From NCBI RefSeq assembly GCF_009834765.1, contig NZ_WVHP01000001.1, positions 62,001-126,000 on the forward strand: 64,000 nucleotides of DNA. The letters are read 5' to 3'. The position numbers were made by a program, and so were the translations under genes. This document shows, one piece after another, positions 1-64,000 of the stretch (within the stretch, counting starts at the first letter, position 1; the number at the start of each line of letters is the position of its first letter). The stretch comes from Saccharibacter sp. EH611 (GTDB lineage Bacteria; Pseudomonadota; Alphaproteobacteria; Acetobacterales; Acetobacteraceae). Under the pieces are notes generated by a model. That model did no database searches. It was not told the origin of the DNA and saw only the letters and a list, made by a program, of their open reading frames with translations.

Positions 1-1
1 A

Positions 2-994
2 CGTGCCTCATCTCACCCCGACGTTAGCCTTTGGGTCGTGCTGCTGATCTCAGCCCTTCATGCCCCTTATTACCTTATTTATGTGCTACCATTCGGTGTT
101 CTTTTAGGTGGCATGACCTGTTTTTCGCGCTTATCACGCTCATCAGAGCTCATCGTGATGAGAGCCGCAGGGCTATCGGCGTGGCAATTTTTAAGTAGCC
201 CAGTTTTTTGTGCCATTATGCTGGGTGTTATTGTTTCAACAGGACTATCGCCCCTCTCATCTATTATGTTTCGGCACGCCAGTCAGCTTGACAATAAGCT
301 GCTCCGTGGGGAACCAAGCTCAACTTTTTTTCAGAAAAATGGTCTTTGGCTTCGTCAACATGACACAACGACTACACCCAATGGAGAAGCAGTCCTTCAT
401 GTAAGCCGTGGACATTTAAGGGTGGATTCTCTTCAAGTAGAGCATATTAGCCTCTTTCGCCTTGATGAGCATTTCCACCTTATTGATCGTATAGAAGCAT
501 CTTCAGGAGAATTAAAAGATCATAACTGGCAGTTTTATAACGCTTTTCGCCTCCTCCCGGCCCATACCCCTCAAGCCTTAGACCATCTCTCTCTTCCCTC
601 TGAACTCACGGTTGATCGCATCCGTACCAGCACAACTCCACCCGATACATTGTCTCTTTGGGCCCTTCCATGCTTTATTAAGCTCTTGTCACGTTCGGGT
701 TTTTCCACCATTCAGTACCGTCTTCATTTCCAAGCGCTGTTGGCTTTGCCCCTTTTAGCAGGAACAATGGCGCTTGTATCTGCGGGCTTTTCTATGCGAT
801 CCACACGACGTGGTGGCGTTGCGCGTATGCTTGGTGCTGGCATTACAACCGGTTTTGCCTTATTTACGGTGTCGAAAATCGCAGAACAGCTCGGAAAGTC
901 AGGAGCCCTTCCGCCGCTCCTCGCTTCGTGGGCCCCAGCAGGAGCGGGCCTGTGTCTAGCCGCAGCGTTGCTGTTGCACATGGAGGATGGTTAA
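2..994 (+). CDS. lptG: LPS export ABC transporter permease LptG (5' partial)
   Basis: Inner-membrane permease of the Lpt machine that extracts lipopolysaccharide from the inner membrane and passes it to the periplasmic bridge. The reading frame is open to the left edge, so the first transmembrane segment and the start lie outside the window; 330 residues are visible. The early part has the family pattern of a hydrophobic helix followed by a SRSSELIVMRAAG stretch, the YjgP/YjgQ cytoplasmic signature. A periplasmic jellyroll-like region follows, and three hydrophobic helices close the protein. The stop overlaps the lptD start in TAATG, so the two are translationally coupled. An internal GTG at 38 exists but would remove the N-terminal helix. 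The partner lptF is expected just upstream. Family assignment is firm. Confidence 0.93.
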   Translation, partial: RASSHPDVSLWVVLLISALHAPYYLIYVLPFGVLLGGMTCFSRLSRSSELIVMRAAGLSAWQFLSSPVFCAIMLGVIVSTGLSPLSSIMFRHASQLDNKLLRGEPSSTFFQKNGLWLRQHDTTTTPNGEAVLHVSRGHLRVDSLQVEHISLFRLDEHFHLIDRIEASSGELKDHNWQFYNAFRLLPAHTPQALDHLSLPSELTVDRIRTSTTPPDTLSLWALPCFIKLLSRSGFSTIQYRLHFQALLALPLLAGTMALVSAGFSMRSTRRGGVARMLGAGITTGFALFTVSKIAEQLGKSGALPPLLASWAPAGAGLCLAAALLLHMEDG

Positions 995-3330
995 TGCCTT
1001 TGCTCAGAGACTTTCCATTCGCTTTTGGGAAGCGCACGCCTGTTCTAGGTCTTGCTCTAGCAAGCTCAGCTCTTGCTGCCTTATCGTTAAGCACGGCGCC
1101 GTTAGCTTATGCTGGGAATGCACATTCGAGCAACAACGGCCCGCTCATGACGCCCGGTCGTGTCTCCCCGCAGGATCCGCTGACCTATCTTGCTGATCAT
1201 GAAAGCTACGATAAAACGGGTTTAATCCTTTGGAAAGGGAATGTTCGTGTCTGGCAAGGCGGACAGGCCCTTCGCGCCGACGAAATCACCTATGATCGCG
1301 CAGCAGGAATTATGCGGGCGCGCGGCCATGTCTCGCTCGTTCAACCCGATGGCAGCACGACATACGCAGATCATGTTGAACTGTCTCACGGTATGAAAGA
1401 TGGCATCGGCACCGCCATCTATATGAGAATGGAGCAAAACGCTAAACTCGCTGCAACCGGCATGCGCCGCAGCAATGGTGTTGTCAACGACTTCTCAAAT
1501 GCCGTTTATACAGCATGCAAAACCTGTGCCCAAAACCCAGATGCTCTGCCCTTTTGGCAATTTCAAGCCTATGGTGCCACGCAAGATCGAGCAAATCAGA
1601 ATATTGAATTCAATCATGCTTGGTTGAAGGTTTTAGGGCTTCCTGTCTTTTACTTCCCCTATTTCGCCGTCACAGACCCAACAGCAAAGCGCCATAGCGG
1701 GCTGCTGACTTTCAACGTCAACCCTCATGATCGCTATCTGGGAACGTATTTTACCCTTCCTTATTATTGGGTGATTGACGACCAGCAAGATCTAACGTTC
1801 GTTCCCCTTATTGCAAGCCATACAGGCCCACAGCTTTCAGCTCAATATCGCCATCGCTTCAATTTCGGGAAGCTAAAAATCACGGCAGGTATTGCAGACG
1901 ATACGCGCCGCAATACGCCATTTTATAATGCCTTTGGAGAGCGCTCCACCGGAGGGAAAGAACACGGCGCTCAAGGCTATATTTTTGGCAACGGTGATTT
2001 CAATCTTGACCGGCATTGGCGCGCTGGCTTTAACGTCAATATCGCAAGTTCAGCGAACTATATGCGTGATTACCGCCTCAACGGATATGGGTCAGACACC
2101 CTTCCTACCAATGCTTATTTAGAAGGCTTTGGTGTTGGCTCCCATATCATGTTGGATGCTCAAGGCTATCAAGGGCTTAATCGCGGGATTATTAACAATA
2201 AAGAGCTTCCCTACGCTCTCCCACGCTTTAGCTATGATTTTACAAGTCAACCTGACATCCTCGGTGGTCGCCTCAGCGTCCATAGCACGGACTTCTATGT
2301 ATACCGCCAACGTGGCGTAAACGACCAACGCGGTGAACTCGCCTTACAATGGGATCGTCCTTTCCAAAACCGGCTTGGTCAAAAATGGCTGCTGACCGCT
2401 CGGCTCGACTCTATGCTGTACCATTCGACACGCCTGAATGAGCAGCCAATTTACGGGAAAAAGGGCTCGCACGTCAGCGGGCAAGTCCAGCCAACAGTTT
2501 CTCTGAAAATGAACTGGCCTTTCCTGCGCACCTTCGCAAAAGGCCATGGCAGCCAGATCTTTGAACCAATTGTACAATTTATCGCTTCGCCTAATACGGG
2601 CGGTGCGGCCATGCGCTCCCTCCCCAACGAGGATAGTTTTACATACGAGTTCAGCGACACGACCCTCTTCGCTCTGAACCGCTATATGGGCACCGACCGA
2701 CTCGATGGTGGGATCCGCGGCAATGTGGGAATTCACCAAAATTGGACATGGAACGGCCATTCCATTGACATGCTCGTCGGTGAAAGCTTCCAGCAACATA
2801 TTACGCGCAACCGTCCGGCTTTTTCTGGTCTTGATCATCACCTTTCAGACCCTGTTGGACGTGTCACGTTTACGCCCAACCAATATCTCGATATTACCGC
2901 ACGCGGACGTTATAACCCGTGGCGTAAGAAATTTGATTATGGTGAAGCACTGTTTAGCGCCGGTATTCCGCAATTTCGGATCACAGGCGGATATATTTAC
3001 GGCCCTGTCACGCCGTATTATTATTCCTACGTCAATTATAACAAAGGCAGTAATGCTCTCCAGAACCCTTACAACCAAGAAACAAGCGAACTGAGCGGGG
3101 GTGTCTCAACTCGTTGGCGTCAGTATCATTTCTCAGCTTATGCACGACGCAGCCTCTCTCGTAAGCAATTTGTCGCAACAGGCGGCGATGTCGGTTATAG
3201 CAATGACTGCTTTGGGCTAGACGTTATCTACGTTCGACAATACACCTATATTGGTGGACAACGGCGCAATTCAACCGTGCTGCTCAACTTCACGTTCAAG
3301 ACTATCGGTAATTTTGGGATCAACGGCTGA
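994..3330 (+). CDS. lptD: LPS-assembly outer membrane protein LptD
   Basis: Outer-membrane beta-barrel that inserts lipopolysaccharide into the outer leaflet. The 778-residue product has a signal peptide ending near residue 40 (LAYA), an OstA/LptA-like beta-jellyroll at about 65-190, and a long C-terminal barrel rich in alternating aromatic strands. Cysteines are visible at about 175 and 178 (CKTC) and 739, which could form the inter-domain disulfides known for this family. The frame is open further upstream to 928, but the ATG at 994 overlapping the lptG stop is preferred because it places the signal peptide at the N-terminus. It is followed at 3 bp by surA, whose product folds outer-membrane proteins including LptD. 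Confidence 0.94.
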   Translation: MPLLRDFPFAFGKRTPVLGLALASSALAALSLSTAPLAYAGNAHSSNNGPLMTPGRVSPQDPLTYLADHESYDKTGLILWKGNVRVWQGGQALRADEITYDRAAGIMRARGHVSLVQPDGSTTYADHVELSHGMKDGIGTAIYMRMEQNAKLAATGMRRSNGVVNDFSNAVYTACKTCAQNPDALPFWQFQAYGATQDRANQNIEFNHAWLKVLGLPVFYFPYFAVTDPTAKRHSGLLTFNVNPHDRYLGTYFTLPYYWVIDDQQDLTFVPLIASHTGPQLSAQYRHRFNFGKLKITAGIADDTRRNTPFYNAFGERSTGGKEHGAQGYIFGNGDFNLDRHWRAGFNVNIASSANYMRDYRLNGYGSDTLPTNAYLEGFGVGSHIMLDAQGYQGLNRGIINNKELPYALPRFSYDFTSQPDILGGRLSVHSTDFYVYRQRGVNDQRGELALQWDRPFQNRLGQKWLLTARLDSMLYHSTRLNEQPIYGKKGSHVSGQVQPTVSLKMNWPFLRTFAKGHGSQIFEPIVQFIASPNTGGAAMRSLPNEDSFTYEFSDTTLFALNRYMGTDRLDGGIRGNVGIHQNWTWNGHSIDMLVGESFQQHITRNRPAFSGLDHHLSDPVGRVTFTPNQYLDITARGRYNPWRKKFDYGEALFSAGIPQFRITGGYIYGPVTPYYYSYVNYNKGSNALQNPYNQETSELSGGVSTRWRQYHFSAYARRSLSRKQFVATGGDVGYSNDCFGLDVIYVRQYTYIGGQRRNSTVLLNFTFKTIGNFGING

Positions 3331-3333
3331 CAT

Positions 3334-4692
3334 ATGTTCTCACCTTCGCGTATTGCTTTGCTTCCCCTCTCTGTCTGCGCCGCTGTTATGCTGGCCTTCC
3401 CCCACACAGGGCAGGCTGCTCCAGCTACTGATGCCCCCTCCACTCAACAAACCGAGGCCCCCTCAACGACGGAAGACCAAATTATTGCCGTCGTGAATGG
3501 GCAAGTCCTGACGCAGCGTGATGTTGAAGATCGCGCACGTCTTTTCGTGCTCTCAACGGGGCTGCCCATCAGTTCAGATGTTATGCAACGCATGCGTGGA
3601 CAGATCATTCATCAGCTTATTGATGAACGCCTCAAAATGCAGGAAATGCTCAACCGGCATATCAATATTGAGCCCGAGCAGATTGCAAATGCTATTAGCA
3701 ATATTGAAGCACGTAATGGCATGCCGCAAAATGCGTTGCGCAATCGCCTAAAATCCGATGGTGTCTCGCTCACGACCCTTATTGACCAAATTCGCGTTCA
3801 ACTCGGATGGATGCAAGTCCTGCGTGAAGAACTTGGCGCGCGCAACCGCGTGACACCTGACCAAATCGCTCAACGAGAACGCGCCCTTCAGGCTGAAGCA
3901 GGCCGGCCTCAATATATGATCAGTGAAATTTTTGTTCCTGTTCCTGATCCACGACATGATGAAGTCGAGCTGACTTTTACAAAAACAATCATCAACCAGC
4001 TCCGTGAAGGGGCTCCTTTCCCGATTGTTGCCGCTCAATTCTCGCAAGACCAAGCCGCCTTAGACGGTGGGGCCCGTGGTTGGATGCAAGAGGATAGTAT
4101 TGAGCCGCAAGTTCTCGACGTGATCCGCCAAATGCCCGAAGGCGCTATTTCTAACCCGATTAAAGTTCCTGGTGGCTTTATTATCGCTACCGTCCAAGGG
4201 CGTCGTGTGGTTGGCAAACAGCTCGGCACAATTATCGGGCTGCGACAGGCCTTTATTCCTTTCACCTCACAGCTTGACCCCAGCAATCCGACAGACCAAC
4301 AAAAACTTGCCTTACAAAAGGCAACCAGTGCCTCTCAGTCTCTCCATAGCTGCGATGCTGTTGAAGCACTTAATCGCGCTATGGGAGATAAACGACCAAG
4401 CAACCCAGGCCTCCAAGTTATGGAACGCCTTGCACCGCAGATGCAGGCTGTCATTGGTAAGCTCCCGATCGGCCGTGCCTCTCACCCTCTTGTTGCAACA
4501 GATGGTATCGCTTTGCTTATGGTGTGTTCACGCGAACAACGTAACCTTGCCCAGCAAACACCGGGACAAATTGCTGACCAGCTGATGAATGAGCGTGTTG
4601 AGCAAGCAGCCCAGCAAATGCATCGTTCTCTTCAACGTCGTGCGGTTATCGAGATCCGCCCTGCAGCTCAAACGGTTCTACGCCACGAATGA
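3334..4692 (+). CDS. surA: Periplasmic chaperone / peptidyl-prolyl isomerase SurA
   Basis: Periplasmic folding factor for outer-membrane proteins. The 452-residue product begins with a signal peptide (cleavage near residue 29, GQAA). A SurA N-terminal chaperone domain at about 50-180 starts with the typical IIAVVNGQVLTQRDV pattern. A parvulin-type PPIase domain lies at about 190-300 (SEIFVPV, GGARGWM), and a second degenerate parvulin-like region follows. A Gln/Pro/Thr-rich linker sits after the signal peptide. The gene lies between lptD and rsmA, the order usual in Proteobacteria, except that pdxA, often found between surA and rsmA, is missing. Its stop overlaps the rsmA start (ATGA). Confidence 0.92.
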   Translation: MFSPSRIALLPLSVCAAVMLAFPHTGQAAPATDAPSTQQTEAPSTTEDQIIAVVNGQVLTQRDVEDRARLFVLSTGLPISSDVMQRMRGQIIHQLIDERLKMQEMLNRHINIEPEQIANAISNIEARNGMPQNALRNRLKSDGVSLTTLIDQIRVQLGWMQVLREELGARNRVTPDQIAQRERALQAEAGRPQYMISEIFVPVPDPRHDEVELTFTKTIINQLREGAPFPIVAAQFSQDQAALDGGARGWMQEDSIEPQVLDVIRQMPEGAISNPIKVPGGFIIATVQGRRVVGKQLGTIIGLRQAFIPFTSQLDPSNPTDQQKLALQKATSASQSLHSCDAVEALNRAMGDKRPSNPGLQVMERLAPQMQAVIGKLPIGRASHPLVATDGIALLMVCSREQRNLAQQTPGQIADQLMNERVEQAAQQMHRSLQRRAVIEIRPAAQTVLRHE

Positions 4693-5528
4693 CACACACA
4701 CTCCCCTCTCTGCGTGAGAGCATTCGCGCTCATGGGCTTGATGCACGCAAATCACTCGGACAGCACTTTCTTTTAGATCCATCTGTTTGCGCGCGTATTG
4801 CCAGCTTAGGCGGCTCTCTTGCAGGGCGTCATATTGTAGAAGTCGGCCCGGGCCCCGGTGGGCTGACCCGTGCCTTATTAGACAGCCAAGCAAGTAGTCT
4901 CCATGCCATTGAAGTTGATGAACGTGCGTGGCCTTTATTAGAGGAGCTACGAGAATATTATGGCCCTCGCCTTTCCATCGTTCCGCAAGATGCCCTTCGT
5001 ATTGATGCAACTTCTTTAGGGCCTGCACCACGACAAATTATTGCGAACCTTCCCTATAATGTCGCAACTCCCCTCCTTGTGAGCTGGCTCCGGCAAGCTT
5101 CAGAGTGGGAGCGTCTTGTCTTGATGTTCCAAAAAGAAGTGGCAGAACGTGTCTGCGCTGCCCCTAATAGCTCGGCCTATGGACGACTTGCTGTTTTAGC
5201 TCAATGGTGCGCAGATTGTTCTATTGGTATGACTTTGCCACCGGGGGCTTTTTTCCCTCCCCCTAAAGTGCATTCCGCTGTCGCAGTGCTCGTCCCTCAT
5301 GCCCAACAGCCATCACGCTCGCTTTTTAAGGCTATGGAACAAGTCACAGCGGCAGCCTTTGGTCAACGACGCAAAATGCTACGCACGGCTCTAAAGCCTA
5401 TCGGGGGGCTTTCCTTACTTGAAGAAGCAGACATCCTCCCGACCCGACGTGCCGAAACCCTCTCCGTTTCAGAATTTGATCGTCTAGCCCGTTGCCATCT
5501 TACAAGGCAACAAAAAACCGGGGACTAA
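4689..5528 (+). CDS. rsmA: 16S rRNA (adenine1518/1519-N6)-dimethyltransferase
   Basis: RsmA (KsgA) dimethylates two adjacent adenines in the 3'-terminal hairpin of 16S rRNA during small-subunit assembly. The 279-residue product is a class I SAM methyltransferase. GQHFLLD near residue 25 and VGPGPGGLT near residue 53 form the SAM-binding motif I, and NLPYN near residue 119 is the catalytic N6-adenine motif IV. The C-terminal helical domain carries the family pattern of basic residues. The start is the ATG in ATGA that overlaps the surA stop, consistent with translational coupling. The stop codon lies in the loop of a terminator hairpin, so this is the last gene of the lpt-surA-rsmA operon. Confidence 0.95.
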   Translation: MTHTLPSLRESIRAHGLDARKSLGQHFLLDPSVCARIASLGGSLAGRHIVEVGPGPGGLTRALLDSQASSLHAIEVDERAWPLLEELREYYGPRLSIVPQDALRIDATSLGPAPRQIIANLPYNVATPLLVSWLRQASEWERLVLMFQKEVAERVCAAPNSSAYGRLAVLAQWCADCSIGMTLPPGAFFPPPKVHSAVAVLVPHAQQPSRSLFKAMEQVTAAAFGQRRKMLRTALKPIGGLSLLEEADILPTRRAETLSVSEFDRLARCHLTRQQKTGD

Positions 5529-5539
5529 CCCCCGGTTTT
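5514..5539. terminator. Bidirectional terminator between rsmA and cfa
   Basis: Perfect 10-bp inverted repeat (AAAACCGGGG / CCCCGGTTTT) with a 6-nt loop that contains the rsmA stop codon. The A-run on one side and T-run on the other allow it to terminate both the rightward rsmA transcript and the leftward cfa transcript. Confidence 0.85.
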
Positions 5540-5568
5540 CATGCTCAATTAACACTTCCTCGCGCCTC

Positions 5569-6828
5569 CTACGACGCCTTGTTGTGCTCTTCTTCATACA
5601 TATAATCACGCGTCAACGGCAGTGCATCAATAGACCGCGTCAGCTGTAGCTGAAAGTTCATATGTCCTTGCACACGGAATGCTAATTCACTCGCCGTTAA
5701 ATAAAGCTCGAACATCCGCACAAAACGATCATCATACATTGCGCGTACTTTGTCCCGTTTCGCCTCAAAACGCTGGCGCCAATGGGCAAGAGTTTTTGCG
5801 TAATGCAGACGCAAAATCTCACAATCATCGACCCAAAGCCCCGTTCGCTCCACGGCGGCTAATGCCTCACTGAGTGCTGGAGAGTACCCACCTGGGAAAA
5901 TATATTTCGCAATCCAAGGGTTCGTCGTTCCGGGGCCATCCATACGCCCAATGGAGTGAATAAGGGCAACACCATCAGGTTTTAAGCAGCGCCGAATATT
6001 ATTGAAAAAGGCTTCATAGTGCGCAACACCCACATGCTCAAACATACCCACGGAAACAATGCGGTCAAAGGTGCGATGAAGCGTGCGATAATCCAGAAGC
6101 TCAAAACGCACCTGGTCGTCCAAACCAGCTTCCTTAGCTCGCTCACGAGCTACACGAAGTTGCTCGACTGACAATGTAATACCGAGCACCTTTGCCCCAT
6201 AGTCTTTGGCTAAAGTCAGCGCCATCCCGCCCCAACCACAACCAATATCCAAGACCTCAAGACCAGGCCGGTCAAAGCGAAGTTTCGCAGCAATATGACG
6301 TTTCTTTGCCTCTTGTGCTTCATCAAGAGACATATCATTGCGCTCAAAATACGCACAAGAATATTGCAAGTCTTTATCTAAGAAGAGACGATAAAGATCA
6401 CCATTTAAGTCATAATGATGAGCAACATTTTTGCGCGAACGCTTCAACGAATTGAGCGGTTTTAAAAGACGCCCGACATAGCGCATACGGCTATTAATTT
6501 CTTCGCTTAATAAATTACTATTTTCTAAATTATACATCAGAACGTGCATAAGGCGCTCAAGAGAACACCCATCAGGTGTTGCCGTCCCGTTCATATATTC
6601 TTCGCCAAACGCCAAAGCTGGCTTTAAAGCCAAAGCCTTTTCAGCCGCTGTCGTATGCAAACGCAAGCCAACCTCATCACCAGGCTTACTCCCCTGATAA
6701 CGAGACTGTGTCCCATCGCTATAAGTAACCGTTAACGTACCTGTCTGTATGAATTTCTTTAGGAAGATATCCAGAACACGCTTCACTTCGACGCTCTCCT
6801 TCTCCCACACAGATCGCTGGGTCTTCAT
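5569..6828 (-). CDS. cfa: Cyclopropane-fatty-acyl-phospholipid synthase
   Basis: SAM-dependent enzyme that adds a methylene bridge across the double bond of unsaturated phospholipid acyl chains, a membrane-hardening modification tied to acid and solvent tolerance. The 419-residue protein has the Mycolic_PCAS/CMAS fold. An N-terminal lipid-binding region precedes the SAM motif VLDIGCGWGG near residue 194. Downstream are the family segments SVGMFEHVG and the C-terminal ELAFRVQGHMNFQLQL. It ends 30 bp from a shared terminator with rsmA and appears monocistronic. The 209-bp region upstream carries its own promoter presumably, but no clear consensus boxes were identified. Confidence 0.93.
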   Translation of the reverse strand: MKTQRSVWEKESVEVKRVLDIFLKKFIQTGTLTVTYSDGTQSRYQGSKPGDEVGLRLHTTAAEKALALKPALAFGEEYMNGTATPDGCSLERLMHVLMYNLENSNLLSEEINSRMRYVGRLLKPLNSLKRSRKNVAHHYDLNGDLYRLFLDKDLQYSCAYFERNDMSLDEAQEAKKRHIAAKLRFDRPGLEVLDIGCGWGGMALTLAKDYGAKVLGITLSVEQLRVARERAKEAGLDDQVRFELLDYRTLHRTFDRIVSVGMFEHVGVAHYEAFFNNIRRCLKPDGVALIHSIGRMDGPGTTNPWIAKYIFPGGYSPALSEALAAVERTGLWVDDCEILRLHYAKTLAHWRQRFEAKRDKVRAMYDDRFVRMFELYLTASELAFRVQGHMNFQLQLTRSIDALPLTRDYMYEEEHNKAS

Positions 6829-6980
6829 CGTTATGAACCACCCAACGCCATCGTGACGTTATGTTTTTATTCTAAGTCCATTACGAATAAGATGGCATAG
6901 CTGTCAGAGAAGACAAGCCTTATCTCCCCTTTTCATAGAGCTTTCATAACGAAACACTTATAAAAACCACCCAAATGCAA

Positions 6981-7009
6981 AAAACCCAGCGGCAACACCG
7001 CTGGGTTTT
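6981..7009 (-). terminator. Terminator of the rpsF-rpsR-rplI operon
   Basis: Perfect 12-bp inverted repeat (AAAACCCAGCGG / CCGCTGGGTTTT) with a 5-nt loop, 29 bp past the rplI stop. Read on the minus strand, a T-run follows the stem. Confidence 0.88.
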
Positions 7010-7037
7010 CAAAGAAAACTCGCAAGAACTAAAACCC

Positions 7038-7643
7038 TTAGGCTTCTGCCTGCGTTTCTTCCTCTTTGTGCAGCTCTGCTTCAGCAGCAGCCTCTTCGGC
7101 AGCTTGCTCAGCATGAAGATCACCAAGGATATTTTCCTCTTCTTCTTCCTGCCCAACAACTTCACCGCGGGCCTGACGCTCAGCTTCTTCCTGAGAACGC
7201 GCCACATTGACGGTCAAAGGGATAGAGACTTCTGGGTGCAATGCCACGCGTGCTTCCACCAGACCAAGAATCTTGATCGGCTCTTCCAACACAACCTGCT
7301 GACGGGCAACCGTCAGGCCAGCTTCTGTTGCAGCAGCAGCAATGTCACGAGGCGTTACAGAGCCATAGAGGCTTCCGCTATCACCAGCCTGACGGATCAG
7401 GATGACAGAAAGCCCCTGCATACGCTCGGCCAAACGCTCGGCCTCTTCACGCTTGCGAAGGTTCTGGGCTTCCAGCTGAGCACGCTCATTTTCGAAGCGA
7501 GCACGGTTTGCCGCATTCGCACGAAGAGCTTTGCCTTTAGGAAGCAGGAAATTGCGGGCATAACCTGGCTTCACACGGACGATATCGCCCATCTGGCCAA
7601 GATTTTCCACGCGCTGAAGCAGAATGAGTTCAGTCTGAGACAT
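7038..7643 (-). CDS. rplI: 50S ribosomal protein L9
   Basis: L9 binds 23S rRNA domain V and bridges neighbouring ribosomes through its long connecting helix. The 201-residue product opens with the conserved N-domain ([22 protein letters not shown]) and continues with the long helix and C-domain up to about residue 150. The last 45-50 residues are an extra low-complexity acidic and alanine-rich tail. Typical bacterial L9 is about 150 residues long. It is the last gene of rpsF-rpsR-rplI, 10 bp behind rpsR, and is preceded by a GAGGAG ribosome-binding site. Confidence 0.96.
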
Positions 7644-7653
7644 GACGTGCTCC

Positions 7654-7938
7654 TCAGTTTACAACATATGGGAGCAGAGCGAGGAAGCGGGCGCGCTTAA
7701 TCGCCTGCGCCAGTTCACGCTGCTTTTTAGCCGAAACGGCCGTGATGCGGCTTGGAACAATCTTACCGCGCTCAGACAGGAAACGGCTCAGAAGACGGAC
7801 ATCCTTATGGTCAATCTTCGGCGCATTCGGCCCAGAGAATGGGCAGGATTTGCGACGACGATAGAAAGGACGACGCGCACCAACAGCCATACGACGGCTT
7901 GCTGGATTAATTTCAGGGGTTGTCGTGGTATCAGCCAT
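7654..7938 (-). CDS. rpsR: 30S ribosomal protein S18
   Basis: Small-subunit platform protein that binds 16S rRNA as a heterodimer with S6. The 94-residue product shows the family core: [12 protein letters not shown], then [24 protein letters not shown], and the basic [14 protein letters not shown] end. About 20 residues precede the core. It lies 5 bp downstream of rpsF and 10 bp upstream of rplI in the standard S6-S18-L9 order. Identity is certain. Confidence 0.97.
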
Positions 7939-7943
7939 CTTGA

Positions 7944-8393
7944 TTACTCCGCTGCAGCCGTGTTTTCACGCGTTTCAGAGGATGAGGAGTCATTGTTATG
8001 ACGGCGGTTACGACCGCTTTCATAACGACCACCACGCCCACCGCGGGAACCACGATCACCACGATCGTCACCCTTACGGGACAGAATCGGTGACGGTGTA
8101 TCGTCAATTTCATCAACACGAAGAGTCAGAACACGCAGAACATCTTCGTTCAGGCTCAGCTGACGACCCATTTCGTTCATTGCGTCAATCGGGGCTTCAA
8201 TGCCCAGCAGGACGTAATGACCCTTACGGTTTTTCTTGATGCGATAAGCCAGCGTGCGCAGGCCCCAGAACTCACGCTTGCGCACGGAACCACCATGCTC
8301 GCCCAGCAGTGAGGTAATGTTCTCAATCAGGGTTTCAACCTGAGCCTGAGAGACATCGTTACGTGCAATCAGCACGGTCTCGTAAAGTGGCAT
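7944..8393 (-). CDS. rpsF: 30S ribosomal protein S6 with Arg/Gly-rich tail
   Basis: S6 pairs with S18 on the 30S platform. The first 100 or so residues match the ferredoxin-like S6 fold ([31 protein letters not shown]). Residues from about 108 onward form an extension rich in Asp, Arg, Gly, Ser and Asn, with repeated DRGDRG and RGGRGG units; such tails are variable in the family, and the S6 tail is polyglutamylated in some bacteria. It is the first gene of the rpsF-rpsR-rplI operon. The 204 bp upstream hold a stem-loop that could be the S6:S18 feedback site. Confidence 0.96.
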
Positions 8394-8422
8394 GAAAACT
8401 CCCTTCGGATAAGGTCAACCCA

Positions 8423-8441
8423 AACCGGCCCAGTGCCGGTT
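8423..8441 (-). promoter_or_regulatory. Stem-loop in the rpsF leader, possible S6:S18 autoregulatory site
   Basis: Perfect 7-bp inverted repeat (AACCGGC / GCCGGTT) with a 5-nt loop, about 30 nt upstream of the rpsF start on the same strand. Leaders of rpsF operons in many bacteria carry an RNA that binds the S6:S18 complex for feedback control, with a conserved CCG element. Here CCG occurs in the stem and again in TTATCCGAAGG just downstream. The assignment to that RNA family is inference and needs a covariance search. Confidence 0.35.
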
Positions 8442-8483
8442 CAAAACCTCTTCTTTCTACATGAGAAAAAAGACGCGGGTATA

Positions 8484-8509
8484 GCCGTGAAGACGCCTAT
8501 CGTCACGGC
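8484..8509 (-). terminator. Probable rpoD terminator hairpin
   Basis: Inverted repeat GCCGTGA / TCACGGC with an inner GACG/CGTC pairing, 89 bp past the rpoD stop. On the minus strand a TCTTTTTTC run begins about 10 nt after the stem, so the geometry is looser than in a classic terminator. Confidence 0.45.
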
Positions 8510-8597
8510 AGGGAAAGCGGCTTTTAACCACAAATTATAGGAAAAAGCAAGAGAATGATGCCCCCTACCCCAGAGAGCATCTCCCTTTTATGCAGCA

Positions 8598-10562
<1,965 letters not shown>

Positions 10563-10739
10563 GCGTCTCTCCGTCAACTCTACTCAAATGCCAGTAGGTG
10601 GGCAGCGTGCAAGTGGTCAATCCTGAGCTCCAAGTCAAGCTCTGGCAGGGGATAAAATCGGTTTTTTTGATAACAAACACCCCCGCTCCCTTTGTTGCAC
10701 GCTCCTATCCCATAAGTGTTGGGCGCCGTTAAACGCGCT

Positions 10740-12587
10740 TCAAGAGGGCGCGTCGGTTCCTTCATCTAATTCTGGTTGTTCACCCCGTTTTAACGCTTCC
10801 ACAACCTTCATACGCGCTAATATGCTCACTGGGAAGCGCTCACCCTCACTCGAGTCGGAAGATTTTGAATACGCTGCCATCAACACATTCTCTACCGACT
10901 TCTGAACCTCACGCTCAAAAGACGCAAAATTCACGAGGGCATAAAAATGCCACCAGCTTTCCAATACATCAACCTTCAGCATATCATCATCGGAGCGTGC
11001 TGACTGTAAGGTACGCGGTAAAGGCCCATCAATCAGCGATGAGAGTACCTCTCCCAAACCATGCTCTTGCATCCATTTCTGGCAACTCTCGGCCGTTAGC
11101 TCTTCGCTTTGATCGGCCCATTCCAACACCGCTTCCCGCACATCATTTAAGACGTCAGGCAGCATTAACTGCGTATAAGCTTGTTCAATATGGGGTAAAA
11201 TTGCAGGGTGACACACAATAAGCACCGTCAATACATTCAGGCGCTCAACAGCACCTTCCGCAACGGAACGAGGCTCTCTTAGCCCTGTAGATACCCTTCC
11301 CGGTGCACGTACCCCCTTTTTCCCTTTATGACGGCGGAAACGCTCAAAGAAGAGATCCAAGAACGTGCTGCGATATTCACTCGCTAAGTTACGCTCTGGA
11401 ATCTGCCGTGACAAAGCAATTAATCGCTCCCGCAACGCCGCTCTTTGCTCAGGGCCCGGGTTAACCTCGCGCACACTTAACAGGTTAAAGAGTTCCTCCA
11501 CCATCGGTCGCGCCTGCGCAAAACGCTCGGCCATCGCCGTAGCGCCTTCACGCTGGATAAAACTATCAGGATCATCACCTTCACTTAAGCGGCAAAAACT
11601 CAGACTTTTTTCAGCTGAGAGAAGCGGCAAAGCGACTTCACATACCCGTAATGCAGCGCGCTGCCCGGCTTGGTCTCCATCAAGGCAGATAATAGGCCGT
11701 GCCGTTAAACGCCAAAGAAGCTCTAGCTGCTCCTCCCCTAGGGCCGTTCCCAAGGGGGCCACGGCGCCCTGTAAGCCCGCCTGATCAAGTGCGATGACAT
11801 CCATATACCCTTCAACCACCACGAGCTCAGCGCCCTTCCTGACGGCTTGTGTGGCGTGATCAAGGTTAAACAACGTACGCCGTTTGGAAAAAAGCGGCGT
11901 TTCTGGGCCATTGAGATATTTCGGCTGTCCATCTCCTAGAATACGCCCCCCAAAGGAGATCACACGCCCTTTCCGATCACGAATAGGGAACGTGACACGG
12001 TTAAAGAACAACTCACCGCGAGGTTGGCCAACTTCATCAAGGCGCATCAAACCAACCTGTGCGAGCTGCTCAACCGTTATCCCATCAGCACGCAGAGCGG
12101 CAACAAGAGAGCGACCATCACCAGACCAGCCCAAGCCAAAGCGCTCCAGCGTTTCCTCTCTCAGGCCACGCCTCGTTAAATACGCTAGCCCCTCTCGTCC
12201 CTCCGCTGTATAAAGATTTCGGCGATAAAGCTCTTGCACACGTGCTAAAACATCATAAAGCGACTGACGCTCTCGTGCTTTCTCTTCCTGCTTGGGATCA
12301 TCCTTTGGGATCTCCATTCCCGCTTCAGAAGCAAGTTTTTCAACGGCTTCTGGAAAGCTACTTCCATCACTTTGCATCACAAAGCTAATGGCATCTCCAT
12401 GCACCCCACAGCCAAAACAATGGAAGTGATCATCATAAATATAAAAGGACGGACTCTTTTCGCCATGAAAGGGGCAGCATGTTTTCCAGTTCCGCCCAGA
12501 GCGCGTTAATTTGTGACGCCGCCCAATCAGGGACGTTAACGGAGTACGTTGACGGAGTTCGTCGAGAAAATGTGTGTCGAAAGCCAT
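10740..12587 (-). CDS. dnaG: DNA primase DnaG
   Basis: Synthesises RNA primers for replication. The 615-residue protein has an N-terminal CHC2 zinc ribbon (CCPFHGEKSPSF, then CFGCGVHGDA) at about 37-65. The catalytic core follows with the family motif VVVEGYMDV at about 262, the start of the Toprim domain, and the acidic LDGDQAGQ metal site near 310. The C-terminal helicase-interaction region is less conserved. It shares orientation with rpoD downstream. Upstream, on the other strand, an EamA-type transporter gene diverges from it. Confidence 0.96.
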   Translation of the reverse strand: MAFDTHFLDELRQRTPLTSLIGRRHKLTRSGRNWKTCCPFHGEKSPSFYIYDDHFHCFGCGVHGDAISFVMQSDGSSFPEAVEKLASEAGMEIPKDDPKQEEKARERQSLYDVLARVQELYRRNLYTAEGREGLAYLTRRGLREETLERFGLGWSGDGRSLVAALRADGITVEQLAQVGLMRLDEVGQPRGELFFNRVTFPIRDRKGRVISFGGRILGDGQPKYLNGPETPLFSKRRTLFNLDHATQAVRKGAELVVVEGYMDVIALDQAGLQGAVAPLGTALGEEQLELLWRLTARPIICLDGDQAGQRAALRVCEVALPLLSAEKSLSFCRLSEGDDPDSFIQREGATAMAERFAQARPMVEELFNLLSVREVNPGPEQRAALRERLIALSRQIPERNLASEYRSTFLDLFFERFRRHKGKKGVRAPGRVSTGLREPRSVAEGAVERLNVLTVLIVCHPAILPHIEQAYTQLMLPDVLNDVREAVLEWADQSEELTAESCQKWMQEHGLGEVLSSLIDGPLPRTLQSARSDDDMLKVDVLESWWHFYALVNFASFEREVQKSVENVLMAAYSKSSDSSEGERFPVSILARMKVVEALKRGEQPELDEGTDAPS

Positions 12588-12681
12588 AAAATCCGTCTGA
12601 TACGCCCATTCACGTTTGATCTATCTCATACGATCATGCAGATCATAGCATGACTCACTTCATAGATCACGGAGACACTCT

Positions 12682-13641
12682 TTGCGTATGAAACACACGA
12701 CGCTTGTTGGTTTTGGGTGCGGTGCGGCCGCAGGAGCACTTTGGGGGCTAGCCCTGCTAGCACCTGCGTTGATCCAACCGTTCAGCCCTCTCCAACTCGC
12801 TACCGTGCGTTACATGACCTACGGTCTCTTTGCTCTTGTCGCTCTTCTTCCACGTTGGCGACATCTTGTCGCCCGCCTAACAGGGTCAGCGTGGCGCGAG
12901 CTTATTATTCTCAGCTTTTTGGGGAATATTCTCTACTACGTCATCCTCGGTACAAGCGTTCAGCTCTGCGGTATTGCCATGCCAACACTCATCGTTGGCT
13001 TTTTGCCCGTAACCGTCACGGTCATCGGGGCCCTTGAAGACGGTGCCGTCCCTTTACGACGCCTTGTGCCGTCTATTCTCTTGAGCACAGCAGGCATAAG
13101 CTGCATTGCGTGGCAGGGCTTTCATATGGCAAGCCACAGCACACAAGGCCATAGTGCGTTTTCCCTCATAATCGGCTTGCTCTGCGCGGTCATCGCTCTG
13201 ATTTCTTGGAGCGCTTATACCATTCGCAATGCACGCTGGCTTAACCAGCCGAATCCCCCCACCAGTGAGCATGAATGGAATATGCTTACCGGACTTGTTA
13301 CGGGAGCGATGGCCCTTCTGATGCTGCCTGCTGCCTTCCTGTGGCAATCCGTTCCAACGGGAAAATGGGGGCTCTTTATCGCCGTTTCGATGGGCATGGG
13401 CCTCTTAGCTTCTGTCGCGGCCAACAGTTTTTGGAACCGTATGAGCCGCCTCGTCCCTCTCACAATGGTCGGCGGGATGATCCTCTTTGAAACGCTCTTT
13501 TCGCTCATTTACGGATTTTTGTGGGAACAGCGCTGGCCAACACTTCCCGAGGCCCTCGCCATTATTCTCGTCAGCAGCAGTGTGCTGAGCTGCATGTATG
13601 CCCATCGGCCGAGCAAACATACACTGGACGGACACGCTTAG
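12682..13641 (+). CDS. EamA/DMT-superfamily transporter
   Basis: Predicted inner-membrane metabolite exporter or importer of the drug/metabolite transporter superfamily. The roughly 319 residues contain about ten hydrophobic helices in two EamA repeats (the first up to about residue 145, the second from about 165). The substrate cannot be told from sequence. The TTG at 12682 lies 7 nt after GGAG, while an ATG six bases later has a longer spacing of 13 nt; either could be the start. The gene sits on the opposite strand between dnaG and yqeY, which in many genomes are neighbours, suggesting a later insertion. It shares a convergent terminator with yqeY. Confidence 0.82.
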   Translation: MRMKHTTLVGFGCGAAAGALWGLALLAPALIQPFSPLQLATVRYMTYGLFALVALLPRWRHLVARLTGSAWRELIILSFLGNILYYVILGTSVQLCGIAMPTLIVGFLPVTVTVIGALEDGAVPLRRLVPSILLSTAGISCIAWQGFHMASHSTQGHSAFSLIIGLLCAVIALISWSAYTIRNARWLNQPNPPTSEHEWNMLTGLVTGAMALLMLPAAFLWQSVPTGKWGLFIAVSMGMGLLASVAANSFWNRMSRLVPLTMVGGMILFETLFSLIYGFLWEQRWPTLPEALAIILVSSSVLSCMYAHRPSKHTLDGHA

Positions 13642-13655
13642 ATCGTTCCGTCATA

Positions 13656-13693
13656 AAAGAAGGCAGTCCCACGACCTTAGGACTGCCTTCTTT
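13656..13693. terminator. Bidirectional terminator between the EamA transporter and yqeY
   Basis: Perfect 14-bp inverted repeat (AAAGAAGGCAGTCC / GGACTGCCTTCTTT) with a 10-nt loop, placed between two convergent genes and able to stop both transcripts. Confidence 0.87.
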
Positions 13694-13700
13694 AAATCTC

Positions 13701-14153
13701 TTAGCCTAAATGCTCTTTGACAAAAGCACTTGCTTTCGCCGCATTTAAAGCCGCGCCAAAGCGTTTTTTAAGCACCGCCATCACGCGGCCCATATCTTTC
13801 ATGCTCTCAGCTTTCACCTCAGCAACAGCCTCTTTAATCGCTGTCTTCACGGTGTCATCATCCAACTCGGCCGGCAGATAAGAACGGATCGTCTCAATTT
13901 CACGCTCTTCTTTTTCTGCTAATTCTGGACGGTTACCCTTGGTATACATCTCCACTGATTCTGAGCGCGATTTAATCATAGAACGCAAAGCCAGAAGGAT
14001 ATCCTCATCACTAACGACGGCATCCTTCGCACGCGCTGCCACATCTAAATCTTTAACTTTCGCTGTAATTGCACGCAGCTGAGCGACGCGTTCAGACTGC
14101 CCAGCCTTCATTGCGGCTTTAATATCGTCCATAAGACGTGCGCGAAGTGACAT
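13701..14153 (-). CDS. GatB/YqeY domain protein
   Basis: Small helical protein of the YqeY family, related to the tail domain of the GatB amidotransferase subunit that contacts tRNA. Its precise role is unsettled. The 150-residue product shows the family sequence course: LRARLMDDIKAAMKAG, then LRAITAKVKD, EREIETIRSYLP, and the C-terminal GRVMAVLKKRFG. Of two in-frame ATGs, the one at 14153 sits 7 nt after AGGAG, while the one at 14159 would be only 1 nt away, so 14153 is chosen. YqeY genes are commonly close to dnaG and rpoD, as here. Confidence 0.88.
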   Translation of the reverse strand: MSLRARLMDDIKAAMKAGQSERVAQLRAITAKVKDLDVAARAKDAVVSDEDILLALRSMIKSRSESVEMYTKGNRPELAEKEEREIETIRSYLPAELDDDTVKTAIKEAVAEVKAESMKDMGRVMAVLKKRFGAALNAAKASAFVKEHLG

Positions 14154-14247
14154 AACCATACTCCTGCCATGATGTTTTTCTTAGTCAAAAAAGACGCTTA
14201 AACCTCTACCAGCCTCTTATGAGCCTGTCGATAAAGAGGAGAATCTC

Positions 14248-14261
14248 GGAAAAAATTTCCC
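14248..14261. promoter_or_regulatory. Palindromic box 1 upstream of carA
   Basis: GGAAAAAATTTCCC: GGAAA and TTTCC form a perfect inverted repeat around AAA. It lies about 110 bp before the carA start and is nearly identical to box 2, which is 41 bp downstream, close to four helical turns. Candidate operator; the binding protein is unknown. Confidence 0.5.
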
Positions 14262-14288
14262 AGTTTGCAGATCTTCTCTTTTCATTCC

Positions 14289-14302
14289 GGAAAAAACTTC
14301 CC
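14289..14302. promoter_or_regulatory. Palindromic box 2 upstream of carA
   Basis: GGAAAAAACTTCCC differs from box 1 at a single base and keeps GGAA/TTCC symmetry. It overlaps a weak -35-like TTCCCA (14299-14304), which is 16 bp from a TATCTA -10-like element (14321-14326). A protein bound here could therefore act directly on initiation of carAB. Confidence 0.5.
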
Positions 14303-14366
14303 ATTTCATCTCTCATGCCCTATCTAGGCGGTAGGTCTCTGAGGACGGCACGAGGCGGAGAAAGCC

Positions 14367-15749
14367 ATGAACATTGACGCAATTATTCAAAAAGCAGGGG
14401 GCGTTACCGAAATCGCCCAGCTTACCGGTGTTGGCAGCGAGGCTGTGCGCAAATGGCGCCAGTCCGGCACAGTGCCCGCTAAACACTGGCCTGCACTCCT
14501 CCACGTGCCGGGAATTACCCTGGCAGATCTGAACGATACTTCAGAGGAAGCGCCTTCTATGTCACACGCCTCCAATACAACCCGTCCAAACGGCGCAACA
14601 GCGGCTCTTGCCCTTGCTGATGGCACCCTCCTATGGGGGCGCGGCTTTGGCGCTCATAATGACGCCGCCGTTGGAGAGCTTTGCTTCTCCACGGGTATGA
14701 CAGGCTATCAGGAAACACTGACAGACCCTTCTTTTGCCGGGCAGATTGTGACCTTCACCTTCCCACATATCGGCAATGTCGGCACGAATCCCGAGGATAA
14801 CGAAGCGCCGACAATGGCAGCCCTCGGCTTGGTCGTGAAAGAGGACGTAACCGCTCCAGCCAATTGGCGCTCTCATCAGCCCCTTAATGAATGGCTGATC
14901 GCTCAGGGGCGCAGTGGCATTAGCGGCATTGATACACGCTTCATAGCGCGCACCTTACGCGACAAAGGCCCACAAACAGCGGTGCTCTCCTTCCCACGCA
15001 ACGGGCAGATTGACGTTGACGATCTGAAGGAAAAAGCGCGCACATGGCCGGGCCTTGTCGGGATGGATCTCGCCAAGGACGTCGCGCAAGGCAAACGCCA
15101 CTGGACAAAGACGGTCTGGCAAAATCAACGTCCTGAAAAAGACGTAAAGCGCCGCGTCGTCGCTCTTGATTATGGAGCGAAAGATAACATCCTCCGCAGC
15201 TTGGTCTCTGCTGGTTGTGATGTCCATGTCCTCCCCGGCACCGCAACCGGCGAAGAGATTTTGGCCCTGAAGCCAGAAGGTGTTTTCCTCTCCAACGGCC
15301 CGGGCGACCCTGCGGCAACGGCCACTTATGCTGTCCCCGCTATTCAGGCTGTGATGAATGCTGACGTGCCGATCTTTGGGATCTGCCTTGGCCACCAGCT
15401 TCTTGCTCGTGCTCTAGGCGGCAGCACCTATAAGCTAGAACGTGGTCACCGCGGTGCTAACCAGCCGGTTAAGGACATCACCACAGGCAAGGTAGAAATC
15501 ACCAGCCAAAATCACGGCTTTGCTGTAGATGAGAAGAGCCTTCCTGAAACGGTGAAAGTCACCCATGTCAGCCTCTTTGATGGCTCTAACGAAGGGATCG
15601 CCTCTACGGTGAAAGAAGCGTTCTCGGTGCAATATCACCCAGAAGCAAGCCCCGGGCCGACCGATAGTTTTTACCTCTTTGAACGCTTTGTTTCCGTCAT
15701 GGATCGTCGTGCGAACACACAAGGCACAACTCAGAAGGCAGGAGCATAA
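14367..15749 (+). CDS. carA: Carbamoyl-phosphate synthase small subunit with N-terminal HTH domain
   Basis: Glutaminase subunit that delivers ammonia to CarB for carbamoyl phosphate, the precursor of pyrimidines and arginine. Residues 76-460 are a normal CarA: an N-terminal small-subunit domain, then a class I glutamine amidotransferase with nucleophile C340 (GICLGHQ) and H424/E426 (YHPEASPGP). Unusually, residues 1-64 form a separate small domain with a Cro/YdaS-like helix-turn-helix look (AGGVTEIAQLTGVGSEAVRK, then W and R). The GGAG site 6 nt before the ATG at 14367 is ideal for the long form. An internal ATG at 14559 (M65), with AGAGGA about 10 nt upstream, would give the bare enzyme. carB follows after 3 bp. 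Confidence 0.93.
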   Translation: MNIDAIIQKAGGVTEIAQLTGVGSEAVRKWRQSGTVPAKHWPALLHVPGITLADLNDTSEEAPSMSHASNTTRPNGATAALALADGTLLWGRGFGAHNDAAVGELCFSTGMTGYQETLTDPSFAGQIVTFTFPHIGNVGTNPEDNEAPTMAALGLVVKEDVTAPANWRSHQPLNEWLIAQGRSGISGIDTRFIARTLRDKGPQTAVLSFPRNGQIDVDDLKEKARTWPGLVGMDLAKDVAQGKRHWTKTVWQNQRPEKDVKRRVVALDYGAKDNILRSLVSAGCDVHVLPGTATGEEILALKPEGVFLSNGPGDPAATATYAVPAIQAVMNADVPIFGICLGHQLLARALGGSTYKLERGHRGANQPVKDITTGKVEITSQNHGFAVDEKSLPETVKVTHVSLFDGSNEGIASTVKEAFSVQYHPEASPGPTDSFYLFERFVSVMDRRANTQGTTQKAGA

Positions 15750-15752
15750 GAC

Positions 15753-18700
15753 ATGCCAAAACGCACTGATATCCGCTCCATCCTCATCATTGGTGCTGGC
15801 CCGATCATTATCGGCCAAGCCTGTGAGTTCGACTATTCCGGAGCGCAAGCTTGTAAAGCTCTGAAGGAAGAAGGCTATCGCGTTATTCTTCTGAACTCCA
15901 ATCCGGCTACGATCATGACCGATCCCGGATTGGCCGATGCGACCTACATCGAACCGATCACACCGGAATTTGTTGAACGCATCATCCTTAAAGAAAAGCC
16001 CGATGCGGTCTTGCCCACAATGGGCGGACAGACAGCTCTTAATGCCGCCATGGCCCTTGATAAGTCTGGCTTTTTAGAAAAGCACGGCGTTGAGCTCATC
16101 GGTGCTCGCGCAGATGTGATTGACCGCGCTGAAGATCGCTTCAAATTCCGTGAAGTGATGGAAAAGATTGGCGTGGAAAGCCCACGCAGTACCATCGCTC
16201 ATTCGATTGAAGAAGCCCGCGAGGCGGTTGAGCATACCGGCCTACCCGCCATTATCCGTCCGTCCTTCACGATGGGAGGATCAGGCGGCGGCATCGCCTA
16301 TAATCGCGAAGAATTCGATGAAATCGTTCGTAGTGGTCTAGACGCCTCCCCCACAACGGAAGTTCTGATTGAAGAATCCGTCATCGGGTGGAAAGAGTTC
16401 GAGATGGAAGTCGTGCGTGACACGGCGGATAACTGCATCATTGTATGCTCCATCGAAAATATCGACCCAATGGGTGTGCATACTGGGGACTCCATCACTG
16501 TTGCCCCCGCTCTAACGCTGACAGATAAAGAATATCAGCGGATGCGTGATGCTTCCATCGCCTGCCTGCGTGCGATTGGCGTGGAAACAGGTGGGTCTAA
16601 CGTCCAATTCGGCGTCAATCCCGTTGATGGCCGGATGGTCGTCATTGAGATGAACCCTCGCGTCTCGCGCTCCTCTGCTCTGGCCTCTAAAGCAACGGGT
16701 TTCCCGATTGCTAAGATCGCCGCAAAGCTGGCTGTTGGCTACACGCTTGATGAGCTCACCAACGATATTACCGGCACCACGCCTGCCAGCTTTGAGCCGA
16801 CCATTGATTATGTGGTCACCAAAATTCCACGCTTTACCTTTGAGAAGTTCCCAAGCACGCCAGCGTTGCTCTCCACGTCTATGAAGTCTGTGGGGGAAGC
16901 AATGTCCGTGGGACGTAGCTTTGCCGAATCTCTCCAAAAGGGCCTCCGCTCTATGGAGACTGGCCTCACGGGGCTTGATCCTGTCGAAGCGCCCGGCGAT
17001 GGCTCCCCAGATGCTTACCGTGCCGCTCTCTCTGAGCCGCGTCCAGAACGCATCTTGATGGTCGCTCAGGCCTTCCGTGCAGGCCTCTCCTTGGAAGACA
17101 TCCAAGAAGCTTGCCATTTTGAGCCTTGGTTCCTTCGTCAGATTGAAGCGCTGGTGGCAACAGAGCGCCAGATTGAGCACGATGGCCTCCCTCAAGACGC
17201 CATCGACCTGCGCAACATCAAGGCTCAGGGATTCTCAGACCGTCAACTAGCTCGCCTGTCTGGTAAGAGCGTCAAAGACATTGAGGCTTTGCGTAACAAG
17301 CTGAACGTCCAGCCTGTTTATCGCCGCATTGATACCTGCGCAGCTGAGTTTGCCTCCGATACGCCGTATCTCTACTCCACCTATGAAGGCGGATTCGGCA
17401 CACCGGAATGTGAAAGCCGCCCGACAGATCGTGATAAGATCATCATTCTCGGCGGTGGCCCTAACCGGATTGGCCAAGGGATTGAGTTCGATTATTGCTG
17501 TGTTCATGCTGCTTATGCTCTGCGCGAAGCCGGCTTTGAAACCATCATGGTCAACTGTAACCCAGAGACCGTTTCCACCGACTATGATAGCTCCGACCGT
17601 CTCTATTTCGAGCCACTGACAGAGGAAGACGTTGTTGCCCTCGCCCGCACGGAGATGACAAATGGCCGTCTGCTTGGCTGCATCGTGCAATATGGTGGGC
17701 AAACACCGCTGAAGCTCTCCCGTGCGCTTGAGGCCGCTGGCATCACCCTGCTAGGCACCCCTGCTGATGCGATCGACCGCGCTGAAGACCGCGAACGCTT
17801 CCAAGACATGCTGCGTAAGCTGGGGCTGCGTCAGCCGAAAAACGGCATTGCTCATCGCCCTGATATGGCGCTCGATGTTGCCGAAGAGGTGGGCTATCCC
17901 GTCGTTGCGCGTCCATCCTATGTGCTCGGCGGCCGTGCGATGGAGATCGTCTATGATCGCGCAGGGTTGTCGCACTATCTCAACACTGTGCTGCGCGCTG
18001 CTGGCGAAGAAGTCGCCTCCGCTCCTGTTCTGCTCGACCATTACCTCAATGATGCCATTGAGGCTGATGTGGACTGCATCGCAGACGGAGAGAATGTGTA
18101 TGTCGCTGGTGTGATGGAACATATTGAGGAAGCAGGCATTCACTCCGGTGACTCTGCATGTTCCCTCCCTCCTTACACGCTCTCACCCGCTCTCGTCACA
18201 GAGCTGAGAGAACAAACGGAAGCCATGGCGCGTGAGCTCGGGATTCGTGGCTTGATGAACGTGCAATTTGCCATCAAGAATGACGAAGTTTTCGTTCTTG
18301 AGGTGAACCCTCGCGCTTCTCGTACCGTGCCATTCGTAGCCAAGGCAACCGGTGTTCCTGTCGCGAAAATTGGCGCACGCATCATGGCCGGCGCCAAGCT
18401 GACAGACTTCACTCTTGATGGTCGCAGCGTAGCCCCTCATGTCGCAGTGAAAGAGGCTGTCTTCCCGTTCCACCGCTTCTCTGGCGTTGATACGATCTTA
18501 GGGCCGGAAATGCGCTCAACAGGGGAGGTTATGGGCCTCGACAGCACGTTTGAAACCGCTTTTGCGAAGTCTCAGCTTGCGGCTGGCGTTAACCTCCCAA
18601 GCGAAGGCACGGTCTTCCTCTCAGTGCGTGATAGTGACAAGGCACATGTGCAGCCTGTCGCGCGGAAGCTGGTGGATATGGGCTTTACCATCCTCGCCAC

Positions 18701-19007
18701 ACGCCATACGGCTGAACGTCTCGAAGAAGCCGGTATTCCCGTCACACGCACCAACAAGGTATTGGAAGGCCGCCCGCATTGTGTCGATGCCATTCGCTCA
18801 CGTGAGGTGCAAATGGTCATCAACACCTCGCAAGGAGGGCAAGCTGCTCGTGATAGCTTTGATATCCGCCGTTCAGCACTCACGATGGGGGTTCCTCACT
18901 ACACCACCATCGCTGGTGCACGTGCTGCTACCTACGCGATTGCAGCCCTTAAAAACGGCGATCCGGGAGTGGCTCCACTACAGTCTTACTTCCACGGAGA
19001 CTTCTAA
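15753..19007 (+). CDS. carB: Carbamoyl-phosphate synthase large subunit
   Basis: Builds carbamoyl phosphate from bicarbonate, ammonia and two ATP. The 1084-residue protein has the duplicated architecture: a first carboxyphosphate half ([22 protein letters not shown] at the start, ATP-grasp to about 400), an oligomerisation domain, and a second carbamoyl-phosphate half starting near residue 560 ([20 protein letters not shown]). A C-terminal methylglyoxal-synthase-like allosteric domain spans about 940-1084. The segment [10 protein letters not shown] and the metal-binding [15 protein letters not shown] are both intact. It follows carA at 3 bp and is followed by two hairpins before greA. Confidence 0.97.
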
Positions 19008-19026
19008 GACACGTTCGGTAGGCTTG

Positions 19027-19045
19027 CAGCACAGGCTCTGTGCTG
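19027..19045 (+). terminator. Small hairpin after carB
   Basis: Perfect 8-bp stem (CAGCACAG / CTGTGCTG) with a 3-nt loop followed by TTTAT, 20 bp past the carB stop. The short T-run suggests partial termination. Confidence 0.5.
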
Positions 19046-19069
19046 TTTATCCTGCCTAGCGTTATTGCT

Positions 19070-19129
19070 GCCGACTCCTTCCCCTCCGCAGGGTTATCCC
19101 TATGGAAGGGGAAGGAGCGGCGCGTTTTT
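19070..19129 (+). terminator. Large hairpin with T-run between carB and greA
   Basis: Stem GCCG-A-CTCCTTCCCCT paired with AGGGGAAGGAG-CGGC, leaving one bulged A, with an internal mini-hairpin in the loop and GCGTTTTTG after it. This looks like an efficient intrinsic terminator that separates carAB from greA-ilvA. It ends 35 bp before the greA start. Confidence 0.75.
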
Positions 19130-19163
19130 GTTTGTTCTATTGTCTAATCTTGAGGGAAGCACT

Positions 19164-19637
19164 GTGCAGAAAAGCCCCATGACCGCCCAAGGGCTCAAAC
19201 GCCTTGAGGACGAGTTGCGTCACCTAAAGACGGAGGCCCGTCCGGCCGTTATTCGTGCTATCGCCGAAGCGCGCTCTCATGGTGACCTCTCAGAAAACGC
19301 TGAATATGACGCCGCACGCGACCGTCAGTCCTTCATTGAAGGGCGCGTTCTTGAGCTGGAGAGTCTCATCTCCACCGCAGAGGTGATTGATCCTTCCACG
19401 CTTTCAGGCGACCGCGTGCAGTTCGGCGCAACAGTTGAGCTCGTGGATGAGGAAACCGATAAAGAGAGCACGTATCAGATCGTTGGCCTCCATGAAGCCG
19501 ACATCAAAGAACGCCGGATCTCCGTTTCCTCTCCGCTTGCTAAGGCCCTCATCGGTAAAGATGTGGGAGATTCTGTCTCTGTGCCCGCACCGGGCGGAGA
19601 CCGCACGTATGAAATATTGAAAGTGGTGTATAAATAA
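19164..19637 (+). CDS. greA: Transcript cleavage factor GreA
   Basis: Rescues backtracked RNA polymerase by stimulating cleavage of the nascent RNA. The 157-residue product has the N-terminal coiled coil with the tip motif DLSENAEYDAARD (functional acidic residues D and E) and the C-terminal FKBP-like domain. The frame is open to 19065, but that would overlap the terminator. A GTG at 19164, preceded by GAGGGAAG 4 nt upstream, gives the family's usual length and N-terminus (VQKSPMTAQGLKRLEDEL). Gene order carA-carB-greA is common in alphaproteobacteria. The TAATG overlap couples it to ilvA. Confidence 0.95.
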   Translation: MQKSPMTAQGLKRLEDELRHLKTEARPAVIRAIAEARSHGDLSENAEYDAARDRQSFIEGRVLELESLISTAEVIDPSTLSGDRVQFGATVELVDEETDKESTYQIVGLHEADIKERRISVSSPLAKALIGKDVGDSVSVPAPGGDRTYEILKVVYK

Positions 19638-20857
19638 TGACTGATTGTGCTTCCGATACTCGGGTCACTCTGGACGATGTTCGCGCCGCCCAGAAACGTA
19701 TTGCAGCAACTATTGCCCGTACTCCAACGATTCGCAATGTTGCTCTTTCCCGAATTACGGAAGCCGACATTAGCATTAAACTCGACAATCTTCAGGCTAT
19801 CGGTTCATTCAAAGAACGTGGAGCCGCCAACCGCATGGCCCTCCTCACGCCTGAAGAACGTGCCCACGGCGTCATCACTGTGTCCGCTGGGAACCATGCG
19901 CAAGGTGTTGCCCGTCAAGCGAGCCTCCTTGACCTTGATGCCACCATCGTGATGCCCCGCTTTACGCCTGCGACAAAAGTTGCTGCCACAAAAAGCTGGG
20001 GCGCGCGTGTCGTCCTTGCCGGAGATAATTTTGACGAAGCCTGTGCTACTGCCGAAGAGCTACGTCAAAAAGAAAACCGCACCCTGATCCACCCTTTTGA
20101 TGACCCTGCCGTGATCGCAGGCCAAGGCACGTGCGCGCTCGAAATGCTCGAAGATGCCCCTGACCTTGATATGGTCGTGGTGCCCATCGGCGGTGGGGGG
20201 CTTATCTCCGGCTTTTTCACCGTTTTAAAGGCTCTTCGCCCACAAACGAAGATTTATGGCGTTCAGGTTTCTGCCTACTCTCCTTTGCGTCATTACCCCG
20301 AAGGCCCCGTGGACGTGCCAGGAGGCTCAACGTTGGCGGAAGGAATCGCTGTCGTTCATCCGGGTCATCATTGCCTCGACATTATTAACCATCAGCTTGA
20401 TGGTGTCTTTGTCGTTGATGAACTGCAGGTTGAAAGCGCGATTACCACGCTTGCAGAGAAAGCCCGACAAGTCTCCGAAGGCGCAGGTGCGGCTCCATTA
20501 GCCGCTATCTTAGCCAATCACGACTTCTTTAAAGGTAAAAAAGTCGGGTTTCCTATTTCTGGCGGAAATATTAATGCCCGCATTCTCGCGCATGTCATTT
20601 TACGCTCGCTCCTCCGCGAAGGCCGTATCTTGCGCCTTGTGTTCCAGATCCCCGATCGGCCTGGGTTGCTTGCGGACATTTCGCAGAAAATTGGTGATTT
20701 TGGCGGGAACATTATTGAAGTGTCTCATCACCGTCTCTTCGCCGCTCCTTCTGTGCAAACGGCTGAACTGGTTGTGATGATTGAAGCACGCGATACTGAA
20801 CATGCCCTACAGATCGAAAGTGATCTCTCCCAACATTACACAGTGCGCCGAGAGTAA
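19637..20857 (+). CDS. ilvA: Threonine ammonia-lyase, ACT-domain type
   Basis: PLP enzyme that deaminates threonine to 2-oxobutanoate, the first step to isoleucine. The 406-residue product carries the PLP lysine K59 in IGSFKERGAANRM, the SAGNHAQGVA substrate loop, and the glycine loop IGGGGLISG near residue 184. A C-terminal ACT domain spans roughly 325-406 (FQIPDRPGLLADIS), the shorter one-ACT form. That arrangement is found in both catabolic and biosynthetic enzymes, so its feedback behaviour cannot be told. It overlaps greA by one base in TAATG, so it is co-transcribed with it. Confidence 0.92.
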   Translation: MTDCASDTRVTLDDVRAAQKRIAATIARTPTIRNVALSRITEADISIKLDNLQAIGSFKERGAANRMALLTPEERAHGVITVSAGNHAQGVARQASLLDLDATIVMPRFTPATKVAATKSWGARVVLAGDNFDEACATAEELRQKENRTLIHPFDDPAVIAGQGTCALEMLEDAPDLDMVVVPIGGGGLISGFFTVLKALRPQTKIYGVQVSAYSPLRHYPEGPVDVPGGSTLAEGIAVVHPGHHCLDIINHQLDGVFVVDELQVESAITTLAEKARQVSEGAGAAPLAAILANHDFFKGKKVGFPISGGNINARILAHVILRSLLREGRILRLVFQIPDRPGLLADISQKIGDFGGNIIEVSHHRLFAAPSVQTAELVVMIEARDTEHALQIESDLSQHYTVRRE

Positions 20858-20982
20858 GCCTTTCTTCGTACAAAATTGAAACAATATGTTTTAGCTCTGT
20901 TGGTTCACAGAGGAGCAAAAGCTGGCTTATGGTCACGTCATAGGCCAGCAGCCCTGCCTTCTCTTTTTAAGGAATGTGAATC

Positions 20983-21588
20983 ATGTCTTCTCCACGCATT
21001 TTAATCCTCTACTATTCGACCTACGGCCATGTTGAAACAATGGCTGAAGCCATCGCTCTTGGTGTTCGTGATGCTGGGGCACAAGCCGATATTCGTCGTG
21101 TTCCAGAGCTCGTTCCCGAAGACGCAGCCAAAGCAAACGGGTTTAAGCTAGATCAGAAAGCCCCGATCGCACAGCCTTCTGAACTCGTCGATTACGACGG
21201 CATTATCGTTGGCGGCCCAACACGCTTTGGACGCCTACCGGCTCAGCTCGCTAACTTCTTTGACCAAACTGGCGGCCTATGGCTCAAAGGGGCGTTAATC
21301 GGGAAAGTCGGTGCCGCCTTTACGTCCACAGGCAGCCAACATGGTGGGCAAGAAACGACCCTCTACTCTATCTTGTCGAACCTCATCCATCACGGAATGG
21401 TCATTACTGGCCTGCCTTACTCCTTCCAAGGGCAGCTCACAAACAGCGAGATCAGCGGCGGCGCACCCTATGGGGCCACCACCATCGCTGGGCCAGACGG
21501 CTCTCGCCAAGTGAGCGAGAATGAACGTGATGGCGGCCGTTTCTTAGGCAAGCATGTTGCCGATATTGCGGCGCGCCTCGTAAAATAA
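20983..21588 (+). CDS. wrbA: NAD(P)H:quinone oxidoreductase, WrbA type
   Basis: FMN-dependent two-electron quinone reductase that avoids semiquinone and superoxide formation. The 201 residues follow the WrbA flavodoxin-like course: [16 protein letters not shown] (FMN phosphate loop) at the start, then [18 protein letters not shown], and [15 protein letters not shown] in the middle, both diagnostic. It is monocistronic, preceded by AAGGA about 11 nt from the start, and ends in a terminator shared with upp. Confidence 0.94.
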
Positions 21589-21604
21589 GGCCCAGCCTTT
21601 AAAT

Positions 21605-21629
21605 AAGGCCCAGTCTTTACTGGGCCTTT
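21605..21629. terminator. Bidirectional terminator between wrbA and upp
   Basis: Nine-base stem AAGGCCCAG / CTGGGCCTT with a 6-nt loop and T-run. Located between convergent genes. A second copy of AAATAAGGCCCAG lies just upstream, partly overlapping the wrbA stop. Confidence 0.82.
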
Positions 21630-21635
21630 CCCCTC

Positions 21636-22280
21636 TTAATTCGTTCCAAAAAAACGATCCCCTGCATCCCCAAGCCCGGGGACGATATAGCCTTTTTCAT
21701 TAAGTTTCTCATCAAGAGAACAGGTTATAATCCGCACATCAGGATGTATTTTCTGAAGCAAAGCAACGCCTTCAGGAGCTGCAATCAAACAGGCAAAAAT
21801 AATATTTTTAGCCCCTGCTTGTTTAAGACGTGTAATAGCGGCATCGGCAGAGTTTCCTGTCGCCAGCATAGGGTCTAACACAATGCAACATTTCTGATGA
21901 ATATGGTCAGGAACTTTGAAATAATATTCTTCCGCTTCCAATGTTACATGATCACGCTGCATACCGACATGCCCAACACTTGCGGAAGGAACAAGATCTA
22001 GCATGCCATCAAGCAAACCACACCCTGCTCTTAAAATGGGCACAAAACAAATCTGCGCTTCATCCATCCGTTCAACAGCGGCTTGAGTACCATCCGGCAG
22101 AAGAACCTTCGCGTGCATTAACGGAAGATCCTCTAGTGTTTCATAAGCAAGAAGGAGACTCAGCTCTCTCACTGAAGCACGAAACACAGCAATGGGCGTA
22201 TCACGCTGCCGAAGAAATGCTAATTTATGGCGGACAAGAGGATGTGTCAGCACACGCACCATAGAAGAAGATGACGACAT
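21636..22280 (-). CDS. upp: Uracil phosphoribosyltransferase
   Basis: Salvage enzyme making UMP from uracil and PRPP. The 214-residue protein has the family segments THPLVRHKLAFLR, VPILRAGCGLLDGML and the PRPP-binding loop VLDPMLATGNSADAAI near residue 130. The uracil-binding C-terminus is GYIVPGLGDAGDRFFGT. The start codon overlaps the msrB stop in TAATG with an AAAGG site 6 nt upstream. It is the second gene of an msrB-upp pair. Confidence 0.95.
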   Translation of the reverse strand: MSSSSSMVRVLTHPLVRHKLAFLRQRDTPIAVFRASVRELSLLLAYETLEDLPLMHAKVLLPDGTQAAVERMDEAQICFVPILRAGCGLLDGMLDLVPSASVGHVGMQRDHVTLEAEEYYFKVPDHIHQKCCIVLDPMLATGNSADAAITRLKQAGAKNIIFACLIAAPEGVALLQKIHPDVRIITCSLDEKLNEKGYIVPGLGDAGDRFFGTN

Positions 22281-22708
22281 TAAGAGCCTTTCTCTGTGGA
22301 TACCTCATCATCAGCAATAAACTGAAGAGCAAGGCCATTCATGCAATAACGCTTTCCCGTTGGGAGCGGCCCATCGGGAAAAAGATGCCCTAAATGACCA
22401 CGACAGCGCGCGCAATGTACTTCAACACGATACATCCCAAAACGCGTATCTTCTGACACCCCGACCCCATTTTCTTCAACATCAAAGAAAGACGGCCATC
22501 CGGAGCCACTGTCATATTTCTTTTCAGAACGAAACAGCACATGCCCACACCCAGCACAGCAATAACGGCCGGGGCGTTTTTCATCATTCAACGGACTGGT
22601 TCCAGCCCGTTCCGTCCCGTGGTCTCGCAAAATACGACGTTGCTCGTCGCTTAAATCTCCACATGCGCACCCGGGGGCATCAGATCCTTCATTTTCTTCA
22701 ATATTCAT
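22280..22708 (-). CDS. msrB: Peptide-methionine (R)-S-oxide reductase
   Basis: Reduces the R-form of methionine sulfoxide in oxidised proteins. The 142-residue product shows both zinc-binding pairs (CCAGC and CARC), the YDSGSGWPSF signature and the catalytic cysteine in GKRYCMNGLAL. An upstream in-frame ATG at 22729 exists, but the one at 22708 has AAGGA 6 nt upstream and is preferred. An N-terminal CACGD pair is additional to the four zinc cysteines. It is coupled to upp downstream; there is no obvious functional link between the two. Confidence 0.93.
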   Translation of the reverse strand: MNIEENEGSDAPGCACGDLSDEQRRILRDHGTERAGTSPLNDEKRPGRYCCAGCGHVLFRSEKKYDSGSGWPSFFDVEENGVGVSEDTRFGMYRVEVHCARCRGHLGHLFPDGPLPTGKRYCMNGLALQFIADDEVSTEKGS

Positions 22709-22791
22709 AAGCGTTCCTTTTCTACGCATCGCAACGTCTTTTAAACGAGGTTTTGTATGAAGAAGAAATTACCCTACTATGCACAGGTTAA

Positions 22792-22819
22792 TTGACAAAG
22801 AAGAGTGCAGCGCAATGAT
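22792..22819 (+). promoter_or_regulatory. Probable sigma-70 promoter of the envC-like gene
   Basis: Consensus -35 TTGACA (22792-22797) and a 4/6 match -10 AATGAT (22814-22819) with 16-bp spacing, about 70 bp before the start at 22889. An imperfect hairpin (TCTCTT / AAGAGA) lies in the leader. Confidence 0.5.
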
Positions 22820-22888
22820 GGTTTTTCTCTCTTCGAGCGTGATAAGAGAATAATAAAACCGTCACCTTAAGATAAAGAGGCTGCTTCT

Positions 22889-24178
22889 GTGCTCTGTATA
22901 AGACAGTTCCTGTTGACCTCTTTAATCGTCCCCCTCCTCATTGGGGAATGTCTCATCGTGCCAGCATCACAAACACTCGCACGCTCCTCACGTCAGGCAC
23001 ACTCTCCCTCCCATACCCAAACATCGCACGAGAGCCAAGAAGCACGCCAAACCCTCCAACACAACTTACAACAAGAAATTCAAAATCTTCAAATGCGCGA
23101 GCAACAAACACAGCATGATATGCAACAAGCACGTTTAAGTACCCAGCAAGTAACCGCACTCAAAAGACAGCAACGCCGCCTACAACTTGCTTTAAAACGC
23201 ACGCAAGCCACACTCGTCCGTCTCAACAACCAAATGGCCCAGCTCGACACACGCGACACAATGCTAGACCAAAAGGAAACAGCTCAAACACAGGAAGCAC
23301 TTTCTCTTTTGTCACTTCTGATGCAAATACAGCAAAGTCCCGGGCCACTCTTCCGCCCCGCATCACCAACGTCAGAAGATCCAGCTCTAGCCTTGCCTCT
23401 TCTACACGCTCGCCTTGTGGCCATACAGCACCATGCCAATGCGCTTCAGCGTGAACGGCTCGCTCTCCATCACTCTCAAACTCAACTTGATCAAAACGCG
23501 CGACTGATACAAACCCAACAACAAAAGCAAGAGCAACGCCATAACGAAAGCTTAGAGCGAGCCCAAGAAGCCCTCGCAAAGCAACAAGAGGCTCAACAAA
23601 ATCTTGCGCATTCCCGAGCTTTACTCAACGAGTCACGGGCCAATATGCACTCACTTACCAATGCGATTGAACGCCTAGCCCGGCAGGAAGCTGCTGCGCG
23701 CCGTCATTTGCTGCAACAAGCACGTTTGCTGCGCAAAAAGCACCATGGCACGCAAGCCCATCAAGCAGAAACGGCCCTTCACGCGCTTGATACTGGCCCT
23801 GGTCTGGCTAAGGGGCAAGGCCTCTCCCCCGTCCAAGGAACACTCATCACCCGGTGGGGGCAAGAAACAGAGGCCGGGCCTGCAACAGGCTTGACCTATC
23901 GCACGCCTCCCTCAGCACCAGTCTATGCTCCCTGTTCAGGCCGCCTTCTCTTTACAGGAGATTTCCGCTCCTTTGGGCCGATGGTTATCCTTGATTGCGG
24001 GCACAGCCAGCGTTTTGTTCTCGCAGGCTTCGGCCATATTACCGCGCAAACTCAGCAAGCGATTCAGCGTCATGACCGTTTAGGCGCGATGCCCCAGCAA
24101 GGAGGGCACCTTTTTGTACAATTCCGCCGTGGCACAAACATTGCCAACCCCATGCCTTTTCTCACATCTTCTCCCTAA
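22889..24178 (+). CDS. EnvC-like murein hydrolase activator (degenerate M23)
   Basis: Periplasmic coiled-coil protein of the EnvC family, which activates cell-wall amidases during septum splitting. The 429-residue product starts with a hydrophobic signal peptide. A long Gln/Arg/Leu-rich coiled-coil region follows at about 45-290, and a C-terminal LytM/M23-like domain covers about 310-425. The zinc ligands of active M23 peptidases (HxxxD and HxH) are not intact in that domain, matching EnvC-type activators rather than peptidases. The start is GTG with AAGAGG 8 nt upstream. It is followed by a carboxyl-terminal protease gene, the usual alphaproteobacterial pairing. Confidence 0.86.
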   Translation: MLCIRQFLLTSLIVPLLIGECLIVPASQTLARSSRQAHSPSHTQTSHESQEARQTLQHNLQQEIQNLQMREQQTQHDMQQARLSTQQVTALKRQQRRLQLALKRTQATLVRLNNQMAQLDTRDTMLDQKETAQTQEALSLLSLLMQIQQSPGPLFRPASPTSEDPALALPLLHARLVAIQHHANALQRERLALHHSQTQLDQNARLIQTQQQKQEQRHNESLERAQEALAKQQEAQQNLAHSRALLNESRANMHSLTNAIERLARQEAAARRHLLQQARLLRKKHHGTQAHQAETALHALDTGPGLAKGQGLSPVQGTLITRWGQETEAGPATGLTYRTPPSAPVYAPCSGRLLFTGDFRSFGPMVILDCGHSQRFVLAGFGHITAQTQQAIQRHDRLGAMPQQGGHLFVQFRRGTNIANPMPFLTSSP

Positions 24179-24319
24179 CAGACTGATTTTTACACCAATC
24201 ATGCTCGGTAGAGTTTCACCTTTAATCGAAAAGAGATAAGCTAGCTTTACCGTTTAATGCCGCGACATAGTCCTGTGGCCCGACTTTTCTCCTTTCTTCC
24301 CTGTGAGGATGACACCATT

Positions 24320-25765
24320 ATGATAGTCAAAACCGGTCCGATTTTGGGTGTTACCGGTGCTGTTATGGGCCTAGCATACGGCCTGTTCGGGGCCGGGGTT
24401 GGCCCCGCCTACAGCCACAATATGGCCCATTCGCTGCCAGCCCTCACCGCAGACAGCGCCCAACCGGCACAGCATGATAAAAACGACGATCAAGACAATA
24501 ACGCCGAGACCGTTCGTATGCTGACCCTCCTCGGCACGGTCATGGATGTTGTTCATTCTGAATATGTTGAGCCTATTAAAGACAAGAAGCTCATCAATAA
24601 TGCCCTCCAAGGCATGGTCGGCAATCTTGACCCACATTCTTCCTATATGGATCCACAGCAGCTTAAAGACATGCAAGATGAAATGTCTGGGCAGTTTGGC
24701 GGGTTGGGCCTCCAGGTTCAGGCGGATTCAGGGCATGTTCGCGTCGTTTCTCCTATTGACGATACACCCGCAGCCCGCGCCGGTATTCAGCCTGGCGATG
24801 TCATTACAATGGTGGACAATAAAAGCATTGCCGACCTCACGCTGGATCAATCCGTGCGTAAAATGCGTGGGAAACCCGGCACCAAAATTGTCCTCACCAT
24901 TCTCCGTCCTAAAACGGGGAAAACACAGACCCTCACCCTCACACGGGAAATCATTCATACGCAGATTGTGCGCTCTGCTCTTTACGGACGCACGGCCTAT
25001 ATTCGCCTCACTGAGTTTGACGATGCTCTTGAGCACGATATGCGCAAAGCTTACGAAAAACTCGTCAAAGATGTCGCTAAAACTCCCGGGAAAACACTGA
25101 ATGGCCTCGTCCTTGACCTGCGTTCCAACCCGGGTGGGAAGCTTGACCAAGCCATTGCTGTGTCACGTGACTTCATTCGTGAGGGGGAAATTGTCTCCAT
25201 CCGTGGACGTCACCCTGAAAATAATCAGCACTGGGACGGAAAAAATACTGACATTACCCACGGTCTCCCCATTGTTGTCTTGACCAATGCGGGTTCTGCC
25301 TCTGCCAGCGAAATTGTTTCAGGAGCGCTGAAAGACCATCACCGAGCGATCATTATGGGAGAACGCACCTTCGGCAAAGGCTCTGTGCAGACAATCCTCC
25401 CTATTGGAGACCAAGGCGCTATTCGCCTAACGACGGCACGCTATTACACGCCCTCTGGTCGTTCTATTCAGGGCCTCGGCATTACGCCAGATATCGCTGT
25501 GCAAGCCACCCGTGAGGATGACAGCGCTTTTACCTATCACGAGTCCGACCTTGCCCATGTCCTAACCAATATCGGAAGCTCAGAGACTAAAGAAACACTG
25601 CGTCATGATTTACCCGAAGGAGCGAAGAAGATTGACCGTCTTCCTCCACAAAAGTGGCCGGCTTTTGACCCGAAAAAACCGGAAACTGACTTCCAACTTC
25701 AACAGGCATTACGCCTCGTCACGCTCATGACGGCGACCCCACAGACACAGGGAACGCAAAAATGA
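24320..25765 (+). CDS. ctpA: S41 family carboxyl-terminal processing protease
   Basis: Periplasmic serine protease that trims or degrades envelope proteins from the C-terminus. About 481 residues: an N-terminal hydrophobic anchor or signal, the NLDPHSSYMDP segment, a PDZ domain near 105-185 (GLGLQVQADSG, DDTPAARAGIQPGD), and the S41 core. Its core shows AGSASASEIVSG (serine loop near residue 326) and GERTFGKGSVQ (catalytic lysine). The frame is open to 24257, but the ATG at 24320 with GAGGA about 10 nt upstream is preferred and places the anchor at the N-terminus. Its stop overlaps rppH (ATGA). Confidence 0.92.
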   Translation: MIVKTGPILGVTGAVMGLAYGLFGAGVGPAYSHNMAHSLPALTADSAQPAQHDKNDDQDNNAETVRMLTLLGTVMDVVHSEYVEPIKDKKLINNALQGMVGNLDPHSSYMDPQQLKDMQDEMSGQFGGLGLQVQADSGHVRVVSPIDDTPAARAGIQPGDVITMVDNKSIADLTLDQSVRKMRGKPGTKIVLTILRPKTGKTQTLTLTREIIHTQIVRSALYGRTAYIRLTEFDDALEHDMRKAYEKLVKDVAKTPGKTLNGLVLDLRSNPGGKLDQAIAVSRDFIREGEIVSIRGRHPENNQHWDGKNTDITHGLPIVVLTNAGSASASEIVSGALKDHHRAIIMGERTFGKGSVQTILPIGDQGAIRLTTARYYTPSGRSIQGLGITPDIAVQATREDDSAFTYHESDLAHVLTNIGSSETKETLRHDLPEGAKKIDRLPPQKWPAFDPKKPETDFQLQQALRLVTLMTATPQTQGTQK

Positions 25766-26280
25766 CCACCCCTACCGATCTTCCCTATCGCCCCAATGTC
25801 GGCATTGCGCTGTTTAATGCAGAGGGGAAGCTTTTCTTCGCCCAACGCGCAGACCTCCCTGGTGAGGTCTGGCAATGCCCTCAAGGGGGGATTGATGACG
25901 GGGAAACCCCACATCAAGCCGCTCAACGGGAAATGATGGAAGAAATCGGAACCAGCAAGGCTGTTCTTTTAGGAGAACGGGAAGATTGGTATGCCTATGA
26001 CCTCCCAGCTGCCCTTATCGGTAAAGCATTGGGCGGACGTTATCGCGGGCAACGGCAAAAATGGTTCGTCTTCGGTTATACCGGCCAAGACAGTGACATT
26101 CGCCTTGATGGACAAGACCCTGCCGAGTTTAGCACATGGCGTTGGGTCTCTCCTGCAGAGATCACGCAGGGAAGCTATGACCTCGGCTTTAAAGGCGATC
26201 TCTATAAAACTGTTCTGCCTGACCTTGTCGCTGTCTTTCAGGATGCCCCTAAGGATTGGATCCGCACCAGCCGCGCATAA
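25762..26280 (+). CDS. rppH: RNA pyrophosphohydrolase (Nudix)
   Basis: Removes pyrophosphate from the 5' end of mRNA, opening it to decay by RNases. The 172-residue protein contains a complete Nudix box near residues 33-55 (CPQGGIDDGETPHQAA, then REMMEEIG) and the RppH family's YRPNVGIALFN start and GQRQKWFVFGYTG. It overlaps ctpA by four bases. Its last 43 bp overlap the 3' end of a convergent ABC transporter gene, so the two transcripts are antisense to each other at their ends. Confidence 0.93.
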   Translation: MTTPTDLPYRPNVGIALFNAEGKLFFAQRADLPGEVWQCPQGGIDDGETPHQAAQREMMEEIGTSKAVLLGEREDWYAYDLPAALIGKALGGRYRGQRQKWFVFGYTGQDSDIRLDGQDPAEFSTWRWVSPAEITQGSYDLGFKGDLYKTVLPDLVAVFQDAPKDWIRTSRA

Positions 26281-27992
26281 AGGCCGTTTTGATGCAGGAG
26301 GTCGGTATGCGTGCCGGCTTCCACAATCTTTCCCTGATCCAGCACAATAATTTTATCCGCTGTTTGCACCGTCGCCAAACGATGTGCCACCACGAGGGTT
26401 GTCCGCCCACGGCGTAATTGGCTCAACCCTTCCTGCACGCGTGCTTCATTTTCAGAATCCAGCGCGCTAGTGGCTTCATCTAACAGTAAGAAACGTGGGT
26501 TCCGTAGTAAAGCACGCGCTAACGCGACGCGTTGCCTCTGCCCACCGGAAAGACGCTGCCCTCCTGTCCCGATCACAGTATGAATGCCGTCAGGCAGCTG
26601 TTCCACAAAGTCCAAAGCTGCTGCTTTACAGACAGCCACGACCTCTTCATCAGAGGCGTCAGGTCGACCAAGGCGGATATTGTCCATCACGGACAAATCA
26701 AACAACGCTGTTTCTTGGCTAACATAAGCAATCTGATCCCGCAGGCTCGCTAAGGTGAGATCACGTAAATCCACCCCTTCCATTGTAATCGCCCCGGCAC
26801 TGACATCATGCAGACGAGGAATGAGCGATAGAGCCGTCGATTTCCCAGCGCCACTTGGCCCCACAAACGCGACTGTTTCTCCCGGTTGAACCTCGAGCTC
26901 AAAATCACACAAAGCCTCATGACCATCGGGATAACGATACGACACACGGGAAAAAACAAGATGCCCCTCCCCATCGGGCAGCAAGCGGGCCTCCGGTTTT
27001 TCAGAAACAGCGGCCGGTTCATCAATCACCGTGAAAATACGCGCCATGCCCGCTAACCCTTCTTGAAGGGATGTATTGAGCGAGCCTAGCGCCCGCAAAG
27101 GGCGCGATGCTGCAAACAAAGCCGCAATAAATGCCGTAAAGTCACCCAGCGTGGCTCCACCCATCGCTGAACGCCACCCCGCAAAACCCAGCACCAAAGC
27201 AATCGCTGCCCCACCAATGACTTCCAGCATCGGATCCAAACGAGCACGATTGCACGCAATGCGTAAGAATAGATCATGAAGTTGATCTAACGCACGACCA
27301 ATGCGGCCTTCTTCCAGCTTCTCCATCCGATAAATGCGAATTTGTCGAGCAAGAGAAAAACTCTCCGTCAATAAAGCAGAGGTTCGGCCCACCTGCTCTT
27401 GCATGCCACCCGATGCACGCCGCACGCGCCTGCCCAACTTTTGCACCGGAATGGTTGCCAAGGGATATAACACAACGGCAATCACACTGAGCTCCCAATC
27501 CGTCCAGATCATTGATGCGACCAGCCCAACAATCGTCACGACATCACCCAACGCATTTACCGAGCGTGTTAGCGCTTCACGGATTGCCAAGGCATCGCTG
27601 GTAAAACGCGCTGCCCATTGAGCAGGAGCCTCACGTTCAATCCGGGCAATATCAGCCCCTAGAGCATGCACGAACATGCGCCCTTGAAGGCTCCGCACCA
27701 CGCGCATCACCATCTTCTGCACCGCAACATTTTGCCCATATTGCGCAAGAGCCTTCGCCCCTGTGACAAGGATGACCAAAATCGGCACTTGATAGAGAAT
27801 ACGCGGGTCATGAGCGGCAAACATATCAATCGCACGCTTGATCACCAGCGGGTAAAGAGCCGTGAGCACAGCCATCGCGATCGTGAGGATAAAAATCAGG
27901 CTCACATGGCCTATATGAGGGCGAATTTCCTCACGCCATATCCGCCCAATAAGCGCGAAACTGGCCGTATCATCTGTGCTATGCTGCGTCAT
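26238..27992 (-). CDS. ABC transporter, fused permease/ATPase (MsbA-like exporter)
   Basis: Half-transporter that would act as a homodimer in the inner membrane. The 584-residue protein has six predicted helices in the first 310 residues and an ATP-binding domain: Walker A GPSGAGKST near residue 380, signature LSGGQRQR, Walker B FLLLDEATSALD, and H-loop VVAHRLATV. Similarity in layout to MsbA lipid A flippases suggests a lipid or LPS-linked substrate, but general lipid or drug exporters have the same form. It sits 19 bp downstream of the CCA-adding enzyme gene on the same strand and overlaps rppH convergently. Confidence 0.88.
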   Translation of the reverse strand: MTQHSTDDTASFALIGRIWREEIRPHIGHVSLIFILTIAMAVLTALYPLVIKRAIDMFAAHDPRILYQVPILVILVTGAKALAQYGQNVAVQKMVMRVVRSLQGRMFVHALGADIARIEREAPAQWAARFTSDALAIREALTRSVNALGDVVTIVGLVASMIWTDWELSVIAVVLYPLATIPVQKLGRRVRRASGGMQEQVGRTSALLTESFSLARQIRIYRMEKLEEGRIGRALDQLHDLFLRIACNRARLDPMLEVIGGAAIALVLGFAGWRSAMGGATLGDFTAFIAALFAASRPLRALGSLNTSLQEGLAGMARIFTVIDEPAAVSEKPEARLLPDGEGHLVFSRVSYRYPDGHEALCDFELEVQPGETVAFVGPSGAGKSTALSLIPRLHDVSAGAITMEGVDLRDLTLASLRDQIAYVSQETALFDLSVMDNIRLGRPDASDEEVVAVCKAAALDFVEQLPDGIHTVIGTGGQRLSGGQRQRVALARALLRNPRFLLLDEATSALDSENEARVQEGLSQLRRGRTTLVVAHRLATVQTADKIIVLDQGKIVEAGTHTDLLHQNGLYARLVRIQSLGAS

Positions 27993-28011
27993 AGGGCGAA
28001 CCCTAACAGCC

Positions 28012-29226
28012 TCATTCTTGGGAGGGAAGCTGCTGCATAAGCCATGTCTGACACGCTTGCCGGTCTGGACGGCAGCCTTGCGCCATCCACCAGGCCCGCG
28101 TTTTCTTTATCCATTGGCCCAGCTCCGGCCCAGGTTTCAACCCAAGCGCAATTCCATCACGCCCTGCAAGAGGAAATTCAGGTTGCGCGGTAGCAGCGAT
28201 ACGCGCCCGCAAACGCTCCCAACTGGCCTCTGGGGACGCATCATAATGCGCTTGAGCAAGCCACGTGCGGTCAATCAAAACGGCTTCCGATTGAAGAACG
28301 CGTGCGCGCCGAATATCATCATCATCCATCTCAGGACGTAGAACAGGGTGGGCTTGAGCATACGCATTTAGAGCTGATTTCTCCACGTTTGAGAGCTTCA
28401 GCGCTTGCCCAACCGCTGGATCAGGCGAAAGCGCATAAAGACGCACAAGAGCACGCTGTTGCCCCTCGCATGCCAATAAAGCCGCTAATCCTGACGGTTC
28501 TGCCTGCGGAAGAAGTGTGCGCAAAAGACCTGTCTGATCCATAAGACCAATTGTGGATTCAAGATTGGGGCCCGCTAATATTTTGAGAAGTTCAGACGCG
28601 ATCCTCTCAACAGAAAGCTGCGCCATATTCTGACAATGCTGCGTAATCGCCGCACAGGCTTCCTGGTCAGGAACATCTCCTCCATACCGCGCTTGGAAAC
28701 GAAAAAAACGCAAAGCCCGCAGCGCATCTTCTTCAATCCGTTGTGCAGCCCGTCCAACGAAACGAACGCGACGCGCTTCTAAATCCTCTTGTCCATGAAA
28801 AAAATCATAGAGCGTGCCATCCCGATCTAACGACATCGCATTGATCGTAAAATCACGCCGCGCGGCATCTTCCTGCCAATTATCCGTCCATGCCACCACA
28901 GCGTGCCGACCATCCGTCTCCACATCACGCCGTAAAGTCGTAACTTCGTAAGGGTGATGATCAATCACCGCTGTAATTGTGCCATGAGCCAACCCTGTGG
29001 GGATCACCTTAACGCCGGCTTCCTCCAAGCATGCCTGTGCTTCTTCAGGAGGAAGTGGGCTGGCTAAATCAAGGTCATGCACCGTCGCCCCACAAAGTAC
29101 ATCCCGAACAGATCCACCCACGAGTCGTGCCGTAGGAATAACCTCCCATAAACGCTCTAGCCCAGCAAAACCGGGAAACTGGCGTAAACGCTCATGTACC
29201 AACAACGTAGAAGCAACCACCGTCAA
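28012..29226 (-). CDS. cca: CCA-adding tRNA nucleotidyltransferase / polyA polymerase family
   Basis: Class II nucleotidyltransferase that adds or repairs the CCA end of tRNA. The 404-residue product has the LVGGSVRDVL motif near residue 36, the metal-binding HDLDLA (DxD-type), and the DFTINAMSLD and RVRFVGRAAQRIEEDALRAL signatures of the head and neck domains. The C-terminal part is less conserved. Homologues are often called pcnB, and the distinction cannot be made by eye. Its start overlaps the end of a DUF1285 gene by four bases, so the pair is translationally coupled. Confidence 0.9.
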   Translation of the reverse strand: MTVVASTLLVHERLRQFPGFAGLERLWEVIPTARLVGGSVRDVLCGATVHDLDLASPLPPEEAQACLEEAGVKVIPTGLAHGTITAVIDHHPYEVTTLRRDVETDGRHAVVAWTDNWQEDAARRDFTINAMSLDRDGTLYDFFHGQEDLEARRVRFVGRAAQRIEEDALRALRFFRFQARYGGDVPDQEACAAITQHCQNMAQLSVERIASELLKILAGPNLESTIGLMDQTGLLRTLLPQAEPSGLAALLACEGQQRALVRLYALSPDPAVGQALKLSNVEKSALNAYAQAHPVLRPEMDDDDIRRARVLQSEAVLIDRTWLAQAHYDASPEASWERLRARIAATAQPEFPLAGRDGIALGLKPGPELGQWIKKTRAWWMAQGCRPDRQACQTWLMQQLPSQE

Positions 29227-29834
29227 AAGATCCAGTCCAAAGGTGGCATCTCATCTTCTTCATTTGAAAGGCGGGATAACGGGAAAAATTCTCCCTGACT
29301 CCAAACCCCCAAACACGGCTCACCTTTAACATGCCCTTGCGTCGCCAAAGCCGCTAACTCGAATAAAATGGGTCGACTAAGACGCGCCATAATGGGATAT
29401 TTCCCCCGACCTGCGCGCACATACACATAGGGCACTGTGCTATCTGAAGCAGGACGATCCCAATCGCAGATAAGAGGATGCTCTGGCCCGACGCAGAGAA
29501 GCTCATCCATATTCGTCCGCAAACACAGATTCTGATGCCGTGAAGAATGACCTCGGAAGTCGAGCTCCACAGCCATTAGGGGCACATCATCGACTTGAAT
29601 AATACCCTCTTCAGTGGGAGTTCTCAGCCAATAATCCCCTTTCTCATCACGATCTAGCAGTGACGCAAAAAGACATAGCATCGTTTTACGCGTGATTGCT
29701 GTGCCACGATATAACCATGTCCCGTCACGACGGATATGAAACGGGAGAACACGCGGCATTTCTTCAGAAACACTCTGCTCAGTTGGGTCTTCCCCCAAAG
29801 AAGGGGCTAGCCTCCGTATCGCATAATCGCTCAA
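29223..29834 (-). CDS. DUF1285 family protein
   Basis: Uncharacterised protein family common in alphaproteobacteria. The 203-residue product has no signal peptide or membrane helix and looks like a cytosolic beta-rich fold, with the family's DGTWLYRGTAITRKTMLCLF opening and the WLRTPTEEG and PVYV-like stretches. The start is TTG at 29834, behind a strong GAGGGAGGG site; no better ATG exists nearby. It is divergent from moxR, 181 bp away, and coupled to the CCA-adding enzyme downstream. The recurrent neighbourhood of DUF1285, CCA enzyme and MoxR/DUF58 genes in this bacterial group suggests a shared, unidentified role. Confidence 0.83.
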   Translation of the reverse strand: MSDYAIRRLAPSLGEDPTEQSVSEEMPRVLPFHIRRDGTWLYRGTAITRKTMLCLFASLLDRDEKGDYWLRTPTEEGIIQVDDVPLMAVELDFRGHSSRHQNLCLRTNMDELLCVGPEHPLICDWDRPASDSTVPYVYVRAGRGKYPIMARLSRPILFELAALATQGHVKGEPCLGVWSQGEFFPLSRLSNEEDEMPPLDWIF

Positions 29835-30015
29835 CTTTCCCTCCCTCTTTGTTCAGAACCTGCCTCAATCTGCATTGAAATTGGTGACGATCCCGTCACA
29901 ATAAAACCCCCTTCCCCGCTATCGTAAAGAATGCCAGTGATAATCTGCATAAAAGAGCTTGGCAGAAGACTGTATTCTTTGAGACAATAGCCAAGTCCAT
30001 CGTCGAGGGGGGAGC

Positions 30016-31044
30016 ATGACCGAGCACCATCATTTTACCGATATAAACCGCCCCTTAGAGCAGGGTGAACAGGATATTGCTGAGGCTGATCGCCTCGCCC
30101 CTTTGCTCCAAAAGCTGGTGACTACCATTGGACAAACCGTCCTTGGTCAGCAAAACGTGATTGAACATGTCGTCACGACTATTCTCAGCGGAGGGCACGC
30201 ACTCCTTATGGGAGCGCCCGGGCTTGGTAAGACTTTGCTCGTGACAAGCTGCGCGCAGATTATGGGGCTCAAGAGTTCTCGTATTCAGTTCACACCTGAC
30301 CTGATGCCCAGCGACATTACTGGGGCTGAAATTTTAGAGCAGGATGAACACGGCAAGCGCCATTTCCGCTTCCTGCCCGGCCCCATTTTTGGTCAGCTCG
30401 TTCTTGCTGATGAGATCAATCGTGCTAGCCCACGCACTCAGTCAGCGCTTCTGCAAGCCATGGCTGAAAACCACGTAACGCAAGGCGGGAAAACCTGGGC
30501 CTTGCCCGAACCCTTCCACGTTTTGGCCACACAGAACCCGATTGAGCAAGAAGGGACGTACCCCCTCCCTGAAGCACAGCTTGACCGGTTTATGATGCAA
30601 ATTACGCTCGACTTCCCTGCACGGGCTGCAGAGCGTGAGATGCTGATCCAAACCACAGGGGAACGCCGAGCCAAACCCCAGCGCCTCCTTTCCCATAACG
30701 ACCTTCTTGATGCGCAAGACCTCGTGCGTCGTCTTCCGGTTGGGGAAAAAGTGCTTGATGCTATTTTGGATCTCGTTCGTGGATTACGACCAAACGATGA
30801 AAACGCACGCGACAATGTGCGTAAGGCACTCGATTATGGCCCCGGCCCACGTGCGGCTCAAACACTCATGACCGCTACGCGTGCCCGCGCCTTGCTTGGT
30901 GGACGTTTATCCCCCAGTGTGGACGATGTACAAGCTTTGGCTATTCCGGTCTTAGCACACCGTCTGGGTGTCAACTATGGCGCACAGGCTGAAGGCATGA
31001 CAGCCGAACGCCTCATTGCAGACCAACTCTCAGCACGTTCCTAA
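30016..31044 (+). CDS. MoxR-type AAA+ ATPase
   Basis: AAA+ ATPase of the MoxR group, thought to act as a chaperone that loads or remodels VWA-domain partner proteins. The 342-residue product has Walker A GAPGLGKT near residue 64, Walker B VLADEINRASP near residue 136, sensor 1 ATQNP and the arginine finger region, followed by a helical lid. It heads a run of four genes (with DUF58, BatA/DUF4159 and a VWA-like protein). A GGGGGAG site precedes its start. The target is unknown; family knowledge favours the products of the next three genes. Confidence 0.92.
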   Translation: MTEHHHFTDINRPLEQGEQDIAEADRLAPLLQKLVTTIGQTVLGQQNVIEHVVTTILSGGHALLMGAPGLGKTLLVTSCAQIMGLKSSRIQFTPDLMPSDITGAEILEQDEHGKRHFRFLPGPIFGQLVLADEINRASPRTQSALLQAMAENHVTQGGKTWALPEPFHVLATQNPIEQEGTYPLPEAQLDRFMMQITLDFPARAAEREMLIQTTGERRAKPQRLLSHNDLLDAQDLVRRLPVGEKVLDAILDLVRGLRPNDENARDNVRKALDYGPGPRAAQTLMTATRARALLGGRLSPSVDDVQALAIPVLAHRLGVNYGAQAEGMTAERLIADQLSARS

Positions 31045-31070
31045 GTCGGGGCAAAGGAGACGCTACCACC

Positions 31071-31961
31071 GTGCCTATCCCGTCCTTCCTCCGCTCTCTC
31101 TTGCCGCAGGCTAAGCGTTCCTCCCCGGCTGCGAACCATCACAGCCCTCTGCCGGAGCTGATCCTTTCAGCAGGTAAGCTTGCCACAGCGCTTGAGGCTG
31201 GACGGCATGGCGGACGAAAAGCGGGGCATGGTGAGGATTTTTGGCAATACCGCCCTCATATGCCCCTTGAACCAGCGACTTTGGTGGATTGGAAACAATC
31301 AGCACGCTCTCCCAACCCCGAGACCTTATGGGTTCGTGAACGCGAACGTCAGTCCGCGCGGCAACTTCTCTTATGGGCAGACCGTTCACCTTCCATGGAG
31401 TGGCGCTCAACAGATAAGCTATCCACCAAACGTGATGCAGCCATCACAGCGCTCCTTGCGTTAGGCCAAGCGGCGCTTAAAGCAGGCGAACGCGTTGGTA
31501 TTCTCGGTGGCCCACGCTGCTATAGCGGGCCGCAACATCTCCCTCGGCTTGCCCATGACCTCATAGAAGCGCCCCCCAACCCTACGCTTCATCATGCATC
31601 GCCTCAGGCCTCTCTTATCATGGCAAGTGATTTTTTATGGCCGGAACACGAGCTTGATGCGCTGCTTACCGCCACGCAAAAACGGCTTGGCATCACCGCT
31701 CTCTTTGGTATCTTTGACCCACAAGAGCGCGACTTTTCTGCCTATACGGGGCATGTGCGTTTTAGAAGTGACGAAGAGCCCCATACGCTCACCCTCCCTG
31801 CTGTCAGTAGCTTACGCGAAACCTATCAACAGCACCTCAAAAACCATCTAGCGCGCCTCTCTCACGGTGGGCGGTCAACCTCTTTCATTCCCTACCGCAC
31901 AGATCAGCCTATGGGAGCATCACTCATGCGCCTTCATCACGTGCTGGGAGAGAAACGATGA
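31071..31961 (+). CDS. DUF58 domain protein (VWA-like MoxR partner)
   Basis: Cytosolic VWA-like protein that usually accompanies MoxR ATPases. The 296-residue product has the DUF58 signature: RHGGRKAGHGEDFWQYRPH followed by a DWKQSAR stretch, and DRSPSMEW, which has the DxSxS spacing of the metal-ion-dependent adhesion site. The start is GTG at 31071, 26 bp behind moxR. The four-base ATGA overlap with the next gene indicates coupling. No membrane helices are seen. Role in the complex is inferred from the family only. Confidence 0.86.
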   Translation: MPIPSFLRSLLPQAKRSSPAANHHSPLPELILSAGKLATALEAGRHGGRKAGHGEDFWQYRPHMPLEPATLVDWKQSARSPNPETLWVRERERQSARQLLLWADRSPSMEWRSTDKLSTKRDAAITALLALGQAALKAGERVGILGGPRCYSGPQHLPRLAHDLIEAPPNPTLHHASPQASLIMASDFLWPEHELDALLTATQKRLGITALFGIFDPQERDFSAYTGHVRFRSDEEPHTLTLPAVSSLRETYQQHLKNHLARLSHGGRSTSFIPYRTDQPMGASLMRLHHVLGEKR

Positions 31962-34705
31962 GCTTTCTAACGCCTGCTCTTCTCTTTTTTCTTCTTCTCC
32001 TGCCTGGCTTGATTTGGCTCGTTAAAGCCACACCGCCTCAACCGCGAGAAAAGCGTTTTTCATCACTTCTCCTCCTGCGCCAACTTGCCCCAAAACGACA
32101 AGATAGTGCTCGCACCCCGCTCTGGTTATTGCTTTTACGGATGGCCGCACTCATCCTCGTTATTGTCACCTTTAGCCAGCCTCTTTGGCTGAGGAAGCAG
32201 GCCCAACCAAGCCCATCTTCCTTGGTGATCGTCCTTGATAATGGCTGGGCTTCCATGCCCCATTGGGAAGAGCGCCGCACAACAGCACAAATTCTCGGTG
32301 ATAAAACCCTTCAAGCGGGCGGATCCGTGACTGTTCTGCTCACCGCGCATGACCCCGGCGGCCCTTTCCCCGAGAGTGTTCATCCACGTGATCACCTCGC
32401 GTTAGAGCGCTACCTGCGTAAGATACAAGCTCGGCCTTGGCCCGTTGACCGCTCTGCACTGGCCCAGCAGCTTAACAGCGCCGCACTGCATCAGGAGCTT
32501 GCACACTCCAGCCTTGTTATCCTCTCTGACGGCCTTGCACAGGATAGTGACAACGCCCTTCAAAAGGCCATCCAAGATGCCCATGATGTGCGTGATATTC
32601 GCTGGGAGCGGTGCGATCTTATCCGCCTTAACCGCGCCCCTTCACATCAACACGCGCCGTCCATTCTTGCCGAAACACTGCCTCATTGTCCGTCGCATTC
32701 ATTATCGCTCCATGGCCTAACAGTGAATGAACAAGGGCAAGTCAGCACCCTCGCTCATTGGACGGCGCAAACAGGCACGCCCAGCGCTCTGACCTTGCCT
32801 GCCGCTTTAGCAACGTCTTTAGACGCCGTGAGTGCGCCAGCTGTTCCCCCACCGGCTGGCACATTCTTATTTAATGGCGGGCAACATCAACATCCTGTTG
32901 GGATTTTACATCTTGGTGGCGATAACGCCCCCCTAACGGGCACAGCCTTTTATCTGACTGAAGCCATGAGCAAACAAGGTGCCGTGCGTAGTGGAGACTT
33001 GAAATCCCTGCTCACCAGTCCGCTTTCCATTGTAATGGCACCAGATGGAACTTTAACGGATCCAGACACTCAACATGATGCGCTCACATGGGTACAGAAA
33101 GGCGGCGTACTGGTTCGTTTTGCCGGGACGGATCTCGCCCATCGTGATGAGAGTTCTTTTTCAGACACGGATCGCGCTCTTCTGCCCGTCCCCCTTCTGC
33201 ACGGCATGCGTCAACTCGGCGGGCCAATGTCGTGGGGCTCCCCTCAGGGATTGGCCAATTTCCCGATTCATTCACCCTTTGCAGGCCTCACTACTCCCAA
33301 AGAAGTTACCGTCACACGGCAAGTCTTGGCCCAACCCACGAATGACCTCCAAGAGCATGTTTGGGCAACACTGACCGACGGCACCCCTCTCGTCACCGCA
33401 CGTCGTGAAGGACGCGGTATGGTCGTCCTGTTCCACACAACACCAACGGCGGATTGGTCGACCCTCCCACTGTCAGGTCTTTTCCCTCAAATGCTGGAAC
33501 GTCTCGTCACCAACGCGCCAAGCCTTGCCCAGTCTGACCATCGCGTTCTCGCACGCAATACAGATCTCCCCGCATGGAAGATTCTGACCGCGCAAGGAAC
33601 CTTGGGCCCTGCGGATACCAGTACGCGTCCGCTCAACAGCAAAAACCGGCACGTTGATGCCACTCATCCTGTGGGACTGTATGGCCCTGCCGAACAGCTT
33701 CAACCACTCAATCTTGCTGACGATGCCTCGCCTTTACGTGATGAACCTGTCTTGGGCACGCTTCAAAATCCTGATTTTGTCACGCCTGACTGGCCCCTTT
33801 GGCCTATTCTTAGTGTGCTCGCACTCGTGTTCTTTGGTGTGGACATTCTCTGCTCTCTGGGCCGTCAGGGATTTTTGCCTCTCTTCCGGGTTGCTGTGGT
33901 GGTTGGTGGCGTCTCTTTTGCAGGCAACGCTGCTTTTTCAGCTCCCTCTGATACCGTCCCTGCTGGTGCGCTGGACATTCATTTAGCGTATGTTGTGACA
34001 GGCGATGCACCAACTGACGAAGCCACCCGACAGGGGTTGGAAGGGCTGACACATTTTGTAAATCATCGCAGCACGGCCCACCTTGGTGCCCCGATTGGCG
34101 TAACCCTTGGGCATGATGATCTCGCTTTTTATCCGCTTATTTACTGGCCCATTTTACCAAATGCCCAACCCAGCCCAGCTCAGAACGCCGCTCTGAACGA
34201 CTATATTCATCATGGCGGCCTTCTATTGTTAGACGAAATGGGGGCTGGCAGCATTCTCGATAATAGTAATGGGGACGCGACACGCAGAGCCATTAAACGT
34301 GTGACAGAAGAGCTCGACATTCCCCCGCTCACCCCCATTGATGACACGCACACATTGTCTCATGCTTTTTACCTTCTGCACGACTATCCGGGCCGCGTGT
34401 CGGGGCAACCCGTTTATGTCGCACGCTTTGGTGACGACAACGGAGAGAATGTTAGCCCTGTCATTATCGGTAATGGAGATTGGGCCCATGCTTGGGCGAT
34501 TGACCAACAGGGTCATCCACCTTTTGCCGTTGTGCCCGATGGTGAGAGTCAACGCACACTAGCCTATCGCTTTGGCTTTAATGCTGTGATTTATGCACTC
34601 ACGGGCAATTATAAAAATGACCAGCGTCATTACCCCGAGATGCTTCACCGCCTCAAGAACACCCAAGATGACACTCAGCAGCCTACTGGCGAGGAAGGCC
34701 CCTGA
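31958..34705 (+). CDS. BatA-like / DUF4159 membrane protein
   Basis: Large (915-residue) inner-membrane protein. The N-terminus has the BatA double-helix anchor (about 1-25 and 55-75) followed by a VWA-like domain with a weakened metal site (LDNGWAS). A middle region has a glutamine-amidotransferase-like fold, then two more helices near 610-660. The C-terminal DUF4159 domain starts at about residue 680 (LDIHLAYVVTGD) with an HHGGLLLLDEMG strand. It overlaps the DUF58 gene by four bases, and its stop overlaps the next ATG in TGATG. BatA-type proteins are named for aerotolerance in Bacteroides; the function of this longer form is unknown. Confidence 0.8.
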   Translation: MSFLTPALLFFLLLLPGLIWLVKATPPQPREKRFSSLLLLRQLAPKRQDSARTPLWLLLLRMAALILVIVTFSQPLWLRKQAQPSPSSLVIVLDNGWASMPHWEERRTTAQILGDKTLQAGGSVTVLLTAHDPGGPFPESVHPRDHLALERYLRKIQARPWPVDRSALAQQLNSAALHQELAHSSLVILSDGLAQDSDNALQKAIQDAHDVRDIRWERCDLIRLNRAPSHQHAPSILAETLPHCPSHSLSLHGLTVNEQGQVSTLAHWTAQTGTPSALTLPAALATSLDAVSAPAVPPPAGTFLFNGGQHQHPVGILHLGGDNAPLTGTAFYLTEAMSKQGAVRSGDLKSLLTSPLSIVMAPDGTLTDPDTQHDALTWVQKGGVLVRFAGTDLAHRDESSFSDTDRALLPVPLLHGMRQLGGPMSWGSPQGLANFPIHSPFAGLTTPKEVTVTRQVLAQPTNDLQEHVWATLTDGTPLVTARREGRGMVVLFHTTPTADWSTLPLSGLFPQMLERLVTNAPSLAQSDHRVLARNTDLPAWKILTAQGTLGPADTSTRPLNSKNRHVDATHPVGLYGPAEQLQPLNLADDASPLRDEPVLGTLQNPDFVTPDWPLWPILSVLALVFFGVDILCSLGRQGFLPLFRVAVVVGGVSFAGNAAFSAPSDTVPAGALDIHLAYVVTGDAPTDEATRQGLEGLTHFVNHRSTAHLGAPIGVTLGHDDLAFYPLIYWPILPNAQPSPAQNAALNDYIHHGGLLLLDEMGAGSILDNSNGDATRRAIKRVTEELDIPPLTPIDDTHTLSHAFYLLHDYPGRVSGQPVYVARFGDDNGENVSPVIIGNGDWAHAWAIDQQGHPPFAVVPDGESQRTLAYRFGFNAVIYALTGNYKNDQRHYPEMLHRLKNTQDDTQQPTGEEGP

Positions 34706-36789
34706 TGACCCTTGATTGGACACCCGTCTTCTCTCCTCTTGGTTTGATGAGTGCAGCGCTCTGCATTCTCGCACTACTCGCCTATGGTCTTTGGAAGCGC
34801 ATCCCCGGCCTCATTTGGCGTGTCAGTGCGATGCTGCTAATGCTGCTCTGGCTCAGTGGCCCACAAATTGCCCATCCGCTGCTGCGTCCACAGCCTCAAG
34901 AAGCACTTTTGGTCGTTGATCAATCGCCTTCTATGAGCGTTCGTGATCGTCACAACTTAGTAGAGCGTGCCGTCAATGACATTACAGCTCAAGCGGGTAA
35001 GCTGACGAACCTTCACCTCCATCGTGTGGATGTCTCAGGTGGGAATGGGAATGGCACACAGCTTTTCCAAACAATTGAGCGCGAAGCCCTCAATTACCCA
35101 AACCTCACCGGTGTGTTCCTCCTCACCGATGGAATGAACCACGATACCCCTCCACAGCTTCCTTCGTCGCTTAAAGGGAGCCAAGGCAATCTCCTTCCTC
35201 TCCATCTTCTCCTGACAGCAAAGGGAGAAGAAGTCGATCGCCGTCTTCGCGTTCTGAATGAACCGCCTTACGTGATTGTCGGCCAAGAGGCTCATATCCG
35301 CTTGCAAGTTGATGACCTTGGCACATCCCCTGGTCAGCCTGCCGATATTATGGAGCACTGCCCCGATGGCAGTTCTGTCCTCCTCGCGCATTCCATCGCT
35401 GGACAGCCGGTTGATCTAACCATCCCGATCACCCATGTCGGCGACACGATGAAAGACGTGTACGTCACGCCACGGTCTGACGATGTGTCCACACGCAATA
35501 ACTCCATTGTGCTGCGTATTCATGGTGTGCGTGACCGGTTACGTGTGCTTCTTGTCTCTGGTGTGCCTAATCAGGCCGCCCGTGTGTGGCGCCAACTTCT
35601 CAAGGCAGACCCTTCGGTTGATCTTGTCCACTTCACCATTTTGCGGTCACCCGACACGGAAGATGATACGCCAATCTCTGATCTTGCGTTGATCCCTTTT
35701 CCAACGCATGAGTTGTTTGAACAAAAGATCCGCAGCTTTGACCTCATCATTCTTGATGGCTTTCGTAATCAGAATATTCTTCCCGATGCGTATCTTGCCA
35801 ATATCGCCAACTATGTCCGCAAAGGCGGCGGGTTACTCGTAACCGCTGGGCCAGAGATGCTCCAAGATGGGAGCTTACAAGATACGTCTTTGCGCGATGT
35901 TCTCCCCGCTCATATCCCCAGTAACGGGATGATCACAGAAGCATTTCATCCTCGCCTTACCCCAGAAGGAGAAGAACACCCCGTCACAAGCGGCTTACCG
36001 CGCACAGGGCCATGGGGGAAAGAATGGGGGTCATGGTATCGTGCACTCAAACCCGACCAATCACGTGGCACGAGCTTGCTTGCCACCCCACACGGATCAC
36101 CCCTTTTGCTGCTCAATCATGTAGACCAAGGGCGCGTTGCGATGATGCTGACTGACCAAGCCTGGCTCTGGTCTCGTGGGGAACAAGGAGGCGGCCCACA
36201 GGCTGAGCTTCTGCGACGTTTATCTCATTGGCTTATGAAAGAGCCAGACTTAGAAGAAAACCGCCTAGATGCTCATATTAACGGTCAAACCCTGATCGTA
36301 GAACGTCATCTTGAGCAGCACTCAGCCCCACGTTCAGCTGATATTTTGACACCTTCTGGCACCCACCAGAGCCTTATGCTCACGCCACAACCTCACCGTT
36401 CCGTCTTACAGGGCGCACTCCCTCTTTCAGAAGAGGACACGCATAACGCTCATATCTGGACAATCCATCAAGACGCGCTAACTGCTTTTGCAGCTTCGGG
36501 TGATCCCGACCCTGTTGAGAATGCTGATCTTCGCAGCACAGCGCACATCCTCGGCCCTCTTGTGACCGCATCTTCAGGAGGCATCTATTGGCTTGATGGA
36601 GCAGCGACACCAACGATCCGCTCAATAACGGATCAAACAGCGCTCCATGGCCCAGACTGGATGGGCCTCCCGCGTCATCAAATAACAATTGCTGGAGCCA
36701 CCCGTGAAACGCCTTTATTACCCTCATGGGGCATTTTACCTGTCATTCTCTTGCTTTTAGCTCTTGGCTGGTGGCGTGAAGGGCGTTAA
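34705..36789 (+). CDS. VWA/amidotransferase-like membrane protein of the MoxR cluster
   Basis: The 694-residue product has two N-terminal membrane helices (about 10-55), then a VWA-like domain with DQSPSMS, an intact DxSxS pattern. A glutamine-amidotransferase-like region at about 330-520 (LIILDGFRN, YVRKGGGLLVTAG) lacks an obvious nucleophilic cysteine, and a final C-terminal helix anchors the end. Together with the previous gene it would form a membrane complex with two VWA modules and large periplasmic parts, tended by MoxR. It starts one base before the previous stop ends (TGATG). Substrate unknown. Confidence 0.75.
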   Translation: MTLDWTPVFSPLGLMSAALCILALLAYGLWKRIPGLIWRVSAMLLMLLWLSGPQIAHPLLRPQPQEALLVVDQSPSMSVRDRHNLVERAVNDITAQAGKLTNLHLHRVDVSGGNGNGTQLFQTIEREALNYPNLTGVFLLTDGMNHDTPPQLPSSLKGSQGNLLPLHLLLTAKGEEVDRRLRVLNEPPYVIVGQEAHIRLQVDDLGTSPGQPADIMEHCPDGSSVLLAHSIAGQPVDLTIPITHVGDTMKDVYVTPRSDDVSTRNNSIVLRIHGVRDRLRVLLVSGVPNQAARVWRQLLKADPSVDLVHFTILRSPDTEDDTPISDLALIPFPTHELFEQKIRSFDLIILDGFRNQNILPDAYLANIANYVRKGGGLLVTAGPEMLQDGSLQDTSLRDVLPAHIPSNGMITEAFHPRLTPEGEEHPVTSGLPRTGPWGKEWGSWYRALKPDQSRGTSLLATPHGSPLLLLNHVDQGRVAMMLTDQAWLWSRGEQGGGPQAELLRRLSHWLMKEPDLEENRLDAHINGQTLIVERHLEQHSAPRSADILTPSGTHQSLMLTPQPHRSVLQGALPLSEEDTHNAHIWTIHQDALTAFAASGDPDPVENADLRSTAHILGPLVTASSGGIYWLDGAATPTIRSITDQTALHGPDWMGLPRHQITIAGATRETPLLPSWGILPVILLLLALGWWREGR

Positions 36790-36879
36790 TCGGTAGAAGA
36801 GCTTATTGAAATGTATTATCACTGTTACGACAGTATCCTTTATTCGCTTCCGGCTTGAGAAGAGGCTATACTCTCCATC

Positions 36880-37593
36880 ATGCGATCGTTCATCCCTGCC
36901 TTGCCCCGTCTGCCGCATTTACTCTTCCTTGCGGCTTTTGCTGTTGCCCCCTTGGCGTTTACGCCATGGCACGCCGCTCATGCTCAGTCCGCTGATGAAG
37001 CAGAGGCGGAACAAGAGGCTATGGATGCCCAAAAGAAAGCTGAGGCTCGTAAAGCGGCTCGTCGCGCAGCTCCTCCCTCCGCTCTACCGGGGTCTGAATC
37101 TGAAGATACAGACCAAGGCCATTCGCGTATGGATCTGAACCCAACAGGAGCCCTCTTTGACGCTGTTAATCGTGGATCCCTCCTCGCGGCAAAAGAAGCC
37201 TTAAGCCGCGGGGCGGATATGAATGCCCATAATGTCCTCGACCAAACACCGCTTGACCTCGCGATTGATCTTGGCCGCAATGACATTATGTTCCTTCTCC
37301 TGTCCTTGCGCACTTACAACCCTGACGGGCGTATGACGACCGATGTCAAACATGACGCGATCACCCAAGAACACGGCAATGGTCACCTTAATGTTGAGGG
37401 AAGCACGGGCATTTCCGCAGTCGCACCGACGGCACGCACCTTGGACGACCCCGGACGCCCACAGCCTGACATGGGCTTCTTAGGCTTCGGTGATCCTAAC
37501 GCACCACAGCCCCGCACAACCCCTACGCGGCAACCACATGCGCGTCATACCCGAATGAACGTTGTGCGCCATAAACTGACCCCACACCCATGA
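36880..37593 (+). CDS. Secreted ankyrin-repeat protein
   Basis: The 237-residue product has a signal peptide ending near residue 37 (HAQS), a Glu/Ala/Lys-rich linker (about 40-80), and two ankyrin-like repeats at about 85-150 (LFDAVNRGSLLAAKEALSRG, then TPLDLAIDLGRNDIMFLLL). A Pro/Thr/Gly-rich tail ends in basic residues and lacks further domains. It lies 90 bp behind the MoxR cluster and is followed by a terminator. Ankyrin repeats mediate protein contacts; the partner is unknown. A periplasmic location is inferred from the signal peptide. Confidence 0.72.
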   Translation: MRSFIPALPRLPHLLFLAAFAVAPLAFTPWHAAHAQSADEAEAEQEAMDAQKKAEARKAARRAAPPSALPGSESEDTDQGHSRMDLNPTGALFDAVNRGSLLAAKEALSRGADMNAHNVLDQTPLDLAIDLGRNDIMFLLLSLRTYNPDGRMTTDVKHDAITQEHGNGHLNVEGSTGISAVAPTARTLDDPGRPQPDMGFLGFGDPNAPQPRTTPTRQPHARHTRMNVVRHKLTPHP

Positions 37594-37642
37594 TCTCGCC
37601 AACCTATTTAATAGCGCGCATGGCGCTCTATCTGTCCTAAAA

Positions 37643-37673
37643 AAGGGGAGCGCCACTATCTGGCACTCCCCTT
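37643..37673. terminator. Terminator after the ankyrin-repeat gene
   Basis: Stem AAGGGGAG-C-GCC paired with GGC-A-CTCCCCTT (one mismatch) with a 7-nt loop; A-run before, TCTT after. Lies 50 bp past the stop, in front of the convergent ccrM gene. Confidence 0.7.
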
Positions 37674-37819
37674 CTTAACATCATCAAACAAACGACAATA
37701 AAGGGCTATCACATCCCCTCTCACCGCGCCATTTCTTCATAACGCTATGTCATGCCGTCAGGCTATATCCAAAACACCGTATTAAGACCCAACGACAGAG
37801 ACCTTGTGACGCTCCTCTC

Positions 37820-38905
37820 TTACGCTGTTTGGCGAAGCGCGTAACTTTCCTGACGGAGCGTATCAAGCGGAATCCATTTTTTATCACGCTCGAAATACCA
37901 AAATGTCCACCCATTGCAGGATGCCGCCTGGGTTAAAAGAGCCCCGAGTTTATGGATAGACCCCCGATGCTTTCCAGAGACCAGCGTACCATCCGGCGCC
38001 ACCGTCGCCTTTAAACGGCGCTGACGGTCATGGAGCACCGTTCCAGGCGGCAACGTGCCGCTTTCCACAAACGACCCGAATGGAATGCGTGGCATTTCCC
38101 GTTTCGCCGGTGTGACTTCAAGCTGATCTGCTGGTAAACGCTGCGTCTCTTCAAGACGTTTCTCTGCAGCCTGTACATAATCAGGGTGACGCTCAATCGC
38201 GAGGTAACGGCGCCCCAAACGTTTAGCGACAGCTGGCGTCGTTCCTGTGCCACAGAAAGGATCCAACACCACATCATCGACCGTCGTTGCCGCCAACAAG
38301 GCGCGATGGAGCAAGCTCTCCGGCTTTTGTGTTGGATGAAGCTTCACCCCATGATCATTACGCAAGCGCTCATTCCCTGTGCACAGAGGCAAATACCAAT
38401 CTGAACGCATCTGAAGGTCGTCATTGAGCGCCTTCATTACCTGATAATTAAAGCGATATTTGCTTTGCGGGCTCCGCGCGGCCCAAATTAATGTCTCGTG
38501 AGCATTTGTAAAACGCCGCCCACGGAAATTAGGCATAGGGTTCGACTTCCGCCATACAATATCGTTCAAAATCCAATAGCCGAGATCCTGAAGGATCGCC
38601 CCAATCCGGAAAATATTGTGATAAGAGCCGATAACCCAAAGCGTTCCATCCTTATGAAGCACACGCCGCGCTTCGCTCAGCCATTGACGGGTAAAATCAT
38701 CGTAGGTTTTATAATCGGCGAATTTATCCCACGCGTCATCAACACCATCAACCACAGTTTCATCAGGCCGACGGAGCTCTCCACGAAGCTGTAGGTTATA
38801 AGGCGGATCAGCAAATACGCAGTCCACACTTCCATCAGGCAGGTCTTTCATGACCTCCACACACTCACCGCGAAGAATCCGGTTAATGGGCATTTCGGCT
38901 GTCAT
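37820..38905 (-). CDS. ccrM: Cell-cycle-regulated DNA adenine methyltransferase (GANTC)
   Basis: Solitary N6-adenine methyltransferase of the CcrM type that methylates GANTC and couples replication to transcription in alphaproteobacteria. The 361-residue product has the DPPY motif near residue 34, a target-recognition stretch ([16 protein letters not shown]) and the SAM motif DPFCGTGTT near residue 217, in the beta-class order. The extra C-terminal domain of about 80 residues ([19 protein letters not shown]) is typical of CcrM. No restriction enzyme gene is adjacent. Its start overlaps the rnhB stop (ATGA), so the two are coupled. A cluster of GANTC sites lies upstream of rnhB. Confidence 0.93.
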
Positions 38906-39540
38906 GCTACGCGAACCTCTGCTTCTATCAGGCGTCGTATGGGAGCAAACGCACGCCGATGATGGAGGGTTACTCCCTCCGTTTTAAGACCTGTCATATG
39001 AGCAACCGTGCCATAGCCCGCATTACGCTCCCAACCGTAACCCGGATAGCGTATCGCCAAACGTGCCATCATCCGATCCCGCACCACCTTAGCCAGTACA
39101 GAGGCCGCTGCGATGGAAAGGCTGACCCCATCTCCACCAATCACCGTTGTAACGGGGCAAAGAAGTTGAGGCGCGCGGTTGCCGTCAACCAGCGCTAAGT
39201 CTGGAGCCCTCCCCATAATGAGCGCTAAACGGTCAACAGCACGCTTCATTGCAAGAAAACAGGCTTGGCCGATATTGATCTGGTCAATTTCATCGACCGA
39301 CGCCGCGCCCAGCGCCCAATAGGCCTCTTGGCTCTGGCAGAGCGCCTGATACGCTTTCTCTCTCTTGCGGGTCGTAAGCTTTTTAGAATCATCTAGTAAA
39401 AGAGACAGCTCAGAAGATGGGGCTTGTCTAAAGGCCACAGCTGCCGCAACGACCGGCCCAGCCAAAGGCCCACGGCCAACTTCGTCAACGCCAGCAACAA
39501 GCCCACCATATTTTCTTTCAAGCTCGTAATCTGGCATCAT
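38902..39540 (-). CDS. rnhB: Ribonuclease HII
   Basis: Cuts the RNA strand of RNA/DNA hybrids and starts removal of misincorporated ribonucleotides. The 212-residue product carries the catalytic [11 protein letters not shown] motif near residue 20, ALVDGN near residue 115, and the DG-type second acidic site. Two consecutive ATGs at 39540 and 39537 follow a GAGGGG site; the frame is open a little further to 39558. It overlaps ccrM by four bases. The rnhB-ccrM pair is recurrent in alphaproteobacteria and puts the methyltransferase under the promoter upstream of rnhB. Confidence 0.94.
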
Positions 39541-39581
39541 TGCCCCTCTACTCGTCATACGTCATGACACGGTTACTCCAC

Positions 39582-39607
39582 GAGTCGTTTCTGAATCACT
39601 CCGAGTC
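39582..39607. promoter_or_regulatory. Cluster of three GANTC sites upstream of rnhB-ccrM
   Basis: GAGTC (39582-39586), GAATC (39593-39597) and GAGTC (39603-39607) fall within 26 bp. By chance a GANTC site is expected about once in 256 bp. They lie about 45-70 bp before the rnhB start and roughly 33-58 bp downstream of a consensus TTGACA on the minus strand (39640-39645), so probably in the leader. The Caulobacter ccrM leader also holds GANTC sites that tie its expression to methylation; a similar loop here is inference. Confidence 0.6.
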
Positions 39608-39713
39608 GAAAGGGAAGCCCTTTTTTTATAAAATAAGCCTGTCAAGATAGAAAATATTTTTATCGCTCTGTTATTTCCCCTTCAGCACACTCCCTGTTCC
39701 CCATACTTCAAAC

Positions 39714-39752
39714 AAAAACCCACCGGCCTCGTTAAAGGGCCGATGGGTTTTT
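39714..39752 (-). terminator. Terminator after the GYF_2 membrane protein gene
   Basis: Stem AAAAACCCA-C-CGGCC paired with GGCCG-A-TGGGTTTTT, one mismatch, 8-nt loop, flanked by A- and T-runs. Lies 28 bp past the stop on the minus strand and insulates rnhB. Confidence 0.78.
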
Positions 39753-39779
39753 CTCATCTCAACGCTTTAAACGATTATC

Positions 39780-40502
39780 CTAAATTGTCGTATCATTTTC
39801 CGACGAAGGATCTTTCCCGTCATCTGTGTGTGGCTGGGAAGATGCAGGCGGTTGAGGAGAAGCCTTCTGTTGCTGTGGTGCATGAACACCTTGCTGCATC
39901 TGCGCCATATTCGCATGGATCATTTTGTCTAAAATCGGCCATGATAAAGAAAGAGAAGCCGCCAGTTTTAGTGCGAAAACCAAAACCGCACACGCAGCAA
40001 GAACCCGCCCACGGCCAAGCCGCTCGCGGCGCATGATAAAATAACCCGGGAAGAAAAAATACCACCATACAGAAGGTGGTTGCACCGCTGATGCTTGCAA
40101 AATGCGACGATCCATCATGAGTGCTATAAAGGAAATAGCATAGACGAACAGCACCGGAAGCAAGGGCGTCTCAAGCGTGCCTTTTGTGTAAGCAATATAT
40201 TGGATCAGCAATGCTAATCCATTCGGGACAATCAGATAAATCCATGCCCAAAGAGTAGGAAGAGCGGGCGCATGAGCCTCCTGCTCGCCACTCTCCGCCG
40301 CATTATTATTTCGGAACCGCCCAGAAAGAGAAACCATAAGCCCAGCCTTGATCGCCGGACGCCACTGGTCGCCAAAGTCAGGCGTCCACACCAGAGTATG
40401 GGGCTGTATGCGCCGCTGGACAATCAAACGGATGACTTCAGTCCGCGATACGGGGCCGACTTGCTGACCATTCTGTTCGTAAAACCATTCCATAAATGAC
40501 AA
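39780..40502 (-). CDS. GYF_2 (DUF4339) domain membrane protein
   Basis: The 240-residue product has an N-terminal GYF_2 module of about 50 residues (EWFYEQNGQQVGPV, LVWTPDFGDQWRPA), a fold often tied to protein-protein contacts. Four or so hydrophobic helices follow between about 85 and 200. The C-terminal tail is Gln/Pro/Ser/Asp-rich. The TTG at 40502 stands 5 nt after AAAGAGG; an ATG at 40493 is 14 nt away. This N-terminal-sensor plus membrane layout is widespread but uncharacterised. The gene stands alone with its own terminator. Confidence 0.7.
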   Translation of the reverse strand: MSFMEWFYEQNGQQVGPVSRTEVIRLIVQRRIQPHTLVWTPDFGDQWRPAIKAGLMVSLSGRFRNNNAAESGEQEAHAPALPTLWAWIYLIVPNGLALLIQYIAYTKGTLETPLLPVLFVYAISFIALMMDRRILQASAVQPPSVWWYFFFPGYFIMRRERLGRGRVLAACAVLVFALKLAASLSLSWPILDKMIHANMAQMQQGVHAPQQQKASPQPPASSQPHTDDGKDPSSENDTTI

Positions 40503-40662
40503 CCGGGCCTCTTTTGACGTCGTCTACACACTAATAAAGGATGCGTACCTATCACAAAACAGGCTTCCAAAGCGATATAAAGCGCCTCGAAAGCCCATTT
40601 TATTCTCACAAAAGCTGACTATCCTCTTTCATGGAGGACTACGGTGTACGCTACCTACGCTT

Positions 40663-40953
40663 TTAGGACTTGCAGCGCTTAAGCACCATGCGCCCAATCA
40701 CCAAACCAACCAACGAAGCAATCAGGAGAGAAACAAGCGGCCGATCACGCACAAAACATGTCGCTGCTTCTACAGCATTTTCATTCGCGTCATATAAGTC
40801 AGAAAATTCCTGACGAGCTTTTCCTGTAGCCTGATCAAACTTGCCGTCAACCTGCTTCCCAAGGTCACCTGTCGCACCACCAACGGCGTCTTTTACACGA
40901 CCAGTGGCCTCATCAAGCAAACCTTCTGCCTTGTTTTGTGTTGTACCGACCAT
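40663..40953 (-). CDS. CsbD-like protein with C-terminal membrane anchor
   Basis: Small 96-residue protein. Residues 1-50 follow the CsbD pattern (NKAEGLLDEATGRVKDAVGG, GKQVDGKFDQATGKAR), a family of abundant stress proteins. Residues 67-90 form a single hydrophobic helix after RPL, like the tail of DUF883/ElaB proteins that tether to membranes. It ends in basic residues and a cysteine. The helix suggests a membrane-tethered version of the usually soluble CsbD. It diverges from the RND pump operon across a 344-bp spacer. Function unknown. Confidence 0.78.
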   Translation of the reverse strand: MVGTTQNKAEGLLDEATGRVKDAVGGATGDLGKQVDGKFDQATGKARQEFSDLYDANENAVEAATCFVRDRPLVSLLIASLVGLVIGRMVLKRCKS

Positions 40954-41089
40954 GATTGTCTCCTTATTATGCGCAACCTCAGGAGCTCTGTCTCCCCACG
41001 CTACGCTCGACTACGTGCTGTAACATAACCTACTTAAGAGATATGAAACTGCTCTTGCTAAACTACAAGAGGCAAAAACGGTTATGCTC

Positions 41090-41104
41090 TATGATAGTAT
41101 CATA
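41090..41104. promoter_or_regulatory. Perfect palindrome TATGATA-G-TATCATA
   Basis: Fifteen-base perfect inverted repeat with a one-base centre, 137 bp before the CsbD-like gene and 194 bp before the RND adaptor. Its size suits a dimeric repressor such as a TetR or MarR family member. No such regulator gene lies in the neighbourhood. Confidence 0.4.
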
Positions 41105-41181
41105 AGCTCATGTTATTATTTTATGAAAATGCGTGTAAATCACTTGCCGCTATGGAGAAAGAACTGACCGTTTCTCGAACG

Positions 41182-41195
41182 AAATCCTAGGATTT
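41182..41195. promoter_or_regulatory. Perfect palindrome AAATCCT/AGGATTT
   Basis: Fourteen-base perfect inverted repeat without spacer, 36 bp upstream of the candidate -35 of the pump promoter. This position fits an upstream activator or operator. Confidence 0.4.
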
Positions 41196-41230
41196 AAGGC
41201 CGTATTAAAAACACGTAACTTCTCCACCAA

Positions 41231-41260
41231 TTGAATTATTGCGAAACTCAACGCTATAGG
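41231..41260 (+). promoter_or_regulatory. Candidate sigma-70 promoter of the RND operon
   Basis: TTGAAT (41231-41236) and TATAGG (41255-41260) with 18-bp spacing, about 38 bp before the adaptor start. Confidence 0.45.
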
Positions 41261-41297
41261 GGAACATACCTGTTTTACGAGGAAGAGACAAACGCCC

Positions 41298-42479
41298 ATG
41301 AGCACCAATCCTCCAGCCCGTTCTCGCTATCGTATTGTCTGGGTGGTTATAGGATGTGTACTCCTTCTTCTTGTTGGGTTACGTCTTTTTTACACACACT
41401 CCTCCTCTAAAAAAGCTCACTCCTCTTCAGCACAAGGAGCGCCGCAAGCGGTGGCTGTAGTGCCCGCGCATCGTAAAGATGTCCCTGTCATTTTACAGCT
41501 TCTTGGCACCGTCGTGCCTATCACAAATGTGACCATAACACCCCGGGTTAATGGCCATATTCTCACGGTCTATTACCAAGAGGGGCAGCATGTTCACCGA
41601 GGTGACATTCTCGAGCTTATTGACCCACGTCCTTATGAGGCTTCTCTCCATCAATATGAAGGAACACTCACAGCCGACCGCGCACAACTCGCACGGGCAC
41701 GCGTTGATAATGCGCGTTATCAACGCCTGATTCGTCAAAACTCCGTTGCCGCCATGACAGCGCGAGACCAAGAATTTACCGTCCAGCAACTTGAGGGACA
41801 GGTCAAAGTCGATGAAGCCAATGTCCGCAATGCTGAACTTAACGTGATGTACTGTCATATCATCGCCCCTGTTGATGGGCGTGTCGGTATTCGTGCTCTT
41901 GATGCGGGAAATTATGTGACTGTTGGGCAGTCAGGCGGCTTAACGACCCTCACGCAGATGCAGCCTATCTCTGTCATCTTTACCTTGCCGCAGAATGACT
42001 TGCCCAGTGTGCAAAAACAGCTCAGAACGCACGAAAGCCTCCCCGTCGAAGCGTGGAATAGCGACAACTCACAAAAGCTCGCCTCGGGAACCGTTAAAGC
42101 TCTGGATAGCCAAATTGATACGGCAACAGGAACCGTTCGCCTACGCGGTATTTTCGCCAACGAGGATGAACGTCTTTTCCCGAATGAATTTGTGAATGCC
42201 CATCTTCTCGTGCAAACCCTCCAGCAGGCGCTCATCGTCCCTGGAAGTGCTGTTCAAACAGGCCCTGATGGGGCGTTTCTCTACATTGTAGGCAAGGACA
42301 TGACGGTCTCAATCCGTACGGTCAAAACCGGTTATAGCAACGATACCGATACCGTCATTCAATCTGGCCTTCAGGAAGGTGAAAAAGTCGTTACCGATGG
42401 GATCAATCATCTCCGCCCCGGGAGTAAAGTTTTTATCGCCCCAAGCAGCGCCCCCACAGAGGGGCAGGCCGCCCCTTAA
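41298..42479 (+). CDS. RND efflux periplasmic adaptor subunit (MdtA-like)
   Basis: Membrane fusion protein that joins the RND permeases to the outer-membrane channel. The 393-residue product has a short cytosolic start, one N-terminal helix (about 12-30) and a Ser/Ala/Gln linker. The adaptor body follows: a first lipoyl half (ITPRVNGHILTVYYQEGQHV), an alpha-hairpin (about 125-185), the second lipoyl half (IIAPVDGRVGIR), and beta-barrel and membrane-proximal domains to the end. It heads a four-gene operon whose two different permeases resemble the MdtABC arrangement. Substrates are likely amphiphilic drugs or acids but cannot be told. Confidence 0.9.
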   Translation: MSTNPPARSRYRIVWVVIGCVLLLLVGLRLFYTHSSSKKAHSSSAQGAPQAVAVVPAHRKDVPVILQLLGTVVPITNVTITPRVNGHILTVYYQEGQHVHRGDILELIDPRPYEASLHQYEGTLTADRAQLARARVDNARYQRLIRQNSVAAMTARDQEFTVQQLEGQVKVDEANVRNAELNVMYCHIIAPVDGRVGIRALDAGNYVTVGQSGGLTTLTQMQPISVIFTLPQNDLPSVQKQLRTHESLPVEAWNSDNSQKLASGTVKALDSQIDTATGTVRLRGIFANEDERLFPNEFVNAHLLVQTLQQALIVPGSAVQTGPDGAFLYIVGKDMTVSIRTVKTGYSNDTDTVIQSGLQEGEKVVTDGINHLRPGSKVFIAPSSAPTEGQAAP

Positions 42480-42534
42480 TGTATTTACTTCGCTTTTTAT
42501 TATTGATGCCCTTGCTGTCTGAAGGTTCTGCCGC

Positions 42535-45500
42535 GTGAATCCCTCCCGCCTCTTCATTGAGCGTCCTGTTGCGACCAGCCTACTGATGGTTGCTCTCCTG
42601 CTCGCAGGGCTATTGGGCTACCATTTCCTCCCAATTTCAGCGCTCCCACAGGTCGAATACCCAACCATTACGGTCTCCACCTTCTATCCGGGTGCGAGCC
42701 CTGATGTCATGGGTACATCCGTCACGGCTCCGCTTGAGACACAGCTTGGGCAGATGGCGGGGCTCGATCAGATGACCTCTCAATCCTCCGGCGGGGCGTC
42801 AGTCATCACGCTACGCTTTGGGCTGGATATGAAGATGGACATTGCCGAGCAAGAGGTTCAGGCGGCCATTAACAACGCAGGCTCTCTCTTGCCCAGCGAT
42901 CTGCCCGCGCCGCCCATCTATGCCAAGGTTAACCCAGCAGACACACCCGTATTAACGCTTGGGATAACCTCCAAAACGCTGCCACTTACAGAAGTGGAAG
43001 ATTACGTTAATACGCGCCTTGAACAGAAAATTAGCCAAATATCCGGCGTGGGCCTCGTCACATTATCAGGGGGAAACCGTAAGGCCTATCGTATCCAGAT
43101 CAACATTCCCAAACTCACCTCATACGGGATTGCTCTTGATACGGTTCGCACCATTATCGGCACCATCAACGTCAACTCCCCCACGGGGACTTTTGACGGC
43201 CCTCAACATGCTACATCTCTGCGAATTGATGGACAGATTAAGTCCGTTGATCAGTTGATGAACCAAGTCATTGCCTACCAAAATAATGGCCCTATACGCC
43301 TGCGCGATGTCGGGCAAGTCGTTGAAGGCGCTGAAAATGCCCAGCTCGCGGCTTGGGCTAATCGCACGCCAGCGCTCATCCTCAATGTGCAACGGCAACC
43401 CGGTGCGAATGTGATCTCAGTTGCCGATAATGTACGCGCCATTCTACCGCGTTTACGCCAAGATCTTCCACCGGGAATTGATATTACACCGTTAACAGAC
43501 CGCACCACGACTATCCGTGCCTCTGTTGACGATGTCGGCTTTGAGCTCGTGCTGGCCATGCTGCTCGTGGTGGGGGTGATCTTCCTTTTCCTGTGCAATA
43601 TCCCCGCAACCATTATCCCCGGCCTTTCAGTCCCGCTCTCGCTCATTGGCACATTAGCCGCGATGTATATGCTGGGCTTTTCGCTGGATAATCTCTCGCT
43701 CATGTCTCTGACCATCGCTTCCGGCTTTGTCGTGGATGATGCAATTGTCGTGATTGAAAATATCGCGCGCTTTGTAGAAGCAGGCGATGACCGACGCACC
43801 GCCGCTCTGAAAGGCGCACAAGAAATCGGCTTTACGATTATCTCTCTCACCGTCTCTTTAATCGCGGTGCTCATCCCACTGCTCTTTATGAGCGATGTCG
43901 TGGGTCGCTTGTTCCACGAATTCGCCATGACACTCGCAGTGACGATCATGCTTTCGGCCATCGTGTCCATCACGCTTGTGCCCATGATGTGCGCCCGGAT
44001 GCTCAGCGAGCAAAAAACGACGGATCATCCAAGCCGCCTTGAGCGTTTCGCCGCTTACGTTAATCGTTTTATGAATGCGCTCATTGAGCGCTATGGCCGT
44101 GCGTTAGACGTTGTGCTGCGCCACCAGCCCCTGACCCTCATCGTCACGCTTGGCACCGTTCTATTCACAGCTTTTCTGGCATGGGAAATCCCTAAAGGCT
44201 TCTTTCCTGAACAAGATACAGGCGTCATTCAGGGCATCTCGTCCATGAGCCCCAATATTTCTTTTGACGCCATGAAGGAGCGCCAAGCCGCTTTGGGTCG
44301 CCGTCTCTTACAAGATCCAGACGTCGTCAGCCTATCCTCTTTTGTTGGTGTCGATGGGCAGAACATGACGCTTAATGTGGGCCGCTTCCTCATCAACCTA
44401 AAACCCAAAGAAGAACGCAGCAGCGACCTACACACCATTCTTCAGCGCCTCTCAGCCGAAAGCCACGAGATTGTTGATACGCAGCTTTATACCCAACCCG
44501 TGCAGGATCTCTCTTTAGATTCCACCGTTTCTGCCATGCACTATCAGTTTATGCTGGAAACGCCAGATTATGACGAATTCAGCATCTGGGTGCCAAAATT
44601 TATGGCCGCCCTGCAGAAGGAACCCTCCATTGATGGTGTGACGTCCGACCTTCAATCGGATGGCCTGACAGCGATGATCACGCTAGACCGCACCAATGGC
44701 GCCCGCTATTCCATCACGCCTCAAACGGTTGATAATCTACTCTATGACAGTTTTGGACAGCGCCAAGTCTCGACCATTTACACACAATCCAACCAATATC
44801 GCGTTATTTTAGAAGCCGACCCTGTTTTTCAAACCAGCCAAAAAAGCCTCTCTCAACTTTATCTCCCTGGCATTTCCTCGGCTGCAGGAGGCAGCACAAC
44901 AGGGCCAGCGCGGCAACCAACCTCCGGGCTTGTCCCACTCTCACAGGTCACGCAGCTCTCACGCACATTGTCTCCACTGCTCATTACCCATTACGGCCAA
45001 TTTCCCGCCACGACGATCTCTTTCAATGTGCGCCAAGGACATGCTCTGGGAGAGGCCACCTCAGCGATTGAACGTATCCGCGATAAAATTGGCCTTCCTG
45101 GCTCTTTCCAAACGGCCTTCCAAGGAACGGCTGCGGCTTTCAAGAACTCTTTGGGCAATGAGCTCGGGCTTGTCGTCGCGGCTTTGGTCGCCGTTTATAT
45201 CGTGTTGGGGATTTTGTATGAAAGCTTCATCCATCCCGTTACGATCCTATCCACGCTACCTTCCGCAGCCATTGGAGCGCTCTTAGGACTATACGCCTTT
45301 GGGATGTCGCTGGATATTATGGGGATCATCGGCATTGTTCTGCTGATCGGTATCGTCAAAAAGAACGCGATTATGATGATCGACTTCTCCCTCAGTGCCG
45401 AACGTCAAGACGGTCTTGCTCCTATTGACGCTATCCGACGGGCTGCTTTGCTACGCTTCCGCCCTATCCTCATGACGACCTTAGCCGCTCTCTTTGGGGC

Positions 45501-45702
45501 TCTTCCACTCGTCTTAAGCCATGGTACAGGGGCAGAATTGCGGCGTCCGCTTGGCGTTTCGATTGTCTTTGGGCTTCTTCTGTCCCAGCTCCTCACCCTC
45601 TTTACCACGCCGGTGATTTATCTCTTCATGGAGCGCTGCGCCCAAACCCTGCGCTCATGGGGCCAACGCCGCCCCTCCACGGCCCCTTCTCACCGACCAT
45701 GA
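42535..45702 (+). CDS. RND efflux permease 1 (MdtB-like)
   Basis: Proton-driven inner-membrane pump subunit of the AcrB/MexB superfamily. The 1055-residue protein has the hallmark N-terminus FIERPVATSLLMVALLLAG, twelve predicted helices in two halves, and two large periplasmic loops. The helix IV segment around SGFVVDDAIVVIENI carries the adjacent acidic pair of the proton relay. The start is GTG with GAAGG 9 nt upstream; no ATG fits the N-terminus. It is followed by a second, non-identical permease that starts within its stop codon (ATGA), indicating a heteromeric pump. Confidence 0.94.
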   Translation: MNPSRLFIERPVATSLLMVALLLAGLLGYHFLPISALPQVEYPTITVSTFYPGASPDVMGTSVTAPLETQLGQMAGLDQMTSQSSGGASVITLRFGLDMKMDIAEQEVQAAINNAGSLLPSDLPAPPIYAKVNPADTPVLTLGITSKTLPLTEVEDYVNTRLEQKISQISGVGLVTLSGGNRKAYRIQINIPKLTSYGIALDTVRTIIGTINVNSPTGTFDGPQHATSLRIDGQIKSVDQLMNQVIAYQNNGPIRLRDVGQVVEGAENAQLAAWANRTPALILNVQRQPGANVISVADNVRAILPRLRQDLPPGIDITPLTDRTTTIRASVDDVGFELVLAMLLVVGVIFLFLCNIPATIIPGLSVPLSLIGTLAAMYMLGFSLDNLSLMSLTIASGFVVDDAIVVIENIARFVEAGDDRRTAALKGAQEIGFTIISLTVSLIAVLIPLLFMSDVVGRLFHEFAMTLAVTIMLSAIVSITLVPMMCARMLSEQKTTDHPSRLERFAAYVNRFMNALIERYGRALDVVLRHQPLTLIVTLGTVLFTAFLAWEIPKGFFPEQDTGVIQGISSMSPNISFDAMKERQAALGRRLLQDPDVVSLSSFVGVDGQNMTLNVGRFLINLKPKEERSSDLHTILQRLSAESHEIVDTQLYTQPVQDLSLDSTVSAMHYQFMLETPDYDEFSIWVPKFMAALQKEPSIDGVTSDLQSDGLTAMITLDRTNGARYSITPQTVDNLLYDSFGQRQVSTIYTQSNQYRVILEADPVFQTSQKSLSQLYLPGISSAAGGSTTGPARQPTSGLVPLSQVTQLSRTLSPLLITHYGQFPATTISFNVRQGHALGEATSAIERIRDKIGLPGSFQTAFQGTAAAFKNSLGNELGLVVAALVAVYIVLGILYESFIHPVTILSTLPSAAIGALLGLYAFGMSLDIMGIIGIVLLIGIVKKNAIMMIDFSLSAERQDGLAPIDAIRRAALLRFRPILMTTLAALFGALPLVLSHGTGAELRRPLGVSIVFGLLLSQLLTLFTTPVIYLFMERCAQTLRSWGQRRPSTAPSHRP

Positions 45703-48700
45703 CACTCGCACGCCTCTTTGTTGATCGCCCCGTTGGCACAACACTTATGGCGTTGGCTCTCTTCCTCGCAGGGCTTTTGGGTTACACGCAACTTCCCGTG
45801 TCGGACCTCCCCAATGTTGATTATCCCGTCATCATGGTGACGGCTAATCAACCGGGAGCCTCTCCCTCTGAAATCGCCAGCACCACCGCGGAACCGCTTG
45901 AGCGTCATCTCGGGGCTATTGCCGGTATTCGCGAGATCACATCGCAGTCAACCGTCAACCAAACACGTATTTTGCTGCAATTTGACCTTTCACGCGATAT
46001 TAATGGCGCCGCCCGTGATGTGCAGTCCTCACTTCGCGCCGCACGGCAAGATCTCCCCACAACATTGCGCAGCGATCCAAGCTATATGAAGGCCAACTCG
46101 AATGGCCCACCGATTATGGTGCTGACGCTGACCTCATCCACGCGCACGCCTCAACAGCTCTTTGATTTTGCCAGTAACGTCATTACTCCCGGCCTTGGGC
46201 AGGTTGCAGGCGTAGGCAATGTCGACCTCAAGGGAAGTGCTTTGCCGGCTGTCCGGGTTGAACTCAACCCTCTTCGTCTTTTTCATTATGGCATTGGTTT
46301 TGAAGATATTCGGGCCGCCCTCGCCTCTGCGAATGCCCATACCCCCAAAGGCTTCCTCCAGATCAATGGCAAACGAATGATCTTGGCCACCAATGACCAA
46401 GCCACAGGGGCCCGCGCCTATCGCGATCTCATCATCGCCTATCGCAATGCCCAACCTGTGCGTCTTTCTGATGTGGCCGATGTTGTAGACGGGGCTGAAG
46501 ACCTCCGCCAATCTGGTTTCGTTAACGGTCAAGCAGACATCATCTGCACCGTCTATCCCCAAAGCGGGGCCAATGTTATTAAGACCACGGACGGACTAAA
46601 AGCCAACCTGCCCAAAATCCGCAGCGCTCTTCCCGGCAACACGCAGCTCGACCTCCGCCTTGACCGCTCCACGATGATCCGTGCCTCACTGGCTGATACA
46701 CAGCTCACGCTCATCCTCTCGGTTTTGCTCGTCGTCATCGTGGTGTTGCTCTTCCTACGCCGGCCGACCACCGTTTTAATCCCGGCCATCGTCGTGCCGG
46801 TGTCCATCGTCACAACCTTCGGGCTGATGCGTCTTTTCAACTACCAGCTTGATACAATGTCCCTCATGGCCCTCACCATCGTAACGGGTTTTGTCGTAGA
46901 TGATGCCATTGTGGTGCTTGAAAATATCACCCGCTATCTGGAGATGGGGCATTCTCCACGAGACGCCGCTATTTTAGGAACGGATGAGGTCACATTCACG
47001 GTCATTTCCATCACCCTCTCGCTCATCGTCGTCTTTGCACCGATCTTTCTGATGGAAGGGATCGCCGGACAATTCTTTCATGAATTCGCGATGACGATGG
47101 TCTGTGCTCTCCTCGTCTCGCTTTTTCTCTCACTCAGCCTCACCCCCATGCTCAGCGCCCAGCTTGTGCGTCTTCCAGAGGAGAAGACAGCGTCCCCATC
47201 GCGCTTTTGGGCTGCGGTCAACAATGGGCTAGACCGTGGCCTCCATCTGTTGACCACCGGCTATTCACGCAGCCTGCATCGCGCAGTACGCCACCCGCGA
47301 TTAATTATTCTCTCCCTGCCCCTCACTATCGCTCTTGCAGCCTATCTTTTCATAGTTCTTCCAAAAGAGCTCTTCCCTCAAGAAGATCAAGGCATGCTCA
47401 TGGGACGTCTTGTGGCAGACCAATCTATTTCCTTTCACGCCCTCCAAAACATGACCCGTCAGGCCGAGAAGTTGCTCGCGCGAGATCCTGATGTAGAGAG
47501 TGTCATTGGCGGATTGGGCAAGCGTTCCTCTAACTCCGTAAATTGCTTCATCACACTGAAACCACGCAGCGAACGGCACGATTCTGTTGCCGATACGATT
47601 GCGCGCCTCAGCCATCTCTTCCGCCATAATAGTGGCCTAACGTTACGGCTCCGCCTGCCCAGCCTCATAGGTGGCGGTGCCCGATCCACTGATGGAGCGT
47701 ACCAATATACGCTGCAAGGCAACTCTGCTGAGGAACTCTACGCCTGGACGCCGCGCCTCGTCAGCGCCCTGTCCCACCTCCCCATGATCCGTGATGTCTC
47801 TTCCGATGTGGAACAAAATGGGCGCGGCATCACGTTATTCATCGATCGTGACATAGAAGCCCGCTACAATGTCACACCGCAGCTTATCAGCAACGCCCTC
47901 TATGACGCTTTCGGGCAGCGCTCGGCATCCGTTATTTATGGGCCGCTCAATCAATATCGCGTTATTGTCGAGACAGCCCCTCGTTTTTGGGAAAATCCTT
48001 CCTTCCTGAAACAAATGTGGGTGAGCGTTTCAGGAGGAACGGCTCATGGGGGATATGCATCCAACAATATTCGGGTGCGTCAAAATGGCCCAGTCCCCAC
48101 GACCTTGTCACAAAGCCAGCTCTCCTACCAAAACGCGATGGCCAATGCTCTTGCCGGCGGAAAGTCTGCCTCCAGCGGGGCTGCCGTTACAACGCAGCGG
48201 GAAACACTCGTGCCATTAAGGCAACTTGGAGAGCTCAAGGAAGTTAACGAACCTCTTGCGGTGAATCATCAAGGGCAGTTTGTCGCCACAACGATTTCCT
48301 TCAATCTCGCACCGGGAGCGGCTTTAGGCCCCGCGATGACGGCCATACAAAGTGCCATTGTCTCGCTTCATCTCCCACGCACCATCCAAGGTAGCTTTGC
48401 CGGAAGTGCCGCGACCCTTAAAAAATCCGTCAATCAAGAGCCTCTGCTTATCGCAGCGGCTTTGGCCGTCGTCTATATCGTCTTAGGGATTCTATATGAA
48501 AGCCTCATCCATCCCATTACGATTTTGTCCACGTTACCTTCTGCCGGTGTTGGCGCGCTCTTGTCCGTCGCCTTACTGGGAGAGCCCTTCTCCCTCCTCA
48601 CCTTGATTGGCGTCATTCTCTTGATCGGCATTGTGAAAAAGAACGCTATTATGCTGATTGATTTTGCTGTCGCCGCTCAACGCAACGGATTAAGCCCCCA

Positions 48701-48968
48701 TGAGGCCATCATCAAAGCAAGTGAGCTCCGGTTCCGCCCTATCCTCATGACCTCCATGGCCGCTGCCTTGGGCGCTGTCCCTCTCATGATTGGCCATGGA
48801 TATGGGAGCGAGATGCGTCATCCCCTTGGGGTCTCTATTTTAGGAGGGTTGTGCCTCAGCCAACTCCTCACACTTTACACGACACCGGTCGTTTATCTTT
48901 ACTTAGACCGTCTCGGCAGCTGGTTTCGCCATTGCCGAAATCGCTTTCCTCTTTCATCATCACACTGA
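45699..48968 (+). CDS. RND efflux permease 2 (MdtC-like)
   Basis: Second RND pump subunit, about 1089 residues, with the same layout as permease 1: LFVDRPVGTTLMALALFLAG at the start, the TGFVVDDAIVVLENIT proton-relay segment, and the second-half ILLIGIVKKNAIMLIDFA. It is clearly diverged from its neighbour, so this is an old duplication rather than a tandem repeat. The frame is open to 45657, but the ATG at 45699, overlapping the previous stop in ATGA, gives the normal N-terminus. In MdtBC two such permeases assemble as a B2C trimer; that stoichiometry is family knowledge only. Confidence 0.93.
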   Translation: MTLARLFVDRPVGTTLMALALFLAGLLGYTQLPVSDLPNVDYPVIMVTANQPGASPSEIASTTAEPLERHLGAIAGIREITSQSTVNQTRILLQFDLSRDINGAARDVQSSLRAARQDLPTTLRSDPSYMKANSNGPPIMVLTLTSSTRTPQQLFDFASNVITPGLGQVAGVGNVDLKGSALPAVRVELNPLRLFHYGIGFEDIRAALASANAHTPKGFLQINGKRMILATNDQATGARAYRDLIIAYRNAQPVRLSDVADVVDGAEDLRQSGFVNGQADIICTVYPQSGANVIKTTDGLKANLPKIRSALPGNTQLDLRLDRSTMIRASLADTQLTLILSVLLVVIVVLLFLRRPTTVLIPAIVVPVSIVTTFGLMRLFNYQLDTMSLMALTIVTGFVVDDAIVVLENITRYLEMGHSPRDAAILGTDEVTFTVISITLSLIVVFAPIFLMEGIAGQFFHEFAMTMVCALLVSLFLSLSLTPMLSAQLVRLPEEKTASPSRFWAAVNNGLDRGLHLLTTGYSRSLHRAVRHPRLIILSLPLTIALAAYLFIVLPKELFPQEDQGMLMGRLVADQSISFHALQNMTRQAEKLLARDPDVESVIGGLGKRSSNSVNCFITLKPRSERHDSVADTIARLSHLFRHNSGLTLRLRLPSLIGGGARSTDGAYQYTLQGNSAEELYAWTPRLVSALSHLPMIRDVSSDVEQNGRGITLFIDRDIEARYNVTPQLISNALYDAFGQRSASVIYGPLNQYRVIVETAPRFWENPSFLKQMWVSVSGGTAHGGYASNNIRVRQNGPVPTTLSQSQLSYQNAMANALAGGKSASSGAAVTTQRETLVPLRQLGELKEVNEPLAVNHQGQFVATTISFNLAPGAALGPAMTAIQSAIVSLHLPRTIQGSFAGSAATLKKSVNQEPLLIAAALAVVYIVLGILYESLIHPITILSTLPSAGVGALLSVALLGEPFSLLTLIGVILLIGIVKKNAIMLIDFAVAAQRNGLSPHEAIIKASELRFRPILMTSMAAALGAVPLMIGHGYGSEMRHPLGVSILGGLCLSQLLTLYTTPVVYLYLDRLGSWFRHCRNRFPLSSSH

Positions 48969-48997
48969 CTGTGTCCTGATTGGAGCCGCCTTTTCCT

Positions 48998-50518
48998 ATG
49001 CGCCACCTGACGTCTTTCCGCACCTCTCTTCTACTCTCTCCGGCGATGTTCTCCCTCCTAGGTGGTTGCATGGTGGGGCCTCATTACCATCGCCCCAAAG
49101 CGATTATCTCCGATCGTTTTAAAGAAGCACCACCACCTGCAGGCTGGCAAAAAGCTCACCCTTCTATGAGCACGCTTCCTAAAGGGGATTGGTGGCGGAT
49201 TTTCAATGACCCACTCCTCAACCAACTTGAAGAAGAAGTCGACCGTTCCAATCAGGGCTTGAAAGAATACGAAGCGCAATATCGCAAAGCACGCACACTC
49301 ATTGACTCCATCCGTGCCAATCTCTTCCCAACCTTGAACGGGAAATTCACCTTTAATCGCAATTCACAAGGGGCTACTGTCCCAGACGGAATTGACGGTG
49401 GCAGCCACTCCATCACCAATGTTACCAATACTTGGACAACCGGCCCGTCCGCGAATTGGACCGTTGATGTATGGGGTATGATCCGACGCCAAGTCCAACA
49501 ACAGGTCACTGCCTCACAAGCCAGCGCGGCTTTAATAGCAAATATGCGTCTCTCATATCAGCTAGAACTCGCGACTGACTATATCAACCTGCGCTATCAA
49601 GACAGCCTTATCCACCTCTATCAACGCAATGTTGGCCTCTATAGTCATAACCTCACCATTCTCACCAATCAGTTAGAAGCGGGTGTTGCAGACCCTACCA
49701 GCGTTCTTCAAGCACGCTATCAGCTCCAATCCACTCAGGCGAGCCTCTCGAATGCCCATGTTGCCCGCGCACAATATGAACACGCCATTGCTGTATTAAC
49801 GGGCAAGCCCCCAGCTGCACTGAGCATTCCTGATGGTGAGTTGGGCCGTACCGTCCCACCTGCTCCAACCATGCTGCCGAGTGAACTGCTGGAAAGACGA
49901 CCGGACATTGCTCAAGCTGAACGACAAATGGAAAGCTACAATGCTGAAATTGGCTATCGCATCGGCGCCTTCTACCCTCAATTTAACTTAAGTGCGAGCT
50001 ACGGCTATAGCGGGAACCCCCTCCAACAACTCATTCAAAGTGCAACGCGTGCATGGTCTCTTGGTGCTGCAGCCACAGAGACGATCTTCCAAGGAGGAGC
50101 TCGTACAGCCGCTGTACGTGAAGCTGAAGCCGATTATGACAACGCGGTTGCCACCTATCGGCAAACGGTTTTGAGTGCCCTACAAGACACAGAAGATCAG
50201 CTGTCTAATTTGCGCTATCTCAGCGATGTTTATCGCTATCAAGGCGGGGCCGTCTCAAGTGCTGAAGAAGCCGTTCGCGTCTCGATGAATGAATATTTAG
50301 CCGGCACACAAATCTATACAACCGTCATCACCGCTCAACAAACAGCGCTACAATATGAGCAAAATAAACTCCAAGTCCAACAGCAGCGCTTTCTCTCAGA
50401 GATTCGTTTGATCACAGACCTTGGAGGCGGATGGAGCTCTCACGAACTGCCAACTAAAAACGCCCTACAAACCGATAATCCATTTTTACCAAGCTTTATT
50501 CAGAAAGATAAAAACTAA
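48998..50518 (+). CDS. RND outer-membrane efflux lipoprotein (NodT family)
   Basis: TolC-like channel that completes the tripartite pump. The product is about 506 residues. It starts with a lipoprotein signal peptide whose lipobox is LLGGC (cysteine near residue 24), followed by GPHYHRP and the GDWWRIFNDPLLNQLEEE repeat of the OEP fold. Two repeated coiled-coil/barrel halves follow, with LLERRPDIAQAERQM between them, a signature of this family. A TTG at 48980 is in frame; the ATG at 48998 places the signal peptide correctly. It sits 29 bp behind permease 2 and is the last gene of the operon. Confidence 0.91.
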   Translation: MRHLTSFRTSLLLSPAMFSLLGGCMVGPHYHRPKAIISDRFKEAPPPAGWQKAHPSMSTLPKGDWWRIFNDPLLNQLEEEVDRSNQGLKEYEAQYRKARTLIDSIRANLFPTLNGKFTFNRNSQGATVPDGIDGGSHSITNVTNTWTTGPSANWTVDVWGMIRRQVQQQVTASQASAALIANMRLSYQLELATDYINLRYQDSLIHLYQRNVGLYSHNLTILTNQLEAGVADPTSVLQARYQLQSTQASLSNAHVARAQYEHAIAVLTGKPPAALSIPDGELGRTVPPAPTMLPSELLERRPDIAQAERQMESYNAEIGYRIGAFYPQFNLSASYGYSGNPLQQLIQSATRAWSLGAAATETIFQGGARTAAVREAEADYDNAVATYRQTVLSALQDTEDQLSNLRYLSDVYRYQGGAVSSAEEAVRVSMNEYLAGTQIYTTVITAQQTALQYEQNKLQVQQQRFLSEIRLITDLGGGWSSHELPTKNALQTDNPFLPSFIQKDKN

Positions 50519-50531
50519 TATCGTCATACCA

Positions 50532-50554
50532 CCCCCGCCCTCATACAGCGGGGG
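50532..50554 (+). terminator. Weak hairpin after the RND operon
   Basis: Seven-base GC stem (CCCCCGC / GCGGGGG) with a 9-nt loop, 13 bp past the stop. No T-run follows, so termination is uncertain. From here to 50746 no further gene or signal was seen. Confidence 0.4.
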
Positions 50555-50746
50555 AACTCAATAACTTTGGGAAAATGTAACTCTTTACATTTCAGGTCAG
50601 GGAACTCCAAACAAACACGTTTAATCTGACAAGCCAGAATGGCACCGGCCCGCACTAATATCTACTCTAATACGTTTCATATGCGGGCACAGCGCCTATC
50701 TGCCTCAAGAGTACCCAACAACTTTTATGGATAATACAACTCTAGC

Positions 50747-50917
50747 TTAGCATTTCTTTTTCTTACAGCACCCGAGCAATCCTTTACGACCCACCCGAAG
50801 ACCAAACAGAACAGCAGCACCCAACCATAACCATGGATGGTCAGCCACCAGCTCCTCAACTAAGCTTTTCGCTTCTTTCGACCAAGGACACATTTTCTCT
50901 TTAAGACAACCAAGCAT
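50747..50917 (-). CDS. Small cysteine-rich single-helix membrane protein
   Basis: A 56-residue ORF with an ATG start and a GAAAGG-type ribosome-binding site about 9 nt upstream. The N-terminal half (LGCLKEKMCPWSKEAK) carries two cysteines; the middle EELVADHPWLWLGAAVLFGL is one hydrophobic helix. The C-terminus is basic with three cysteines (CCKKKKC). The HPW-plus-helix pattern resembles the C-terminal anchor of DUF883/ElaB proteins and of the CsbD-like gene at 40663. It lies just behind the rplQ terminator on the same strand, with only about 30 bp for a promoter of its own, so read-through expression is possible. Function unknown. Confidence 0.6.
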   Translation of the reverse strand: MLGCLKEKMCPWSKEAKSLVEELVADHPWLWLGAAVLFGLRVGRKGLLGCCKKKKC

Positions 50918-50945
50918 TATTTCTCGCCTTTCCTTTATAGATAAA

Positions 50946-50978
50946 CAAAAAGGGCCGGCACACTAACGCGCCGACCCT
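50946..50978 (-). terminator. Terminator of the ribosomal protein operon after rplQ
   Basis: On the minus strand AGGGTCGGCGC and GTGCCGGCCCT form an 11-bp RNA stem (two G-U pairs) with a 6-nt loop, followed by TTTTTG. It lies 29 bp past the rplQ stop and is the clear end of the operon. Confidence 0.85.
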
Positions 50979-51006
50979 CTTCTTATTCTCTCTTTGGAGA
51001 GAAATC

Positions 51007-51429
51007 TCAAGCAGCTTCCTGCTGACCTTCAGCATTCTGAGCAGGCCCACTGTCCTTGCCCTTTGCTTCGAGGTCGCGATCCACAAACTCAATCACAGCC
51101 ATGTCTGCATTATCACCATAACGCACACCAGCTTTCAGCACACGTGTATAACCACCATTGCGGCTCTCATAGCGCTTGCTCAAAGCAGCAAACAGCTTAG
51201 AGACAATGGCTTCATCACGCAGTTGAGCAAAAGCTTGACGACGTGCATGCAGCGTGCCGCGCTTGCCAAGAGTGATCAACTTTTCTGCAACCGGGCGAAG
51301 TTCCTTCGCCTTTGGTAGCGTTGTTGTGATCTGCTCATGCTTAATCAAAGCCACAGCCATGTTGCGGAACATCGCTGCACGATGAGTAGAAGTAACACCG
51401 AGCTTACGCCCGCCCAGATTATGACGCAT
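51007..51429 (-). CDS. rplQ: 50S ribosomal protein L17
   Basis: Large-subunit protein near the exit tunnel. The 140-residue product starts [20 protein letters not shown] and contains the typical [20 protein letters not shown] and [20 protein letters not shown]. It ends in a Lys/Gln/Glu-rich tail. It follows rpoA by 44 bp and is the last gene of the alpha-type end of the operon, with an efficient terminator behind it. Confidence 0.97.
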
Positions 51430-51473
51430 TTTCTTTCCCTAATCTTTACCCAAAGCTTCCCAGCCAAGGCCTA

Positions 51474-52499
51474 TTAGAATGTCTCGTCGAGACGCCGGGC
51501 CAGATCCTCAATGCTCTCTGGCGGCCAAGCTGGAACATTCATTCCCAGCGAAAGCCCCATGCCTGTGAGCACTTCTTTGATCTCATTCAGCGACTTACGA
51601 CCGAAGTTCGGAGTCCGCAGCATTTCCTGCTCGCTCTTCTGCACGAGATCGCCAATATAGACAATATTGTCGTTCTTCAAGCAGTTTGCACTTCGTACTG
51701 AAAGCTCAAGTTCATCCACTTTACGCAGCAGATGACGGCTAAACGGCAGGTCATCCTGAGGCTCTTCATTTTGAACCGGACGAGGCTCATCGAAGTTAAT
51801 GAAGAGTTGGAGCTGATCCTGAAGAACACGCGCAGCCAAAGCCAAGCTGTCTTCTGGTGTTACGACACCATTTGTTTCCACTGTCAGCAGAAGTTTATCA
51901 TAGTCTGTCACCTGCCCAACACGGGTTGGCTCGACTTTATAAGAAACACGCTGAACCGGGGAATAAATCGCGTCAATGGGGATCAGACCAATAGGAGCAT
52001 CATCCGGACGATTTGCAGTGGCCGGAACATACCCCTTACCCATATTGACGGTGAATTCCATACCAAGCTTGACATCATCATCAAGGGTGCAGATCACCAG
52101 ATCAGGATTCATCACTTCAATGTCATGACCTGTCTGAATTTGCCCTGCAGTCACCTCACCCGGCCCTGTAGCCGTGAGGATCATGCGCTTCGGCCCTTCA
52201 CCATGCATACGCAGCGCCAGCTGCTTCACATTCAGCACGATGTCCGTAACGTCCTCACGCACTCCTGCGACGGACGAGAACTCATGCAGAACCCCATCAA
52301 TCTGGATTGCCGTTACTGCGGCACCCTGAAGAGAGGAGAGAAGAACACGACGCAGAGCGTTACCCACCGTGAGACCGAAACCACGCTCAAGCGGCTCAGC
52401 CACGATCGTCGCAATGCGCGAAGGAACCGGGCCAGGCTCGACTTCAAGCTTCTCCGGTTTGATGAGGGACTGCCAGTTTTTCTGGAGAACCAAGGTCAT
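51474..52499 (-). CDS. rpoA: RNA polymerase alpha subunit
   Basis: The 341-residue subunit that nucleates RNA polymerase assembly and contacts UP elements and activators. The N-terminal domain shows [20 protein letters not shown] near residue 33. The C-terminal domain begins around 260 and ends in the helices [19 protein letters not shown] and [16 protein letters not shown] that bind DNA. A 12-bp hairpin separates it from rpsK upstream. rpsD, which precedes rpoA in many bacteria, is absent here, as is common in alphaproteobacteria. Confidence 0.97.
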
Positions 52500-52582
52500 G
52501 GCCTTTCAAACAACGAAGCCCGCCACGAAAAATGGCGGCGCCAGGCCCGCACAGAATCGTGCGGTAAAAACTTTCCCAGTTT

Positions 52583-52615
52583 ATGTGGTTGCCCAATGCT
52601 CCCGGGCAACCACAT
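52583..52615 (-). promoter_or_regulatory. Strong hairpin in the rpsK-rpoA spacer
   Basis: Perfect 12-bp stem (ATGTGGTTGCCC / GGGCAACCACAT) with a 9-nt loop, 8 bp past the rpsK stop. On the minus strand AAACTGGGAAAGTTTTTACC follows, so a T-run exists but begins about 12 nt after the stem. It could lower rpoA-rplQ expression or mark an RNA processing site. It is not a classic terminator. Confidence 0.6.
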
Positions 52616-52622
52616 GGACTGA

Positions 52623-53015
52623 TTAAACGCGACGACGCTTACGCGGACGGCACCCGTTATGAGGAACCGGCGTCATGTCACGAATCGAGGTGATCGTAAA
52701 ACCAACTGCTTGCAAAGCACGCAGAGCACTTTCACGACCTGACCCCGGACCGGAGACTTCAATCTCCAGAGTTTCCATCCCATGCTCACGAGCCTTACGA
52801 CCGGCTTCCTCAGCTGCCACCTGAGCGGCATATGGTGTGGACTTACGTGAGCCCTTAAAGCCCTGAGCCCCTGAGGAAGACCAAGAAATCGCATTACCCT
52901 GTGCATCGGCAATGGTAATCATGGTGTTATTGAAGGTCGAAAGAACGTGCGCAACACCAGAAATGATGTTTTTGCGCTCCTTCTTACGAATACGCGGTGC
53001 GGCAGCCTTGGCCAT
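52623..53015 (-). CDS. rpsK: 30S ribosomal protein S11
   Basis: Platform protein next to the 3' end of 16S rRNA. The 130-residue product has the family core [20 protein letters not shown], the segment [20 protein letters not shown], and the C-terminal [15 protein letters not shown]. It is placed between rpsM and rpoA as usual. A hairpin follows its stop. Confidence 0.97.
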
Positions 53016-53066
53016 AATTTGCTTGTCCTACTAAATTCGCTAAAGCTCGAAAGAAGTTACGCTATC

Positions 53067-53435
53067 TTACTTCTTCTTACCGGCAATGGCCACAGCCTTA
53101 CCCTTACGGGTACGGGCATTCGTATGCGTCCGCTGACCACGTACCGGCAGACTACGACGATGGCGCAGACCGCGATAGCAACCCAAATCCATCAGGCGTT
53201 TGATGTTCATCGCTTTTTCACGACGAAGATCACCCTCAACCCGATACTCACTATCAATCAATTCACGAATCTTGACGATCTCATCGTCAGAGAGTTCGTT
53301 CACGCGCTTTGCATCAGCAATGCCCAGCTTTGCACAGATTGCCTGTGCACTTGTTGGGCCAATGCCATAAACATAGCGCAGACCAATGACCACCCGCTTG
53401 TTGGTCGGAATGTTTACGCCGGCAATACGTGCCAC
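53067..53435 (-). CDS. rpsM: 30S ribosomal protein S13
   Basis: Head protein that contacts the P-site tRNA and forms inter-subunit bridge B1. The 122-residue product starts [20 protein letters not shown] and ends with the basic [16 protein letters not shown] tail. The start is GTG, with GGGAG 8 nt upstream. A 219-bp leader with several hairpins separates it from adk, which suggests that rpsM-rpsK-rpoA-rplQ can be expressed partly independently of the upstream operon. Confidence 0.97.
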
Positions 53436-53654
53436 GCTAATTCTCCCATCAACGCGGCGCCTTCACCGCGTCCCCAAAAAAATCTCTGTTCGACTAAGGA
53501 CTAATGAACCCTTGTGAGGTCACTTTATCCTCTGCAAAACGATTCCGGCTTTTAGAGCCGTATCTACTACGTGCTGGGCGAGATATACCCCCCAGCCGCA
53601 CAAGTCAAACAATACCGATCACTTTTTCGTGATCACACTCAATATCCAGAGCTA
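53436..53654 (-). promoter_or_regulatory. Structured leader between adk and rpsM
   Basis: 219 bp with three inverted repeats: GATCAC/GTGATC (53617-53634), CGGCT/AGCCG (53546-53560) and ACGCGG/CCGCGT (53452-53471). The last lies just before the rpsM ribosome-binding site, after a TTTTTTTGGGG stretch. Possible internal promoter, attenuator or ribosomal-protein binding site. No small gene such as rpmJ was found here. Confidence 0.4.
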
Positions 53655-54227
53655 TCAAGCAGTTGCAAGAATATCATCTATCTTCTTAGCAACATTTTCA
53701 ACAGTCTGCATACCATCGATACGCTTCAAACGTCCATTCTGCTCATAATAAGGCAGAATAGGGGCCGTCTGAGCGCGATAAACCTCCAGACGAGAACGGA
53801 CAACCTCTGGACGATCATCAGGGCGACGTGAACCGTCCTCCCCAACCCGTTCCGCTAGACGACGAACCAATGCTTCTTCTGCCACATCGAGCAAAATAAC
53901 CGCATTAATCTTTAAACCTTTGTGCTCCAGCATAGAATCCAGAGCTACGGCCTGACTTTCTGTCCGGGGGAACCCATCCAGAATAAATCCTTGCGAACAA
54001 TCAGGCTCTGCTATCCGGTTTTCAATCATTTGCACCATGATTGGATCAGGAACAAACTGCCCCTTCTCCATTAACTCACGTGCCTGAAGACCAATAGGTG
54101 TCTCAGCAGCAACCTCAGCACGAAGCATATCTCCTGTAGAGATCTGCTTCACCCCATAGGCAGCTTCTAAACGCTTCGCTTGCGTACCCTTGCCTGCTCC
54201 CGGAGGACCAAGAAGAATAATATTCAC
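53655..54227 (-). CDS. adk: Adenylate kinase
   Basis: Interconverts AMP, ADP and ATP. The 190-residue product has the P-loop GPPGAGKGTQ near residue 8, the AMP-binding ISTGDMLRAE, GFPRTESQA and the family DRPEVVRSRLEVYRAQ. The lid segment is the short version without zinc cysteines, typical of alphaproteobacterial enzymes. Its start overlaps the secY stop (four bases), so secY and adk are coupled. Confidence 0.97.
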   Translation of the reverse strand: MNIILLGPPGAGKGTQAKRLEAAYGVKQISTGDMLRAEVAAETPIGLQARELMEKGQFVPDPIMVQMIENRIAEPDCSQGFILDGFPRTESQAVALDSMLEHKGLKINAVILLDVAEEALVRRLAERVGEDGSRRPDDRPEVVRSRLEVYRAQTAPILPYYEQNGRLKRIDGMQTVENVAKKIDDILATA

Positions 54228-55588
54228 CGTTGCATTCCTTTTTCTCTGGAACGACCACCACGCCCACGCTGCTTACGCATAAGCCCCTGGTATTGGTGAG
54301 CAACAAGGTGAGATTGTGCCTGCGTTACCGTATCAATCGTAACCGATACAATAATGATCAAACTGGTTCCGCCAAAATAGAAAGGAACGTTATAATGATT
54401 GATCAAAAATTGCGGCAACAAGCACACCAACACCATGTAAGCCGCACCAATCGTCGTCAGACGCGAGAGGATTCGATCAAAATAGGTTGCTGTATTGGCA
54501 CCAGGACGAATGCCGGGAATAAAACCACCCTGTTTCCGTAGATTCTCCGCTGTTTCCTCTGGGTTAAAACTCACAGCAGCGTAGAAATACGAGAAAAACA
54601 CAATCATCGCGGCATAAAATGCCATATAGAGTGGCTGCCCTTGTGAAAGCCATTGGCTCATCCGTCCCAAAATGCCGCCGTGATTATGCATGAAACCAGC
54701 CAATGTGGTCGGAATCAACAAAACAGAAGACGCAAAAATAGGCGGAATGACACCAGCTGTATTCACCTTCAGTGGCATATGCGTTGAGTCACCACCATAG
54801 ATGCGGTTACCCACCTGCCGTTTAGGATACTGGACAACGACACGACGCTGCGCCTGCTCCATAAACACAATAAAGATGATAACAGCGAGGGCCAGCACTA
54901 AGAAAACCGCGACAAAAAACGGCGAAAGTGCTCCTGTGCGGCCTAGCTCAAACAAGCTACCCATCGCATGAGGCAAATTAGCAACAATACCTGAAAAAAT
55001 AATCAGTGAAATGCCATTACCTAGCCCGCGCGACGTGATCTGCTCTCCAAGCCACATTAAGAACATTGTCCCCGTCACCAACATGACGACATAAGGGATA
55101 ATGAACATAATACCAGGAGAAATCACCGCACTCGCCCCGCTCTGGGAGCGTAAACTCTCCAAGCCCATCGCAAAACCATAAGCTTGTATGATCGCAATGA
55201 AGACCGTTAGATAACGCGTATACTGGTTAAGTTTCTTGCGCCCGCTTTCCCCTTCTTTCTTCATAGCTTCCATAGAAGGTAGAGCTGTCGAAAGAAGCTG
55301 GATAATAATGGACGCACTGATATACGGCATAATGTTCAATGCAAACAGCGTCATGCGACCAAGCGCACCACCTGTAAACATATCAAACATTCCAAGAATG
55401 CCGTTTTGTTGCTGAGACGCGATCTGCCCTAAAACAGTCGCATCAATACCAGGTACCGGAATAAAGGTTCCCAGTCGGTAAACGATCAGCACCCCAAGTG
55501 TGAATAAAATACGCTTTTTAAGTTCAGTTGCCTTAGAAAACGAACTCATACTGAGGTTGCCGGCTAACTGTTCAGCGGCAGAAGCCAT
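54224..55588 (-). CDS. secY: Protein translocase subunit SecY
   Basis: Channel-forming subunit of the Sec translocon. The 454-residue protein has ten predicted helices, the early LGVLIVYRLGTFIPVPGID pattern and the ALNIMPYISASIIIQLL plug-region signature, and cytosolic loops with ESGRKKLNQYTRYLT and RKQGGFIPGIRPG. The basic C-terminus (KQRGRGGRSREKG) is typical. It follows rplO by 98 bp and overlaps adk. Confidence 0.97.
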   Translation of the reverse strand: MASAAEQLAGNLSMSSFSKATELKKRILFTLGVLIVYRLGTFIPVPGIDATVLGQIASQQQNGILGMFDMFTGGALGRMTLFALNIMPYISASIIIQLLSTALPSMEAMKKEGESGRKKLNQYTRYLTVFIAIIQAYGFAMGLESLRSQSGASAVISPGIMFIIPYVVMLVTGTMFLMWLGEQITSRGLGNGISLIIFSGIVANLPHAMGSLFELGRTGALSPFFVAVFLVLALAVIIFIVFMEQAQRRVVVQYPKRQVGNRIYGGDSTHMPLKVNTAGVIPPIFASSVLLIPTTLAGFMHNHGGILGRMSQWLSQGQPLYMAFYAAMIVFFSYFYAAVSFNPEETAENLRKQGGFIPGIRPGANTATYFDRILSRLTTIGAAYMVLVCLLPQFLINHYNVPFYFGGTSLIIIVSVTIDTVTQAQSHLVAHQYQGLMRKQRGRGGRSREKGMQR

Positions 55589-55686
55589 CTCCCCGTCCTT
55601 TCATGAAAACAGCGCCGCCGCACAAAGTACGGGGCGCCGTTCACTCGATCACCCTATCCCAGAAATGCAGCTGGGCATAAGAGTTC

Positions 55687-56175
55687 TCAGGCCTGAGCCT
55701 GAGCCTCTTTTTTGGTGGCCAATACCTTGACGGAACCGCCAGCTTTCTCAACTGCAGCACGCGCTGCAGCAGAAGCCCCGGCAACCTCAAAGTTTAGTCC
55801 CTGAGAAAGTTCACCTTTCGCCAGAAGACGTACACCAGCCACCTTGCGGCTTCCAACGAGACCAGCCTCACGGAGTGTCTCAATTGTCACCGGTGCTGCA
55901 GCAGAAAGCTTACCAGCTTCCAGAGCCTTACTCACGGCACCCAGATTAACCGCCGCATATTCCTTACGGAAAATATTGACAAAGCCACGCTTCGGCATAC
56001 GGCGATAAATCGGGAGCTGACCACCCTCGAAACCGTTAATGGAAACACCTGAACGGGCTTTCTGACCTTTATGGCCTTTCCCTGAGGTTTTTCCCTTACC
56101 TGAACCGATACCACGGCCCAAGCGCTTGCTACGGTAGCGAGCACCAGCGTTATCACGCAGTTCATTTAGGTTCAT
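55687..56175 (-). CDS. rplO: 50S ribosomal protein L15
   Basis: Assembly protein of the large subunit. The 162-residue product begins with the Gly/Arg-rich extension ([20 protein letters not shown]) that threads into 23S rRNA, followed by the globular SecY-operon-type fold, ending in KKEAQAQA. It starts 1 bp after the rpmD stop and is followed by a 98-bp spacer before secY. Confidence 0.97.
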
Positions 56176-56176
56176 C

Positions 56177-56368
56177 TTAGCCCTCCACCTTCAACAGGTG
56201 GGATACCTTACGGATCATGCCGCGCACAGCCGAGGTATCCTCCAGAACACGGAAGGAACCGATGCCACGAAGGCCCAGCCCCTTAATCGTTTCCGCCTGA
56301 CCAGGTTTGGAACCAATCACCGAAGCAATCTGTGTTACCCGGACGGTCTTACCCTGAGAATCAGACAT
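56177..56368 (-). CDS. rpmD: 50S ribosomal protein L30
   Basis: Small L30 of 63 residues: [20 protein letters not shown], then [15 protein letters not shown] and the usual [10 protein letters not shown] end. The frame is open upstream to 56476 inside rpsE, but the ATG at 56368, preceded by GGAGGG 5 nt away, is the real start. It overlaps the rpsE end by eight bases. Confidence 0.95.
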
Positions 56369-56930
56369 TTGCACCCTCCGTCTCCGAATGGTCACGACGT
56401 CCGAAGATCTCATAGGTCTTCTTACCGCGACGTGATGCGACCTGACGCGGGCTGCTCGAACGCTCAAGAGCGTCAAAAGCGGCCTTAATCATGTTGTGTG
56501 GGTTCCGAGTGCCCAAGCTTTTAGCGACAACGTCACTCACGCCCAAGCTTTCGAATACCGCACGGATCGGACCACCAGCAATAATCCCCGTCCCTGCATC
56601 AGCTGCACGAACCACGACCTTACCAGCACCGAAACGGCCCACAGCGTCATGATGAAGAGTACGGCCCTCTTTCATCGGTACGCGGATCATAGTGCGACGA
56701 GCATGTTCAGTTGCTTTACGGATAGCCTCAGGCACCTCGCGGGCCTTACCAGCACCGTAACCAACGCGACCTTTCTGGTCACCAACAACCACCAACGCAG
56801 CAAAAGCAAAACGGCGACCGCCCTTTACCACTTTTGCAACACGGTTAATGGTTACCAGCTTATCGACCAGCTCATCACCCTGCTCACGCTCACGACCACC
56901 ACGGCCGCCTTCTCTTGGCTCACGTGCCAT
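56361..56930 (-). CDS. rpsE: 30S ribosomal protein S5
   Basis: S5 takes part in accuracy of decoding and mRNA unwinding. The 189-residue product shows [20 protein letters not shown] and [17 protein letters not shown] of the RNA-binding domain, then the C-terminal domain with [17 protein letters not shown]. The N-terminus has an extra Arg/Gly/Glu-rich stretch of about 20 residues. It lies between rplR and rpmD. Confidence 0.97.
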
Positions 56931-56942
56931 GTGTGATCCTCC

Positions 56943-57305
56943 TTAGAACGACAGCCCGCCCTCGCGGGCAGCCTCTGCCAGGGCTTTCACCCGGCCATGA
57001 TACAGATAAGCGCCACGGTCGAAAACAACCTCTTTGACGCCTGCCTTAACAGCACGCTCGGCCACAAGCTTACCAATAATGGTAGCCGCATCAATGTTGG
57101 CGCCTGTCTTACCCGCTTCACGAACACTCTTTTCAAGCGTTGAAGCACTTGCGACAGTGCGGCCATGCGCATCATCAATCAGCTGAGCATGAATGTGCTT
57201 GTTAGAGCGGAAGACCGACAAACGCGGCCGGCCGCCGCTCTTGCGACGAAGCTGGAAACGCAACCGCTTGCGGCGACGTTCCTGCAATCCTTGCAGCGAT
57301 GCCAT
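56943..57305 (-). CDS. rplR: 50S ribosomal protein L18
   Basis: 5S rRNA-binding protein of 120 residues with the family pattern [18 protein letters not shown] and ending [17 protein letters not shown]. Its ATG overlaps the rplF stop by one base (TAATG). Confidence 0.97.
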
Positions 57306-57841
57306 TACTTCTTCTTACCTTCCTTACGACGCAGAACTTCGGTCTCATAACGAACACCCTTGCCCTTATAAGGCTCAGGCTTACGGAAGCTACGGATATC
57401 CAGAGCAACCTGACCGACACGCTGTTTGTCATTACCCTCAACCGTAATGGCTGTTGGGCGCGGCGTTGTAATCTTCACATCTGCTGGGATCGGATAGACC
57501 ACATCATGTGAAAACCCAAGGTTCATGACAAGATTTGAGCCCTGCACTGCAGCACGGAAACCTGTCCCTTGAATTTCAAGCGTTTTCGTAAAGCCGGCAG
57601 AAACACCTTGAATCATGTTCGCAAAGACAGCGCGGGAAGTTCCCCACATTGTCCAGCCCTGCTTTGTACGCCCACCGACCGGTGAAACCACAACCTTCCC
57701 ATCCTCTACCTTGACATCAACCCAAGGAGAAACAGGAACACTTAACTCACCGCGTTTACCTTTTACGGAAAAATTACCGTCTTTTACAGTAACTTCTACG
57801 TTAGCGGGGAGCGTAATAGGATACTTACCTACACGAGACAT
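57305..57841 (-). CDS. rplF: 50S ribosomal protein L6
   Basis: L6 lies near the factor-binding site. The 178-residue product starts [16 protein letters not shown], has two repeated L6 domains and ends with [21 protein letters not shown], the diagnostic C-terminal segment. It follows rpsH by 14 bp. Confidence 0.97.
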
Positions 57842-57855
57842 CTTTCCCTCCTTCC

Positions 57856-58254
57856 TTAGAAGACGCGGCAGAGAATCTCGCCACCAACATTGGCAGCGCG
57901 AGCCTCGACGTCCGAAAGAACGCCACGTGGTGTTGAAAGGATGGAAACACCCAAGCCGGCATAAACACGCGGCAGCTCTTTAATCTTGGAGTACACGCGA
58001 CGCCCCGGACGGGAAACGCGGTGAATCTCGCGGATCACCGGCTGACCTTCAGCATATTTCAGCTCAATGCGAAACTGGGAAATTCCCTTACGCACTTCTT
58101 CGGTCGAGAAACCACGGATGTAACCTTCGCGCTTCAGCGCCTCAAGGACACTTGCACGCAACTTAGAAGCCGGCGCAACACAAGCAGCATGGCGGGCACG
58201 CTGAGCATTACGGACCCGGGTGAGCATATCACCCAAAGGATCAGACATAGACAT
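57856..58254 (-). CDS. rpsH: 30S ribosomal protein S8
   Basis: 16S rRNA helix 21 binder; in E. coli it is the autoregulator of the spc operon. The 132-residue product opens [18 protein letters not shown] and ends [20 protein letters not shown]. It lies between rpsN and rplF. Confidence 0.97.
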
Positions 58255-58269
58255 TCAGACTACCCTTAT

Positions 58270-58575
58270 TTACCAGCTGGACTTGACCATACCGGGAATC
58301 TGTCCCGTGGAAGCAAGGTCACGCAGAGCAATACGGCTCAGCTCGAATTTCCGGTAATTCGCACGTGGGCGCCCAGAAATCTTACAACGCAAACGTACGC
58401 GAGTCTGCGAGCCGTTGCGTGGCAATTTAGCCAGCTTCAGCGATGCTTCGAAACGCTCTTCCATAGGAAGAGAACGGTTCTTAATAATAGTTTTGAGAGC
58501 GGTCCGCTTTTCCCGATCACGCTTCGCAAGAGCGGCGCGATGGTTATTACGGTTAACCGCAGAGGTCTTCGCCAT
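58270..58575 (-). CDS. rpsN: 30S ribosomal protein S14
   Basis: 101-residue zinc-free (C-minus) form of S14: [20 protein letters not shown] at the start and [19 protein letters not shown] in the conserved C-terminal half, with only one cysteine there. It follows rplE after a 130-bp spacer with a hairpin, longer than the usual gap. Confidence 0.97.
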
Positions 58576-58638
58576 CTCGAATCTTCTCCCGGAACCTGTT
58601 AGGCCTATCCCAACGGTTTTCCAATCAACGGTCTTGTA

Positions 58639-58675
58639 ACGGGATTCTCTCCTTAAGGAAAGAGAAGAATCCCGT
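58639..58675 (-). promoter_or_regulatory. Hairpin in the rplE-rpsN spacer
   Basis: ACGGGATTC and GAATCCCGT form a perfect 9-bp outer stem with further pairing around a CCTTAAGG centre. No T-run follows on the minus strand. Possible RNA stability or ribosomal-protein binding element within the spc part of the operon. Confidence 0.5.
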
Positions 58676-58705
58676 CTTTGCCGTGATTGCTACGAAAAAT
58701 ATCGC

Positions 58706-59272
58706 TTAGGACGCAATCGGCAGATCAAAAGCCTTCAGCAGAGCCTTAGCTTCTTCATCTGTTTTTGCTGACGTCACAAAGATAATGTCCATTCCACGAA
58801 TGGCATCAACTTTATCGTAGTCAATTTCCGGGAAAACAATTTGCTCTTTAATACCCATGGCAAAATTACCACGACCATCAAAGCCTTTGTTTGCCGGAAG
58901 ACCACGGAAGTCACGAATGCGGGGCATCGCAATCGTCACCAGACGATCAAGAAACTCATACATCCGTGCACGACGCAGCGTCACTTTACAACCAATCGGC
59001 AGTCCTTCACGGATCCTGAAGCCAGCCACAGCTTTGCGAGCTACGGTCTTCACAGGCTTCTGACCAGCAATCAACGTCATTTCTGCCAATGCAGCATCAA
59101 GCTTTTTCTGGTCAGCAGCAGCTTCACCGACCCCCATGTTCAGCACGATTTTCTCGAGCTTAGGGATCTGCATATCATTCTTATAGCCGAACTGCTCACG
59201 CAACTTCGCCCGAAGAGCGTCCTGATAGTGCTGCTGCAGACGAGGCAGAACGGTACCTTTATTATCGCTCAT
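58706..59272 (-). CDS. rplE: 50S ribosomal protein L5
   Basis: 5S rRNA-binding protein of the central protuberance. The 188-residue product has the pattern [41 protein letters not shown] and [17 protein letters not shown]. It ends [18 protein letters not shown]. It starts 10 bp behind rplX. Confidence 0.97.
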
Positions 59273-59282
59273 CGTTCGCTCC

Positions 59283-59603
59283 TCAGCCTTCGATCACTTC
59301 GCCGGTTACCTTAGCAACACGAACCTTACGACCATCATCCAGCACTCGGAAACCAACGCGTGTTGGCTTGCCGCTCTTTGGATCAATCAGCTTCAAGTTA
59401 GAAAGATGGACAGGCATTTCACGCTCGATAATGCCACCACCTTCGCCCATACGATTTGGCTTGCTGTGACGTTTCGCCACAGCAACACCACGCACGACGG
59501 CTTTTTCAACTTTCGGCAGTACAGACAGAACTTCACCGCGAACACCGCGTGAACGTCCAGTCAGCACCAGAACCTGGTCACCTTTTTTGATACGTGCAGC
59601 CAT
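59283..59603 (-). CDS. rplX: 50S ribosomal protein L24
   Basis: Assembly-initiating protein with an SH3-like KOW domain: [20 protein letters not shown] at the start, then [20 protein letters not shown]. 106 residues, usual length. Its start overlaps the rplN stop by one base. Confidence 0.97.
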
Positions 59604-59971
59604 TATAGCACCTCCGGAGCCAAGGAGATGATCTTCATGAACTTACGCGCACGCAGCTCACGAACGACCGGACCAAAGATACGGGTTCCGATGGGTTCCT
59701 GCTGATTGTTCAACAGAACTGCCGCATTGCGATCGAAGCGGATGGCAGAACCATCAGCACGACGCACAGGATAGGATGTGCGAACGATGACGGCACGATG
59801 CACATCACCCTTCTTCACCTTACCACGCGGAATCGCTTCCTTAACGGATACGACAATGACGTCGCCGACCGAGGCGGTCTTCCGTTTGGAACCACCCAGT
59901 ACCTTAATGCACTGCACCCGACGTGCGCCGGAATTGTCCGCAACGTCCAGGTTGGTCTCGGGATGAATCAT
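59603..59971 (-). CDS. rplN: 50S ribosomal protein L14
   Basis: 122-residue subunit-interface protein: [20 protein letters not shown] at the start and the conserved [20 protein letters not shown] at the end. It follows rpsQ by 12 bp. Confidence 0.97.
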
Positions 59972-59983
59972 GTGTCTACCCCC

Positions 59984-60259
59984 TTATGCGCCAGCCGGAG
60001 TTGATGTTGCCTCAGCAACATCAGACCCGTTGCGGGAAATAACCGTCCACGTCTTGCGCTTGGAAAGTGGCGCGCATTCAACGATACGCACCAAATCACC
60101 AACTTTGCACGCATTAGCATCATCATGCGCTGCGTACTTCTTGGAACGGCGGATAAACTTTTTATACAGCGGATGCATAATACGACGATCCACAAGAACG
60201 GTTACCGTCTTGTCCATCTTATCGCTTGTCACCCGACCTGTCAGGACGCGCCTGGGCAT
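59984..60259 (-). CDS. rpsQ: 30S ribosomal protein S17
   Basis: 91-residue product starting [20 protein letters not shown], the OB-fold of S17, with [20 protein letters not shown] near the end. The frame is open to 60439 over the end of rpmC, but the ATG at 60259 follows a GAGGAG site and matches family length. Confidence 0.95.
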
Positions 60260-60272
60260 CGTCCGTCTCCTC

Positions 60273-60506
60273 TCAGGAATTAGCGGCGGACGTTTGTGCG
60301 CCCGCCCGGTTCTTCGACTGATGAAGCAGCGTTTTGATACGTGCGACTGTACGACGCACAATCTTAACGCGGCTCGTATTCTCGGACTGGCCTGTAGCGG
60401 CAGAAAAGCGCTGATTGATCTGCTCACGCTTAAGCTCAACGAGAAGAGCCTTCAGCTCATCTTCGCTTTTCGCACGCAAATCAGCAACTTTATAGGTCTC
60501 AGCCAT
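60273..60506 (-). CDS. rpmC: 50S ribosomal protein L29
   Basis: Small coiled-coil protein at the tunnel exit, 77 residues: [20 protein letters not shown] and the [20 protein letters not shown] signature. The ATG at 60506 has GGGGAGG 7 nt upstream; a TTG two codons earlier is too close to that site. The C-terminus is a little longer than usual. Confidence 0.95.
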
Positions 60507-60508
60507 TT

Positions 60509-60925
60509 TCAAGCCTCCCCGATACGCTGAACAAACTTGGTCTTAATCGGCAACTTGGCAGCTGCCAAACTTAGAGCCAAGCGGGCAACCTCAGGAGGAA
60601 CCCCTTCGATCTCGAAGAGGATACGTCCCGGCTTAACGCGGGCCGCCCAATATTCGGGGTTACCTTTACCCGACCCCATACGCACTTCTGCCGGCTTTGT
60701 CGAGACCGGAGTGTCTGGAAAAATACGAATCCAAACACGACCCGCACGTTTCATCGCACGTGTAATCGCACGACGAGACGCCTCGATCTGGCGAGCAGTA
60801 ATCCGCTCTGGCTCAAGAGCCTTCAGACCATACGCACCAAAATTCAGCTGCGTACCGCCCTTGGCCATCCCATGAATACGCCCTTTATGGGCTTTACGAA
60901 ACTTTGTCCGCTTTGGAGAAAGCAT
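60509..60925 (-). CDS. rplP: 50S ribosomal protein L16
   Basis: A-site-region protein of 138 residues: [19 protein letters not shown], then [20 protein letters not shown] and [20 protein letters not shown]. The length is usual. A near-perfect 23-bp inverted repeat lies in the 54-bp spacer before it, at the end of rpsC. Confidence 0.97.
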
Positions 60926-60958
60926 GATTTTCTTTCCTCACATCAAGCACCGCAGGTA

Positions 60959-60981
60959 AAGACGGAAAAATTTCCCGTCTT
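60959..60981 (-). promoter_or_regulatory. Inverted repeat in the rpsC-rplP spacer
   Basis: AAGACGG and CCGTCTT are a perfect 7-bp pair, and the centre continues as AAA/TTT pairing after one mismatch, giving a 23-bp near-palindrome. It covers part of the rpsC stop codon. On the minus strand it would be an RNA hairpin 34 nt before rplP. Confidence 0.5.
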
Positions 60982-61657
60982 ATCTCTGAGGAGCCTGCTC
61001 CGCAGCACGACGGTCCTGAGCGGATGGGTCATGAGCCAGGATCTCACCCTTGAAGATCCAGACCTTCACACCGCACGCACCGTAAGTGGTCTGAGCTGTG
61101 GATGTACCATAATCAATGTCCGCACGAAGTGTGTGCAATGGCACACGACCTTCACGATACTTCTCGTCACGAGCAATTTCAGCCCCGCCGAGACGACCGC
61201 TACAGGTAATGCGGATCCCCTGTGCACCCAGACGCATAGCGGACTGGATAGAACGCTTCATAGCCCGACGGAAGGCTACGCGGCGCTCAAGCTGCTGGGC
61301 AATATTGTCAGCAACCAAGGTTGCATCAATTTCTGGCTTACGAATCTCTACAATATTGAGAGCCACATCAGTCTTGGCCATACGGCTCAAAGTCTTACGT
61401 AGCGCATCAATATCTTGCCCCTTCTTCCCGATGATCACACCAGGACGGGCCGCATAGATCATAACGCGTGGCTTTTTAGCCGGACGTTCAATCACAACAC
61501 GAGATACACCAGCACCAGAAAGCTTACGGCGCAGAAAAGCGCGCAGCTTTAGATCCTCGTGCAGTAGGCGAGCGTAATCATCGCCCGCATACCAACGGCT
61601 ATCCCACGTACGATTAACACCGAGCCGGAGCCCGATTGGATTAACCTTATGTCCCAT
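60980..61657 (-). CDS. rpsC: 30S ribosomal protein S3
   Basis: S3 forms part of the mRNA entry tunnel. The 225-residue product starts [20 protein letters not shown]. It contains a KH domain ([20 protein letters not shown], with the GKKG loop) and the C-terminal [20 protein letters not shown]. The frame is open to 61738 inside rplV; the ATG at 61657, 1 bp after the rplV stop, is the real start. Confidence 0.96.
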
Positions 61658-61658
61658 A

Positions 61659-62087
61659 TCAGGCTGCCTTCTGCTTTTTGTCGTTCTTACCGGCTTTAGG
61701 AGCTTCCTCAGAAACTTCCGCACGCTCAGCAACAACAATTTTCAGATGACTGAAAAACTTCTGGACCCGTGCTGAACGCCCACGGCCACGTGCGTGGAAG
61801 CGCTTCATGACGATCGATTTGCCGACCTCAGCAGTCTTCACAACCAAACGATCAACATCAAGTTGATGGTTGTTCTCCGCATTAGCAACGGCACTCTCAA
61901 GAGCCACCTTCACTTGCTGCGCGATACGGCGACGTGAAAAAGTCAACGCTGAAATTGCTTTATCAGCAGGCTGATTACGAATCATAGCAGCAACCAGATT
62001 TAGCTTTTGAGGGCTAACCCGGATATTGCGCGCAACGGCCTGTGCTTCAGTGTCAGCAAGGGTACGGATATGCTTCGGCTTACTCAT
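61659..62087 (-). CDS. rplV: 50S ribosomal protein L22
   Basis: L22 lines the exit tunnel with its beta-hairpin, the site of macrolide-resistance changes. The 142-residue product has [18 protein letters not shown] and [20 protein letters not shown] of the hairpin. About 25 residues at the C-terminus form an extra Lys/Ala/Glu-rich tail. It follows rpsS by 2 bp. Confidence 0.97.
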
Positions 62088-62089
62088 GA

Positions 62090-62368
62090 TCAGCCTCGCT
62101 TCGACTTCTTGTCAGAACCATGGCCTGTATAGGTACGCGTTGGTGAGAATTCACCGAACTTGTGCCCTACCATATGTTCTGACACCTGCACTGGCAGGAA
62201 TTTATGACCATTATAAACCCCGAACGTCAGTCCGACGAATTGTGGCAGGATTGTAGAACGACGTGACCAAATCTTGATCACTTCGTTACGGCCCGATGCA
62301 CGAGCCTTCTCAGCCTTACCAAACAAATACCCGTCGACGAACGGGCCTTTCCAGACGGAACGTGCCAT
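62090..62368 (-). CDS. rpsS: 30S ribosomal protein S19
   Basis: Head protein contacting S13. The 92-residue product has the core [20 protein letters not shown] and the [20 protein letters not shown] segment, then [13 protein letters not shown]. It follows rplB by 16 bp. Confidence 0.97.
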
Positions 62369-62384
62369 CTCTACTTGCCCTCTC

Positions 62385-63215
62385 TTACTTGCCGGACTTA
62401 CGACGACGGATAATCAGACTGTCCGTCTTCTTATTCACCCGGGTTTTATAACCCTTGGTTGGAACACCCCAAGGAGTCACAGGATGACGACCACCGGAGC
62501 TACGCCCTTCACCACCACCATGTGGATGGTCAACTGGGTTCATCACAACACCACGGTTATGTGGGCGACGACCAAGCCAACGACGACGTCCAGCCTTACC
62601 CATGCTCTGGTTCATGTTATCTGGGTTAGACACAGCACCAACTGTCGCCATGCATTCACCACGGATCAACCGAAGCTCACCAGATTGCAACTTCACCTGA
62701 GCGTAACCGGCATCTTTACCGACCAACTGAGCATAATTCCCTGCAGAGCGAGCTAGCTTACCACCAGCACCCTGTTTCAGTTCAATATTATGCACGATTG
62801 TTCCAACAGGCATCGCACCAAGTGGCATTGCATTACCTGGACGAACATCAACCTGCTGCCCAGCAATAACGCGATCACCAATCTTTACGCGCTGCGGAGC
62901 CAGAATATAAGCGAGCTCGCCATCTTCGTAACGAATAAGAGCGATAAACGCTGTGCGATTTGGATCATATTCCAGACGCTCAACCGTACCCGCCACATCA
63001 AACTTACGACGTTTGAAGTCGACATAACGATAAGACTGCTTGTGTCCACCACCACGGAAACGAACTGTCGTACGACCGTAATTATTACGACCACCAGACT
63101 TATTCTTCCCCTGGGTCAGCTGCTTGACCGGCTTGCCTTTCCAAAGCTCGCTGCGATCAATCAGCACAGTGCCACGGGTACTCGGCGTCGTGGGATTAAA
63201 GTGCTTTAATGCCAT
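62385..63215 (-). CDS. rplB: 50S ribosomal protein L2
   Basis: L2 is needed for subunit association and peptidyl-transferase assembly. The 276-residue product has [20 protein letters not shown] near the start, the core [19 protein letters not shown] and the C-terminal [20 protein letters not shown] with the conserved histidine loop. The length is standard. Confidence 0.98.
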
Positions 63216-63233
63216 GGTTTCTTACCCCGCGCG

Positions 63234-63575
63234 TCAACCGAGCTTCGCTGTAAGGTCAATAGACTGACCTTCAGCAAGCTGGACATACGCCTTCTTGATA
63301 TCAGAACGGCGACCTGGACGACCTCTGACGCGCTTTGTCTTCCCCTTCTGAACCAATGTGCTTACACCGGTTACTTTTACATTGAAGAGCTTTTCAACAG
63401 CGACTTTGATCTGCGGTTTTGTTGCATCCAATGCCACCTTAAAAACAACCTGATCACGCTCAGAGAGCATGGTTGCTTTTTCAGTGATCAACGGAGCACG
63501 CAGAACATCGTACAGAGCTACCTCAGACAGGCTGGCCGCGACCTTACGTGCATTTAGAACGGTTTTGGTTGTCAT
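63234..63575 (-). CDS. rplW: 50S ribosomal protein L23
   Basis: Exit-tunnel protein and docking site for trigger factor and SRP. The 113-residue product has [20 protein letters not shown] and [19 protein letters not shown]. An N-terminal segment of about 18 residues precedes the usual start of the fold. Its start overlaps the rplD stop by four bases. Confidence 0.96.
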
Positions 63576-64000
63576 GCCAGACGCTCCTTGAGACCCTCAA
63601 GAGCGGCGCGGGTAATCACCAACACCTCATGATTGAGGATATCATAAACATTTGCCCCAATCGTGGGCAGAAGATCGATCTTCGGCAAGTTCGCAATAGC
63701 ACGCGCAAAAGGCTGATCAGAAACTTGATCAACAATCAACGCAGAAGAGCAACCAAGTGCTTTTAAACGCACAGACGCGTCACGCGTCTTATCCACACCT
63801 GAAAGGCTCTCTAGAACAATCAGCTTACCTTCCGTCGCTTTCTGGGCCAAAGCTGAAGCTAGGCCAAGACGACGTACTTTTTTAGGCAAGCTGAAGCCAT
63901 GATCACGGACGACAGGCCCATGGACAATGCCACCAGTACGGAACTGAGGTGCACGCAAAGAACCCTGACGCGCAGACCCTGTGCCTTTCTGGCGATAAGG
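63572..64000 (-). CDS. rplD: 50S ribosomal protein L4 (5' partial)
   Basis: The frame is open to the right edge, where it reads [20 protein letters not shown], the conserved loop of L4 that reaches into the exit tunnel. The visible 142 residues include the [18 protein letters not shown] stretch and the C-terminal globular part. In E. coli L4 is the autoregulator of the S10 operon. The N-terminal third and the operon promoter lie outside the window. Confidence 0.95.

Follow-up and report, generated by a model that had tools for sequence, protein, structure and literature searches.

Paired palindromes at the carAB promoter of Acetobacteraceae as likely operators of an HTH domain fused to CarA

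The locus described here raises the question of whether a carbamoyl-phosphate synthase can regulate the genes that encode it. It lies in a window of 64,000 nucleotides (the whole stretch of DNA that was analysed), in which two near-identical boxes precede a carA gene whose product begins with a helix-turn-helix (HTH) domain resembling phage repressors, an arrangement seen among acetic acid bacteria and related genera. The enzyme probably controls its own gene, because two conserved promoter boxes change in step with the HTH. We consider it likely (probability about 0.7) that CarA represses its own carAB as a trigger enzyme through the box pair, with both binding and repression being inferred.

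The genes and protein segments concerned are the following.

13701..14159, minus strand: yqeY-like divergent neighbour (PF09424, 133 bits)
14367..15749, plus strand: carA, an HTH-CarA fusion, carbamoyl-phosphate synthase small subunit, 460 aa (TIGR01368, GATase, CPSase_sm_chain)
14373..14534, plus strand: HTH domain of CarA, residues 3-56, carph-isopro NF046037 (65.3 bits with full-length CarA, 70.2 with the isolated domain)
14436..14465, plus strand: recognition helix, residues 24-33, SEAVRKWRQS, from alignment and AlphaFold (codon of residue 32 at 14460-14462)
14532..14600, plus strand: linker between HTH and enzyme, residues 56-78, variable in length by alignment, of low confidence in the AlphaFold model
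15753..19007, plus strand: carB, large subunit, beginning 3 bp past the end of carA (NF003671, 1705 bits)

CarA scored 433 bits against TIGR01368 (cutoff 307), and C340, H424 and E426, which we take to be the catalytic triad, were invariant in 43 sequences. The cutoff being exceeded and the catalytic residues kept, the protein is identified as the small subunit of a glutamine-dependent carbamoyl-phosphate synthase; its enzyme activity is inferred from sequence alone. The closest named relative by CarA protein is Gluconobacter cerinus (72%; very near records were possibly left out). The HTH is a member of carph-isopro NF046037, both of its scores exceeding the curated cutoff of 38. It did not reach the gathering scores of P22_Cro PF14549 (30.2; 16.8 bits for whole CarA, 21.0 for the domain) or YdaS PF15943 (30; 20.7 and 25.3 bits), and thus resembles both without being filed as a member of either.

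The AlphaFold model of the HTH (mean pLDDT 82) contains helices at residues 3-10, 13-20, 24-33, 38-45 and 52-55, and the full-length model is nearly the same; there the linker region has a mean pLDDT of 66 (residues 51-60) and 50 (residues 61-70). Most residues of the recognition helix from E25 to Q32 are invariant or nearly so, with A26, R28, K29 and W30 unchanged across 43 HTH sequences. The best fold match was the Xfaso 1 Cro protein (3bd1; TM 0.75, Foldseek E 0.0059, Z 8.0), which was also retrieved by a sequence search with the HTH (E 0.0012), and the matches included the structure of N15 Cro bound to its operator (6on0) and that of P22 Cro (1rzs). No Foldseek match of the HTH fell below E 0.001. 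Enzymes with HTH-like domains, namely MPnS (Z 7.2), HEPD and HppE, matched nearly as well as Cro, and these domains are not known to bind DNA. The HTH fold alone therefore proves nothing, and the absence of other folds from the Z-score structure comparison carries no evidential weight. Evidence from the predicted fold for a Cro-like DNA-binding domain is moderate only.

The boxes sit between the divergent yqeY and carA, with carB following carA. The sequence GGAAAAAATTTCCC occupies 14248-14261 and GGAAAAAACTTCCC occupies 14289-14302, with a start-to-start distance of 41 bp and a single-base difference. A sequence-only reading of the locus had described two near-identical boxes, 41 bp apart and differing by one base, and this held in both coordinates and sequence. 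It had also called both boxes symmetric, which held in part: symmetry is partial in each, with arms GGAAA/TTTCC (5 bp) around AAA in box 1 and GGAA/TTCC (4 bp) in box 2. In the frame of the family, the unit is 17 bp, TGGGAA-N5-TTCCCA, with 12 fixed positions.

14246..14262, no strand: box 1, predicted distal operator, TCGGAAAAAATTTCCCA, 11/12 fixed positions
14287..14303, no strand: box 2, predicted proximal operator, CCGGAAAAAACTTCCCA, 10/12 fixed positions, overlapping the predicted -35

A genome scan for the motif, named in that reading as a check, was run on the 2.28-Mb genome of the window. The exact motif GGAAAAAANTTCC occurred at these two places only, and the strict pair pattern once (control 0). 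Single boxes with up to two mismatches were found at 114 places, versus 79 for the control. The pair rather than the single box is thus distinctive, because the single box at this tolerance is background. The box pair of the window is not a chance occurrence. No regulon was found among single boxes with up to two mismatches in this genome; a weak regulon is not excluded.

The sequence-only reading had held that it would be refuted if the boxes were not conserved in relatives; the result was the opposite, the pair being kept across the family. By family we mean the Acetobacteraceae in the wide sense, going by the named relatives on the CarA tree. At 114 loci, as much as 350 bp in front of HTH-carA was scored against TGGGAA-N5-TTCCCA; 105 of these loci remained after removal of near-copies. 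Two boxes scoring at least 9 and lying 30-60 bp apart were present in 93/105 loci (mononucleotide shuffles 1/2100, reversed sequences 0/105), and at least one box scoring at least 10 in 100/105 (shuffles 29/2100, reversed 0/105). Among the 12 loci that failed the two-box rule, several had one good box, and one (L236) had two perfect boxes 82 bp apart. The arms are conserved (GGG/CCC), and the central five bases are variable and A+T-rich, with ends that are often G or C.

The distance between boxes ranged from 32 to 54 bp among two-box loci. The commonest spacing was 38-40 bp (3.6-3.8 helical turns, 54/93 loci), followed by 48-51 bp (4.6-4.9 turns, 14/93) and 43-44 bp (13/93), with other values in 12/93. 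The 38-40 and 48-51 bp classes differ by about one turn, and no class corresponds to a whole number of turns. The placement of both boxes on the same DNA face, as had been proposed, fits the 41 bp (3.9 turns) of the window, a spacing found in only 2/93 loci, and fails as a general rule.

The strict exact pair was present in 151/299 genomes and never exceeded one copy per strand in any of them; the control gave 1 hit in one genome. The exact single motif was found in 94/150 genomes, mostly in 1 or 2 copies, with sites elsewhere including G032 C2, G087 C3, G017 C45, G103 C14 and C20, and G147 C1:512014. Of the pairs in these 151 genomes, 53 could be checked against a known HTH-carA position, and all 53 lay directly upstream of HTH-carA, 15-82 bp from the HTH match. 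As a separate observation, genome G098 contained 11 exact TGGGAA-N5-TTCCCA sites of two sequence types, 9 of which are one palindrome once both strands are considered; these sites are probably a repeated element.

The distribution of the fusion was then compared with that of the boxes. A 64-residue HTH query found matches in 373/397 family genomes (its location on carA was not confirmed in every genome), and a longer HTH-CarA query in 380/397. Comparison of the two query results leaves 24 genomes without an HTH match, of which 17 also lacked a CarA match and 7 had one. Four genomes (G028, G171, G202, G397) had only a CarA fragment at a contig end, starting at query residue 100 or later, and three (G031, G141, G233) had an intact carA without the HTH. 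The box pair was absent at all three, with a best single score of 7-9/12 in 600 bp. Fifteen HTH-less carA genes of other families, used as a control, had neither a pair nor a site above 9/12 in about 600 bp. On a CarA-core tree, G233 falls beside the HTH-bearing G032 (100/95), and G031/G141 beside the HTH-bearing G092 (98/94). Because the HTH-less genes sit in different HTH-bearing clades, two separate HTH losses are indicated, provided that the fusion is ancestral. On that proviso the boxes were lost together with the HTH two separate times.

Variation within the recognition helix was compared with the boxes at 144 loci, comprising the 114 and 30 added from genera with few exact pairs, near-copies kept. 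At residue 32, towards the end of the helix, 126 loci have Q, 14 have S, 3 have T and 1 has A. The base beside GGAA, at the outer edge of the box, was G in 425 and C in 40 arms of Q32 loci, but C in 39 and G in 1 of S32 loci, all 14 of which were mostly C. Loci with T32 were mixed (8 G and 3 C arms). Q32 therefore goes with GGGAA and S32 with CGGAA. Eight of the 126 Q32 loci were C or tied: L029 and L299, which form one lineage with D25 and C-type boxes, and six others, among which the window and the closely related L094 have C in the left arms of their boxes despite Q32.

As a control for relatedness, the columns of the whole-fusion alignment, the rest of CarA included, were ranked by mutual information with the box state. 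This used columns with less than 20% gaps and 100/144 loci, the other 44 being dropped for a frame below 330 aa or the lack of a scorable arm. Residue 32 ranked first (0.498 of 0.634 bits), followed by residue 348 of the enzyme (0.449). On the tree, the change to S/A32 arose once, perhaps twice (support 92/87; the clade also includes a Q32 row that is unplaced), and the covariation thus reflects few evolutionary events observed repeatedly. We regard this evidence as good in kind and modest in number. The pairing of residue 32 with one base amounts to a natural specificity switch in an enzyme-operator pair, and the link between HTH and box is therefore testable by a simple swap.

These results bear on the possibility that the boxes are operators of a separate, unidentified transcription factor, to which the HTH of CarA is unrelated. 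In its favor, there are no binding data for HTH-CarA, and the three HTH-less genomes are small (1.7-2.1 Mb) and may have lost another regulator too. Against it, the pair occurs no more than once per strand per genome and was at HTH-carA in every checkable case, so that no second regulator gene is marked by it there; box and residue 32 switch together; box and HTH were lost together twice; and the two other small carph-like ORFs of the genome have different recognition helices and no boxes. We consider a separate factor unlikely.

The position of the boxes relative to the promoter was examined by aligning the 93 two-box loci on box 2, which revealed two layouts. In the short-leader layout (n = 47), a TTG (93, 91 and 85%) precedes box 2, which makes up exactly the 17-bp spacer; a -10-like element with A as its second base (87%) follows, and the commonest start is an ATG about 12 bases past box 2 (about 60%). 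In the long-leader layout (n = 46), to which the clade of the window belongs, CTTCCCA forms the right arm of box 2, with a TA (84% and 82%) 17 bp further on. No conserved TTG was seen in the 46 long-leader loci. The corresponding elements of the window, both inferred, are as follows.

14297..14302, plus strand: predicted -35, CTTCCC, in the right arm of box 2 (C before TTCCCA 89% conserved in 46 long-leader loci)
14320..14325, plus strand: predicted -10, CTATCT, 17 bp after the -35 (T 84%, A 82% in 46 long-leader loci)

The earlier suggestion that the second box overlaps a weak -35-like element is therefore supported for the clade of the window, by the conserved C of CTTCCC and the conserved TA after it among long-leader loci. 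A consensus promoter scan of the window region found no promoter. Promoters of G. oxydans are described as lax, with a -35 of 'ttGnnn' and a -10 of 'Tatnnn' (PMC5756330); the main text of that paper mentions neither carA nor carbamoyl. In both predicted layouts the inner box covers the putative core promoter and the outer box lies upstream. Within one family, the predicted promoter has shifted relative to box 2 while the box pair has stayed. Regarding individual loci, L022, under the title Asaia bogorensis, shares its short-leader layout with Roseomonas relatives, and L029, from a metagenome bin titled Acidobacteria, encodes a CarA at zero tree distance from that of the family genome G106; the bin names of both are possibly wrong.

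Another reading is that the boxes serve yqeY, or both genes equally. Divergent yqeY does adjoin 67/76 loci tested, including two of the three HTH-less ones. However, both boxes are kept in six (L018, L022, L106, L110, L112, L121) of the eight HTH-bearing loci in which yqeY is not adjacent, the other two having one good box (L145) or boxes of the variant type (L029). In the HTH-less L183 and L184, yqeY is kept and the boxes are absent, and box 2 keeps a fixed position relative to the predicted promoter elements of carA. The boxes thus belong to carA, because they are kept without adjacent yqeY and absent in HTH-less loci with it, and we consider the yqeY reading very unlikely.

It is also conceivable that HTH-CarA, once bound to the boxes, acts as an activator of carAB, in both promoter layouts or in only one. 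The center of box 1 lies about 60 bp upstream of the predicted start in short-leader loci, a place from which activators can work. Box 2, on the other hand, either takes up a spacer of the usual 17 bp or overlies the predicted -35, and a site in either position is typical of repression. Activation therefore seems unlikely, and a repressor is the simplest reading of where the boxes lie at the predicted promoter, although this remains an inference.

A last alternative is that the HTH has a structural or oligomerization role, with the A+T-rich boxes acting through DNA shape or as RNA elements. In its favor are the fold matches that include MPnS, HEPD and HppE, and the A+T-rich box centers. Against it stand the near-invariance of most of E25-Q32 in the recognition helix, the conserved GGG/CCC arms around a variable center, and the location of both boxes upstream of the predicted transcription start. 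An RNA element was rejected, since Rfam gave nothing for 12500-20500 at E values up to 1 and strand folding was no better than that of shuffles. We consider this alternative very unlikely.

Our preferred reading remains autorepression by CarA. In this mechanism, the N-terminal Cro-like HTH, on its flexible linker, would bind the pair of 17-bp palindromes in front of carAB. Because the inner one lies over the predicted core promoter, binding is expected to block RNA polymerase, and abundant CarA would then hold carAB expression down. With its two half-sites, each palindrome probably takes two HTH copies, and the total of four half-sites would match the number of HTHs in an (alpha-beta)4 carbamoyl-phosphate synthase. 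What the sequences show is the box pair and its conservation, its confinement to HTH-carA where checked, its loss with the HTH, the covariation with residue 32 and the overlap with a predicted promoter; physical DNA binding, repression, stoichiometry and any effector are inferred. As for the attributes that define a trigger enzyme, activity is inferred from conservation only, promoter binding indirectly from covariation and co-loss, and an effect on transcription indirectly from the overlap of box 2 with the predicted core promoter. The proposals of the sequence-only reading, that the boxes are bound by the HTH fused to CarA and that carAB is autoregulated, are thus supported by comparison, the boxes being absent after HTH loss, kept without adjacent yqeY and switched in their outer base with residue 32; binding and the sign of regulation are still inference.

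A bolder possibility is that the carbamoyl-phosphate synthase complex is itself a metabolite-gated repressor. Effector-dependent assembly might present one, two or four HTHs, with the four half-sites reading the (alpha-beta)4 form. In E. coli, ornithine favors tetramers of the synthase and UMP the heterodimer, and oligomerization is without effect on the regulation of activity (PMC6245113). If this reading were true, carAB transcription would report the ornithine/UMP balance directly. Caution is needed, as repression by tetramers would have a polarity that goes against simple end-product repression.

The generality of the domain was checked by reading 29 of 30 returned carph-isopro loci, excluding that of the window (L153). 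Two of them (L169, L176) were HTH-CarA of the family, with boxes; the remaining 27/29 had no box pair, and a best single site of 9/12. The genome of the window contains two small carph-isopro-like ORFs, L251 (G000:C25:66495-66629) and L252 (G000:C17:1590-1706), with different recognition helices and without TGGGAA-N5-TTCCCA boxes. The HTH looks like a mobile add-on domain, because it is also found in front of mitofilin-like proteins (L158, L167) and of a YjeF-like enzyme of NAD(P)HX repair (L166). A different alphaproteobacterial family, 24/31 genomes of which match the HTH query, has it fused to crotonyl-CoA carboxylase/reductase (L172, L178, L328-L350; L172 was tested against TIGR01751).

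Two motifs were seen upstream of the crotonyl-CoA reductase fusions. GTGTTG-N5-CAACAC reached 9/12 in 10/21 loci (shuffles 78/1050, reversed 0/21), the set being the 23 loci L328-L350 without L347 and the unreadable L340. It is not conserved throughout, and no claim is made for it as an operator. A GTCAA...TTGAC repeat was present in 13/17 readable loci (6/23 being unreadable), and may be an operator or only promoter elements.

No description of the HTH-CarA/box system was found in the open-access literature searched, which leaves most subscription journals uncovered, and for the carph-isopro domain the same search returned no paper, only a family name. HTH-CarA suggests a possible role for this domain. 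Carph-isopro proteins (NF046037) belong to the same domain family as the CarA HTH, which scores above its cutoff, but the 27 loci outside the family have other recognition helices and no box pair. Phage Cro of the P22/N15/Xfaso 1 type provides the best sequence and fold match, that of Xfaso 1; unlike phage Cro, the CarA HTH is fused to a metabolic enzyme and scores below the Pfam P22_Cro gathering score.

Enzyme-fused regulators such as NadR and PutA are known. Group II BirA contains a domain that group I biotin protein ligases lack (PMC4016012), and differs from HTH-CarA in both enzyme and operator. The main targets of BirA are other genes, whereas the HTH-CarA box pair, in all cases checked, lay at the operon of the enzyme itself. 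Carbamoyl phosphate feeds arginine and pyrimidine synthesis, which E. coli balances through many separate regulators (PMC6245113). In E. coli, carAB transcription is under the control of PepA and PyrH, enzymes that double as regulators; PepA is without a canonical DNA-binding motif, and ArgR, PurR, RutR and IHF act too (PMC6245113). The likeness to HTH-CarA lies in the control of carAB by enzymes with a second role. The E. coli trigger enzymes are other proteins, whereas in Acetobacteraceae the controlled enzyme itself carries the putative DNA-binding domain; one bacterial family appears to have fused such a domain onto the very enzyme that makes carbamoyl phosphate.
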